DNA of 38,526 nt from a virus. The stretch covers positions 1-38,526 of IMG/VR virus record IMGVR_UViG_3300017671_000006; one strand, written 5' to 3'. The notes under the pieces are model-generated. The model did no database searches and was not told the DNA's origin. It worked only from the letters and a program-made list of their open reading frames with translations. This document shows positions 1 to 38,526 of this stretch, piece by piece. Each line of letters begins with the position of its first letter. Position 1 is the first letter of the stretch. The translations under genes were made by a program, and so were the position numbers.

Positions 1-804
1 TCACGCGCCGGTGATAATCAGTTCCCTAGCCGGTGTCACTGGTCCGCTGCGGCGATAGTTGAGGGTAACCTCCTGGAGGGTGAAGCCAGTGAAGATTTCG
101 CGGATCTCGGGGGTGTCGTTGATCGACAGGATAAAGGTCCCCTGAAGGCCCGCTAAGAGGTCCCTCAGACACCCGAAATCGGCCTCTGAAAACAGGTTCT
201 TCCCATAGTCGTCGGTGCAGCCCCAATACGGCGGGTCGCAGTAGAACAGCGCGCCTGGGCGATCGTACTGCCGGATCATCTGCTCGTAAGGCCGACACTC
301 GATGATGACGCCGCTGAGCCGCTCGTGCACGTCCTCCAGCATCGAGGCCAGCTTCGTCAGATCGAACCGCGCGCCGTTGGTGTAGCTGACGCCGAAGGTG
401 CGCCGGTCGACCTCGCCGCCGAACGCCAGGCGCTGGAGATACAGGAAGCGCGCCGCGCGCTCCAAGTCGGTCATCGTCTCCGGGTCGACCTTCATCAACC
501 GCTCAAACTCCGCCCGGCTGCTGAGCTGCCATTTGAGCGTGTCCATGAATTGCGGGTAATGCCGCTGGAGGATGCGGAAGAGGTTGGCCACGTCGCGACT
601 GCGGTCGTTGATGACCTCACAGACCGGGCGATGCTTGCGGCGGAAAAACACGCCGCCCATCCCGACGAACGGCTCGGCATAGAGCTTGTGGTCGATCTTG
701 CCGATCATCTCGACCAGTCGGCCGGACAGGGCACGCTTGCCGCCGACCCAAGGGGCGACGGGCTTCACCGGGCGAACCGGCATCAAACTAAACGACTCTT
801 TCAT
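1..804 (-). CDS. Dam-like DNA adenine N6-methyltransferase (D12 class)
   Basis: Predicted to transfer a methyl group from SAM to adenine N6 in DNA. The 267-residue protein has the D12-class layout: PWVGGKR near residues 18-24 (SAM-binding motif of Dam), EPFVGMGG near 44-51, and the catalytic DPPY at 190-193. Length matches Dam (about 270). It is the last gene of the late rightward module, behind Gam and separated from it by a 129-bp hairpin-rich gap. Mu carries its DNA-modification gene mom at the same end, so a role in protecting phage DNA from host restriction is inferred. The target site cannot be told from sequence. The stop codon is the first three bases of the window, so nothing beyond it is visible. 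Confidence 0.92.
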   Translation of the reverse strand: MKESFSLMPVRPVKPVAPWVGGKRALSGRLVEMIGKIDHKLYAEPFVGMGGVFFRRKHRPVCEVINDRSRDVANLFRILQRHYPQFMDTLKWQLSSRAEFERLMKVDPETMTDLERAARFLYLQRLAFGGEVDRRTFGVSYTNGARFDLTKLASMLEDVHERLSGVIIECRPYEQMIRQYDRPGALFYCDPPYWGCTDDYGKNLFSEADFGCLRDLLAGLQGTFILSINDTPEIREIFTGFTLQEVTLNYRRSGPVTPARELIITGA

Positions 805-933
805 TGTTCACATCTCATAAGGCCCTCGCCGGTGCGCCGGTGGAGGGGATCAAGGGACCGCTGCAGCGGTCTTGAGATGCGCGGTTCGTTCGCGCGGCTG
901 AGGGGCGCGCCAACGCCCCTTGGCCTCCCTCCG
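805..933. repeat. Intergenic gap with three inverted repeats
   Basis: The gap between Gam and the Dam-like gene holds a perfect 16-bp palindrome, GACCGCTGCAGCGGTC (856-871). It also holds a 7-bp-stem hairpin (AGGGGCG 901-907 with CGCCCCT 914-920) and a weaker CCCTC/GAGGG pair (823-827 with 843-847). None is followed by a T run on either strand, so they are not convincing intrinsic terminators. A regulatory site for the methyltransferase is possible. TATGAG at 819-814 on the minus strand could be its -10 element. Confidence 0.5.
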
Positions 934-1527
934 TTACGAGGTCGGCCGGGTCTGCGATTCCATGTCGATCGGCGCTTCGTCCTCGCCGGTGCGGATGAAG
1001 AATTCCTCGGCCTGCACAACGACGAATCCGCCCGATTTGAAATGGCGCTGAGCTTCCTGCACGGTCGGTGCCGCTTGTTGCTTCGCGTTCAACGCCGCGA
1101 TGATCGCCGCCTTGTCGATCTCTTCCTTGACCCGAATGTAACGAACGCGCCCGCCCCACCGCAGGCCCTTGAGCCACGCCAGCGCGGCCTCGGCCTTCAT
1201 GCCCTTAGGCAGCTTCAGCTTGGGCATGCCGGTGCGCTCACCCAGGACGATCGGGCCGAGCTCGATCGAGCGGCGCTTCCCTTTGGTCAGCTCGTCCGCG
1301 TTGGTGGCCCACCACGCGCGCAGGCCGGCAAAAGCCGTCTGCAGCTGGGGCTCGATCGTCTCCATGGTGATGGCATGGGTCGATTTGGCGTCGGCGATCT
1401 GCTTGTCGAGAAACGCCTGGGCGCGGGCAGCGGCCTGCTCCAGCGCGACATAGCGATCGGCCAAAGCGATCGCCTCGGCCATGGTCTGCGGCGCGTCGAC
1501 TGCCGCTGCCTTCCTGCGCTTGGCCAT
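934..1527 (-). CDS. gam: Gam-like host-nuclease inhibitor
   Basis: This 197-residue protein resembles Mu Gam, which binds double-stranded DNA ends and shields them from host exonucleases such as RecBCD. Visible features are a lysine-rich start (MAKRRKAAAV), a long helical segment with alternating charged residues, and the TKGKRRSIELGPIVLGERTG-type strand region typical of the family. The start at 1527 is chosen because its ATG overlaps the upstream stop (TGATG); the open frame extends further upstream but reads as low-complexity shadow there. In Mu, gam is an early gene near A and B. Here it sits at the end of the late tail-fibre operon, next to the Dam-like gene, which implies late rather than early expression. 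Confidence 0.85.
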   Translation of the reverse strand: MAKRRKAAAVDAPQTMAEAIALADRYVALEQAAARAQAFLDKQIADAKSTHAITMETIEPQLQTAFAGLRAWWATNADELTKGKRRSIELGPIVLGERTGMPKLKLPKGMKAEAALAWLKGLRWGGRVRYIRVKEEIDKAAIIAALNAKQQAAPTVQEAQRHFKSGGFVVVQAEEFFIRTGEDEAPIDMESQTRPTS

Positions 1528-2006
1528 CAGATCGAGCCTCCAGCGTTGTTGTCGGGCGCTTCCGGCCAGTCGGTGCCCGTCATGTCGAGGTCGCGCAGCT
1601 GCTGGCGATAGTCCGCCCAGTTGGCTTTCAGCGACAGATCGTCGGCCAGCGTATCGGCCAGCTGGGTCCAATCGCTGGCGGCGAGCAGGCGATCGCGCTG
1701 GGTGCGGCGGGCCGCAAGCAGCTCCTCGGCCGAGCGGACCTGGTCGACCGCGATCGGCTTGCGGCCGCGCGCGATGATCTGCTTTCCCTGGGCCACTTCG
1801 CGCATTAGCGCGGCATGCTCGGCATCGCTGATCGGCACGGCGTCGTCGGGCATCCTGCAGGCCGGGTTGGGCATCATCTCTGGGCGCTTGCCCGCCTTGC
1901 GCTCGCGCGCGGTCTGGGGCTTCTCGATCTCGAACGCACCATGGATCGCCTCGTCATAGAAGGACACGGTGGAGGGGCTGAAGAACTTGCGCATGGGCTT
2001 GGACAT
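1527..2006 (-). CDS. Tail fibre assembly chaperone
   Basis: 159 residues. The C-terminal third (about 100-142: RDRLLAASDWTQLADTLADD followed by WADYRQQLRDLD) is the hallmark of phage tail-fibre assembly proteins, in which a short RxxLLxxSDWT...WxxYRQxLRD module ends the chain. It is expected to help the upstream fibre protein fold or trimerise. It follows the fibre gene by 12 bp, with a good AAGGAG ribosome-binding site 8 nt before the ATG, and overlaps gam at its stop. Confidence 0.82.
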   Translation of the reverse strand: MSKPMRKFFSPSTVSFYDEAIHGAFEIEKPQTARERKAGKRPEMMPNPACRMPDDAVPISDAEHAALMREVAQGKQIIARGRKPIAVDQVRSAEELLAARRTQRDRLLAASDWTQLADTLADDLSLKANWADYRQQLRDLDMTGTDWPEAPDNNAGGSI

Positions 2007-2018
2007 GGGTGAGGCTCC

Positions 2019-2690
2019 TTAAAAACCGATCGCGAAGACGACGCCGGTGGTGCCCTCGTCGCGCGCGCTGAAAACTGTCACGGTGCTGGCCGATCGGTTC
2101 GAGACGAACGGGTCGTTGTCCTGGGCGTTGGTCAGTGCACCGCCGCCAGAGAAGTCGGCGAACACGCACTGGCTGGGAAACGTGGTCGGCAGGGTGACGT
2201 TGGTCGACCCGTTGGCGCTGACCGATGCCGTGGTCCACTGCATGATCACGCCGCCGAGCAGGGTGATGTAGCCGCTCGCTGCCAGGACCTTGCCGCCGAT
2301 GCCGCCCGCCAGCGCCAGCGGGGTGACCGCCTTGGTGTCATCGGTGCCCGCCGCGACATCGGCCGCGAGCGCCTTGGGCACCGTGATGACGCGGTTCGTG
2401 GTCAGGTCGCCGCCGCCCGTCGCCAGGCCAGCGCCGGTTACAGTGAGCGTCGTCGGGACTGCGCCATCGCCATCGCCGACGACGCCCGCGATCATCGCAA
2501 CGATCGCATCGCGCAGCTGGTCGTAATTGTCCTTTTCCAGATCGATGCCGGCGTCCTCGATCACGCGCGCAATGTTCTCCTGCATGTCGTTGAGCCAGGC
2601 AGCGCCCAGACGGGTGGCCTGCTGGCCGATCGCCGGGTTGCCTTCCTGGAACCTGCCGGCGACCGCGCCGGATGTGTCTACTCTATGCAT
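2019..2690 (-). CDS. Tail fibre protein with gp53-like C-terminal domain
   Basis: 223 residues. The first ~65 residues (RFQEGNPAIGQQATRLGAAWLNDMQENI...) are the usual N-terminal attachment segment of short phage fibre or collar proteins. The middle is Gly/Thr/Val-rich. The end, from about 140 (GYITLLGGVIMQWTTASVSA... TLPTTFPSQC), matches the gp53-like fibre tip fold that carries receptor contacts. The start is supported by GAGGAG 8 nt upstream. It lies directly after the gp48-like baseplate gene and before its chaperone, the standard Mu-like order. It is short, so receptor binding may be shared with the SGNH protein encoded at 23572-25965. Confidence 0.85.
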   Translation of the reverse strand: MHRVDTSGAVAGRFQEGNPAIGQQATRLGAAWLNDMQENIARVIEDAGIDLEKDNYDQLRDAIVAMIAGVVGDGDGAVPTTLTVTGAGLATGGGDLTTNRVITVPKALAADVAAGTDDTKAVTPLALAGGIGGKVLAASGYITLLGGVIMQWTTASVSANGSTNVTLPTTFPSQCVFADFSGGGALTNAQDNDPFVSNRSASTVTVFSARDEGTTGVVFAIGF

Positions 2691-2702
2691 CGTGGCATCT
2701 CC

Positions 2703-3380
2703 TCAGATTGCGGGGCCTGGTTGGGTGAAATTGATCCAGAAGGCCGCGTCGGGCTCGATCTGGTAGGCGAACAGCACCACGGTATGGGCTGGCGATGCGC
2801 GGCGAATCGCGCACTCGATGTCGATCGCGCCGAAGCCGCGAAGCCTGCCGCCGACCTCGTCGCCGACCTTCAGATAGGCAAAGAAATCGGCGCTGGTCGG
2901 GAGGTCGCCTTCGAACGGCTCGACGTTGACCGTCCAGGCGAACTGCCAGTCCTCGCCATTGACCGGATCGCCTGCGAGCATCCCGACGCGGGCGCAGCGA
3001 TGCTCGATGATGGTGATGAAATAGCCGAGGCGCGCAGCCAGCTCCGCGAAATAGGCGCGGCTCTGCCCGCCGATCCCGGTGATCTTCTGGCGCAGGGCGA
3101 CGCGACGCTCGCTGACATTGTCCGGCGCCTTGAAGCATGCGTCAGGCAGGCCCAGCACGCGCTCCCAGTCGGGCAGCAGCTCCAGCGTGGTGCGCGGGTC
3201 GGCTTCGTCGATCAGCTGGCCGGCGCGCGCATCGATCCGCGCAAACTCCTCGGCCAGCGCGCCGAGCAGCTGCACCAGGTTGCTGTCCGATGGCGCGTTC
3301 CAGGCTGCGCCCGAGGGCAGCAGCTGGCGCATCTGCGACAGATAGTCGGCGCTGGCGCGCGTGGTCAGGCCCACCGTCAC
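2703..3380 (-). CDS. Mu gp48-like baseplate/tail protein (YmfQ/DUF2313 family)
   Basis: 225 residues, the normal family length. The N-terminal part (DYLSQMRQLLPSGAAWNAPSDSN... WERVLGLPD) and the middle repeat of the region around RRVALRQKITGIGGQSRAYF are typical of YmfQ-type proteins, which bridge the baseplate to the fibres. The start is a GTG at 3380 that overlaps the stop of the J-like gene (GTGA). It sits between the J-like gene and the fibre gene, as in Mu. Confidence 0.88.
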   Translation of the reverse strand: MTVGLTTRASADYLSQMRQLLPSGAAWNAPSDSNLVQLLGALAEEFARIDARAGQLIDEADPRTTLELLPDWERVLGLPDACFKAPDNVSERRVALRQKITGIGGQSRAYFAELAARLGYFITIIEHRCARVGMLAGDPVNGEDWQFAWTVNVEPFEGDLPTSADFFAYLKVGDEVGGRLRGFGAIDIECAIRRASPAHTVVLFAYQIEPDAAFWINFTQPGPAI

Positions 3381-4429
3381 AGGAACGTGACCTCGCCGAG
3401 CGTCAGCATCTCACCAGGACCGGAGACCGGATCGGTGCTGGGCAGCTCCAGATCGTGGAAGGTCTCACCCTGGGCCAGGCTGATCGCCTCGCGGATGCGC
3501 GACAGCCGCAGCGTGCCGCCCGGTTCGGAATCGCGCGCGAACATGTCGTCGAGCTCGGCCATGACAGCGTCCTGCACCGGGCCTGTGTTGGGCGTGAGCC
3601 GGATGATCATGTCGACCGGGCGCGGCACGGGCGCAAAGACCACCAGCTCAGCCGTCACCGGTTTGCGCACGTCGAGATGCGCCTCCATTTCCAGCAGATC
3701 GGCCGAGCCTGGGAAGATGTCCTCGCGGTCATCGAGCACGAACGTGATGCCCACCGTGCCGATACCCATCCAGGCCGGATAGACCCAAGCTCTGGTGACC
3801 TCGGGAAGCTCCAGCGCCCAGCGTTCATAATCGCTGCGCGATCCGCCTTCGGGTGGCTGGCGAACGCGCTGCAGGAAGCGGGCGAGCAGATCTGCATCGT
3901 TCTCCTCGGCCGCGCCGCCCGTCAATCCTGGTGCCTGGACGGTTGCCACCGCGTTGACGCCGGCGACGGCCGAACTGAGCGTCAGGGTGCCATCCTCGGC
4001 CATGTCCGCGCCGGGTCCGCCGTCGATCGACTCGACGGCAATGATCGCCTCGCCGCCAGCGATCACACCGGCAGCGGTCGTGCGATAAACGCCGCCATCG
4101 ACGCGGGTCAGCTGGACGGCCGCGGGGATCGCCGATCCGTTGGTACCGGTGAAGCGCAGCGTGCCGGTCGAGGAAACCGCGGCCTTGCGTTGCACGCCCC
4201 AGATCGATGCCCAGCGTGCAAGGATTTCATCCTCGGCCGTATCGAACGGGATCTGGCGCGCGACAAAGTCGACATAGCCATAAAGGCCCGAGGCGGCACC
4301 CGCATGCGTGCGGCTGAGCACGTCGAGGAGCGAATGCCGCAGACGCGTATCAGCACCCGGCAGCCGGCTCTCGATGTCGGCACGGCCGCGCTCGATCAGC
4401 TCGCTCAGTGTCGGCCGGTTGAAGCTCAT
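3377..4429 (-). CDS. Baseplate wedge protein, Mu gp47 / P2 gpJ family
   Basis: 350 residues beginning MSFNRPTLSELIERGRADIE, a characteristic start for gpJ/gp47 proteins of contractile tails. Central positions show the ALELPEVTRAWVYPAW motif and the ERxxEGGSRSDYExWA-type segment typical of the family. I prefer the ATG at 4429 because it overlaps the gp46 stop by ATGA; a longer form would need a TTG at 4444. The protein forms wedges of the baseplate around the spike. Confidence 0.9.
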   Translation of the reverse strand: MSFNRPTLSELIERGRADIESRLPGADTRLRHSLLDVLSRTHAGAASGLYGYVDFVARQIPFDTAEDEILARWASIWGVQRKAAVSSTGTLRFTGTNGSAIPAAVQLTRVDGGVYRTTAAGVIAGGEAIIAVESIDGGPGADMAEDGTLTLSSAVAGVNAVATVQAPGLTGGAAEENDADLLARFLQRVRQPPEGGSRSDYERWALELPEVTRAWVYPAWMGIGTVGITFVLDDREDIFPGSADLLEMEAHLDVRKPVTAELVVFAPVPRPVDMIIRLTPNTGPVQDAVMAELDDMFARDSEPGGTLRLSRIREAISLAQGETFHDLELPSTDPVSGPGEMLTLGEVTFL

Positions 4430-4884
4430 GCGGATGCCTCCCAAACAAAGTCATAAAGCTCGCGCGCTGGGCCTTGCGGCCGATCCAGCTCGACGCGGAT
4501 GGCGAGCCGCTGGCGTTCCTGCGCCTCGATCTGGACATCCATCCGCGAGGCGATGCCATCGGTCAGCAGCCACTGCAGCGCGGCGATGGTGTATTCGCGG
4601 GCGCGGTTGATCGTGCCTTGCGTGATCTTGGAGCGAGCGAGCAGCCAGAGCAGCGATCCGGTCTCGCCGCGACGGCCTTCGCTGGCTGGGAAATCATCGC
4701 CCCACCAGCCACGCCTGTCGGCCGACTCCTCGGGCAGCGGCGCGTCGGCCGGCGCTCGCGCATCGGTGAACAGGCTGATCAGGATCGCAGTGCGCAGACC
4801 GCCGTCGAGCATGACCGCACCGCGATCGAGAGCGATGTCACCGTGCCAGGCGCCGGCGTTCCAGACGAGGGCAGCGTCCGTCAT
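4426..4884 (-). CDS. Mu gp46-like baseplate protein
   Basis: 152 residues. Recognised by the gp46 pattern: LFTDARAPADAPLPEESADRRGWWGDDFP near residues 39-67, then GSLLWLLARSKIT, a basic element found in gp46/P2 gpW-type baseplate proteins. ATGA overlaps both neighbours. It is a structural component of the baseplate. Confidence 0.88.
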   Translation of the reverse strand: MTDAALVWNAGAWHGDIALDRGAVMLDGGLRTAILISLFTDARAPADAPLPEESADRRGWWGDDFPASEGRRGETGSLLWLLARSKITQGTINRAREYTIAALQWLLTDGIASRMDVQIEAQERQRLAIRVELDRPQGPARELYDFVWEASA

Positions 4885-5123
4885 GCGCCACGCTCCGCAA
4901 GCCGGTCGCGGATGATCTCCAGCAAGGTCACCGCCCGGATGATCCCGCCGCCAATTTCGAACAGCATGGTGCCGCCGCGCGGGCCGAGCTGGCCGTCGAT
5001 CGCCTGCAGCGTGATCGCCACGGTGCGCTCGGAAGCCGACACCACCGCTGGCAACTGGGAATCGCGCGGCAATGTCAGCTCGGCGATCGCGTCCTCGATC
5101 ATCAAAAGGATGTCGTCGTTCAT
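4881..5123 (-). CDS. Hypothetical protein inserted between gp45-like and gp46-like genes
   Basis: 80 residues, not recognised. Mostly alpha/beta with hydrophobic patches, acidic (LLMIEDAIAELTLP near the start, TLLEIIRDRLAERGA at the end), no membrane segment or cysteines. It is joined by ATGA at both ends, so it is translated with the baseplate genes. A small baseplate or assembly factor is likely from position alone. Confidence 0.7.
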   Translation of the reverse strand: MNDDILLMIEDAIAELTLPRDSQLPAVVSASERTVAITLQAIDGQLGPRGGTMLFEIGGGIIRAVTLLEIIRDRLAERGA

Positions 5124-5638
5124 GCTGATTTCACCTTGTTGCTGCCGCTTATGATCTTGCCGGTGCCGAGATCCACGTCGTCGCCGATCCGGGCGACCTT
5201 CTGGCCACCCTCAGCGCCCAGGTTCACGTCATCGCTTTCGACGATCACCTTGGGCGCTGTGACCTTGACCTCGTTCTCGCTGACGATCTCGATCCGGTCG
5301 CGCGCCAGCTTCACCATCTGGCCCTGGTCGTCGAAAAGCGCGACCTCGCCCGCTTCCAGCCCGGTCAGGCGATAGCGGCGGTCCTCGACCTTGATCACGA
5401 TCATGTGGCTGCGAAGGCCACCGACGGCGACCGCGACAGCCTCGGCACCGGGCAGCGGCACGCTGGTGAAGCCATAATCCTGGTACCGCTCGACACCGTC
5501 CTGGGTCTCGCCCTCAAGCAGTTCGATCTGGACACTCTGCGCCTTGGTTACGTCGTCGACCAGGCGCACGATCGCGCGGGCGACCATGAGGCGCACCCGT
5601 CCCTCCAGCGGCTTGATGAACCTCTGCAGCCCGTTCAT
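5120..5638 (-). CDS. Baseplate assembly/spike protein, Mu gp45 (gpV-like)
   Basis: 172 residues from the ATG at 5638, which overlaps the stop of the gpP-like gene (ATGA). The upstream extension of the frame lacks family resemblance. The start MNGLQRFIKPLEGRVRLMVARA is the Mu gp45 signature. The OB-fold region (QIELLEGETQDGVERYQDYGFTSVP) precedes a C-terminal run of alternating polar/hydrophobic residues (about 110-165), which in this family forms the triple-stranded beta-helix of the membrane-piercing spike. Mu gp45 binds a metal at an HxH tip; no such tip is seen here, the tail ending in GSNKVKSA. Confidence 0.88.
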   Translation of the reverse strand: MNGLQRFIKPLEGRVRLMVARAIVRLVDDVTKAQSVQIELLEGETQDGVERYQDYGFTSVPLPGAEAVAVAVGGLRSHMIVIKVEDRRYRLTGLEAGEVALFDDQGQMVKLARDRIEIVSENEVKVTAPKVIVESDDVNLGAEGGQKVARIGDDVDLGTGKIISGSNKVKSA

Positions 5639-6702
5639 GGGCCCACCTGCGAAGCGTTGGCACCGGCAGGAACCGGCATCAGCGTCCATGCCTCGGGACG
5701 TTCGAGCTGCAGCGTCGTCGTGGTGCCGCCGTCGTTGCCGCGCTGGAATGTCACGCCGCTGATCAGCATCTCGCCGCCGAGATAGGCGGATGGCGCATCG
5801 ACCTCGACCCGGCTGTCCGGACGCCAGAGGTTGCCCTTGGGATCGCGCCAGCCTTGTACCGTTGCGGTGCCGGGCTGGCTGCGCGCTGCACGGGTGCTGG
5901 CTTCCCAGTCCGCACGCTTCTGGGCGGATGTCTTGTCGCTCTGCTCTTCGGCGATGATGATCAGCGGACGATAGCGGCCGATCGCGGTATCCTTGGAGCT
6001 GGCACCGATCAGCGTGACCGCCTCACCGTTGCGCTCGTCGCTGCCGGCAGCCTGCCCCTTGACCACATATTCGCTGAAGCGATCGGTCACATCATGGTCG
6101 GCCGCGATGTCGAGAAGGTTTTCGCCTTCGGCCAGGCGCGCGATCACCGCGCCCTTGGCGGGCTGTCCGATCAACAGCGAGCCGTCGCTCTGGGTCCATC
6201 CGATCAGTCCGCGGAACTTAAGCAGCCGCTCGATCGCCGACCACACGCTCTCGCCCTGCTGAAGCGCGAACTGGGGGATATTGGGGCCGACGTCGCCGGT
6301 GATCTGCACGGTGATCTTGAACGGGGCGACCAAGGCGTCGACGATCGTCTTGAGCGGCACATTCCGCCAGCTGCCGGGCTTGTGAACTGCCGAGCAGTCG
6401 ACCAGGTCTGCCGTCCGATCGCGGCCGGAGATCGAGATGGCGTGCTCGGCCGAGGTCAGCGATGCCGAGAGCTTGTCGATATAACCGGTGATCAGCGTCT
6501 GGAATCCGGCCTCGTCCGATCCTGCCAGCAGCATGCATTCGGCACCGGCGCGCAGCGGCCATCGCGCCGCATCGGTGCGCTCGCGGCTCGCCAGGCGCAG
6601 GTCGAACTCGCCGTGGACGGTATCGAGCGCGCGGCGGACGCTCAGCTCGGTCCATCCGGCATAGCGCACGCCGTCGAGCAGCAGGACGATATCATCCGCC
6701 AT
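5635..6702 (-). CDS. Baseplate hub protein, Mu gp44 (gpP) family
   Basis: 355 residues. MADDIVLLLDGVRYAGWTELSVRRALD... is the characteristic start of Mu P-like hub proteins, related to the late-control D / gp27 fold that forms the hub above the spike. DVTDRFSEYVVKGQ near 210 and GWRDPKGNLWRPDSRVEVDAP near 290 are also family features. It overlaps the N-like gene by 11 nt and the gp45-like gene by ATGA. Confidence 0.9.
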   Translation of the reverse strand: MADDIVLLLDGVRYAGWTELSVRRALDTVHGEFDLRLASRERTDAARWPLRAGAECMLLAGSDEAGFQTLITGYIDKLSASLTSAEHAISISGRDRTADLVDCSAVHKPGSWRNVPLKTIVDALVAPFKITVQITGDVGPNIPQFALQQGESVWSAIERLLKFRGLIGWTQSDGSLLIGQPAKGAVIARLAEGENLLDIAADHDVTDRFSEYVVKGQAAGSDERNGEAVTLIGASSKDTAIGRYRPLIIIAEEQSDKTSAQKRADWEASTRAARSQPGTATVQGWRDPKGNLWRPDSRVEVDAPSAYLGGEMLISGVTFQRGNDGGTTTTLQLERPEAWTLMPVPAGANASQVGP

Positions 6703-7948
6703 TGCCAGCTCCTGCGCCTGGCCGCGCGGCCGAGAGCACCTTCAGCGTCACGCCGCCCGGTACGAAGCCGGGATGGCGGACCCGGTTGCGGGCAGCGATA
6801 TCGGCTGCGCGCGCCTCGACGCCGCCTGACGCTGGGCCGACGCCATAGAGCCGATTGGCAACGCGCAGCGCAGGCTGTGTCGCGCCGATCGGCAGGTCGT
6901 GCACGCGCGCCAGGGTGCCGCCGCGCTGTGTGATGTCACGCACCGCCGCGCGGCGCAGACCGTCAAACAAAGCCGCGCGATCGTCGTTGCCGGCGTCGGC
7001 CGCGCGCATCGCCAGCAGATCGAGGCGAGCGCTTACGCGGTCACGCATGGCAGTCGCATCCTCATAGCTGGCAAACGACGTGCGGCTGGCGGCACGCACC
7101 AGCTCGGCAGCTGCTGCCGAGGTATAGAGGTGGACGAAGGCAGCCTGGTTGTCCGCCTGGCGCTGGCGTGATGGCGTGGTGCCGATCACCGGCTTGAGGC
7201 TGTCACCAAAGGCCGTCATCCGCATAAAGCTCTCGACGCGCACCCGGCCGTTGCTGCCGAGCGCCTGCACGGTGCTGACCAGGCCGACCACCGCCTGGCC
7301 GAGCCGCAGGGGCTCGCGCAGCAGCGACTGGATGTTGTCGGGCAGGAATCGCAGGCCAGCATCGAAGGCGCGTAAGGCCGGCCCAAGCCCGCCCTGGGCG
7401 GCAGCGACGAACTGGGTGAGCGTTGCAGCGCCAGTGACGAGATCGGCTGCAGCATCGCTGACAAAATCAGCCACATTGCCGATGTCAAAGCCATTGTCGA
7501 AAGCGCCGGCTGCGCCTGCGAGCACGTCGTCGGCTTCCGATCCAGCCAGCGCAGCACCGTCCAGTGCGGCCGACACAGCTACGGCCACACCCGATTCGAC
7601 GAACTCGATCGAGAAGCGGCACATTCCGCCCTCCTCGGTGTCCTCGGTCTGGCGATAGCTGAGCACGTTGACGTTCATCGATCCGTAGAACGGATGCACC
7701 AGCAGACCGGGGCCAAAAGCCTCCAGTGCGTCGATCAACGCGTCGCGACCGCCACGGTAATCGATGCCGGTGATCCAGCAGTCGATCGAGAAGGCGCGAG
7801 ACGACCGGCCAAGGTCCTCGGTTACCGGATCATCACGTCCGGGGAACTCATGGGTGACAACGCGCCTGCCGCCTGTCCGCTCGTGATACTCGGTGCGGAA
7901 GGCTGCACCGCGGAAGCTGCCGGGCTGGTATTGATCGCGCCAGGTCAT
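6692..7948 (-). CDS. Mu gpN-like tail/DNA circulation protein
   Basis: 418 residues. The N-terminal domain (MTWRDQYQPGSFRGAAFRTE ... GRRVVTHEFPGRDDPVTEDLGR) is the conserved DNA-circularisation N-terminus of Mu gpN, a baseplate hub partner despite its historical name. The remaining two thirds are helical and alanine-rich. ATGA overlap with the tape measure gene upstream; the order tape measure, N, P matches Mu. Confidence 0.9.
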   Translation of the reverse strand: MTWRDQYQPGSFRGAAFRTEYHERTGGRRVVTHEFPGRDDPVTEDLGRSSRAFSIDCWITGIDYRGGRDALIDALEAFGPGLLVHPFYGSMNVNVLSYRQTEDTEEGGMCRFSIEFVESGVAVAVSAALDGAALAGSEADDVLAGAAGAFDNGFDIGNVADFVSDAAADLVTGAATLTQFVAAAQGGLGPALRAFDAGLRFLPDNIQSLLREPLRLGQAVVGLVSTVQALGSNGRVRVESFMRMTAFGDSLKPVIGTTPSRQRQADNQAAFVHLYTSAAAAELVRAASRTSFASYEDATAMRDRVSARLDLLAMRAADAGNDDRAALFDGLRRAAVRDITQRGGTLARVHDLPIGATQPALRVANRLYGVGPASGGVEARAADIAARNRVRHPGFVPGGVTLKVLSAARPGAGAGNGG

Positions 7949-9465
7949 GCCGGCACCCAGTTGCTGCGCGCGATCTGGATCGACCAGGGGACGTCGCCCT
8001 TCTTGTTGAACTCGGTCAGCCGCGCGTTGCCCTGGCCGCGAACGTCGATGACGAGCTTGGCCTGGCCACCGACCTGCACCTTGTCGGCCTGCGCCTGTGG
8101 CCTCGGCAGCGCCGGGCGCACACTTCCAGGGCGACCCATCTTGTCAAGCCAGCCTCCAGCCTTCGGCCTTGCGGCCGGGGCCAGCGTTGCACGACCACGG
8201 CCCTGCCGACGATCAAGCTCGGCCAGGCCACGCTGGGCACCGGCGCGGTCCTGCTCGGATGTGAACCAACCGTCGCGGATGTTCTCCAGCTGCTTGCGCT
8301 GGACGTCTTCCTGCCACCTTGACCATGCGCCGGCCGCACGGCCGATCAGGCTGATGATCTGGCCCAGCACGCCGACGATCGTAAGCATGCCATCGGCCAC
8401 AGCCTGCCAGTCCGTCTCGGTGGTAAAGCGCCAGGCCCAGTCGAAGGCACGCTCAAGCTTATCGCCGATCCGCTGCGCCCAGGCATCGAGGCGACCATCG
8501 GACGCCATCTCGTTGACCCTGGCGAGGATTGTTTCGATGCGACCCTTGACCTTGTCGAACACGCCCGCCTCGGCGACACGATTGAGGAAGCCGGTCCATT
8601 GGTCCTTCAGGTTGCTGATCATGCCGAAGAACGTCTTGCTCTGGCGGTCCATCATCCCGTCGAACCGGGCGCTCATGATGGTGACGATCGCGTCCTTCAG
8701 GTCGGCTGCGTTCTTCTTGGCCTGGAGCGATATCTCCTTGCCATTTTTCATGTAGGTCAGGGTGACCTTGTCGCCCTCGGTGCGGGCGCGGATGCCGAAT
8801 TCCTTCAGGCGTTCGAACTCTCCGGTCTGGGCGTCAGCGAGCGCCTCGACGGCTGCCATGATATCCTTCGACATGCCGGCAGATGCATCGCCCAGGGCGC
8901 GCAGCGATCCATCGGTGGGATCGATGCCATAGGCCTTAAGCTGGACGAACGCGGCCATCACCTGGTCGAGCTCGTAGGGCGTGGTCTGGGCAAACTTACG
9001 CACCCAGTCCATCGACTTCCGGGCCTTCTGGGAAGAGCCCTCCATGTTTTCGAGCATGATCTCGAACTGTTCGAACTGCCCTGCGGTCTTGAACATGTCG
9101 AAGATGGCGAAGCCGCCCGCGCCGACGGCGGCCGTGCCGGCGATCTTGCCTAGCCCAAGGGCCAGCCCGCCAATCTTGCTGATCAGGCGACCCGCCGCAT
9201 AGCCAGCCTTGTCGCTGGCCTTGCCCAGGAGATCGAGGCCATTTGGCCCTCCCGCACGGTTGGCCGCGACGAGCACGCCCAGCAGCTTGTTGCGCAGCGC
9301 CTGCGCCTTGCCGCCAAACCGGTCCATCCGGCCACCGGCACGATCGACCTTCCGCGCCGCGCGCTCCACGCCTTCGCCCATGCGCTGCACCCGTTCCTGG
9401 ACACGCCGCACAGGCGCGCTGATCCGGTCGACGGCTTGCAGCAGAAGAGAAAGCTTGAGCGCCAT
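7945..9465 (-). CDS. Tail tape measure protein (Mu gp42-like)
   Basis: 506 residues, which is short for a tape measure and predicts a short contractile tail. Residues 1-60 are rich in basic residues with coiled-coil spacing. 76-115 holds a Gly/Ala-rich hydrophobic stretch (IGGLALGLGKIAGTAAVGAGGFAIF). The conserved tape-measure helix around 140-190 (WVRKFAQTTPYELDQVMAAFVQL) follows. A second hydrophobic stretch lies near 345-362. It starts 3 nt after the stop of the frameshifted chaperone, as expected for the gene following a G/GT-type pair. Confidence 0.9.
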   Translation of the reverse strand: MALKLSLLLQAVDRISAPVRRVQERVQRMGEGVERAARKVDRAGGRMDRFGGKAQALRNKLLGVLVAANRAGGPNGLDLLGKASDKAGYAAGRLISKIGGLALGLGKIAGTAAVGAGGFAIFDMFKTAGQFEQFEIMLENMEGSSQKARKSMDWVRKFAQTTPYELDQVMAAFVQLKAYGIDPTDGSLRALGDASAGMSKDIMAAVEALADAQTGEFERLKEFGIRARTEGDKVTLTYMKNGKEISLQAKKNAADLKDAIVTIMSARFDGMMDRQSKTFFGMISNLKDQWTGFLNRVAEAGVFDKVKGRIETILARVNEMASDGRLDAWAQRIGDKLERAFDWAWRFTTETDWQAVADGMLTIVGVLGQIISLIGRAAGAWSRWQEDVQRKQLENIRDGWFTSEQDRAGAQRGLAELDRRQGRGRATLAPAARPKAGGWLDKMGRPGSVRPALPRPQAQADKVQVGGQAKLVIDVRGQGNARLTEFNKKGDVPWSIQIARSNWVPA

Positions 9466-9468
9466 GCG

Positions 9469-9884
9469 TCAGGTGTCCTGGCCGTGGATGCGGATCGCCT
9501 GGGCGACCCAGAACTCGATGTCGTCGATCTCCATCGCCATCAGCTCAGAGGGCTGAAAGCGGAAGAGCTGGGCTAGGTCGCCTAGCCGGTCGCGCCAGTC
9601 AGCGGGCCATCGTCCAAAAAATCGCCGACCATGTCATAAAGGATCATCAAATCCTCAGCGTCGATGCGGTCGATCACGTCTTCGTCATGGCCGCTCAGAG
9701 CTGCGATCATTGCATGAAGCATGTGCACGCGGCGACCTGGATAGAGATCGACAAGCTTCATCTCCTTGCCGGTGGGGCGGCGCAGGGTGATCTCGGCGAT
9801 CGCTTCATCACGGATCGAGCCGTCTGCCTGACGAAACTGCCGGGTGACGGGATACTTGAGCGTATGCCTGGGCTGCATGGCCAT
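9469..9884 (-). CDS. Tail assembly chaperone fusion made by -1 frameshifting
   Basis: Predicted 138-residue product. The first 90 codons of the chaperone gene are followed by slippage at T TTT TTG (9621-9615) into the -1 frame, which then runs to TGA at 9471-9469. The added 48 residues include DLAQLFRFQPSELMAMEIDD followed by IEFWVAQA. This fits the GpE-type pattern DLAxxFxWxPxxLxxMxLxxLxxW found in P2 E+E' products. Such longer chaperones bind the tape measure protein, while the short form binds tube subunits. The fusion stop falls 3 nt before the tape measure ATG. The slippery heptamer is the one used in P2. Confidence 0.85.
9582..9884 (-). CDS. Tail assembly chaperone, short form (Mu gp41 / P2 gpE-like)
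   Basis: 100 residues from the ATG at 9884, which overlaps the tube gene stop (TGATG); the open frame extends upstream only as a shadow of the tube gene. Family features are a TLKYPVTRQFRQADGSIRDE-like beta start, then EITLRRPTGKEMKLVD and an acidic end (SGHDEDVIDRIDAEDLMIL). It acts in the cytoplasm during tail assembly and is not expected in the finished virion. The zero-frame ends 14 codons from the start of the slippery codons. Confidence 0.88.
   Translation of the reverse strand: MAMQPRHTLKYPVTRQFRQADGSIRDEAIAEITLRRPTGKEMKLVDLYPGRRVHMLHAMIAALSGHDEDVIDRIDAEDLMILYDMVGDFLDDGPLTGATG
9615..9621 (-). promoter_or_regulatory. Programmed -1 frameshift slippery heptamer
   Basis: Read on the minus strand as T TTT TTG in the chaperone frame (GAT TTT TTG). 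Both frames are open across it. Downstream, GGCTAG (9587-9582) can pair with CTAGCC (9576-9571) around a 5-nt loop, a perfect 6-bp hairpin that includes the zero-frame stop. It begins 27 nt past the heptamer, further away than most stimulators, so its role is uncertain. Confidence 0.82.
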
Positions 9885-10252
9885 CAGAGCAGCTCCTCGG
9901 CAGGCGGGCCCATCATCACCACAGCGGCCTTGCCGTCGTTGCTGGTGAGCGTGGCGGCCTCGCTGACATACGCGTTGCGGATCACATAGGTGTGGCCGGT
10001 GTCCGTCTTGAACGAAACAGTCGCGTTGTCGATCGCCCGGATCTGGGCGAGCGAGCGGCCTTCCTTGACCAGCAGGCTGCAATTGAGCTGCGCCGGGCGT
10101 GGCGTCTCGTTGAAGCTGCCGGCGTCATAGTCGCCGATGACCGAATTGCGGGTGACGCCGCCGATGTCGAGGGTCGACTGGCCATCGGTGGGCCAGCGCT
10201 CGCCATCCACGGTGATGGTTGCCTGGCCGACGACCTTGTTGGGATTTGCCAT
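9884..10252 (-). CDS. Tail tube protein (Mu gpM family)
   Basis: 122 residues, normal for the family. ANPNKVVGQATITVDGERWP at the start and DIGGVTRNSVIGDYDAGSF near 35-53 are typical of Mu tube proteins, which stack as hexameric rings inside the sheath. The gene follows the sheath by a 42-bp gap that holds an AGGAGG ribosome-binding site, suited to a highly expressed structural protein. Confidence 0.9.
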   Translation of the reverse strand: MANPNKVVGQATITVDGERWPTDGQSTLDIGGVTRNSVIGDYDAGSFNETPRPAQLNCSLLVKEGRSLAQIRAIDNATVSFKTDTGHTYVIRNAYVSEAATLTSNDGKAAVVMMGPPAEELL

Positions 10253-10294
10253 AAAGCCTCCTTAAGTGGGCATGAGAGGGTGTTGAGCTGGCCT

Positions 10295-11761
10295 TCAGAG
10301 CCGGAACTGAACCTGCGCGGCGAAGCTGCGGAACTGGTTGACCAGGTCGGGCGGCACGAGCGCGTTGACGCGGTTGGGGTCGCTGGCATCGCGCTCGACG
10401 ATCAGGTCGGCGACGAACTGGTCAAGCTGCTCGACCAGGCCGGCTTCCTCCAGCTCGCGGAACAGCGCGACGATCTCGGCGCGGATGATGCCTGGCGTGA
10501 CGATCGCCTGGCCGCGCGAAAAGTTGGTGCCGTCGCTGGCGAGCTTATGCCGCGGGAACTTGGTCGCAATCCGGATGCGCAGGGCCTGGCGGAAGAATGC
10601 CAGGGTGTGCACCGTCTCCATGTCCAGATAGGCGGTGTCGTCCAGCCCGGCCGAGTTGGTCTGCCAGGTGGTGATGGCGCGCTCGATGCGGACAGTACCG
10701 TCCTGGTCGACCGAATAGGTGGCGATGCCATCGCGCAGCAGCAGCTCGCGCTCTGCGCGGGTGAACCGCGCACCGTCCTTCGGTCCGATGACGCCAGGAA
10801 GCGCCAGCGTCTGCAGCGGCCGCGCCGGATCGATGTGCGAATAATAGCCCGCAATCGCGCCGTAGCTGGCGGCGAACTCCCAGGGCGGCGTCGGGCTGGC
10901 ACCGGTGCCGATCACGCTGATCAGCTGCGAATTGAGCGCGCCGCCGAAGGCCGAGGCGGCAGCTTGGTTGCCGGTCTTGGCACCATAGGCCATGCTTTCG
11001 AGCATGCGCACCGGACCCCAGCGATCGTCGAGCTCGGTCTTGGCCACGCCCAGCGTCGTCGCGGACGCGGTGCCCAGGATGATGGTGCGATAGTTGCTGT
11101 CGCCGACGACCGGCCAGACGGTGGCATAGTCCGGATCGCCCGCACCGTTTGCCATGGCGACGATGGCGATGCCGATCCCGGCAGGCAGACCCTCGCCCTG
11201 GTAATGGCTGTGGCGGACATCGATGTCGTTGCCGGTCGTGCCCTTGTGACGCGCAGTCAGGGTGACGACCGATGTGGCGACCGTTGCCGTCACGGGCAGA
11301 TCGAGCGCGGCATTGATGGCGGCGCCGATCGCGGTGGCGGTGTTGTTGGCCGTTGCACCGCTTGCGACGGTGACCGGCACGCGCTGGCCGGCGATCATCA
11401 GCGCGATCGTGCCGGCACCGGTGGAAGGGCCGGTCACGGTGATCGTGCCGGTGGCCGCGGTGCCGGCGTCAAGATCGGCGAGCGGGATCACGGTGAGCTC
11501 GGAATAGCGATCGGCTGCCTTGGCTGCGCGCACCATCCGCGCCAGCATCGATCCTCGACCGAACAGTGCGCTGGCCTGGGCAGCTTCTGCCACCACGATC
11601 GGCGCCAGCGCAGCGGCGGTGCCGGCCGCGAGCTTCTGGCCGACGATCAGGAGGCGGTTGGGCAGGATCGGCAGGCCGTTGGTGGCACGGCTGGAATCGA
11701 ACTCGATAAGCTGTCCAGGGACGCGCAGGCCCACCGGGATAGAGTTGAAGCTGATCGTCAT
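10295..11761 (-). CDS. Contractile tail sheath protein (Mu gpL)
   Basis: 488 residues, matching Mu gpL (about 495). The N-terminus (ISFNSIPVGLRVPGQLIEFD ... NRLLIVGQ) and the region RMLESMAYGAKTGNQAAASA near 245 are characteristic. The C-terminal arm (ALVPPDLVNQFRSFAAQVQFRL) is the sheath linker. A domain near 95-190 rich in Thr/Gly/Val (TGTITVTGPSTGAGTIALMI) is the surface decoration domain. ATG at 11761 overlaps the gp37-like stop by ATGA. Confidence 0.93.
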   Translation of the reverse strand: MTISFNSIPVGLRVPGQLIEFDSSRATNGLPILPNRLLIVGQKLAAGTAAALAPIVVAEAAQASALFGRGSMLARMVRAAKAADRYSELTVIPLADLDAGTAATGTITVTGPSTGAGTIALMIAGQRVPVTVASGATANNTATAIGAAINAALDLPVTATVATSVVTLTARHKGTTGNDIDVRHSHYQGEGLPAGIGIAIVAMANGAGDPDYATVWPVVGDSNYRTIILGTASATTLGVAKTELDDRWGPVRMLESMAYGAKTGNQAAASAFGGALNSQLISVIGTGASPTPPWEFAASYGAIAGYYSHIDPARPLQTLALPGVIGPKDGARFTRAERELLLRDGIATYSVDQDGTVRIERAITTWQTNSAGLDDTAYLDMETVHTLAFFRQALRIRIATKFPRHKLASDGTNFSRGQAIVTPGIIRAEIVALFRELEEAGLVEQLDQFVADLIVERDASDPNRVNALVPPDLVNQFRSFAAQVQFRL

Positions 11762-12375
11762 GGAGTTGCTCCTTCAAGGGTAACGGTGTCGGTGGCGTCT
11801 GCCGGTTCGTCGTCGGGCAGATCGGGGCCGATGCCACCAAACGGCGGCACGTCCCAGTTGGCGTGGAAGGTCTCGAAGTCGGCGAGCTCGCCGTCGGCGA
11901 TCAGCTCGGCGATAGGCACCCGCGTCTCCCATTCGAATGCGATGATCGACAGGTGCTGCTTGCGGGTCTCATCGGTCTGGCCGACCAGTGCCAGGCGGCG
12001 CGGCACGATGTGGCCGATGTCCAGGTCAAGGTCATTGCCTGCCAGCAGGCCGATGGCGTCGACGCCAAGCTGGTAGCTGCCCGGCTGACCACCGCCACCG
12101 TGGCGGGTCGCTTCCTCATTGCGCAGGTTCTCGGCCGCCAGCACGGTGGCAAAGCGAGCGAGGCCATAAGTGACGCCGTCATCGCTAAGCTCCATGCTGA
12201 CGATGCCGAGGAAGACGCACCATGCGCCTGGGCAGCGCAGCTGGCGCTTGATCTTGAGATAGGCGTCCCACTCGTCGGGATAGGTTTCCAGGGTGGCGAA
12301 CCGATAGCCCAGCCGGTTATCGTCACTTGCCGCGCGCAACAGATCCAGCACGGCGTTCTCGATCGCGGCGATCAT
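11758..12375 (-). CDS. Mu gp37-like tail terminator/completion protein (DUF1834)
   Basis: 205 residues. MIAAIENAVLDLLRAASDDN ... RFATLETYPDEWD is the DUF1834/gp37 start. The start at 12375 is fixed by ATGA overlap with the small membrane protein upstream; the open frame extends upstream as shadow. The extra C-terminal 30 residues are acidic and proline-rich. Mu's small gene 38 (DUF2635), usually between 37 and L, is not present: gp37 abuts the sheath directly. Confidence 0.85.
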   Translation of the reverse strand: MIAAIENAVLDLLRAASDDNRLGYRFATLETYPDEWDAYLKIKRQLRCPGAWCVFLGIVSMELSDDGVTYGLARFATVLAAENLRNEEATRHGGGGQPGSYQLGVDAIGLLAGNDLDLDIGHIVPRRLALVGQTDETRKQHLSIIAFEWETRVPIAELIADGELADFETFHANWDVPPFGGIGPDLPDDEPADATDTVTLEGATP

Positions 12376-12572
12376 GGCTGCGAATCGCCGACCGCATCGG
12401 TCAGCGCCTCGATAAAACAAAGGGCGATCATCGCGACCAGCGCGATCGGCCAGAACAACGCGACAAGTGCGCGCGCAACCGGCTGGTCGTCGAGCAGCGG
12501 GCCAAAAATGAACCACAGCATCGCGCCGATCACGGCCCATGCGATCGCGCCCAGGATCAGCGCGGCGGTCAT
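12372..12572 (-). CDS. Small two-span membrane protein
   Basis: 66 residues with two hydrophobic helices (about 3-26, LILGAIAWAVIGAMLWFIF; and 34-56, ALVALFWPIALVAMIALCFI), separated by a short polar turn DDQPV. It is overlapped by ATGA on both sides, between the gpG-like and gp37-like genes. No family is recognised. Topology would fit a small holin-like or inner-membrane protein, but its position among head/tail joining genes does not support any one role. Confidence 0.75.
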   Translation of the reverse strand: MTAALILGAIAWAVIGAMLWFIFGPLLDDQPVARALVALFWPIALVAMIALCFIEALTDAVGDSQP

Positions 12573-13111
12573 CCGTCGATCTCCGGAACGGCGTCGCGCT
12601 CATGGTCCTCGGCCAGCGCGAGGATTATTGTCTCGTCCTCGGCATTGATGCCCAGGAAGGACCGCTTGGGCATCTTCATCTGGCGGTCGAACGCGCCGAC
12701 CTGGATGGTGAGCCCGCCAGGTAGCAAACGACCGAATGCCTGCCGGATAGTGCGGCTGTGCGCGCCGACCGAGACGCTCTCGTCCATGCCGTGCTGATGC
12801 GGACCGGCGTAAATCACGTTTGTGCCGACTTCGACGTCAGTCGCCGACGAACGATGAGTGATCGATGTCTTGAGCCGGGCGCTGTCCGTCAGCGTCTTGC
12901 CGCCCTGGTCCTTGGCACGCTGAGACTTTTCCCAGGGCTTGCCGTCGGGATCGGTCTCGGTGTCGAAGCGCTCGATCGTGCTCGATTCCAGATACAGGCC
13001 GATGCCGTCCATCAGGTCGGAAAGGTCACCATTGGCAGCAGCCAGCGCCGCCAGCCTGGCGTCGATCGCTGCCGATCCTGCAACACGCATGGAGAGGGAC
13101 GCGCCAGCCAT
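12569..13111 (-). CDS. Virion morphogenesis protein (Mu gpG family)
   Basis: 180 residues. The pattern ERFDTETDPDGKPWEKSQRA, TLTDSARLKTSI, VIYAGPHQHG and the end MPKRSFLGINAEDE are signature parts of phage virion morphogenesis proteins (Mu G / P2 S-like tail completion). In Mu this gene lies between F and I. Here it is between the gp36- and gp37-like genes, a rearranged head-tail connector order. TGATG overlap with gp36 sets the start. Confidence 0.92.
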   Translation of the reverse strand: MAGASLSMRVAGSAAIDARLAALAAANGDLSDLMDGIGLYLESSTIERFDTETDPDGKPWEKSQRAKDQGGKTLTDSARLKTSITHRSSATDVEVGTNVIYAGPHQHGMDESVSVGAHSRTIRQAFGRLLPGGLTIQVGAFDRQMKMPKRSFLGINAEDETIILALAEDHERDAVPEIDG

Positions 13112-13533
13112 CAGAAGCTCGTCAGGCTGTCGCGGCCGAAGGTGTTCGGCTGGCCGGGGAACATGATGGCATCAGGCCGCGGCTCGGCAACTTCCTGCCC
13201 GCCGTCGAGCACGAGCGTGCCGGCGCTGATATCGGACAGGCGTTTCATCGCGTCCTTGTGCCGGTCCTTGACGCGATCGGGCGGGTCGCTGCGCCACAGG
13301 TCGTGGTGCGCGAGGTCGCAGGCGATGTCCTTGAGGAGCTGGTTGCCGGCGAGCAGGGCCACGTCCTTGTGGCGTCGCGCGACATAGCCGGTGATGATGG
13401 CGTCCGCTTTGGTGAGCGAGGCATCGACGCGCGCGGCATCGATGTCGCCGGTGCCTGCCTCGTCGGTCAGCTGGATCAGGTCCCGCTCCTCGAAGCGAGC
13501 CTGCATATCGGCCAGGGTCGCAAACAGGGGCAA
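13111..13533 (-). CDS. Mu gp36-like head-tail connector protein (DUF1320)
   Basis: 140 residues. MPLFATLADMQARFEERDLIQLTDE and the ADAIITGYVARRHK helix are typical of gp36/DUF1320, which forms a connector ring under the portal. The start codon is TTG at 13533, supported by AAAGGA 6 nt upstream; no ATG fits. A strong hairpin lies between it and the gp35-like gene upstream, so its level may differ from the head genes before it. Confidence 0.88.
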   Translation of the reverse strand: MPLFATLADMQARFEERDLIQLTDEAGTGDIDAARVDASLTKADAIITGYVARRHKDVALLAGNQLLKDIACDLAHHDLWRSDPPDRVKDRHKDAMKRLSDISAGTLVLDGGQEVAEPRPDAIMFPGQPNTFGRDSLTSF

Positions 13534-13563
13534 GGCGGGTCCTTTCGTCAGGTCAAAATGGTT

Positions 13564-13603
13564 GGCCGGGTGCGATCATGTGCGGGCAAGAGCGCACCCG
13601 GCC
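13564..13603 (-). terminator. Long hairpin between gp35-like and gp36-like genes
   Basis: A perfect 11-bp stem, GGCCGGGTGCG (13564-13574) with CGCACCCGGCC (13593-13603), around an 18-nt loop. On the minus strand it is followed within 5 nt by ATTTTG. The T run is only four bases, so this may be a weak attenuating terminator or an mRNA-stabilising hairpin between the capsid and connector genes. It occupies most of the 83-bp gap. Confidence 0.5.
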
Positions 13604-13616
13604 GGAGCGGGCCGCG

Positions 13617-14147
13617 TCAGGACGCGGCCTTGGCCTCGGACGCCCTGGGCTTTGCAGCCCGTGGCGCGCGACCCGAGGGCTTACCGGTTGCGGGGCTCGC
13701 GCCCACATCAGCAGCCGGGAAAGCAGGTGCGGCGACCGGTGCGGGAGCAGTGTCCGCGGCCGGTTGTTCTTCTCCGGGCATGGCAGAAGCCGTGCCCGTC
13801 ACTGTCTGCGAAGCATCATCACCCGCCGCCGCCGTCGCGTCGGATGCCGTCGAGGCGTTGGATGAAGAGGCCGGAGAATTCGTGTCCGCCCCCTCCGCCT
13901 GTCCGGTCATGAATTGCGCAATGATGTCGAGCCGGTCTTCCAGGTCGGCCAGAGTGACCACCTGGAACGCCTCGCCATCGCCGATTTCGCAGACCAGCTC
14001 GGCCTCTTTGACCAGAGCGACCAAGACCTGCGAAGTGAGACCAGCCAGCGCAAGGATGACGGGCTCGGCTCCGAACGCCATTCCGGCGCGACGGAAGCTG
14101 CGGCTGCGCGCGGTGACGCGCAGCTGGGGAAACAGCTCCTCGCTCAT
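13617..14147 (-). CDS. Mu gp35-like (FluMu N-terminal domain) protein
   Basis: 176 residues. The first ~45 (MSEELFPQLRVTARSRSFRRAG ... PVILALAGLT) match the Mu-like FluMu gp35 N-terminal domain. The rest is a low-complexity Ala/Pro/Thr/Ser-rich tail (about 85-176) ending in basic residues. The start at 14147 overlaps the gpT stop (TGATG). It probably assists capsid assembly, but the exact role in Mu is not established. Confidence 0.8.
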   Translation of the reverse strand: MSEELFPQLRVTARSRSFRRAGMAFGAEPVILALAGLTSQVLVALVKEAELVCEIGDGEAFQVVTLADLEDRLDIIAQFMTGQAEGADTNSPASSSNASTASDATAAAGDDASQTVTGTASAMPGEEQPAADTAPAPVAAPAFPAADVGASPATGKPSGRAPRAAKPRASEAKAAS

Positions 14148-15040
14148 CATGCCAGCCACGGCACGACCAGCAGCTCGGCCGTACCCTTCCATTCGTTGGT
14201 TTCGCCGCCTGCTGCATATTCGCTGTTGAGCAGCTTGCGCGCCGCGCTCTCGTTGGCGGGCGAGGTGACCAGCAGGTTGGGCATGATCCCCAGAGGACGA
14301 CCGTAATCGCCCTTGAAGCTCTGCATCGCAGTTCGGGCGGCGGCGTAGTTTGCTGCCGAGAGCGTGTCCTTCGATCCGTAGGCAAACTGCCAGAAGCCGA
14401 AGCCGACGTTCATCCGCGCGTCGGAGCCATACAGGAACTCCTTGCGGCTGAAGACATTGTCATCGGTCGGTTCGTCCTTGGAGACGAACTCGAACTCCTT
14501 GCGCACCTGGAGCAGGATCGGCTTGAGCGCATGCATCGTGTCGATCAGGAACCAGGGTGCGCCGGCACCGCCACCGGTGTTGGACACCGAGACGACTGCG
14601 CCGTCGGCATCGAGCACAGGGTGGTCGGTGTCGAAGAAGAACTGGCCGTCATAGCACTTGGTGGCGAAGCCGGCCTTCAGCAGGTCGAACACCAGGCGGC
14701 ACTTGTGGCCACCGGTCGACATGCCCATTTCGCGGAACAGCGGGCCATAGATGCCGATGTTGTCGTCCTGGATGTCGTTGCGATCGACGCCGATCGTCAG
14801 CTCGAAGTCGCGGTTCTTGATGGTGTAATCGTGGGTGCTGATGTTCTGCACCACGCGATCGCCGAACCATTCGCGGACGTTCGGGATCTTGCCGAGCCAG
14901 CCGTATTCTTCGCGACCGTTGGTCGACGGCACCGTGGTCGATACCTGCTCGTGCTGAACCGGCGCCTGGCCGAGACCTTCCTGGTAGCTGGCCTTGAAGC
15001 CCACGCCGAGCGTGACGAGGTTGCCTTTGTTGATAAGCAT
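14147..15040 (-). CDS. Major capsid protein (Mu gpT)
   Basis: 297 residues; Mu T is about 305. MLINKGNLVTLGVGFKASYQ, then REEYGWLGKIPNVREWFGDR, STHDYTIKNRDFELTIGVDR and FDTDHPVLDADG are diagnostic for Mu-like major head subunits (HK97-type fold). No ATG alternatives compete. An 18-bp gap to the decoration-like gene upstream carries the ribosome-binding region. Expected to be the most abundant head protein. Confidence 0.95.
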   Translation of the reverse strand: MLINKGNLVTLGVGFKASYQEGLGQAPVQHEQVSTTVPSTNGREEYGWLGKIPNVREWFGDRVVQNISTHDYTIKNRDFELTIGVDRNDIQDDNIGIYGPLFREMGMSTGGHKCRLVFDLLKAGFATKCYDGQFFFDTDHPVLDADGAVVSVSNTGGGAGAPWFLIDTMHALKPILLQVRKEFEFVSKDEPTDDNVFSRKEFLYGSDARMNVGFGFWQFAYGSKDTLSAANYAAARTAMQSFKGDYGRPLGIMPNLLVTSPANESAARKLLNSEYAAGGETNEWKGTAELLVVPWLA

Positions 15041-15058
15041 GTGGGGTGAGCCCTTCTG

Positions 15059-15472
15059 TTAAACGAACCGGACCCAGACGCCCTGCGCGTCCACGTCCAC
15101 GATCTTGCCTGCGATGGAGCGGGTGCTGGTTCCGCTGGTCTTGGCGACGGTCTGGTCGTCGACGATGTAGCAATCGTCGCCGATCTCGGCCCGCGTGATG
15201 GCATCTGCTGCTGCGCTGTTGCCGAACCGGAACACGCCCTTGAAGACGCGGACCTTCAAGTCGCCGTTGGCACCGCCGGTGTTGTCGACCGGCTCCTGAG
15301 CGACGCCATCGGCGACGAGGGTCGTTGCGGTCGATCCGGGCACGGCCCAGCCGGTGGCAGACAGGCACACGATGGCACCGGCGAAGATCACCGCGTTGGC
15401 GGCGACATCACGGGAGAACACGTTGCCTCCGGCAAGGCGGGGGGTTGCACGATCCTGGGTAAGCGCGGCCAT
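15059..15472 (-). CDS. Putative head decoration/cement protein
   Basis: 137 residues, mostly beta-strand by composition (AGAIVCLSATGWAVPGSTA, GKIVDVDAQGVWVRFV), no cysteine pairs. The position between protease and major capsid is where Mu-like phages encode small decoration proteins, and the length fits. Family assignment is from position and general character rather than a decisive motif. ATG at 15472 overlaps the protease stop (TGATG). Confidence 0.65.
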   Translation of the reverse strand: MAALTQDRATPRLAGGNVFSRDVAANAVIFAGAIVCLSATGWAVPGSTATTLVADGVAQEPVDNTGGANGDLKVRVFKGVFRFGNSAAADAITRAEIGDDCYIVDDQTVAKTSGTSTRSIAGKIVDVDAQGVWVRFV

Positions 15473-16032
15473 CAGACGTTCCCTTCTTCACGGCTCTTGA
15501 GGAATTTTTCTTCGGTGAGGCCGAGCTGGCTGGCGATCGCCGCCTCGTCGGCGGACAGCTTGGGCGCGTCCTTGTCGCCCGACTTCTCGGTGATGATGTC
15601 ACCGGCCGCGAACGGGGCCGCACCGGCGATGAAGCTGTGGAAGCTGGCCTTGTCCTTCTTCACCAGGTCCAGTGCCCAGGCGCGCTGCGCAGGGGGCACC
15701 TTGCCATCAGCCACAGCCTGGTCGACCGCAGCGATCGCCGACTTCTCGGCTTCCTCGCGAACGCCCTTGGCAAGCGCATCATAGCTGGCGCGCGGCACGA
15801 ACTGGGCGGGATCGAACGACGCCGCCTTTTCGGCGAGCGCGGTGGCGATCGCCGTGCCATCGGCATCAGCAGCAACGCCAACCGTGACGCGGACATCAGC
15901 CAGGGTCTTGTCGATCGCAGTGAGCTGCGCCGACTGGGCGGTGGACTTTTCCATCATGTCCTTGATGGCGGCGAGGACTTCCTCCTCGCTGGCATCGGCC
16001 GACAGGCCGAGTGCCTCTGCAACACTTTTCAT
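15472..16032 (-). CDS. Possible internal scaffold protein (Mu gpZ analogue)
   Basis: In Mu the scaffold Z is the C-terminal part of I, translated from an internal start. Here an in-frame ATG at 16032 (MKSVAEALGLSADASEEEVL) opens a 186-residue helical, charged product. GGAG lies 11 nt upstream, a moderate ribosome-binding site. The junction falls right after the protease domain. The alternative is that scaffold is released only by cleavage. Confidence 0.5.
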   Translation of the reverse strand: MKSVAEALGLSADASEEEVLAAIKDMMEKSTAQSAQLTAIDKTLADVRVTVGVAADADGTAIATALAEKAASFDPAQFVPRASYDALAKGVREEAEKSAIAAVDQAVADGKVPPAQRAWALDLVKKDKASFHSFIAGAAPFAAGDIITEKSGDKDAPKLSADEAAIASQLGLTEEKFLKSREEGNV

Positions 16033-16563
16033 GGGTTTCTGGTCTCCGGTTGATAGTGCCATGTCGGCAGCCGCAATTGCTGCCAGGTCGAGATTGGGTG
16101 AATTGGTGAGGCCGACATTGACCAGGCGCGTGATGCGGCCGTCGGCCTGGGCGAACCGGAAATGCGGCGAGACATAGCGATACTCGCCAGCCTCCAGGGC
16201 GGCGAGCGCGGGAGCGGTCCACTCGACTTCGGCATGGATGCCGTCAGCCTCGACGCTCAGCCCCTTGATCCAGCCGGCAGCCTTGGCCGTGCCGCCGTTG
16301 GGCACAGCCAGCACGCTCTGGTGATCATAGTCGATGAACAGATCCGTATCGCGCTGGACGGCGGCGGTCGCGTCGATCACTGCCTGGGCATGCGTCGCAT
16401 CGACCAGACGGTATGGGCCGCGGCCGTCGCGGCCATGGAAGGGATCGCCGAACGGCAGGATCTGGATGCGCTTGCGGACCTTGCCCTGGTCGTCGAGCAC
16501 GGCAACGGCTGCGGCAATCGCAGTGTCGGTTCCGGCATCAGGGGTGGCGGTGCGCTTCGTCAT
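15472..16563 (-). CDS. Head maturation protease with scaffold region (Mu gpI family)
   Basis: 363 residues. The N-terminal ~170 form the Mu I protease domain: IQILPFGDPFHGRDGRGPYR, DTDLFIDYDHQSV, AAGWIKGLSVEADGIHAEVE and YRYVSPHFRF. The C-terminal half is helical and charged, as for scaffolding, and can be made separately from an internal start (see the 15472-16032 entry). A predicted activator-dependent promoter sits immediately upstream, with its -10 element only 6 nt from the ATG. No ribosome-binding site is seen, which suggests a leaderless message. Confidence 0.93.
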   Translation of the reverse strand: MTKRTATPDAGTDTAIAAAVAVLDDQGKVRKRIQILPFGDPFHGRDGRGPYRLVDATHAQAVIDATAAVQRDTDLFIDYDHQSVLAVPNGGTAKAAGWIKGLSVEADGIHAEVEWTAPALAALEAGEYRYVSPHFRFAQADGRITRLVNVGLTNSPNLDLAAIAAADMALSTGDQKPMKSVAEALGLSADASEEEVLAAIKDMMEKSTAQSAQLTAIDKTLADVRVTVGVAADADGTAIATALAEKAASFDPAQFVPRASYDALAKGVREEAEKSAIAAVDQAVADGKVPPAQRAWALDLVKKDKASFHSFIAGAAPFAAGDIITEKSGDKDAPKLSADEAAIASQLGLTEEKFLKSREEGNV

Positions 16564-16569
16564 GATGCG

Positions 16570-16620
16570 GCTATGCCCGGATGGCCGGGGCCGCAGTTAC
16601 CTGACGAATGTCCGACAGGT
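16570..16620 (-). promoter_or_regulatory. Predicted Mor/C-type activator site and promoter for the head operon
   Basis: On the minus strand, an imperfect dyad (16620-16599; arms ACCTGTCGGAC and TTCGTCAGGT) is followed by 23 nt and then CATAGC (16575-16570). If CATAGC is the -10 element, transcription would start at about the A of the protease ATG (16563), and the dyad centre would be near -46. The dyad matches the one before the lysin in 17 of 22 positions with identical spacing. Mu has a C-dependent promoter at the same place, before gene I. The rest of the gap 16621-16683 shows nothing else. Confidence 0.6.
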
Positions 16621-16683
16621 GCGGATCATCGTGCGATCATGGCTTAACCGGGTTGAAGGCCGCTGGCAATTGCCGCTTGGCGA

Positions 16684-17841
16684 TCACCGCTGCCAGATCT
16701 GTTTGCCACCACCCGCGTTGCGCAATCGCGCGGTACGCCATCCGGCGCGGCCGATGTCAAAAGCCACGTTGCCCCGGATATAGCGGCGCATCAGCATGGC
16801 CTTTCCTGCGCGGTCCAGAACCCATACCAGGCGGATGCTGTCGGGCTTGGCGAGCGCGCGTAAGCCCTGCTCGTACCTGCGCAGCTGTGATCCGCTCGGC
16901 AGCTGCATATCTCCTCGGGAATCGCGGAAGAGCCCAGCGCCGATCGCCAGCGGCCAGCCAGTGGCATCGCGCCAGATCGCGCCGCGCTGCAGCTTCCGGG
17001 CGTCGATCTCAAAGGGCCTCAAGAGCCGCCTCAAGACCCGCTCAGCGTCGTCTGACAGATCGGCAGCGGCAGTGGCGTCAGATTCGCCAGGCGCTCCAGG
17101 CATTGGCTTGGGTGCGAGCGGATCGAGATAGGCTTTGCCGACATTGAACGAGAAGCCTGGATCGATGCCGCGCTCGGTGCGCGTCAGCTCGCCGGTGCGG
17201 CGGTTCACGTAATCGCGCGCAGGAAAGCGGACGGGCTGCTCGGTCACGGTCTCGCCGCGCCGATCGAGCATGCGCTGGTTGACCGGCCGCGCGGTGCAGC
17301 GGCAGTTCCAGCCGCACGGCGGATAATGCGTATCCCACCAGGGATGATCGACCGGCAGGATGGTCTTGTGCCAGGCCCCATGCTCCGGTCGCTCGCGCCC
17401 GTCCTTCACCGATTCGTAGATCAGGAAGGGGAAGACTTTCTTCTGGCGCTCGATGCGCTCCCAGCGCCCGGCAGCATAGGCGCTGCGCAGGTTGGTATCG
17501 AAGATCGTGCGCAACCTTGCGGGGCTGCCGAGCTGGACGACGCGCTGCTCGCCGGTCAGCGGATCTGTCTCCAGGCTGCGACCCCACCAGCCACGCGCCA
17601 TCAGCAGCGGGGTGAGGTCCTGGCGAAAGGTTGCCAGCGTCGTGCCTTTGGTGATGGCATCGTCGACCGCCTGGCGGATGTCCTCCAGCAGATCGCGCGA
17701 CATGGCCTTGGCCACGGTGAACGCCTTGGCATGCTCCTCTTGCCAGACATCGCGCCAGTCGAAGCCGAAGGCGATACCCTTGGCGCGGAAGAACGCGATC
17801 GCCTCCTCAGGCAGCAGCTGCGGCGGTGTGTCTTCGACCAC
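16684..17841 (-). CDS. Mu F-like minor head protein (gp30) with C-terminal PBECR2-like nuclease domain
   Basis: 385 residues. The first ~205 are Mu F-like: LRTIFDTNLRSAYAAGRWER, KDGRERPEHGAWHKTILPVD, then WWDTHYPPCGWNCRC, the conserved head-morphogenesis motif. From about 275 a second module follows: FRDSRGDMQLPSGSQLRRYE, ALAKPDSIRLVWV and AGKAMLMRRYIRG. I recognise this as the PBECR2 (phage barnase-EndoU-colicin E5/D-RelE-like nuclease) pattern found fused to phage head proteins. It is thought to be an RNase-like effector delivered with the DNA; that role is predicted, not shown. Start is GTG at 17841, 1 nt after the upstream stop. Confidence 0.88.
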   Translation of the reverse strand: MVEDTPPQLLPEEAIAFFRAKGIAFGFDWRDVWQEEHAKAFTVAKAMSRDLLEDIRQAVDDAITKGTTLATFRQDLTPLLMARGWWGRSLETDPLTGEQRVVQLGSPARLRTIFDTNLRSAYAAGRWERIERQKKVFPFLIYESVKDGRERPEHGAWHKTILPVDHPWWDTHYPPCGWNCRCTARPVNQRMLDRRGETVTEQPVRFPARDYVNRRTGELTRTERGIDPGFSFNVGKAYLDPLAPKPMPGAPGESDATAAADLSDDAERVLRRLLRPFEIDARKLQRGAIWRDATGWPLAIGAGLFRDSRGDMQLPSGSQLRRYEQGLRALAKPDSIRLVWVLDRAGKAMLMRRYIRGNVAFDIGRAGWRTARLRNAGGGKQIWQR

Positions 17842-17842
17842 G

Positions 17843-18364
17843 CTATGCTCCGATCAGCGGGTGGCCGTCATCATCGGCCAGCGCAGCGCCGGCGTTGGCA
17901 GCGAGTATCCGCGTCAGCGACCAGCTGATCCGGCGATAGCGGACGAAGCCAGGTTCGAACCGGCCGCCCTGGCGTGCACGAAAGCCGGCGATGACGCCGA
18001 TTGCCTGATGGTGGCCGGCTATCGACAGGCAGGCGTCGATCGTTGCCTTGGCATTCTCGCTGTACCAGGCGCGGCGCACCAGGCCAGCGCCCTGGTCAAG
18101 GGCATGCAGGATGGTAACGCGGCCTGCCAGAATATCTTCGGGCAGCATCAGAGGATCGAGGCGGACTCGATCGGCCTGACCGAGCTGCAGCCCCGGCTCG
18201 ACCAGAAGGCCTCGCGCGGTTCCGTCCACAAGATGATCGAACCGCGGCGCATCTGCACCGGCCAGCACGATCGCGCCGGCCGCGTTCCGGTACGCGGCGG
18301 CCGTCGGTCGCGTGAACGCGAAGGCGATATCGAAATCGCCCTGGTCAAGGTCACCATCAGCCAT
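17843..18364 (-). CDS. Phage protein with FTRPTxxxY / APRFDH / GLLVEP motif
   Basis: 173 residues from the ATG at 18364, overlapping the portal stop by 8 nt. Residues ~14-55 hold the pattern FAFTRPTAAAYRNAAG ... APRFDH ... GLLVEP, a short module seen at the start of many phage spike and fibre-like virion proteins. The C-terminus has RRISWSLTRILAANAGAALA. Function is unknown. Its position between portal and F-like protein, where Mu has no gene, suggests an added capsid-associated or spike component. Confidence 0.65.
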   Translation of the reverse strand: MADGDLDQGDFDIAFAFTRPTAAAYRNAAGAIVLAGADAPRFDHLVDGTARGLLVEPGLQLGQADRVRLDPLMLPEDILAGRVTILHALDQGAGLVRRAWYSENAKATIDACLSIAGHHQAIGVIAGFRARQGGRFEPGFVRYRRISWSLTRILAANAGAALADDDGHPLIGA

Positions 18365-20291
18365 CGGCGGTGTCGTCACCCTCAACAGGCTCCGGGCCTC
18401 GCGCCTCGACATCGCCAAGCAGCCGCGAACCGAAGCCGGCGCGCGCCAGCACAGACTGCATCGCGCCGACATCCATCGCCTGCAGCGCGTCGATCAAGCC
18501 GTCGCGGACCTGCTCCAGGCTCTCCGATGTTTCGAGCAGCTCGTCGATCGGACCGCGCATCGGATCGACCAGCGCCTGCCAGTCGTCCAGCGCCTCGTCG
18601 ATCGCACTGTCGATGCCATCCGGTTCCCGCTCTGCAGGTTCGCGCGCAGCGGCAGTGGCCCCTTGGTCTGCAATGCCCACTGCGGGCGATTTAAAGGGCT
18701 CTAAGGGGCCAACCGCAGGATTTTTAGCGGGGTCAGCGCCTGAACGCACTCCTGCGCCTTCTCCGGGCAGAATAGCGGTGGGTGCTTTTGCCTTCGCGGC
18801 ACCCGCCACCAGCTCGTCGATTTCAGTGTCGCCGATCGCCGGGAAGCTGGTCTTGATGACAGCGCGCGCCGCGTCTGCACCCATGGTGCCGCTCTCCACC
18901 GCCTGGACAATCTCAAGCAGCGATTTGATCTGTGCGCCATTGAGGGCGAGCTGCTGCACCTGCGCACCGGGATTGGTGGCGCCGTCCTCTCCGGCCGACG
19001 GATCCACCACAGCGGCGCCGACCAGGCCCAGCGGCTCCTCGTCACCTTCAGGTGCAGGAAGGCCAGCGCGCTCGCGCATCTGGGTGCCGCCAATCTTGAC
19101 ACCCATGGCCGCCAGCTTCTCTGCATTGCCGATGTCGACGGCAGCGTCGATCTCGTCTGGCCTGCCGATGCGGATGCGCGGATAGCTGCCGCGCGGTCCA
19201 CGATTGAGCATGATCATCGGGACGACGATGTCGCGGTTGATCGTCGCGCTGGCGAGGATGGCATCGGCATCCATGATGTCGCCGCGCACGTCGTTGTGCA
19301 CATTCGCCTGGCCAGAGCCAAGCCCACCCGACTGCGCGTCGGTGGTGTTGGTCTGGCCCAGCACCGCCTTGGAGAATTGCAGGTCCCAGAACTCGGCCTT
19401 GCTGCGCCACAGGTCGTTGGGCGCGGTGCCGGCCTTGCGGTCGATGAAGTCCACCGACATCGTCTCGGGAATCGTGCCCCAGGCATCGGCACCCAGCTGG
19501 GTCAGCGCGTTGGCCAGGATGCGCTTGTTGGCCTCGCTCTCGTTGGGTCCGTACTTGCCCAGGCGAAGCGGATGGCCATACCCTTCCAGGAAGATGACCC
19601 AGTCCTTGATCGCATAGTTCTTGAACAGATAGCCCCATGCGAGCGCCCGGATCAGTCCGCCCCGGATCGGCAGGCCGCTCTTCGCCTTGTGCTCGTGCAC
19701 CACGAACTTGGCGGCAGGCAGGCGCTTGGCCCCTTCGTTGGTGCGCAGGCGCAGATCCTCGCCGGTCGTCCGGTCGTATTCGAAATGGCGGGGGTCGCGC
19801 CATTTGATCTTGGCCGGGGTCCACAGCGACGACGTGGTCTTCCAGATGATCTCGCAGGCCGAGCGGCCCTTGCCGATCGCGTCGAGGATATCGAACAGGG
19901 CGAGCTGCAGCACGCCGCTGTCCAGCCAGTCGCGCACCAGCTCGGCATCGGCCTGCTCTTCGGGGCTGTCGCCGGCAGCATCGACCTCGATCGGAAGCGC
20001 GCAGATCGCCCGCTTGCGCGTGCCCAGGATCGAGAGGATGTGCAGGTCCTTCTCCTCGATTTCCTCGGCCAGCTCGAAATAGGCGATCTCGTCGCCGCCC
20101 TCAGCTGCGCGCAGGATCTGGCCCAGCTTGCGCGGGTCCATACCCTGGGCCGGATGACCCGACTGGATCGAGCGCACCGAGCCGACACTGGGCGCGGCGA
20201 TCTCGCGGCGCAGTGTCTCCACGATCATGGGGCGGCCATCGGCCCAGACCAGCGGGGGAGGTGCTTTTGCGGAGGGAAGTTGGGTTGCCAT
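18357..20291 (-). CDS. Portal protein (Mu gp29, DUF935)
   Basis: 644 residues; larger than Mu gp29 (about 510) because of a C-terminal Ala/Pro/Asp-rich extension from about 430. Family motifs: LRRAEGGDEIAYFELAEEIE-like segment near 65, FDILDAIGKGRSACEIIW near 135, and LAKYGP-type LGKYGPNESEANKRIL near 245. The start at 20291 is preferred over 20309 because AAGGA sits 8 nt upstream, overlapping the terminase stop. Portal forms the dodecameric gate for packaging. Confidence 0.92.
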   Translation of the reverse strand: MATQLPSAKAPPPLVWADGRPMIVETLRREIAAPSVGSVRSIQSGHPAQGMDPRKLGQILRAAEGGDEIAYFELAEEIEEKDLHILSILGTRKRAICALPIEVDAAGDSPEEQADAELVRDWLDSGVLQLALFDILDAIGKGRSACEIIWKTTSSLWTPAKIKWRDPRHFEYDRTTGEDLRLRTNEGAKRLPAAKFVVHEHKAKSGLPIRGGLIRALAWGYLFKNYAIKDWVIFLEGYGHPLRLGKYGPNESEANKRILANALTQLGADAWGTIPETMSVDFIDRKAGTAPNDLWRSKAEFWDLQFSKAVLGQTNTTDAQSGGLGSGQANVHNDVRGDIMDADAILASATINRDIVVPMIMLNRGPRGSYPRIRIGRPDEIDAAVDIGNAEKLAAMGVKIGGTQMRERAGLPAPEGDEEPLGLVGAAVVDPSAGEDGATNPGAQVQQLALNGAQIKSLLEIVQAVESGTMGADAARAVIKTSFPAIGDTEIDELVAGAAKAKAPTAILPGEGAGVRSGADPAKNPAVGPLEPFKSPAVGIADQGATAAAREPAEREPDGIDSAIDEALDDWQALVDPMRGPIDELLETSESLEQVRDGLIDALQAMDVGAMQSVLARAGFGSRLLGDVEARGPEPVEGDDTADG

Positions 20292-20302
20292 GCTCTGTTC
20301 CT

Positions 20303-21841
20303 TCACCACGCGCCGCGCGCGGGCATGCGGGTGCCGCGCGCATCGCGCCGATCGTCGTTGTGGTTGGGGCCGCGACCAAGCCGGTCCTGCCGGTGGCTGG
20401 AGCTGCCTTCATATTCGTAGAGCGCGCCGCCGAGCTGGTAGGCGCGCCATGCCAGGGCATAGGCCCAGAAGCGGTCGGCATGGACATCGCCGTCGTTGAC
20501 GATCCGGACGCTACCGGATTCCTCGCTGCCCATTTTCTTGAGCGCCATCAGATCCGAGCGCGTGATGGCATCGGATCTGATCCTGATCTTGCGCTCCTGG
20601 AAGGCGACCTTCAGCCCGATCGCCAGGTCATAGCGCGTGGGCCCGGTCAGCAGCTCGCCATAGACCCGGCTCGCACCGTGCTTGATGATCAGATCCTCGA
20701 CCACCTTTTCGCCCATGCCGGTCTGGTCGACGCGTGCCTGGACGACGCGGCGGCGCAGGAACAGCCCGTCAAAGAACGCATCCTGGTGCGCGAACGTCTG
20801 GCCGGTTTCCTCATAGGTATCGCGCTGCCAGAGCACGTCGCCGATCAACTCCATGCAATACTGCACCTGGCCATCACGGCGGCGTGCCACGTCGCGGCCG
20901 ACATAACACAGCCCGCCAGCGTAGAAGTCGGGCAAGCCGCACTCCTCGTGCTCGGCCGCGATGATGTCCTCCAGCGCGATCAGGCAGCCCGATCCGGTCT
21001 TGGGAACGCAGTCGAGCTCTTCCTCGGCGTCGTCGCCATAGGCAGCGCGGATGTCCGCTTCCCATTGCTCTTTCGGCGGCAGGTCGGTGCCCTTGGTGCG
21101 CGCGACCAGGGCAACGCGATCGTAGAGCCCGGCCTCCATCGCATCAGCGAAGGTGATCTTCATCGTTGCGCCGGCGCGCTTGCCTGCGCGGATCTCGTCG
21201 AGCAGCACGTTGAACGGATTGGAGACGCCGTCGTGGGTGGAAATCACGACGACCTGGCCGCCCCAGATCAGCAGCGCCATGGCCGACTTGATCACCTCGT
21301 TGACGTTCTTGTGGAACGCCGCCTCGTCGATGATGACAATGCCCTGCTTGCCGCGCAGCGCGCGCGGTACGCTGGGCAACGCGGTCACGCGGAAGCCACT
21401 GGCGAAGCGGATGCTGAAGGCCTTGACCCCGTGCTCGCGGCCGTTGTCGTCGGTATAGAGGACCTCTTCCTCGACGAGCTCGCCCGCGACCAGGCCGAAG
21501 GACCGCGCCCACATGGCGCAGACCTCGATAAACTCAAGGGTCATGTCCTTGTCATAACCCATGTACCAGACGTTCTGGCCACCGGCTTCGATCGAGCTTG
21601 CCGCCTTCAGCGCGGCGAACGCGGCGACGCCCCAGGTCAGGCCGATACGGCGGCTCTTCTCGATGACCAGCAGCGAGGCACCGGCGAACAGCTTGTCGAC
21701 CGTCTTCTGCTGATAGCCCAGCAACAGGTCGCCCTTGGGCAGGCGCACGATCGCCGCCTCGGCCGCAGCGCGATCGCCCTGTATTTCGCGGCGGCGGATC
21801 TCGTCGTCGCGCTTCTGCTGGTCAGCCGGGGACAGCTTCAC
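20303..21841 (-). CDS. Terminase large subunit (Mu gp28)
   Basis: 512 residues. Packaging ATPase and headful nuclease. Walker-A-like EKSRRIGLT at 61-69 and Walker B GIVIIDEAAFH at 167-177, followed by the coupling motif VVVISTHDG near 200. The C-terminal half carries the nuclease region (GRDVARRRDGQVQYCME...DQTGMGEKVVEDLI). Start is GTG at 21841, overlapping the gp27-like stop (GTGA). Confidence 0.94.
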   Translation of the reverse strand: MKLSPADQQKRDDEIRRREIQGDRAAAEAAIVRLPKGDLLLGYQQKTVDKLFAGASLLVIEKSRRIGLTWGVAAFAALKAASSIEAGGQNVWYMGYDKDMTLEFIEVCAMWARSFGLVAGELVEEEVLYTDDNGREHGVKAFSIRFASGFRVTALPSVPRALRGKQGIVIIDEAAFHKNVNEVIKSAMALLIWGGQVVVISTHDGVSNPFNVLLDEIRAGKRAGATMKITFADAMEAGLYDRVALVARTKGTDLPPKEQWEADIRAAYGDDAEEELDCVPKTGSGCLIALEDIIAAEHEECGLPDFYAGGLCYVGRDVARRRDGQVQYCMELIGDVLWQRDTYEETGQTFAHQDAFFDGLFLRRRVVQARVDQTGMGEKVVEDLIIKHGASRVYGELLTGPTRYDLAIGLKVAFQERKIRIRSDAITRSDLMALKKMGSEESGSVRIVNDGDVHADRFWAYALAWRAYQLGGALYEYEGSSSHRQDRLGRGPNHNDDRRDARGTRMPARGAW

Positions 21842-22419
21842 GCATCGCTCCCCAGCACAGCGTGGCGGATCGCCTCGACGGTGTCCTTGGACAGGCCTTT
21901 GGCGCGCGCGGCGGTCGTTGCATTCTCGGCTGCCTGCTTGGTCGCCTTCTCGGCCGCGCGGCGCTCGGCCTTCTCGACGACATCGAGGTCAGTCTTGCGC
22001 GCCAGCGCCAGGTTGCGCAGCGCCTCGGAAAACTCCTTCGCTTCTTTCGGGCTGAGCTGGATGCCCTCGCCATCTTTCTCGGCAAGGATCAGGCGGAACA
22101 TGTTGGCGTGCAACAGCTGGCCATTGAGATCGAGCAGCTCCGACTGGCTTGCGTTGCCGGCCTGCTTGGCCAATGCCTCGGCATAGATTTGGGTCTCGCG
22201 CATCTCGCTGCTGATGTCAGCGAGAGTGCGGACGTGACGGCCCAGCGCCGAGCGGCTGATGTGGCCCTGGCCGATCTTCTCAAGCTGCGCCTTGATCTCG
22301 TCGATCGTCCAGCCCTTTTCGATCCGCAGCTCGTTGATCAGCGCGCGAACTTCCGGGTCCGCCCTGTCGATCGTCGACGGCGTATGCTTGAGCGGCTTGG
22401 GACGGGCACGGCGCGCCAT
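21838..22419 (-). CDS. Mu gp27-like protein (DUF3486), likely terminase small subunit
   Basis: 193 residues. Opening KHTPSTIDRADPEVRALINE then GWTIDEIKAQLEKIG and ISRSALGRHVRTL form the helix-turn-helix DNA-binding part of DUF3486 proteins. A long charged helix follows (about 150-185). It is expected to recognise phage DNA near the pac site, and is adjacent to the large subunit as in Mu. Confidence 0.9.
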   Translation of the reverse strand: MARRARPKPLKHTPSTIDRADPEVRALINELRIEKGWTIDEIKAQLEKIGQGHISRSALGRHVRTLADISSEMRETQIYAEALAKQAGNASQSELLDLNGQLLHANMFRLILAEKDGEGIQLSPKEAKEFSEALRNLALARKTDLDVVEKAERRAAEKATKQAAENATTAARAKGLSKDTVEAIRHAVLGSDA

Positions 22420-22421
22420 GG

Positions 22422-22739
22422 TCAGATGCGATCCTTGCGAGAGACACCGGGGATGCTCGATCGACCGTGCGCCACGTCGTAACCGCGCTGGGTGATCGTG
22501 GCGGAGTAGCTGCTATCGGCCAGCTGGATCACGTTGACCAGGCGAACGCCACCCAGCCAGCTGAGCAGGCTGCGTACCTGGTCGATGGTGACGTCCTCGT
22601 TCATGCCGCGAAGGCCGGTGGTCAGCGCGCGTTCGTTGGCTGATCCGCTGTCCAGCTCGGCCAGCATCTGCAGCACGAACAGGCGACGGTCGGCTTCGAC
22701 ACGATCGGCGAAGGTCTTGGCTGGAATGCTGTCGCTCAT
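22422..22739 (-). CDS. Winged-helix phage protein (VpaChn25_0724-like, Mu gp26 position)
   Basis: 105 residues. Family features: DRRLFVLQMLAELDSGSANE, then VTIDQVRSLLSWLGGVRLVN and the ending YSATITQRGYDVAHGRSSIPGVSR. This resembles a small winged helix common just upstream of Mu-like terminases. Role unknown. ATGA overlap with the DUF2730-like gene. Confidence 0.8.
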   Translation of the reverse strand: MSDSIPAKTFADRVEADRRLFVLQMLAELDSGSANERALTTGLRGMNEDVTIDQVRSLLSWLGGVRLVNVIQLADSSYSATITQRGYDVAHGRSSIPGVSRKDRI

Positions 22740-23092
22740 TTGCCGTTCACTCCCTTCTCAAGGAAGAAATCCTCGAGTCGTTTCACACCTGATGCGGTTC
22801 GCTCGGCCATGTCGCGGTGCCCGTCTATCTTGGCTTCGAGGCGCTTGACGTCGGCCTTTGTCGCCATGCCGCGCATGGTCTGCTCGACATGGACAACGCG
22901 CGTATCCAGCTCGCGGACCTCGGTCTTTACGGTGTCGATGTTCTTGCCGAGCTCGGCCTTGACGGCGTCGATGCTCTTGGCGAGCGATCCGGTGTTCTCG
23001 GGGTTGGCACGGCCGACGCGGAAGATCGCGACGACGATGCCGACCACGATGAACAGCATGATCATGATTTCCAGGGGGCTAGTCGGCTGCAT
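22736..23092 (-). CDS. DUF2730-like membrane/coiled-coil protein (Mu gp25 position)
   Basis: 118 residues: one membrane span near 7-26 (LEIMIMLFIVVGIVVAIFRV), then a long charged coiled coil with heptad spacing (about 38-105). The layout and position before the terminase genes match DUF2730 proteins of Mu-like phages. The start at 23092 has AAGGA 8 nt upstream and overlaps the preceding gene by 14 nt. Confidence 0.8.
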   Translation of the reverse strand: MQPTSPLEIMIMLFIVVGIVVAIFRVGRANPENTGSLAKSIDAVKAELGKNIDTVKTEVRELDTRVVHVEQTMRGMATKADVKRLEAKIDGHRDMAERTASGVKRLEDFFLEKGVNGK

Positions 23093-23567
23093 TGTCTTGA
23101 TCCTTGGAGGCAGGTGTGTCGAACAGGTCGGGCTCGGTTCGAACGGGCGGTGGCACAAAGGTGGAAGGCGGCGGCACCTGGCCGACGCTGCGACGGATGG
23201 CGTTCATGATCTGCGTGCCGATCAGCTCGATCACGCTGAAGCCGGCGAAGCCCAGCCCGATCGAGACGACCAGGGCGAACAACAGGCCGGGCTTGCTGTC
23301 GACCACCCAGACGAGGGCGAGTAGCGCCAGGATGATCGAGACCAGGACATTGCGCGCAAGCGAAAGCGGCGGGCTGCCCCTCGGGCTCAGCGGCCGCGCC
23401 AGCAGGACACCGAGCACAGCGACCGCCGCGGTCACGACCGGCACCGAGACGCCGAGCACGTCGGCGCTATACGGCACAGCCTGGTGCAGAGGCTGAGTGA
23501 CGGCCGTTGCGGCGAAAGCCGGTGGCCAGAGCGTCATGAACGCGATCGAGATTGGTTTGATGGTCAC
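23079..23567 (-). CDS. Multi-span membrane protein, holin candidate
   Basis: 162 residues with hydrophobic stretches at about 5-22, 42-57 (VPVVTAAVAVLGVLLA), 72-89 (NVLVSIILALLALVWVV) and 94-118. The C-terminal tail is Pro-rich and charged (QVPPPSTFVPPPVRTEPDLF). Start is GTG at 23567, 4 nt after the fibre-like gene. Membrane topology and location within the lysis gene cluster make it the best holin candidate in the window, but no holin family motif is recognised. Confidence 0.65.
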   Translation of the reverse strand: MTIKPISIAFMTLWPPAFAATAVTQPLHQAVPYSADVLGVSVPVVTAAVAVLGVLLARPLSPRGSPPLSLARNVLVSIILALLALVWVVDSKPGLLFALVVSIGLGFAGFSVIELIGTQIMNAIRRSVGQVPPPSTFVPPPVRTEPDLFDTPASKDQDNAAD

Positions 23568-23571
23568 GCGG

Positions 23572-25965
23572 TTACAGTCCGATCGGCGTCACAAGCAGCA
23601 GCTTGGCGGTGAGGTTGGCGCGGTGCCTGGTTGCCAAGCCGCTCGGATCGGCAAAGTCATGAAGCGCGAACGATTCTCCAGGCAGCCATGCCTGCTTGAC
23701 CGTCTTGCCCGCCTTGGGTCCGCTCGGGATGACGTTCTGCGACCAGCTGCTATAGTCCCACGTCTTGAGCAGCGGCACGCGCGTCAATCGCTGAAACAGC
23801 ATCTGCGCCTCGCAGACGTTGGGCTTCTCGTCGTACTGATCATAGCCATCCAGGATGAACGTGCTGCGGAAGCCGTCGCCGCCCTTTGCAACCCGCCACA
23901 GATCGAGCCGGAATCGCATTGCGCCGATGTAGTAGCCGCGATCGTTATAGGGGCGGGCGGTATGTCCTGCCGTGCCGCCTGGGCCGGGCACGACGAGCTG
24001 GCGGTCGCTCCAGCCGAAGTTGAAGGTACGGGCGTTCATCGCCGTGGTGGCGATCGCGCCGGGAAATGTTCCGAGAACCTTGTACGTCCCGGCCCCGCCG
24101 AACGTGCCCGTCAGCTGCTCCCCGATGAAAAGCCCTGTGCCGTTAAAGCTGGTGAACGCGGTGTTGGTGTGGATCTGCATCAGCCCCTGCAACGTGCCGA
24201 CCACATCAGTCACGGTAAGAACAGCATCAGCCGTGCTCGTGCCCGTAAGGGTGCCAGTGAACGTGACCCAGCCAGTCGGGATCACCGACTGCGGTTCGGC
24301 GTTGTGGGCATGGTTGCAGAGCATACGGTCGGCGGTGTCCATGAAGGGCACGATGCTGTTCTCGTAGCTGCAGGACTGCCAGAAAGCATACTCGTCATCG
24401 CTGATCGTGTCGGGCCGACCCGGAATCCTGTCACGCCAGAAGCTCGCCCAGTTGGTGCGGCGCTCTTCCAGCTCGGCGAGGGAGCAGCCGCCCAAGGCGC
24501 GCACGCTGGAATAAGGCAGGCCGGTCAGGCCAATGGTGTCAGCACCCTCGCGCAGATACCACAGGCCGTTGCACGGCGATGAACCGCCGATCCCACGATT
24601 GATGGGCGTGGCGCTAACCTTGGCAGCCACTTGCACCGGCACGCTGCCGGTAATTCCGCCGCCCTGGTAAAGACTGTCGCCGTCGAACAGCAGCGTCTGG
24701 CCTCTGAAGGGGTTCATGATGTCGAGTAGCGCCGACTGATCTCGGCCATAGTTCGCTTCAGGCGCGCCGGTGATCAGTATCCGCACGTTGCGATCGCCGA
24801 AGTTGGTGATGGCCACATGCTCGGCGCCCACCGGCGCGACACGGGGGCCGGGCAGAACAACCGTGCCGAGATTGTCCGGGGTGCCATCGAGCCCGATTTC
24901 TTGCACATCGAGCACTCGGGCAAACTGCTTGGTCGTCGGGTTGAAGCCCTGACCGAATACGATCGCAGCAGTGACAGACCCGTTCTTGACCAGGTTATAG
25001 GGCAGAAGTGTCTGCCCGCCGCGGATCGGAAACACCTGAAAGTTCCACACCGAGGCCAGATCGACGAATGCGCCATTGACGTTGTAATAGCCGAGCGCTG
25101 GGTCCCACGGATGTTCTACGGCGGGCTGGTTGGCCAGGATGCCGGCGATTTCGTCAGCACGATCATCGTCCAGCGAGAGCCTTTCGACGATCACGCCGCC
25201 CTTGCGCAGCTTGCCATCGACGACAGTATCGGCGGCCCGAGCGGTGCCGCGCATGGTGACAGCACCAGCAGGCCAGACCACCCGCAGCTTTTCGAAATAG
25301 GTAATTCCCGTGCCAGGGCCCAAGCCGATGGGATCACCCACGATCGCATTGCCGGCATCGAAGAAGGACGCCGCATTCAGGATGGGGCTATCCACCATCA
25401 GGGTGATCTCGAAAATCTGGCCGGCGACACCGTCATCAACTTCATAAGCCCGCCAAGCGTCACTGGCGTTAAGGCCGCTGCCGGTCGCAAAATAGAAACC
25501 GTTTGCGATCGTCGGATTGGCGTTGATGAATTGCCCCAGCGCCAACCTTGCTGGGAACAGCGACTGCACCTGGGCGACGCTGGCGGCAGCAGCATCGGCA
25601 GCATCTTCCGCCTGGTCGACCAGGGCTTGCACTTCGGCGCTGGCATCGGCCGACAGCTTCTCGAACTGCTCCCAGGTGCCGACGCCCGACGCGCCAACCT
25701 TGCGATACCAGCCATTGAGCGCCGGATCTGGATCGGCGAAGACGAGCCCGACGCTATTGGCGTCATAATCCAGCAGGCCCTGCAGGTCTTCTTCGGTCTC
25801 GGTCGCTTCCTCGGTCGAGATCAGACGACCAAGGAGCTGGCGGATTTCCAGCTTTTGCATTGGTCCACCGGGCTCCTGCACCGCGGTCAGCGCAGTGGGG
25901 CTGACCGCGGTTGCCGCAGGCAGCTGCTCGAAGGATCGGGTCTCAAGCTCGCTCATTTGGGGCAT
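23572..25965 (-). CDS. Large tail-fibre-like protein with SGNH-hydrolase domain
   Basis: 797 residues. N-terminal part: a short helical start, a LNGWYRKVG...GTWEQF virion-fibre motif near 84-101, and an Ala-rich coiled coil near 105-135. An SGNH/GDSL esterase-like core begins with block I LLFDGDSL (nucleophile Ser about 431) and block II NRGIGGSS (456-463). The block III and V residues are not clear. A Thr/Gly-rich beta insertion (TGTLTGTSTADAVLTVTD, about 570-640) splits the C-terminal half. Known SGNH fibres deacetylate surface polysaccharides. It is odd that it lies between spanins and holin, not in the tail module. The start could be 25965 (AAAGGA close upstream) or 25956 (ATGA overlap with Rz1). 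Confidence 0.78.
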   Translation of the reverse strand: MPQMSELETRSFEQLPAATAVSPTALTAVQEPGGPMQKLEIRQLLGRLISTEEATETEEDLQGLLDYDANSVGLVFADPDPALNGWYRKVGASGVGTWEQFEKLSADASAEVQALVDQAEDAADAAAASVAQVQSLFPARLALGQFINANPTIANGFYFATGSGLNASDAWRAYEVDDGVAGQIFEITLMVDSPILNAASFFDAGNAIVGDPIGLGPGTGITYFEKLRVVWPAGAVTMRGTARAADTVVDGKLRKGGVIVERLSLDDDRADEIAGILANQPAVEHPWDPALGYYNVNGAFVDLASVWNFQVFPIRGGQTLLPYNLVKNGSVTAAIVFGQGFNPTTKQFARVLDVQEIGLDGTPDNLGTVVLPGPRVAPVGAEHVAITNFGDRNVRILITGAPEANYGRDQSALLDIMNPFRGQTLLFDGDSLYQGGGITGSVPVQVAAKVSATPINRGIGGSSPCNGLWYLREGADTIGLTGLPYSSVRALGGCSLAELEERRTNWASFWRDRIPGRPDTISDDEYAFWQSCSYENSIVPFMDTADRMLCNHAHNAEPQSVIPTGWVTFTGTLTGTSTADAVLTVTDVVGTLQGLMQIHTNTAFTSFNGTGLFIGEQLTGTFGGAGTYKVLGTFPGAIATTAMNARTFNFGWSDRQLVVPGPGGTAGHTARPYNDRGYYIGAMRFRLDLWRVAKGGDGFRSTFILDGYDQYDEKPNVCEAQMLFQRLTRVPLLKTWDYSSWSQNVIPSGPKAGKTVKQAWLPGESFALHDFADPSGLATRHRANLTAKLLLVTPIGL

Positions 25966-26261
25966 TGGTCCTTTGCGTCGGTGATGCGGCCTTCGACCAG
26001 GCCAAGGTGAACAAGCATGGCTGACAGCCAGCCCATGCCGGCGTCGTTGCCCTGGACGATGGCGTCGGGCGCGGGCTGGGGCCTGGCCGGCAACGCCGCC
26101 GTTACCTCAGGCGGGCAGACTGTGCGGACGACAGTGCGCGTTTCGATCAGGGGATCGGGCGCGATCGCCGGGGCTTCAGTCAGCGAGGTCGCGCAGGCAT
26201 GAAGCGTCGCAGCGGATAAGGCTGCCAGCATCACGCGAAGCGCCAGCGATGATCTGGGCAT
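25953..26261 (-). CDS. Outer-membrane spanin lipoprotein (Rz1-like), nested in Rz
   Basis: 102 residues in a different frame from the Rz-like gene, sharing its last 86 nt. Signal peptide MPRSSLALRVMLAALSAATLHAC with a lipobox-like LHAC, then a Pro-rich periplasmic segment (APAIAPDPL, PARPQPAPD), as in Rz1 o-spanins. With the i-spanin it should fuse inner and outer membranes at the end of lysis. The ATG at 26261 is chosen because it gives a clean signal peptide. Confidence 0.82.
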   Translation of the reverse strand: MPRSSLALRVMLAALSAATLHACATSLTEAPAIAPDPLIETRTVVRTVCPPEVTAALPARPQPAPDAIVQGNDAGMGWLSAMLVHLGLVEGRITDAKDQCPK

Positions 26262-26700
26262 TGCGTTGGGCTTTCGTGTTGGCCGTGGCGGAGCGCTGTT
26301 CGGCGCGCAGCACGGCGGTGTCTCGCGCATCGATCAGCGCAGCGATGGTTGTGTTGGCCTGGGCCAGATCGTCCTGGGCGATCTCTCGGGCGAGGAACTC
26401 GCGCTTGACCTCGGTCGAGCAGACCAGGCGGATAGCAGCGCGGCTCTTGACCAGGTCCGGTGCAGCAAGCGCGTGATCGCAGGCTTGCGTGCGGCGCTGG
26501 CTTTCGATTGCCACCCTCAGATCAGGCAGGCAGCTGTCGATCGCCTTGTCGGCGTTGCCGGCAGCGACGTTGCACGCGCGTGCGGCATCAGCCGTCGCCT
26601 TCTGGTCGAAGCGATCCTGCGCCAGCCAGACCAGCGCGCCAAAGGCGAGCATGGCGAGCAACGCAGCGCCGATCTTGAAGGAAGAGAGTGCGCCGATCAC
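26176..26700 (-). CDS. Inner-membrane spanin (Rz-like)
   Basis: 174 residues: N-terminal anchor (about 9-27, KIGAALLAMLAFGALVWLA) and a periplasmic coiled-coil region with Arg/Glu/Ala heptads (about 95-150). Six cysteines lie in the periplasmic part, more than usual for Rz. Start is GTG at 26700, overlapping the lysin stop (GTGA). Confidence 0.82.
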   Translation of the reverse strand: MIGALSSFKIGAALLAMLAFGALVWLAQDRFDQKATADAARACNVAAGNADKAIDSCLPDLRVAIESQRRTQACDHALAAPDLVKSRAAIRLVCSTEVKREFLAREIAQDDLAQANTTIAALIDARDTAVLRAEQRSATANTKAQRNAQIIAGASRDAGSLIRCDASCLRDLAD

Positions 26701-27482
26701 GCGGCACCTGCCGAATACCTGGCGTGCGCCGCGGCGATCTTTTCGTCGTAGCGATTGGCGGCAAAACCCGCGCCGTTGTATCCACGCGCAAATGGCTGGC
26801 AGTCGATCGGCCGATTGCTGATCTGGCGCAGCGCCGGGCCCAGCTTCTTGTTGAGGATGAAGTTGGCAAACGCCGCAAGATGCGCGCGTTCGCTGACCTT
26901 CATTGCCTCCCAGAAATCCTCGACGGCGTCAAAGCCTGCGAGCTGGTGATTGAAGCCCATGATCTGGGCACCGCCGACCGATGCCGAGCGCAGGGCCGCG
27001 CGCCTGTCCAGCTGCATCGCCCGATGCAGGCGGAGCCATTCACCCTGACCACCAACGTACAGCGAGCGGTTCCACGTGCGCGACGACAGGTTGGGGTGAC
27101 TGGCACGGAACCGACCGCCCGTTTCGCGGTCGAAGATATGGGCCTCGAACAGGATTTTCGGGAGGTTCGGGCCGTCGATGAAACCGCCAGGGCCATCGAC
27201 TGCGAGGATATCCGCACGGACATCGGCAAACCAGCCGCCACCGCTCTCGACTTCCCACACCGCGCGGATTTGAGCGACAGTGCACCCGAGCCGGGCAGCT
27301 GCTGCGGCAAAGTCGTCCGGCGTCAGGCCGATCTGGCGCGACGCCGTGGCCGGAACCTCCAGCGCATCGAGCAACCGGTCGATCGACACGACTTCGGAAG
27401 GCGTGAACGCGCGATCGTTGCGCAGCGCTTTGATCGCCGCGAACACGGGGTGACGAAATGGAAAAATGGATGCGTTTGCCAT
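26697..27482 (-). CDS. Endolysin, N-acetylmuramidase family
   Basis: 261 residues from ATG 27482. The C-terminal ~185 form the phage N-acetylmuramidase domain: AVWEVESGGGWF near 75-85 (the Glu of VESGGG, about 79, is the probable catalytic acid), ILFEAHIFDRETGGRFRASH, WNRSLYVGGQGEW, and SASVGGAQIMGFN. The first ~50 residues look like a small helical wall-binding region. The open frame reaches a TTG at 27527, but that codon lies inside the predicted activator dyad. 27494 and 27482 are the real candidates. Neither has a ribosome-binding site, and 27482 is 7 nt past the predicted -10, suggesting leaderless translation. Confidence 0.88.
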   Translation of the reverse strand: MANASIFPFRHPVFAAIKALRNDRAFTPSEVVSIDRLLDALEVPATASRQIGLTPDDFAAAAARLGCTVAQIRAVWEVESGGGWFADVRADILAVDGPGGFIDGPNLPKILFEAHIFDRETGGRFRASHPNLSSRTWNRSLYVGGQGEWLRLHRAMQLDRRAALRSASVGGAQIMGFNHQLAGFDAVEDFWEAMKVSERAHLAAFANFILNKKLGPALRQISNRPIDCQPFARGYNGAGFAANRYDEKIAAAHARYSAGAA

Positions 27483-27489
27483 GGCCGTT

Positions 27490-27540
27490 GCCATAGCTTG
27501 GGGGGCGCTGCGACCGTTGCCTGACAATCGTCCGGCAGGT
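27490..27540 (-). promoter_or_regulatory. Predicted Mor/C-type activator site and promoter for the lysis/packaging operon
   Basis: On the minus strand, a dyad (27540-27519; arms ACCTGCCGGAC and ATTGTCAGGC) starts 8 nt after the Mor-like stop. It is followed by 23 nt and TATGGC (27495-27490). Predicted transcription start is about 27483, one base before the lysin ATG. Spacing and sequence mirror the site before the protease gene. In Mu the lys promoter lies at this place and depends on C. Confidence 0.6.
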
Positions 27541-27548
27541 CTCTTTTC

Positions 27549-27947
27549 CTAGAGCGGGAGGGGCAGCTGCCGGTCGTCGGCGTGTTGCAGTATCCGATAG
27601 ACCCGGCGTTCGCCAATGCCAAGTTCGTTGGCGATCTGGCGGTTGGTCTTGCCGCCCTGGCGGGACAGATGCAACACCATTGCGCGGATACCGGCGCGCT
27701 GGGGGACCGCGATGCGGATGCCTCCATACAGATCGGCCAGCTGCTCGGCGGCTTCGCGGCCGATCGCCTCGACGATCTCCGGCGCGCGGTCGAGGTTCTT
27801 GGGGATGTAGATGTCCTGTCCGCGAAAGCGCCAGGAGAGCTTCACGGCCGCGGACAGCCCGATGACCTCGGCGACATCGTCGAGCACACGGCTGCCCGTG
27901 CTGATCGCTTCAGAAGCTCCGGTCATTTGGGGGCTGTCCGGCCGCAT
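27549..27947 (-). CDS. mor: Mor/C-family late transcription activator
   Basis: 132 residues, the length of Mu Mor (129) and C (140). The Mor domain: FRGQDIYIPKNL (dimerisation beta strand), EQLADLYGGIRIAVPQ, then a C-terminal helix-turn-helix GKTNRQIANELGIGERRVYRIL (about 100-121). In Mu, Mor and C bind dyads centred near -43 and recruit RNA polymerase. Here there is only one family member, and two candidate dyads lie where Mu has C-dependent promoters, so it probably combines both jobs. It is the last early gene, expressed by readthrough of the early operon. Start could be 27947 or 27926. Confidence 0.88.
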   Translation of the reverse strand: MRPDSPQMTGASEAISTGSRVLDDVAEVIGLSAAVKLSWRFRGQDIYIPKNLDRAPEIVEAIGREAAEQLADLYGGIRIAVPQRAGIRAMVLHLSRQGGKTNRQIANELGIGERRVYRILQHADDRQLPLPL

Positions 27948-27950
27948 GGC

Positions 27951-28115
27951 TTAGCCGATCACCATCAGAGCAATGCCGATGGCGAGGCCCAGCAGAAACC
28001 AGACCAAGCGGTGCGGTGCGTGCTGGCGGCGCTGCGCGCCTAGCTCGGGCAGGTCATAGGCGAATTCCATGCTTTCGCCCCAGCTTTTGCTGTTGGTATC
28101 AAACAAACGGCTCAT
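27951..28115 (-). CDS. Small single-span membrane protein
   Basis: 54 residues, one C-terminal hydrophobic helix (about 36-53, HRLVWFLLGLAIGIALMVIG) after a polar N-terminus. The ATG at 28115 has GGGAGAG upstream and overlaps the GemA-like stop (ATGA). Family not recognised. Tail-anchored topology. Confidence 0.65.
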   Translation of the reverse strand: MSRLFDTNSKSWGESMEFAYDLPELGAQRRQHAPHRLVWFLLGLAIGIALMVIG

Positions 28116-28816
28116 GTGGTGCTCTCCCTCAGGATGTTGCCGAACGCCTGGGCCAGGCGGGTCAGCTGGGTGCCGGTCGAAAAGTCGGCGTGAACAAGGT
28201 CGATGTCGTTTCCGGTGAGGCGATATGCAGCTGTCTTTATATCCCAGCTGGCATCGGCCAGACCGCGCGCGACCAGCTTGCGCAGGATCGCGGTGACCAG
28301 GCTGCGCTGCAGCGGCGTGATCGCCAGGCCGCTCTTCGCCTCTGGCCAGCCTTCGCGCGCTGCCATGTCCTTCAGCGCCTCGATCAGCTTGTAGCCCTGC
28401 GACTGGTTGGACCACTGTAGCCGATCGACCTTCAGCTGCCTGCAGGCGAACGCCTCCAGCGCGCCCTCGTCGGGATTGCGGACCGCGCCCAAGTGATGGA
28501 GCGACAGCCAGAGCGCACGAGCCTTGCGCGCCATTGGATGATCGGCGCGGCTCTGCCCGGTTCTCGGCGACCGGCTCTTGGGCTTGAAGCCCTTGGCCTT
28601 CAGCACGTCGAGCACCTTGTGCAGCTGCGCATCGGTGCAATCCTTGGCCGACAGCAGGCCGGTCTGATCGAGCAGGATCTGGCGATAGTCATCCTCGACG
28701 ATGTTGAGCTCCTTGCGGGCGACGTGGATCTTCGCAAGCATCGACCGGCGATGCTGCTGCGAGGGATCGAACGTGGCGCGCGGTGCGCTGCCAGAAGAAC
28801 GGGAGGCGGCGTTCAT
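28112..28816 (-). CDS. gemA: GemA/gp16-family regulatory protein
   Basis: 234 residues. The gp16/GemA domain is clear: MLAKIHVARKELNIVEDDYR near 26-45, GLLSAKDCTDAQLHKVLDVLKAKGF, then a second part with MARKARALWLSLHHLGAVRN. In Mu, GemA alters host gene expression and DNA supercoiling. The start is fixed by overlap (ATGA) with the following small gene. It lies between MuB and Mor, as in Mu. Confidence 0.88.
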   Translation of the reverse strand: MNAASRSSGSAPRATFDPSQQHRRSMLAKIHVARKELNIVEDDYRQILLDQTGLLSAKDCTDAQLHKVLDVLKAKGFKPKSRSPRTGQSRADHPMARKARALWLSLHHLGAVRNPDEGALEAFACRQLKVDRLQWSNQSQGYKLIEALKDMAAREGWPEAKSGLAITPLQRSLVTAILRKLVARGLADASWDIKTAAYRLTGNDIDLVHADFSTGTQLTRLAQAFGNILRESTT

Positions 28817-28971
28817 GGCGTTGCCCTTCCGGCCGCAACCGCGATCGCCAGCGTCATGAAGCTGACCAGGCCCATCGCGATCATGAACGCGATGTCCGCT
28901 ACAGCCCGGCGCTGTGACGCGTGCATCTCGATCGCAGGAAGGCCGCACATGCGGATGATCTTTTCCAGCAT
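28813..28971 (-). CDS. Small membrane protein downstream of MuB
   Basis: 52 residues: amphipathic N-terminus (MLEKIIRMCGLPAIEMHASQ) and one strong span (about 27-46, IAFMIAMGLVSFMTLAIAVA). ATG is 5 nt after the MuB stop, and the stop overlaps gemA by ATGA. No family recognised. Confidence 0.6.
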   Translation of the reverse strand: MLEKIIRMCGLPAIEMHASQRRAVADIAFMIAMGLVSFMTLAIAVAAGRATP

Positions 28972-28976
28972 GGCCG

Positions 28977-29933
28977 TCACGCCGACCGAGGCCGCGAGGA
29001 CAGCTGCAGCCAGGCGTCCTGCATATCGCCGACGCTGACCCGCCGCTGTTCTGCAGCCGCGATCATCGTCGCCAGTTCCAGCACCATGCTCATGCCGCGA
29101 AGACCACCCGGCCGCAGCGCAACCGAGATCAGGAACTTGAGCTGGGCGTCGTCGGCAATTTCCCATGCGTCGGCCAGTACGCGCGCATCGATCTCGGTCG
29201 GCAGCAGCTGCTCGTGCCGCATCGAGACGCGGCTGTAGAGCTGGGCATAGGCTGCCTTGCGGGACCCGCCCTCAAGCCTGCCGATGACCTCGTGATTGCC
29301 GAACAGCCCGAGGCCAAGGCCGGTTGCGTCGTGCAGGCTACGCAGCTCCTCGACAGACTTCTCCGACAGATGCTGCGCCTCGTCGATCACGAGCAGCGCC
29401 TTCATGTTCCGGACCTTGTCCTTGACCCGGCGCGACAGCGATTGCGGCGTGCCCTTGGCATCGGGCTCGCCCAGCGCCGCCATCACCTCCATCAGCATGT
29501 TGTTCACCCCAGCGGTGCTCGGTGCCATGGTGGCCACGAAGCAATGCGTGACGCTGTCCCGGTAGTGCTGGATCGTCATGGTCTTGCCGGTGCCTGGGCC
29601 CATGGCGGCGGCGACAATCTTGCCGCGGTGCGCCCAGCCCAGCAGGCTCAGCACCTTCTGCGCGGTCGGCGTCTTGACGAAACCAGGGATGGTCGGTGCA
29701 TCGACCTCGATCTGCGCCTGGCTGGTGAGCAGCTGGCGGTAGCGATAGACATCGTTGGCGACACGCTGGTTATCGCCCTGGTACTTCGCCTGGCACCAGG
29801 GGCCGAGCGTGCCACCCGCGATGCCGACGCGCTTGCCCAGTGGCTCCCAGCCGAGGCCGAGCTGTGCCTTGTGACCCAGCATCCACGCGCGCATCTCTTC
29901 GATATCGGCGGGTGCATTTTCCGGATTGTTCAT
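28977..29933 (-). CDS. MuB-like transposition ATPase
   Basis: 318 residues; Mu B is 312. An N-terminal helix-turn-helix (about 24-60: GWEPLGKRVGIAGGTLGPWC) precedes an AAA+ core with Walker A GPGTGKT (112-118) and Walker B LLVIDEAQ (180-187), and a C-terminal helical domain from about 245. MuB binds DNA as an ATP filament, chooses target sites, and gives target immunity together with MuA. Ribosome-binding site AAGGAG 8 nt before ATG. The 76-bp gap to MuA contains an imperfect hairpin (CCGGxCTCGC/GCGAGxCCGG) and no gene. Confidence 0.93.
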   Translation of the reverse strand: MNNPENAPADIEEMRAWMLGHKAQLGLGWEPLGKRVGIAGGTLGPWCQAKYQGDNQRVANDVYRYRQLLTSQAQIEVDAPTIPGFVKTPTAQKVLSLLGWAHRGKIVAAAMGPGTGKTMTIQHYRDSVTHCFVATMAPSTAGVNNMLMEVMAALGEPDAKGTPQSLSRRVKDKVRNMKALLVIDEAQHLSEKSVEELRSLHDATGLGLGLFGNHEVIGRLEGGSRKAAYAQLYSRVSMRHEQLLPTEIDARVLADAWEIADDAQLKFLISVALRPGGLRGMSMVLELATMIAAAEQRRVSVGDMQDAWLQLSSRPRSA

Positions 29934-30009
29934 TTAGTCTTCTCCTTGCTTTGAGAGCACCGCGCCGGTCTCGCTTCCGTCCAAAGAGCGCGAGGCCGGT
30001 GCGGCCGTT

Positions 30010-31962
30010 TCAGTCGACCACCCGCAACCGCGTTTCGGCGGCAGCAAAGCGTTCCATGAAATTCGTATCGGGTGCGGCGCGGCGCGCTGGTTTCAGCGCT
30101 GCAGCGGTGCCGCGGTGGTGGACGGCGCGGATTACCTGCGGGTCGGGCAACTCCAGCTCGTCCTCGTAATCGGGGATCATCGCTGCCAGCTGCTCGGCAG
30201 TGAGCAGGTCCTCCATATCGGCGGCGGTACGAACCGCCTTGCGCCAATCCGATTCCTGACGCGCACGCTTCTTCGCGCTGGCGACATCGAGGAAGCCAGC
30301 GTCCTCCAGCAGATCGGCGCTGGTGAGATACGCGCCTGCCGTATCGTAGACATGCAGCGCCTGGTGCAGATCGTCGGGATCGAAGCGCACCGTCACCTTG
30401 CGGCCGTGGAGGTTCGACATCGATGGCGACCAGTACCGGTTGCCCATGAAGCGCAGCTCGCCAGTCTTGCGGTCGACGTTGATCTGCTCGGCGGCAAGCA
30501 GCGCCAAACGCATAACCTCGGGCGTGGCCTTGCCAATCGGTGCCTGGGCATAGCTTGCCGCGAACACTTGGTCGAAGCTCTGGCCATTGGCGGTTTCGGT
30601 GCGCCTGCCGGTCTTGGCGTTGTGCATGGCGATTCCGCGCGTGGCGATCGCGACGAACTCGGCGAAGGGCACGGCTTTGCTGGCGTAGTTCTCGGGCTTC
30701 GCATCGGGCTTGTTGCCGGTATAGGCACCGGCGAACGCGGGGTGCTTGGCAACGCTGTCGCAAAGGTCCCTGAAGCCACGCTCAATGGGCTTTGACTGGC
30801 CTCTGTAGGGTGTCGCCCAGTGGATCTGGATGCCGAGCGAGGTCAGCAGGCCGGTGGGCTCGTCTTCCTTGATCTTGAACCGGAAGCGGGTGACCGCGCC
30901 GCCCGTGATCCACTTCGAGGCGAAGGCGCGGCCGTTGTCGAGCAGGCAGTGCTTGGGGATGCCGAAGTCGCGGAACAGATCCGCGAACGCGAGCCGGGTT
31001 TGCACCGCGCTCTCGGTCTCACCGATGCGCCAGGCCAGTATCTTGCGGCTGTAAACGTCCTGGATCGCCACCATCATCGGGCGAATGATCCGGCCATCGT
31101 CGAGCGCCACGAACACGTCGAACTTGTGACCGTCGATGTTGACGATCTCCATTGCATGCAAGCCCGCGACGCTGCGCTTCTGGGCGGGCATCGAGCGGCG
31201 CAGGGCCTCTGCGCCTTCACGCCGGGCGATGATGACGCGGGGGTCGACTTCGCGCTCCAGGCGGCGCGCGAACGTCTTCTCGCACGGGATGGAGAGCGCC
31301 TGCGCGTCAGCGATATCCTTGGCCCGCGCATAGCAGCTCGACAGTGTCGGCTGTTCGGGCCGCAGGAAATCGCTCTTGAAATACTGCCAGATGGCGGCGT
31401 CGATCGGCGCGGCGCATCCGCCGCCACGGCGGCGCGGTGCCAAGCATGGCAGACGGTCATGCGCGGCGATGCCTTCGACCAGCTTCAGCCAGGCCCACAG
31501 GGTGGACTGGCCGGCGACGCCTTCCTGGGCGACGGCGCTGACCGCCATCGACCGGGTCAGGCCTGCGGCCTCATAGCGTTCGATGCGCTGCACCGCATCC
31601 AGTCGGCGCTCGGCCTCGGCGCGGGTCTTGGCGTTCTGCGCCTCGTACCAGCTCCACAGTTGCGACACGGCGATTCCTGCCGCGTCATCTGGCGAGTTGT
31701 GAACCTGGCCATCGATCGAGATGCCGCGGCGAACAAGCTCGGCGCGGGCGATCGCGGGCAGCACGCGGATCGAATACTCCAGACCGCCACCGCGACCGGC
31801 GCGCGGCCGCGCGAGCGGGGCACCGCGGCTATCTACCGCCAGCGCCCAGCGTTCTTCTGCGGCACGTTCGTTCACCTTGCGCTTGATGCGCGGCAGTCCG
31901 GGCAGCGCCAGGTCGGCGAGCTCGGCTGCGGTGAACCACGTCTTTGTGCCTGACTGGATCAA
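30010..31962 (-). CDS. MuA-like DDE transposase
   Basis: 650 residues (Mu A 663). N-terminal Mu-type winged helix (SGTKTWFTAAELADLALPGL ... ALAVDSRGAPLAR, about 4-52), helix-turn-helix end-binding domains (about 100-260), then the integrase core. Catalytic triad by position: D277 (VNIDGHKF), D342 (LLDNGRAF), E394 (KPIERGF), close to Mu D269/D336/E392. The C-terminal Mu_C barrel region (RFMGNRYWSPSM...VTVRFDPDDL) and a basic tail follow. Start is TTG at 31962, fixed by TTGA overlap with the preceding stop and GAGGGG upstream. The DDE core looks intact, so the element may still transpose. Confidence 0.95.
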   Translation of the reverse strand: MIQSGTKTWFTAAELADLALPGLPRIKRKVNERAAEERWALAVDSRGAPLARPRAGRGGGLEYSIRVLPAIARAELVRRGISIDGQVHNSPDDAAGIAVSQLWSWYEAQNAKTRAEAERRLDAVQRIERYEAAGLTRSMAVSAVAQEGVAGQSTLWAWLKLVEGIAAHDRLPCLAPRRRGGGCAAPIDAAIWQYFKSDFLRPEQPTLSSCYARAKDIADAQALSIPCEKTFARRLEREVDPRVIIARREGAEALRRSMPAQKRSVAGLHAMEIVNIDGHKFDVFVALDDGRIIRPMMVAIQDVYSRKILAWRIGETESAVQTRLAFADLFRDFGIPKHCLLDNGRAFASKWITGGAVTRFRFKIKEDEPTGLLTSLGIQIHWATPYRGQSKPIERGFRDLCDSVAKHPAFAGAYTGNKPDAKPENYASKAVPFAEFVAIATRGIAMHNAKTGRRTETANGQSFDQVFAASYAQAPIGKATPEVMRLALLAAEQINVDRKTGELRFMGNRYWSPSMSNLHGRKVTVRFDPDDLHQALHVYDTAGAYLTSADLLEDAGFLDVASAKKRARQESDWRKAVRTAADMEDLLTAEQLAAMIPDYEDELELPDPQVIRAVHHRGTAAALKPARRAAPDTNFMERFAAAETRLRVVD

Positions 31963-32423
31963 TGTCCGCCCCTCTTTATCGGTTGTGCTGTTGTTTCGAG
32001 TGTGCGCCTGCGGGCCTTCAGTTCGGCGATCTGCCGATCGATGTGGCCCAGCTGCGCCGTGTGGATTTCCTCGCCGACCAGCAGCGCCGCGCCGATCCGG
32101 CGCAGCAGCGCGTCCATCACATCGAAGCGTCCGGTCACCGCCACCATCGCCAGAGCGCGGTGCGTCGGAATGTTATGATTGCCGCGCGCCTCGGACGCAT
32201 AGGCGTCGAGCATCAGCGCAGAGATTTCCTCGCCGAGCAGCGCAGACATGGCCCCGGCGATCTCCTGCCGCGAGCGCGCGTCGTCCTTCAGCACCGTGCC
32301 GACCGCGGCCGCGATCATCGCGTCCAGCCCGGCCAACTCGGCAGGCATGGACACCGGCCTGGGCGCCTCGAATGTGAAGCCCAGCTGGCTGCTGTCAAAG
32401 GAAGGGCGGCGCTTGCGGGTCAC
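31959..32423 (-). CDS. Hypothetical early protein upstream of transposase
   Basis: 154 residues from a GTG at 32423 that overlaps the upstream stop (GTGA). Helical, with a central hydrophobic repeat (LDAMIAAAVGTVL, MSALLGEEISALMLDAYASE), and ending in a basic helix (IDRQIAELKARRRTLET). Not recognised. Constant neighbour of the transposase by coupling (TTGA), so it may be a transposition accessory protein; this is positional inference only. Confidence 0.7.
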   Translation of the reverse strand: MTRKRRPSFDSSQLGFTFEAPRPVSMPAELAGLDAMIAAAVGTVLKDDARSRQEIAGAMSALLGEEISALMLDAYASEARGNHNIPTHRALAMVAVTGRFDVMDALLRRIGAALLVGEEIHTAQLGHIDRQIAELKARRRTLETTAQPIKRGGH

Positions 32424-32713
32424 GAGCTGGCGCTCTCCTGCGGTGCCCAGCGCGAGCAGGCAGGCGAGCCGACTTTGATGTCGGTTCCCGGTCCCTTGGT
32501 CCAACGGATGAGGGCGCATTTCGGGAAAGCCTTGTTGCCACCCATCACGCGCCGGATATGACGGCAGGTCTTGCACTTCTCGCCCTTGGGTCCGGTGCCA
32601 GGCAGCGCGGCATAGCCGCCCTTGCGCTTGCGCTTTTCGCTGAAGATCCGAATGCTCGGCTTGTCCTTGAGGGGCATGTCGAGCGCCATTTGCAGCTTGG
32701 GGTCGATCGGCAT
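32420..32713 (-). CDS. Small cysteine-rich protein, possible zinc-binding
   Basis: 97 residues. The region 40-90 carries a Cys pattern: CKTC (CxxC), then CALIRWTKGPGTDIK and SPAC, preceded by GPKGEKCKTCRHIRR. The spacing CxxC-x16-C-x17-C would suit a single zinc site. This type of protein recurs in early regions of transposable phages; function unknown. TGATG overlap upstream, GTGA downstream. Confidence 0.7.
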   Translation of the reverse strand: MPIDPKLQMALDMPLKDKPSIRIFSEKRKRKGGYAALPGTGPKGEKCKTCRHIRRVMGGNKAFPKCALIRWTKGPGTDIKVGSPACSRWAPQESASS

Positions 32714-33009
32714 CAGCCCAGCTCCCCCATGCCCATCTTCTGCGCGATCGCGATCACTTCCTCGGCGAGAAAATGCTGCCAGCGGCCCGAGACGCTGTAT
32801 TTGCGAATCGCTGCATTTCGGTCGATCACGTCGACCAGGATCGCGCGCGACTTCAGAAACCGAATGGCGGCGGCGAGGGCAGCCTGCCGCTGCACGACAT
32901 GATCCGGGGCGCCGCCGGTGATGATGCGACGCTCGATGCGCTTGCCCGGCAGTGGCCCGGCGTCTACCTGCCTGGCTGCCGCCAGCTTCGCCCCGATCGC
33001 GCGGATCAT
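32713..33009 (-). CDS. Alternative C-terminal gene inside the long frame
   Basis: 98 residues from an ATG at 33009, 17 nt after the stop of the 66-residue gene. MIRAIGAKLAAARQVDAGPL, then ALAAAIRFLKSRAILVDVID and HFLAEEVIAIAQKMGMGELG suggest a helical domain. Only a weak CGGA precedes the ATG. Not recognised. TGATG overlap with the cysteine-rich gene downstream. Confidence 0.5.
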   Translation of the reverse strand: MIRAIGAKLAAARQVDAGPLPGKRIERRIITGGAPDHVVQRQAALAAAIRFLKSRAILVDVIDRNAAIRKYSVSGRWQHFLAEEVIAIAQKMGMGELG

Positions 33010-33837
33010 GTCGATCCGCTGCGGCTTCAGTTCGGGCGGTGCGGCGTCTCGCTGGCCATCATCGCCAGCAGCGCGGGCGGCAGCGCCTGGTCGAGCCGAT
33101 CCAGAAACCCTGCCAGCCTTGCGGTCGCAACGATCAGCTCGTCTTTCTGGTCCGCTCTTATCGGTCCCGGCCCGGTCAGCCCTGTCATACTCGCGGCCAG
33201 GGATAGGTTCTTTTCCGATAACGGCACGAAATGTCCTTTCTGCACCGCCGGTAATCGACCTACTGGCGAACGCTCTGCCAGTGTCGATTTCAACCGGGCT
33301 TGGAGTGGTAGGAATTGCTGGCGCGGTCGGTTCCGTTTGACCCGCCGACCGCGCCTCGTCGTCACAGCCGAGGGGTTCAGGCTGCGTGACGGATGGGAAA
33401 GCTGGCTGCCCGTTGAGCGGCAGAGGCAGCAAGCTGGTATCGATGTCGAGATTGCGCATCGCTGACAGCAGCTTGTCGCGCGCCTCTTCATAAGCCGCCG
33501 TCGTGAATTGACCTGCCTCGCTGATGATCACTTGGCCATTGCGACCGCGCAGGCTGACGACTGTCTGATCGGTGCCCTTGGCCGCGAGATCGAAGCCGAT
33601 GACGACCGGAGTGGCAGGGTAGGAATCGCAATCCGCGCGCAAGGTAGCGGGCACGTCCGCCAGGTCGATGCAGAGCGCCGGCTCGCTTCCCTTGACCTGG
33701 TCGGCTAGGCGCGTCCGCTCCAGCGGCAGATACGAACAATCGGTGCCCGCATGGCGCAGCGCCAGCAGCGCGCGCACGGTATCGGAGGTGATGCCACGCA
33801 CCGGGCGAATGTTGGATTGGCGGCGTCCGCGCATCAT
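32713..33837 (-). CDS. Long open frame, probably a composite of separate genes
   Basis: 374 codons with no stop. The first ~185 residues look like a real protein (RPVRGITSDTVRALLALRHA, PVVIGFDLAAKGTDQTVVSL, ARDKLLSAMRNLDID). It then becomes Arg/Asp/Gly/Ala-rich with rare AGA/AGG codons (about 188-270), while another frame reads naturally there. The last 98 residues look real again. Either the gene is one chain with a disordered linker, or three genes are fused in frame by absence of a stop. I favour the second view; see the two alternative entries inside it. The start at 33837 overlaps the upstream stop (TGATG). Confidence 0.4.
   Translation of the reverse strand: MMRGRRQSNIRPVRGITSDTVRALLALRHAGTDCSYLPLERTRLADQVKGSEPALCIDLADVPATLRADCDSYPATPVVIGFDLAAKGTDQTVVSLRGRNGQVIISEAGQFTTAAYEEARDKLLSAMRNLDIDTSLLPLPLNGQPAFPSVTQPEPLGCDDEARSAGQTEPTAPAIPTTPSPVEIDTGRAFASRSITGGAERTFRAVIGKEPIPGREYDRADRAGTDKSGPERRADRCDRKAGRVSGSARPGAAARAAGDDGQRDAAPPELKPQRIDMIRAIGAKLAAARQVDAGPLPGKRIERRIITGGAPDHVVQRQAALAAAIRFLKSRAILVDVIDRNAAIRKYSVSGRWQHFLAEEVIAIAQKMGMGELG
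33027..33227 (-). CDS. Alternative small gene inside the long frame
   Basis: 66 residues from a GTG at 33227 with AAAGGA exactly 6 nt upstream, a much better start signal than most here. From about residue 17 codons end in G/C, and the protein has a regular amphipathic helix (DELIVATARLAGFLDRLDQA) and LPPALLAMMASE. The long frame read through the same DNA is compositionally shadow-like. Function unknown. Confidence 0.55.
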   Translation of the reverse strand: MPLSEKNLSLAASMTGLTGPGPIRADQKDELIVATARLAGFLDRLDQALPPALLAMMASETPHRPN

Positions 33838-34076
33838 CAGTTCCTCATCATCCAGGGGGTGTCGAAAGGTTCATGCGGTGCCGCCTTGGGCTCCTCGATC
33901 GGCGCGAGGCCGTAGCGGGCGCGGCGTTCATTCTCGGCGGCGCGGCTTTTGCGCAGGGCGATAAGAACCGCATCGCGGCGCAACGTGGCCTCGGCTTCCT
34001 TCAGCGAGCAGTTGTGTGCGCGGGCCAGCTCGAAAGCTCGCCGATGCTGACGCCACTTGTCGCCCTGCGCGCCCAT
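33837..34076 (-). CDS. Small basic helical protein
   Basis: 79 residues from ATG 34076 (TGATG with the methyltransferase stop). Basic and helical (GDKWRQHRRAFELARAHNCS, TLRRDAVLIALRKSRAAENE), with a Pro-rich end. May bind nucleic acid; no family recognised. Confidence 0.65.
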   Translation of the reverse strand: MGAQGDKWRQHRRAFELARAHNCSLKEAEATLRRDAVLIALRKSRAAENERRARYGLAPIEEPKAAPHEPFDTPWMMRN

Positions 34077-34759
34077 CACTTGCGCACCTTCCGGACCTTC
34101 GGGCGAGGCTCGATCCAGATGGTCCGGGTTTCGCCCGGTTCCAGATCGACGTGGCGATCCCAGACCACCCACATGAAATCGACCTTGCCATGCTTGAAGG
34201 CGTTGTCGCCCAGCGCCTCGACGACATCGCCAGGCGGCATGCTGGGCCGCTCGCACAGGATCATGACGAAGCGCGGGACATGCTCGTTGAACAGCGTGTG
34301 ACGGCCTTCGCTGGCAAGCCACTTGACGGGCAGCAGTGCCGCGACGGTATTGGCATGCAGCGCGATCGCCTTGCGGATGAACTTCTCGGTCAAACCCCGG
34401 ACCTTGTGTCCGTTCTGGTTTGAATATGGCGGATTGAAGACGATCGACTTGGGCCCCCAGTGATCGAGCAGGCAGCTCTGGTCTGCCAAAAAGTCATGCT
34501 CGAACAGGAACTGCGGTGAGCTTGTGCGACGCTGGACATCGGAGCCGGCAACGGTGAGGCCGAGGTCCATGAAAGGTGCGAGTACGTTGCCCATGCCGCA
34601 GCACGGGTCCCAGATCAGGTCGTCAACAAACCAGTCGTCATAGCTGCCGCAGAGCGGACCGTGCAGCGTCTCGATTAGTCGCTGGGTTACCCACGATTCC
34701 TCAACGTACCAATCCCAGGGATGCCGCGTCGCCGCGCTGGAAAGCTCGCCGCCGCTCAT
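34076..34759 (-). CDS. DNA methyltransferase-like protein (NPPY motif)
   Basis: 227 residues. Rossmann-type SAM site DPCCGMGN (51-58), acidic strand end GSDVQ (72-76), and catalytic motif FNPPYSN (108-114), so an amino-methyltransferase acting on adenine N6 or cytosine N4. The N-terminus HPWDWYVEESWVTQRLIETL is typical of small phage enzymes of this group. Target specificity cannot be read. It lies in the early operon, whereas the Dam-like enzyme lies in the late end, so the phage could modify its DNA at two stages. Confidence 0.82.
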   Translation of the reverse strand: MSGGELSSAATRHPWDWYVEESWVTQRLIETLHGPLCGSYDDWFVDDLIWDPCCGMGNVLAPFMDLGLTVAGSDVQRRTSSPQFLFEHDFLADQSCLLDHWGPKSIVFNPPYSNQNGHKVRGLTEKFIRKAIALHANTVAALLPVKWLASEGRHTLFNEHVPRFVMILCERPSMPPGDVVEALGDNAFKHGKVDFMWVVWDRHVDLEPGETRTIWIEPRPKVRKVRK

Positions 34760-34968
34760 GCGCGCACCTGTCGAATTGCGGCGAGGAGGTCCATCGAGCC
34801 CTTGCGGATCAGGCCTTCCTGCACCCGCTGTTCATGGCGACCGTGGAAATACGAGACGGTATTTTCGACGGTCTTGCTTCGGATGCCGGTCTCTGCAGCG
34901 ATCTGCTTGATCGAAAGGCCACCGTCCCAGAGGTCGAGGATGCGGGTCTCTTGCGGGGTGCAGCTCAT
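34756..34968 (-). CDS. Small helix-turn-helix protein, LuxR/sigma-4-like
   Basis: 70 residues. LTPQE-type start (SCTPQETRILDLWDGGLSIK) followed by QIAAETGIRSKTVENTVSYF is a clear LuxR-type helix-turn-helix (about 5-50). No regulatory domain, so a stand-alone DNA binder. ATGA overlaps both neighbours. Confidence 0.75.
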   Translation of the reverse strand: MSCTPQETRILDLWDGGLSIKQIAAETGIRSKTVENTVSYFHGRHEQRVQEGLIRKGSMDLLAAIRQVRA

Positions 34969-35189
34969 GCGCGCAGTTCCCGCGTTTTGTCCGGATGCGC
35001 GCGTTCAATCGCGATCCGGAGCTCGCGCGATCCAGCAATGATATTGTCCTCAAAGCCATTATCGCCATCGGCATAAAGACCCATGACCCGCCGCACGGCC
35101 ACAGGCTTGATGCCGGTGATCGCAGCAATCTCGCCACTGCGGAAGCCGCGGTCATAGAGGTCCATGATCATTTGCTCTCGTTCGGTCAT
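34965..35189 (-). CDS. Second small helix-turn-helix protein
   Basis: 74 residues. MTEREQMIMDLYDRGFRSGE and IAAITGIKPVAVRRVMGLYA make a helix-turn-helix resembling the neighbour's fold, so the two may be diverged duplicates. The C-terminus (SRELRIAIERAHPDKTRELR) is basic. Start 35189 by TGATG overlap (an extra ATG precedes at 35192). Confidence 0.7.
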   Translation of the reverse strand: MTEREQMIMDLYDRGFRSGEIAAITGIKPVAVRRVMGLYADGDNGFEDNIIAGSRELRIAIERAHPDKTRELRA

Positions 35190-35446
35190 CATGCCGCGGT
35201 CTCCCGCGCCAGCGCCTGCTTGGCGGCGTTGATCCAGGCAGTGAGCAGCTGCTCTTGGCCGTCCTCGTGCGTGACCACACCAGAGACACCGGCCATGCGC
35301 AGGTTGTGGCCGACCTCGCCGGAGCGGATTGTCGCGCCGAGTGACAGCTGCGCTTCGCCCATGGCGCTGATCCATGGCATCGCCCGCACCAGCGCCTCGA
35401 CATAGCCGAGCGTCCAGACCAGCTTCTCGCGTTGTGCGCGGGTCAT
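35189..35446 (-). CDS. Hypothetical early protein
   Basis: 85 residues from ATG 35446 (ATGA with upstream stop). Amphipathic helices (REKLVWTLGYVEALVRAMPW, EQLLTAWINAAKQALARET) with a GEVGHNLRMAGVSGVV middle. Not recognised. Confidence 0.65.
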   Translation of the reverse strand: MTRAQREKLVWTLGYVEALVRAMPWISAMGEAQLSLGATIRSGEVGHNLRMAGVSGVVTHEDGQEQLLTAWINAAKQALARETAA

Positions 35447-35703
35447 CGTGCGACCCCCATGAACTGCGGGACAACCCAGCGCGGTGCCACCGGCGCCGAC
35501 ACATCTTCGAACACGCCGTCGGCAAGGTCGACATGGTTGCGCGCGGCGTCGAACGCGGCGGCGTAGGCCTGCGTATGTCGGCCCCGCCAAGCCCCATGGA
35601 TCGCCTTGCGCAGCCGCTCGGGAACCTGTTGCCAGTGAGGGGTGCAGAACAGCATCCCCTTGGCGACCGGTGCGCGGCAGCAGGTGGCAGAGCAGCGCTT
35701 CAT
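35443..35703 (-). CDS. Small protein with N-terminal cysteine cluster
   Basis: 86 residues. MKRCSATCCRAPVAKGMLFC followed by TPHWQQVPERLRKAIHGAWR: the Cys set at 4, 8, 9 and 20 with His23 could hold a zinc ion. The HWxxxPxxLRxxIxxA helix recurs in small phage proteins of this type. Function unknown. Coupled by ATGA on both sides. Confidence 0.7.
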   Translation of the reverse strand: MKRCSATCCRAPVAKGMLFCTPHWQQVPERLRKAIHGAWRGRHTQAYAAAFDAARNHVDLADGVFEDVSAPVAPRWVVPQFMGVAR

Positions 35704-35837
35704 GCTTGCCTCCGCGCAATCGAAAATTCGAATACCCAGCGGCCCCAGCTGACATAGACGGCGTAGCCTTCAGCCTCGCCGTCACGTTCGCAATGGGTGC
35801 ATTCGGTTATGTAACCAGTCGGCAGCCAGCGCTTCAT
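35700..35837 (-). CDS. Very small protein with CxxC motif
   Basis: 45 residues. MKRWLPTGYITECTHCERDG with CTHC, then AVYVSWGRWVFEFSIA beta-rich end. The start at 35837 is chosen over 35843: GGGAG lies 7 nt upstream and its ATG overlaps the stop of the 41-residue gene (ATGA). Confidence 0.6.
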   Translation of the reverse strand: MKRWLPTGYITECTHCERDGEAEGYAVYVSWGRWVFEFSIARRQA

Positions 35838-35959
35838 GACCATGCTCCCGCCAGCCAGGCGATAGCGACATAGGCCGCGGTGCCGGGGATCGATGCGACC
35901 AAGGTCATGCCCCAGAAAGTCAGGCTCTCGCGCCAAGTGGCGGGACGACCGTCGATCAT
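35834..35959 (-). CDS. 41-residue membrane protein
   Basis: MIDGRPATWRESLTFWGMTL, then a hydrophobic stretch (VASIPGTAAYVAIAWLAGAW) up to the TGA at 35836-35834. It is supported by ATGA overlaps at both ends: its ATG overlaps the ParB-like stop and its stop overlaps the next ATG. Single span. No family is recognised. Confidence 0.6.
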   Translation of the reverse strand: MIDGRPATWRESLTFWGMTLVASIPGTAAYVAIAWLAGAWS

Positions 35960-36924
35960 GCGTTGTCTCCCTCGATCTCGGCGAGGCGGGCGTCGATTGC
36001 GTCGCGGACTTCGCGCAGGGCGCTGGGCTTGATCGCTGCAGCTAGACGCGGGGCGAACTGCCGCCAGGCGCTCTCCGACAACCGGTCGAGGTTCGATCCG
36101 GCGTTGTCCATGAACTTGCTCTGGCCGGTGGCCTTGCCCTTCGCGGCGGCTGCCTTGATGCCGACGATTTCCTTGGCGGCAGCGATCGTCAGTCCTGCGG
36201 GATACTCCAGTAGGCAGTCGATCACCGCGCGCCGGTTTTCGACATCACCGATCTCGGCAAGCTCCATGACCGTCTTGCGTTTCTCGCCGATAGGATGGCG
36301 GGCAAGGTCCTCGTAATGGTCGGGCAGCGGGGCGATGATGGCGCGATGGATGAACAGATAATCGCGCAACGAGCGAGGGCTCATGCCAAGCGCGGACGCT
36401 GCCTGATCTTGCCACCCGTATAGTCCGGCAATCGTTGCCGCACTATGGTCGGCCTCGATGTCAGCGAGCTTTTCGGGACCATTTTGCACAAGGTCTCGCT
36501 CGGCTTCCCAGCGCTTGCGCTGACCAATTTCCTGAGCGGACGCGCCGCCAAAGTCGCGAGTGAACTGGGCCTCGTAGACGTCTGCAAGAGCGCGCACGAA
36601 GAGCGCCTTTTCGATCGGCCCGAAGTCGCGCCGATGCATATTTTCGGATGCTTCAACCAGGCGCAGCTGCAGCGCGTCACCCTCGACGACGATCGCCTGG
36701 ACCTTCAGGCCTTCCAGCATGGCGCCGACGAGGCGATGGAGACCTGCCACCAGCACCCAGGGTTCTTCGCCCTTGCGGCCTTTCCGGACCTTGATTGGGT
36801 CATTCTGCCCGTCGCGCTTCATCAGCGCGCCCATCGCCTTGGCCTTGTCGGGCCAGAACAGGCCGATGCGATTACCTTGGCCGATTGTGTTAGGCTCAAG
36901 CTCGATGATCGTGTCGCCAGCCAT
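35956..36924 (-). CDS. ParB-like (Srx-fold) DNA-binding protein
   Basis: 322 residues. The N-terminal ParB/Srx-type domain (about 5-80): LMKRDGQNDPIKVRKGRKGE, then the box VAGLHRLVGA at 58-67 in place of GERRxxA, and EASENMHRRDFGPIEKALFV (about 92-111). The middle has a helix-turn-helix (WQDQAASALGMSPRSLRDYL). The C-terminus is charged. ParB-like domains bind CTP and DNA; here a partner ParA is absent, so it is more likely a regulator or replication/transposition factor than a partition protein. It follows ner by 2 nt. Confidence 0.85.
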   Translation of the reverse strand: MAGDTIIELEPNTIGQGNRIGLFWPDKAKAMGALMKRDGQNDPIKVRKGRKGEEPWVLVAGLHRLVGAMLEGLKVQAIVVEGDALQLRLVEASENMHRRDFGPIEKALFVRALADVYEAQFTRDFGGASAQEIGQRKRWEAERDLVQNGPEKLADIEADHSAATIAGLYGWQDQAASALGMSPRSLRDYLFIHRAIIAPLPDHYEDLARHPIGEKRKTVMELAEIGDVENRRAVIDCLLEYPAGLTIAAAKEIVGIKAAAAKGKATGQSKFMDNAGSNLDRLSESAWRQFAPRLAAAIKPSALREVRDAIDARLAEIEGDNA

Positions 36925-36926
36925 GT

Positions 36927-37196
36927 CTATTTCGCCCCTGCATTTAGAGAGTGCGCGCGGCCCTTGGCCTTGCTATCGATTTCCAGATGTGTGGAATTCT
37001 TCATGATCCTGAACTCGTCCGGATCGACGCCAATGGCGTCGGCCACAATCGTGGAAGCCGTCGAGGATTTCCCCCTCAGCAGATCAAAGATCAGCGTGCG
37101 CTTGATGCCTTTGGCGTCAGCGAATTTATTCAACGTGCCGAAGCGCTTACGGATTTCCGCCCGCACGTCCTCGGGATGCATGGCTGGCACGCTCAT
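36927..37196 (-). CDS. ner: Ner-like DNA-binding regulator
   Basis: 89 residues. HPEDVRAEIRKRFGTLNKFA, AKGIKRTLIFDLLRGKSSTA and STIVADAIGVDPDEFR form the Ner/Nlp helix-turn-helix. First gene of the early operon, as in Mu, where Ner represses the early and repressor promoters. The ATG at 37196 has AAAGGA 6 nt upstream; the frame extends to 37244 but that part runs through the operator. The C-terminus is a short polar tail. Confidence 0.85.
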   Translation of the reverse strand: MSVPAMHPEDVRAEIRKRFGTLNKFADAKGIKRTLIFDLLRGKSSTASTIVADAIGVDPDEFRIMKNSTHLEIDSKAKGRAHSLNAGAK

Positions 37197-37219
37197 GACT
37201 GATCCTTTAAATGACAAAT

Positions 37220-37260
37220 CCACATATGAGGACAATGAGGCCACAAACGTGGAAAGTCAA
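37220..37260 (-). promoter_or_regulatory. Early promoter with two overlapping operator palindromes
   Basis: On the minus strand, TTGACT (37260-37255) is a near-consensus -35 element; 17 nt later CATTGT (37237-37232) could act as a weak -10. Two 12-bp imperfect palindromes, CCACAAACGTGG (37241-37252) and CCACATATGAGG (37220-37231), lie between and beyond the promoter elements. Their centres are 21 bp apart, two helical turns. A repressor or Ner bound there would block the promoter. No equally good promoter for the plus-strand repressor was found. Confidence 0.6.
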
Positions 37261-37917
37261 GCGGCTTTCAATCGTGAGGCGATGGCGCAACGCGTGCGCA
37301 AGCTGGCTCTGAAAAAGAGCCTGACTGCCGCCGATCTCGGCAGAGCGCTGGAGATCAAGAAGTCGGCAGCTTCAAATTATTGGAACGGGCTTCGGGACTG
37401 GCCGACCGATCGGCTGGTGCCTCTCGCTGATCTGCTTGAGGTGAATCCACGCTGGCTCCTGTCCGGCGATGGCGATGCCGTCGCTAGTGATGCAGCCGCA
37501 CCAGAAGGATCGGTTATGGTCCAGGAAATCGATCTCGCTTATGGGATGGGGAGCACATATCTCGATGTCGCCGGCGTTGAGCCGAAGGCCATTCCCTTCC
37601 CAAGCGCGTGGCTTCGCACTTTCACCAACGCCGATGCCGAGCATCTGTTTTTTGCCAGGGGCGATGGCGACTCGATGATGCCGACAATCCTCGACCAGGA
37701 CATTGTGCTGATCGACCGCAGCCAGATTGCGATCAATAGACAGGACCGGATCTGGGCACTCGCCTATGGCGAGCTGGGGATGATCAAGCGGGTGCGCGCG
37801 ATGCCCGATGGCAGCTATCAGCTGCTGAGCGACAATCCCAATGTGGAACCGGCGACCGCAGTTGACGGCGAAATGTCTGTTATCGGCAGGGTCGTCGCTG
37901 TGATAAGACGGACCTGA
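37249..37917 (+). CDS. Lysogeny repressor, helix-turn-helix plus S24 (LexA-like) domain
   Basis: 222 residues from the GTG at 37249. N-terminal helix-turn-helix (LALKKSLTAADLGRALEIKK, SAASNYWNGLRDWPTDRLVP); C-terminal S24 fold with the nucleophile Ser in GDGDSMMPT and the base Lys in GMIKRV, then YQLLSDNPNVEP. Such repressors keep the early operon silent and can self-cleave after DNA damage, which would give an inducible prophage. Mu's own repressor is not S24-type, so this resembles lambda-type control. Start is uncertain: GTG 37249 (GAGG 8 nt upstream), ATG 37195 (would span the operator) or ATG 37282. Confidence 0.88.
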   Translation: MESQAAFNREAMAQRVRKLALKKSLTAADLGRALEIKKSAASNYWNGLRDWPTDRLVPLADLLEVNPRWLLSGDGDAVASDAAAPEGSVMVQEIDLAYGMGSTYLDVAGVEPKAIPFPSAWLRTFTNADAEHLFFARGDGDSMMPTILDQDIVLIDRSQIAINRQDRIWALAYGELGMIKRVRAMPDGSYQLLSDNPNVEPATAVDGEMSVIGRVVAVIRRT

Positions 37918-37938
37918 GCGAAACCCTCGGAGGGCATT

Positions 37939-38526
37939 GTGAGCGAGAAGGCATCATCCCAGATTAGCACGCCGATCCTGTACGGCACGGGCCTGGTAGC
38001 CCTGGCGTTGATCATGCTGTTTGGCCTGCGCCTGGCTGATAGCGAGGACGCCGCACCGGTCGATGCCTCGGCTTCGATCGATCGGAGCTATCATGTTCTA
38101 ACGAAGCAAGGTCCTAACACCTTCGCGCTGACCTCAGAGGATATGGACCTTTGGATGCAAAGCACCACGCTCTTCGATGCCGATCGGGCACTGGACAACC
38201 GTGATCCTGATAGCTTCAGCGGCGGCGAAATCTTCATGGTGTTTCATGACCAGGGCGCGCTTCAGTTTTTCACGGGTCCTACCGGCCGTGTCTGGCGAAT
38301 CCGTCAGCGGAGCGGAAAGCAGCATGCCTGTGGCAGCAATGACGACGGTCTAGCAGCTGCTGCAGAAATGGCTTCAAGGTTCGCCCTGGTCGACCTTTCT
38401 GACGCACAGCTGAAGAGCATCAAAAGAGCGTTGTCGGAGGATACATTCTTTGATGCAAACCTTGGCATCGCCAAGCTTGGTATCTCAGGCTCGTGTGTCG
38501 ACGCCATTACCTTGACCGCCCTTTAG
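37939..38526 (+). CDS. Membrane-anchored protein co-transcribed with the repressor
   Basis: 195 residues starting with GTG, preceded by GGAGG. One N-terminal span (about 13-31, ILYGTGLVALALIMLFGL) and a large soluble part with no recognised motif (FMVFHDQGALQFFTGPTGRV, and two cysteines). It follows the repressor by 21 bp on the same strand, so it is probably expressed in the lysogen. A superinfection-exclusion or lysogenic-conversion role is a guess from position. The stop is the last codon of the window. Confidence 0.6.
   Translation: MSEKASSQISTPILYGTGLVALALIMLFGLRLADSEDAAPVDASASIDRSYHVLTKQGPNTFALTSEDMDLWMQSTTLFDADRALDNRDPDSFSGGEIFMVFHDQGALQFFTGPTGRVWRIRQRSGKQHACGSNDDGLAAAAEMASRFALVDLSDAQLKSIKRALSEDTFFDANLGIAKLGISGSCVDAITLTAL

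Follow-up and report, generated by a model that had tools for sequence, protein, structure and literature searches.

A gene between the tail tube and tape measure genes of a virus raises the question of whether it yields a single tail assembly chaperone or also a longer product, made by ribosomes that change frame near its end. An initial annotation of this DNA proposed such a -1 frameshift at a slippery heptamer of the phage P2 type, and we examine here how far the locus and its relatives bear this out. The window, meaning the whole stretch of DNA analysed, is one virus record of 38,526 bases.

Genome context

The tail genes at the chaperone site lie on the minus strand, and Pfam and PHROG matches give the order of transcription as a Mu gp37-like gene, tail sheath, tail tube, chaperone, tape measure, a DNA-circularisation/gpN-like gene, and a gpP-like baseplate hub. 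The window encodes a MuA-type transposase (30010–31962) together with Mu-type portal, gpT head protein, protease I, and gpF genes, and the gene content is therefore that of a transposable Mu-like phage whose tail is contractile. The nearest relative found is a locus (L009) in Blastomonas natatoria DSM 3183, with a tail tube protein 97% identical to that of the window, and since it sits in this bacterium the host of the window phage is likely a Sphingomonas-type bacterium. We also note a 797-codon open frame on the minus strand (23572–25965) without a Pfam match at E<=0.001.

The tail tube gene (Mu gpM-like; 9884–10252, minus strand; PF10618 Tail_tube, 103.6 bits) ends with a TGA whose last base is the first base of the chaperone start, and the tape measure gene (7945–9465, minus strand) encodes a protein of 506 aa (PF20155 TMP_3, 64.6 bits; phrog_973). 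The chaperone and the -1 frame overlapping its end are placed between these two genes, as in tail-chaperone frameshift genes.

Anatomy of the chaperone gene and its overlapping frame

The zero-frame chaperone gene (gpE / Mu gp41-like; 9582–9884, minus strand) runs from an ATG at 9884 to a TAG at 9584–9582 and encodes 100 aa. Its product matches PF10109 Phage_TAC_7 (E, or 41 or 14) with 26.8 bits against a gathering threshold of 25, as well as the tail protein family phrog_166. An AlphaFold2 model has a confident fold (pLDDT 84), and its top viral structural match is the 'Tape measure chaperone' of Burkholderia phage Mica (Foldseek E 7e-4); against the PDB the best Foldseek E is 0.42, and solved structures gave a useful sequence match for neither the chaperone nor the GpE-like profile.

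A -1 shift can join the two frames only between 9633 and 9582 on the minus strand, that is, from just past the last -1 stop (9636–9634) to the zero-frame stop, and this stretch contains the heptamer T TTT TTG (9615–9621, minus strand). The heptamer is in zero-frame phase, read as the codons GAT (9623–9621), TTT (9620–9618), and TTG (9617–9615). The -1 extension (9469–9614, minus strand), counted from GGA (9615–9613), reads GRWPADWRDRLGDLAQLFRFQPSELMAMEIDDIEFWVAQAIRIHGQDT, a run of 48 codons from 9615 down to 9472, and ends with a TGA at 9471–9469; a CGC spacer then leaves a 3-nt gap before the tape measure ATG at 9465. The predicted fusion has 90+48 = 138 aa. The phase of the heptamer, the 48 further codons, and the 3-nt distance to the tape measure gene thus all agree with the initial annotation, which had left the strand unstated (it is minus).

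The same annotation described the -1 product as GpE-like, and profile matches point the same way. The extension scores 22.1 bits with PF06528 Phage_P2_GpE, slightly below the cut-off of 23 (E 1e-4), and 19 of 32 homologues match this family at E<=0.01.

Chance expectation in the window

At 65% GC a long open -1 frame is no evidence by itself; comparison with relatives is what counts. If bases are independent, 48 codons would stay open with a probability of about 0.29; of the 354 window ORFs of at least 60 codons, 238 continue in -1 for 38 codons or more beyond the stop. The open frame being uninformative alone, relatives were tested, as described below. The in-phase heptamer in the chaperone gene, unlike the open frame, is beyond chance. 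Across 19 window genes, in-phase X XXY YYZ occurs at four of 6506 codon positions, and none of the four is TTTTTTG. Irrespective of phase, TTTTTTG is present in two copies against 0.9 expected on both strands; the other copy lies at 37648–37654 on the plus strand, and a count of two is at chance level.

Conservation of the -1 relation

A viral scan with the chaperone sequence alone found zero relatives; the tail tube was used as query instead, and loci were gathered by tail tube similarity and from annotated phages. Profiles of the zero-frame chaperone and of the GpE-like domain were then run, stop to stop and in three frames, over 113 stretches including the window. Both domains are recognised at E<1e-3 in 85 of these (the window among them), and all 85 place the GpE domain in -1 relative to the chaperone, with none in frame 0 or +1/-2; this count follows the dropping of 28 of the 113 stretches. 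Some of the same loci, each with the -1 arrangement, also served to build the profiles, and 53 of the 85 are absent from the GpE profile. The GpE frame overlaps the chaperone by at least 46 nt in all 85. By inspection, eight of the dropped stretches look -1 (L053, L058, L114, L130, L131, L132, L135, L137) and twelve look -2 (L052, L054, L065, L126, L128, L129, L133, L141, L143, L144, L159, L161); the other eight have no frame class (L057, L059, L062, L063, L064, L066, L163, L165).

Dual coding is visible when the window is compared with L009: differences are found at seven of 51 positions in the overlap, at 92 of 249 positions coding in the zero frame only, and at 27 of 111 coding in the -1 frame only. 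A functionless overlap, open by chance or left by decay, is suggested by how common long -1 frames are at this GC content, but the conserved W motif, the PF06528 matches, and the fixed -1 relation in relatives leave this reading with almost no probability.

The -1 frame might also be a separate gene with its own start codon, requiring no frameshift, and the downstream frame is indeed annotated as its own CDS in Chromohalobacter phage YPCBV-1 and as D108 41.5. Such a gene would need a start, yet in the -1 frame of the window ATG, GTG, and TTG are all absent between the last -1 stop and the conserved W motif, and in 64 of 73 dereplicated loci the 75 nt preceding the motif contain none of these codons in that frame. 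A separate gene also leaves the slippery heptamers and the codon bias described below unexplained, and we regard it as highly improbable.

Slip sites occupy two slots

Dereplication at 90% left 73 loci, in which site positions are given relative to the second W codon in the conserved WPxDW motif (mostly ACT GG in the zero frame). A strict in-phase X XXY YYZ heptamer lies between -54 and -15 in 51 of the 73, where 1.6 would be expected at the rate seen in their tube and tape measure genes (64 sites in 41,556 positions); in-phase T TTT TTG is found at none of these background positions.

The sites fall mostly into two slots. In the T slot, mostly at -24/-27, in-phase T TTT is present in 35 of the 73 loci; it is part of T TTT TTG in 18 of them, and in the remainder it stands within T TTT TTT, T TTT TTC, or G GGT TTT or as bare T TTT. 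The G slot, at exactly -42, is occupied in 24 loci (10 G GGA AAC, 2 G GGA AAG, 11 G GGG GAG, and 1 G GGG GAA). Sites in both slots occur together in none of the 73 loci (Fisher P 9e-10). C CCT TTG is found in five loci, some of which also count in other classes, and other strict heptamers are present in L024, L113, and L139. The 22 loci lacking a strict heptamer comprise 11 whose G-slot site is G GGG GAG or G GGG GAA, four with bare T TTT, five with T TTC only, and two with none; in these last two (L092 and L155) no recognised site was found in the slots, and L155 has G GGG GAG immediately 5' of the zero-frame stop.

Codon-level selection for the slippery sequence at these fixed places is strong. 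Phe-Leu is encoded as TTT TTG in 18 of 21 cases at the T slot and in two of 91 cases in the tube and tape measure genes (Fisher P 8e-16).

The initial annotation had suggested conservation of the heptamer in relatives as a check, and counted its loss from loci that keep both frames as grounds for rejection. The window shares T TTT TTG with its three closest relatives (L009, L022, and L023). Across the wider family it is present in 18 of 73 loci though both frames are kept, so the ground for rejection, taken literally, applies there; apart from two of the 73, loci lacking T TTT TTG show a different candidate slip site, which mostly lies in one or other slot.

The variety of sites also bears on slippage by RNA polymerase, which could stutter on the T6 run and make mRNAs of altered length. 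T6 is a homopolymer, and homopolymer runs can cause transcriptional slippage, but the runs cited for bacteria are about 8–9 or longer (PMC3711429, PMC5009743). In many relatives no long run exists, the in-phase sequence being G GGA AAC, C CCT TTG, or G GGT TTT, and a transcriptional mechanism would make the zero-frame phasing of the heptamers needless. Polymerase slippage is thus about as improbable as a separate gene.

A probable programmed -1 frameshift

We put at about 0.94 the probability that a programmed -1 frameshift at T TTT TTG gives rise to both a 100-aa chaperone and a 138-aa GpE'-like fusion, a reading supported by the -1 relation in 85 of 85 stretches, the excess of heptamers, and the same site in P2. 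The anatomy of the frames, the kinship of both parts with P2 E/E', the -1 relation kept in relatives, and the codon-level selection at fixed places are observed directly; from them we infer that slippage occurs, how often, by which tRNA movements, and to what end in building the tail. Most ribosomes would continue in the zero frame and make the chaperone. A minority would reach UUU UUG with tRNA-Phe and tRNA-Leu in the P and A sites, respectively, and would slip back one base onto UUU UUU, so that the fusion with its C-terminal GpE'-like domain is made. By analogy with lambda gpG/gpGT, the short form would coat the tape measure protein, the fusion would recruit tail tube subunits, and the ratio of the two would matter for tail assembly.

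Comparison with P2, Mu, and lambda

Phage P2 was used as a positive control for the same method. Its record gives E+E' as a CDS joined across a -1 shift, and the method finds a single in-phase heptamer in P2 E, T TTT TTG in GGT TTT TTG, 25 nt before the stop, giving a fusion of 85+57 = 142 residues; the P2 E and E+E' products are reported as 91 and 142 aa (PMC3091744). P2 E' in the -1 frame scores 35 bits with the GpE profile built here. P2 and the window share T TTT TTG at an equivalent C-terminal Phe-Leu of the zero frame (GGT TTT TTG in P2, GAT TTT TTG in the window), and their chaperone and GpE' domains are related by profile (91/142 aa in P2, 100/138 aa in the window). Unlike in P2, the genes around the window pair form a Mu-type head-tail module, and a MuA-type transposase is encoded as well. 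The description of the site as P2-type therefore holds for the heptamer and both domains but not for the phage, which is Mu-like, while Mu and its close kin use a -2 shift at C GGG GGC G. Among 14 annotated phage records inspected, only that of P2 has the joined CDS, which fits the expectation that automatic annotation misses the fusion.

The likeness to Mu gp41 is one of gene order (sheath, tube, chaperone, overlapping frame, and tape measure) and of Mu-like structural and transposase genes. Mu, D108, SfMu, and ten other loci have a +1/-2 frame behind C GGG GGC G, whereas the window, with a -1 frame behind T TTT TTG, falls outside the Mu gp41-type -2 arrangement. The -2 shift of Mu is described as an exception, with -1 sites in some Mu-like phages, and in the transposable Mu-like Pseudomonas phages of the PaMx73 / D3112 group a -1 site, T TTT TTC, has been proposed (PMC4378225); a -1 shift in a Mu-like phage is thus already in print and not new. 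The PaMx73 / D3112 phages differ in having a siphophage tail, where the window phage has a contractile tail module.

The likeness to lambda is one of mechanism. The lambda slip site is G GGA AAG, and G GGA AAC or G GGA AAG is present in some relatives of the window phage. In lambda gpG/gpGT, too, a low-level -1 shift in the chaperone gene gives two products acting on the tape measure protein; in the lambda model the ratio is 30:1, with the tape measure protein bound by the G part and the tail subunit by the T part, and in P2 and its relatives the shift is reported to be two to three times as frequent (PMC5009743).

Possible stimulators

The initial annotation also pointed to a perfect 6-bp hairpin overlapping the zero-frame stop. 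A perfect inverted repeat does overlap the TAG at 9584–9582, but its stem is 7 bp rather than 6, with a 3-nt loop (9571–9587, minus strand; GGCTAGG at 9587–9581, CGA, and CCTAGCC at 9577–9571). If this hairpin were the stimulatory element driving the shift, its perfect stem and -10.4 kcal/mol as an isolated element would count in its favour. It starts 27 nt downstream of the heptamer, however, and the stem is broken in L009, L022, and L023 (-3.6 to -5.8 kcal/mol), while the downstream fold of the window is no better than shuffles (z-scores +0.22 and -1.09); in P2 and P2-like Burkholderia phages such a hairpin is reported as absent (PMC3091744). Being unconserved, 27 nt downstream, and in a region that folds no better than shuffled sequence, it should not be counted as a stimulator, a role that we consider very unlikely. 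Its distance from the heptamer and its loss in the closest relatives suggest that it is probably incidental and irrelevant to the shift.

A Shine-Dalgarno-like stimulator upstream of the heptamer is absent from the window (-2.2 kcal/mol, compared with a mean of -2.4 in synonymous shuffles), and across the family the tendency is weak (mean -5.3 vs -3.9 kcal/mol in synonymous shuffles for 65 loci, two of the 65 individually below 0.05). The window thus has neither the stable conserved downstream structure nor the upstream Shine-Dalgarno-like element of a dnaX-like stimulated cassette, and Rfam gives no matches in 9400–9900. With no above-chance downstream structure and no such upstream element, the efficiency of the frameshift could be low.

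Turnover of site, slot, and direction

The 11 loci with G GGG GAG at -42 are L010, L013, L019, L020, L025, L027, L036, L068, L082, L088, and L094. This sequence stands at the same place as G GGA AAC or G GGA AAG in sister loci and is a candidate non-classical slip site, a function suggested by its place and recurrence. Its exchange for G GGA AAC/AAG in the G slot points to a functional five-G site, at which peptidyl-tRNA-Gly may slip. Evidence for slippage of peptidyl-tRNA alone is described in a review (PMC5009743), and PRFect proposes the related five-G motif GGGGGAA from annotated SEA-PHAGES genomes (PMC10885494).

On the 73-row tail tube protein tree, which has few columns and is weakly resolved, the G slot needs three changes, two of them forced by starred branches. 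G GGG GAG and G GGA AAC/AAG are intermixed on it (e.g. L012 with L068 and L043 with L020), and L101 and L104 have zero-length branches and different slip sites (C CCT TTG vs T TTC), a contrast that suggests either recombination between tube and chaperone or fast turnover. Such recombination could also mimic slot turnover.

The Mu -2 site extends, by sequence, to other phages. In 13 of 13 listed Mu-type loci C GGG GGC G occurs in phase, once per locus and 11–35 nt ahead of the chaperone stop, and the ORF that follows is in -2 (+1); these are Mu, D108, SfMu, Pasteurella phage Pmp9, Alteromonadaceae phage B23, Shewanella phage MuM16-2, and seven IMG/VR loci, and L065 is a fourteenth -2 locus. The loci with the in-phase site are L169 (Mu), L052, L175, L054, L170, L171, and L126, together with L128, L133, L141, L143, L144, L159, and L065. 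The C-terminal domains of -2 and -1 loci are probably homologous (hhalign probability 61%, E 8e-5, in one comparison); the match between their chaperone parts is weak (6.6%). On an 89-row tube tree made by a quick method the direction label needs seven changes, two forced by starred branches. L132 reads CGG GGG GAA TGA with the domain in -1 and is positioned among the -2 loci L133, L141, L143, and L144; this is possibly a -2 to -1 switch or, as the locus is a single metagenome contig, a sequence error.

Burkholderia phage KS10 (L168) is reported to have no frameshift (PMC2628397). In its gp39 the +1/-2 frame runs past the stop and scores a weak 2–3 bits with either profile, and a homopolymer run of five, sought in the gene, was not found.

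On balance we favour the view that the shift signal of Mu-like tail modules is swappable: the site would occupy one of two fixed slots (about -24/-27 or -42, never both) and would have switched between them more than once while both proteins were kept, with a five-G site among its forms and a change of direction as well. Titles and the starts of abstracts, with few subscription journals covered, yielded no description of slot switching of the slip site in Mu-like phages.

Implications

The site in the window is one more example of a textbook case, and for this phage it gives a probable annotation with two products. What is of interest is the comparative pattern across relatives rather than a slip site of known type. 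These relatives form a natural series in which the architecture of the products is fixed and the slip sequence, its place, and even the direction of the shift vary; because of this, the series can reveal which slip sequences bacterial ribosomes accept, including non-classical ones such as G GGG GAG and T TTC.

Follow-up and report, generated by a model that had tools for sequence, protein, structure and literature searches.

The C-terminal domain of a phage Mu F-like minor head protein is probably a disarmed PBECR2 domain

The Mu F-like minor head protein (F) encoded in the window, the 38,526-nucleotide stretch of viral DNA analysed here (IMG/VR record IMGVR_UViG_3300017671_000006), ends in a domain that we consider, with a probability of about 70%, to be a disarmed PBECR2 that now serves the protein as a structural part, a connector or a binder of nucleic acid. 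In this phage the domain is probably a leftover or connector and not a working toxin. Fusions of MuF to PBECR, an inactive example in phage Mu (PMC5512222) and the MuF polymorphic toxins are already published; the present analysis adds an entire lineage, well supported, that has conserved the domain without its presumed catalytic residues and in which fresh toxins repeatedly appear behind it.

Results

The head genes of the window lie on the minus strand in a Mu-type order: a gp27-like protein, the large terminase, Portal_Mu, a 173-residue protein, F, a Mu-like protease and the gpT major head subunit. Because this gene order is accompanied by a Mu transposase (DDE_2) and a tail sheath, both encoded away from the head genes, the record is, on its gene content, that of a transposable Mu-like myophage. 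The minus strand also holds a 797-residue reading frame without any Pfam match (23572-25965). F itself scored 73 bits against Phage_Mu_F, for which the curated cut-off is 29.6, and matched phrog_220 (minor head protein and DNA pilot) with an E value of 1.2e-89; it is flanked by Portal_Mu upstream and the Mu-like protease downstream. The Mu F-like head protein that the initial annotation had placed at this locus was therefore borne out (Table 1), but the coordinates given for it, 16684-17600, left out about 240 coding bases at the 5' end of the reading frame. F is likely to be a head component of the virion, near the portal. F proteins of related Mu-headed phages have been detected in virions by mass spectrometry (PMC5488378); they are distantly related to the window F, and no PBECR domain is recognised in them. 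The C-terminus of the window F may be delivered into the host.

Relatives of F were found in sphingomonads (Sphingomonadales), among the closest being an 86% identical protein from a prophage of Blastomonas natatoria. When 401 genomes of the order were surveyed, relatives turned up in 15, and, besides Blastomonas, two of these 15 genomes matched far into the C-terminal domain. In one genome of the same order a relative (L121; 64% identity over residues 9-181) lies inside a 746-residue open frame.

Table 1. Features of the F locus in the window and the evidence for each.
Feature	Position	Strand	Evidence
Mu F-like minor head protein, 385 aa, GTG start	16684..17841	-	Phage_Mu_F E 4.1e-20; phrog_220; 86% relatives with same start
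MuF domain, residues 54-184	17290..17682	-	Pfam PF04233; TIGR01641 SPP1 gp7 minor capsid
Degenerate PBECR2-like C-terminal domain, residues 263-385	16687..17055	-	PF18810 sub-threshold; canonical-relative profile; AlphaFold2 pLDDT 93
Gln319, aligned with canonical helix Arg	16885..16887	-	Alignment A2, residue count
W368-R-T-A-R372, altered G-W-x-G-(V/I)-(T/S) strand; Arg372 replaces Thr/Ser	16726..16740	-	Alignment A2, residue count
173-aa protein between portal and F; earlier immunity candidate	17843..18364	-	phrog_5939 tail E 5.9e-8; distribution
120-bp gap, F to protease gene; tip site in relatives, empty here	16564..16683	.	Three-frame translation

The initial annotation had assigned the C-terminus of F to PBECR2. 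Against the Pfam profile (PF18810) the match was both sub-threshold and partial, with a score of 20.6 bits (E 5.4e-4; curated cut-off 27.1) over profile positions 7-77 of 120; the 3' part, where the catalytic-type strand lies, was left unmatched. Full-length PBECR2 matches in MuF relatives reached up to 106 bits, and the Rhodobacter phages RcapMu and RcWaterboi and the Rhizobium phage RR1-B scored 86-105 bits. A second profile was built only from relatives that passed Pfam PBECR2 (canonical relatives), leaving out all sequences of the window clade, and against this profile the window domain scored 44-48 bits. Since the best score in a shuffle control was 11.2 bits (4,408 of 5,000 shuffles gave a score), the profile comparison confirmed that the last ~120 residues of F are homologous to PBECR2, beyond chance. 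A domain scan with a single canonical domain as the query returned only the query itself. Both the family and the architecture of MuF plus PBECR had thus been named correctly, the latter being one that was already described (PMC5512222).

According to the authors who defined these families, the PBECR active site consists of a helix histidine, for which one of the six families has arginine, together with a Thr or Ser of a C-terminal strand, and PBECR2 belongs to BECR (PMC5512222). Residue conservation suggests that PBECR2 is the arginine-bearing family; the catalytic residues referred to here derive from this conservation and the published clade description, not from biochemistry. In alignment A2 every one of the 10 canonical relatives had the helix Arg, the Trp of a PDEIW motif and the Thr/Ser that ends the strand motif GW-x-G-(V/I)-(T/S), and a wider canonical set kept the same residues with single exceptions. 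The window protein has PDSIR in place of PDEIW, with Arg337 in the Trp position; its domain contains no histidine, and neither a helix His/Arg nor a strand Thr/Ser is found at the aligned positions, which are occupied by Gln319 and Arg372. Among 30 aligned members of the window clade the helix Arg was present in three, the PDEIW Trp in none, and Arg together with Thr/Ser in none; further members found by a domain-only scan and read by eye had the same residue pattern. These results left the earlier reading of the domain as an active toxin unsupported, as neither of the two presumed active-site residues is kept in the window protein and the pair never occurs together in the clade. If the domain did cut host or competitor RNA after injection, as its homology to PBECR2 would allow, it would do so with shifted residues such as Thr370 and Arg321/322, which lie near the lost positions. 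Thr370 and the neighbouring arginines are indeed kept in the two closest relatives, but the shifted threonine is not conserved beyond the closest three sequences.

In a tree of the MuF core the window clade formed one group (support 99/98), and the canonical forms fell to one side of a branch. Because the clade is a single supported group and the canonical forms lie across this branch, the simplest account would be that the presumed catalytic residues were lost once, at the base of the lineage. The domain is under purifying selection, with a dN/dS of 0.13-0.22 compared to 0.07-0.09 for the MuF core, a result also compatible with an active enzyme. It is predicted to fold compactly: the AlphaFold2 model (Table 1) consists of helices followed by five strands, and this linear order of elements is consistent with BECR. 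Comparison with the RelE/barnase fold, suggested in the initial annotation as a check, went no further than this agreement in element order, as Foldseek searches of PDB and BFVD with the domain returned no match at E <= 0.001 and no BECR nuclease, which counts against an active RNase. With the whole F model Foldseek likewise gave no match at E <= 0.001, and a profile search of solved structures, using both mixed and canonical-only alignments, produced only chance-level matches.

The 173-residue protein between the portal and F had been put forward as the nearest candidate for an immunity protein. The reading frame exists, but its distribution contradicts this role, and its phrog match is to a tail protein. 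The protein has no Pfam domain and is inserted between portal and F in many clade members; it was kept in relatives with an ADP-ribosyltransferase (ART) tip, a PBECR3-like tip or no tip (see below), whereas several tip-bearing loci lack it, and at the canonical PBECR2 loci L031-L033 and L037 the portal is followed by F without an intervening gene. The immunity assignment was consequently rejected, the gene being independent of toxin content and absent beside intact PBECR2, and from its sequence match the product is more likely a virion or tail-type protein. Directly downstream of F only 120 bp separate it from the protease gene, a space into which no gene of useful size fits. The want of a candidate immunity gene is a further point against an active RNase.

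Many F proteins of the clade run past the domain into a linker, which often contains YDPxQxRDxxGRW, and end 120-200 residues later. The resulting tip was an ADP-ribosyltransferase in L004 (ADPrib_exo_Tox, E 9.8e-15) and PBECR3, over the cut-off, in L006 and L011, other tips being weaker PBECR3-like sequences with an HG motif. Exchangeable tips of the ADP-ribosyltransferase or PBECR3-like kind were seen after the disarmed domain at the C-termini of the close relatives L004, L006, L011, L013, L014, L098 and L147. On the MuF-core tree the presence of a tip switches about nine times, and at least four of these switches are forced by well-supported branches. The domain and the tips showed no similarity in a profile-profile comparison. 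At another locus a complete-looking PBECR3-like tip lies in frame beyond the stop codon that ends F (L083:5207-5800). In the window, three-frame translation of the 120-bp gap downstream of F revealed no remnant of a decayed tip in any frame, and F has a sub-threshold PBECR2 but no tip, and so lacks the known C-terminal toxin domain that marks a MuF polymorphic toxin. Because the tips of the relatives follow the domain and the window frame ends with it, the position of the polymorphic effector seems to have shifted outward by one domain in this lineage. The addition of a second toxin behind the domain in many relatives also speaks against the domain itself being an active RNase.

Discussion

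The account that we favour places the loss of the presumed catalytic residues of PBECR2 at the base of one lineage of Mu-like phages from sphingomonads, in which F then retained the domain. The disarmed domain would not cut RNA but would have a structural, connector or nucleic-acid-binding role in F. Behind it is an extra C-terminal slot, empty in the window phage, which holds a variety of toxin domains in related phages; where a tip is present, the tip may act as the effector, entering the host together with the DNA. A more specific version, in which a toxin domain disarmed once became a fixed connector or docking module into which new toxins were repeatedly plugged and from which they were lost, is tentative, and we would sooner bet against it than on it. 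Were it true, F would combine two toxins, the first dead and the second exchangeable.

A history without any toxin stage is unlikely; under it, PBECR2 would be a structural head domain or portal-contact domain of F proteins, and its nuclease label a distant computational assignment invalid for this lineage. Such a history would fit the absence of a significant structural match for the window domain, the failure of the mixed and canonical profiles to match solved nucleases at the sequence level, and the canonical loci (L031-L033, L037) that likewise have no gene between portal and F. However, the polar residues that never vary in canonical members, together with their Thr/Ser strand, resemble an active site, the BECR assignment was made by the authors of the family (PMC5512222), and the C-termini of many MuF relatives have no PBECR2 match. 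An active, injected RNase working through shifted residues is improbable in the light of the changes at both conserved canonical positions and the other observations set against it above.

For the disarmed domain that we prefer, the Mu-like phages offer close parallels. In RcapMu, RcWaterboi and RR1-B, PBECR2 occupies the same C-terminal place in a Mu F-like protein within a Mu-like head gene order, and the alignment of the window domain with these starts at the first helices and reaches the second long strand. In the window clade, unlike these, the helix Arg, the Trp of PDEIW and the Thr/Ser of the strand are missing, and the last strands are shorter. Phage Mu gp30 (F) likewise ends in a PBECR-type domain described as catalytically inactive, for which an RNA-binding role was thought probable (PMC5512222); this domain was named apart (MuF-C) by the authors, and it is likened to the window domain by description, not by alignment. 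A PBECR match in a head protein need not, then, denote a live toxin. The MuF polymorphic toxins combine a MuF head domain with exchangeable C-terminal toxins (PMC5576092, PMC12226406), and an unassigned C-terminal domain, Ct_MAD, has been reported from proteobacterial phages (PMC5576092). A disarmed PBECR2 bearing exchangeable tips was not found described in the open-licence literature. The canonical, disarmed and disarmed-plus-tip forms provide a natural set for probing the role of the domain in the particle. Unlike the polymorphic toxins, the tip-bearing relatives show no evident small immunity gene just after F; the window protein differs in having no tip, whereas its relatives have tips, and in these the disarmed PBECR2 is held between MuF and the tip.
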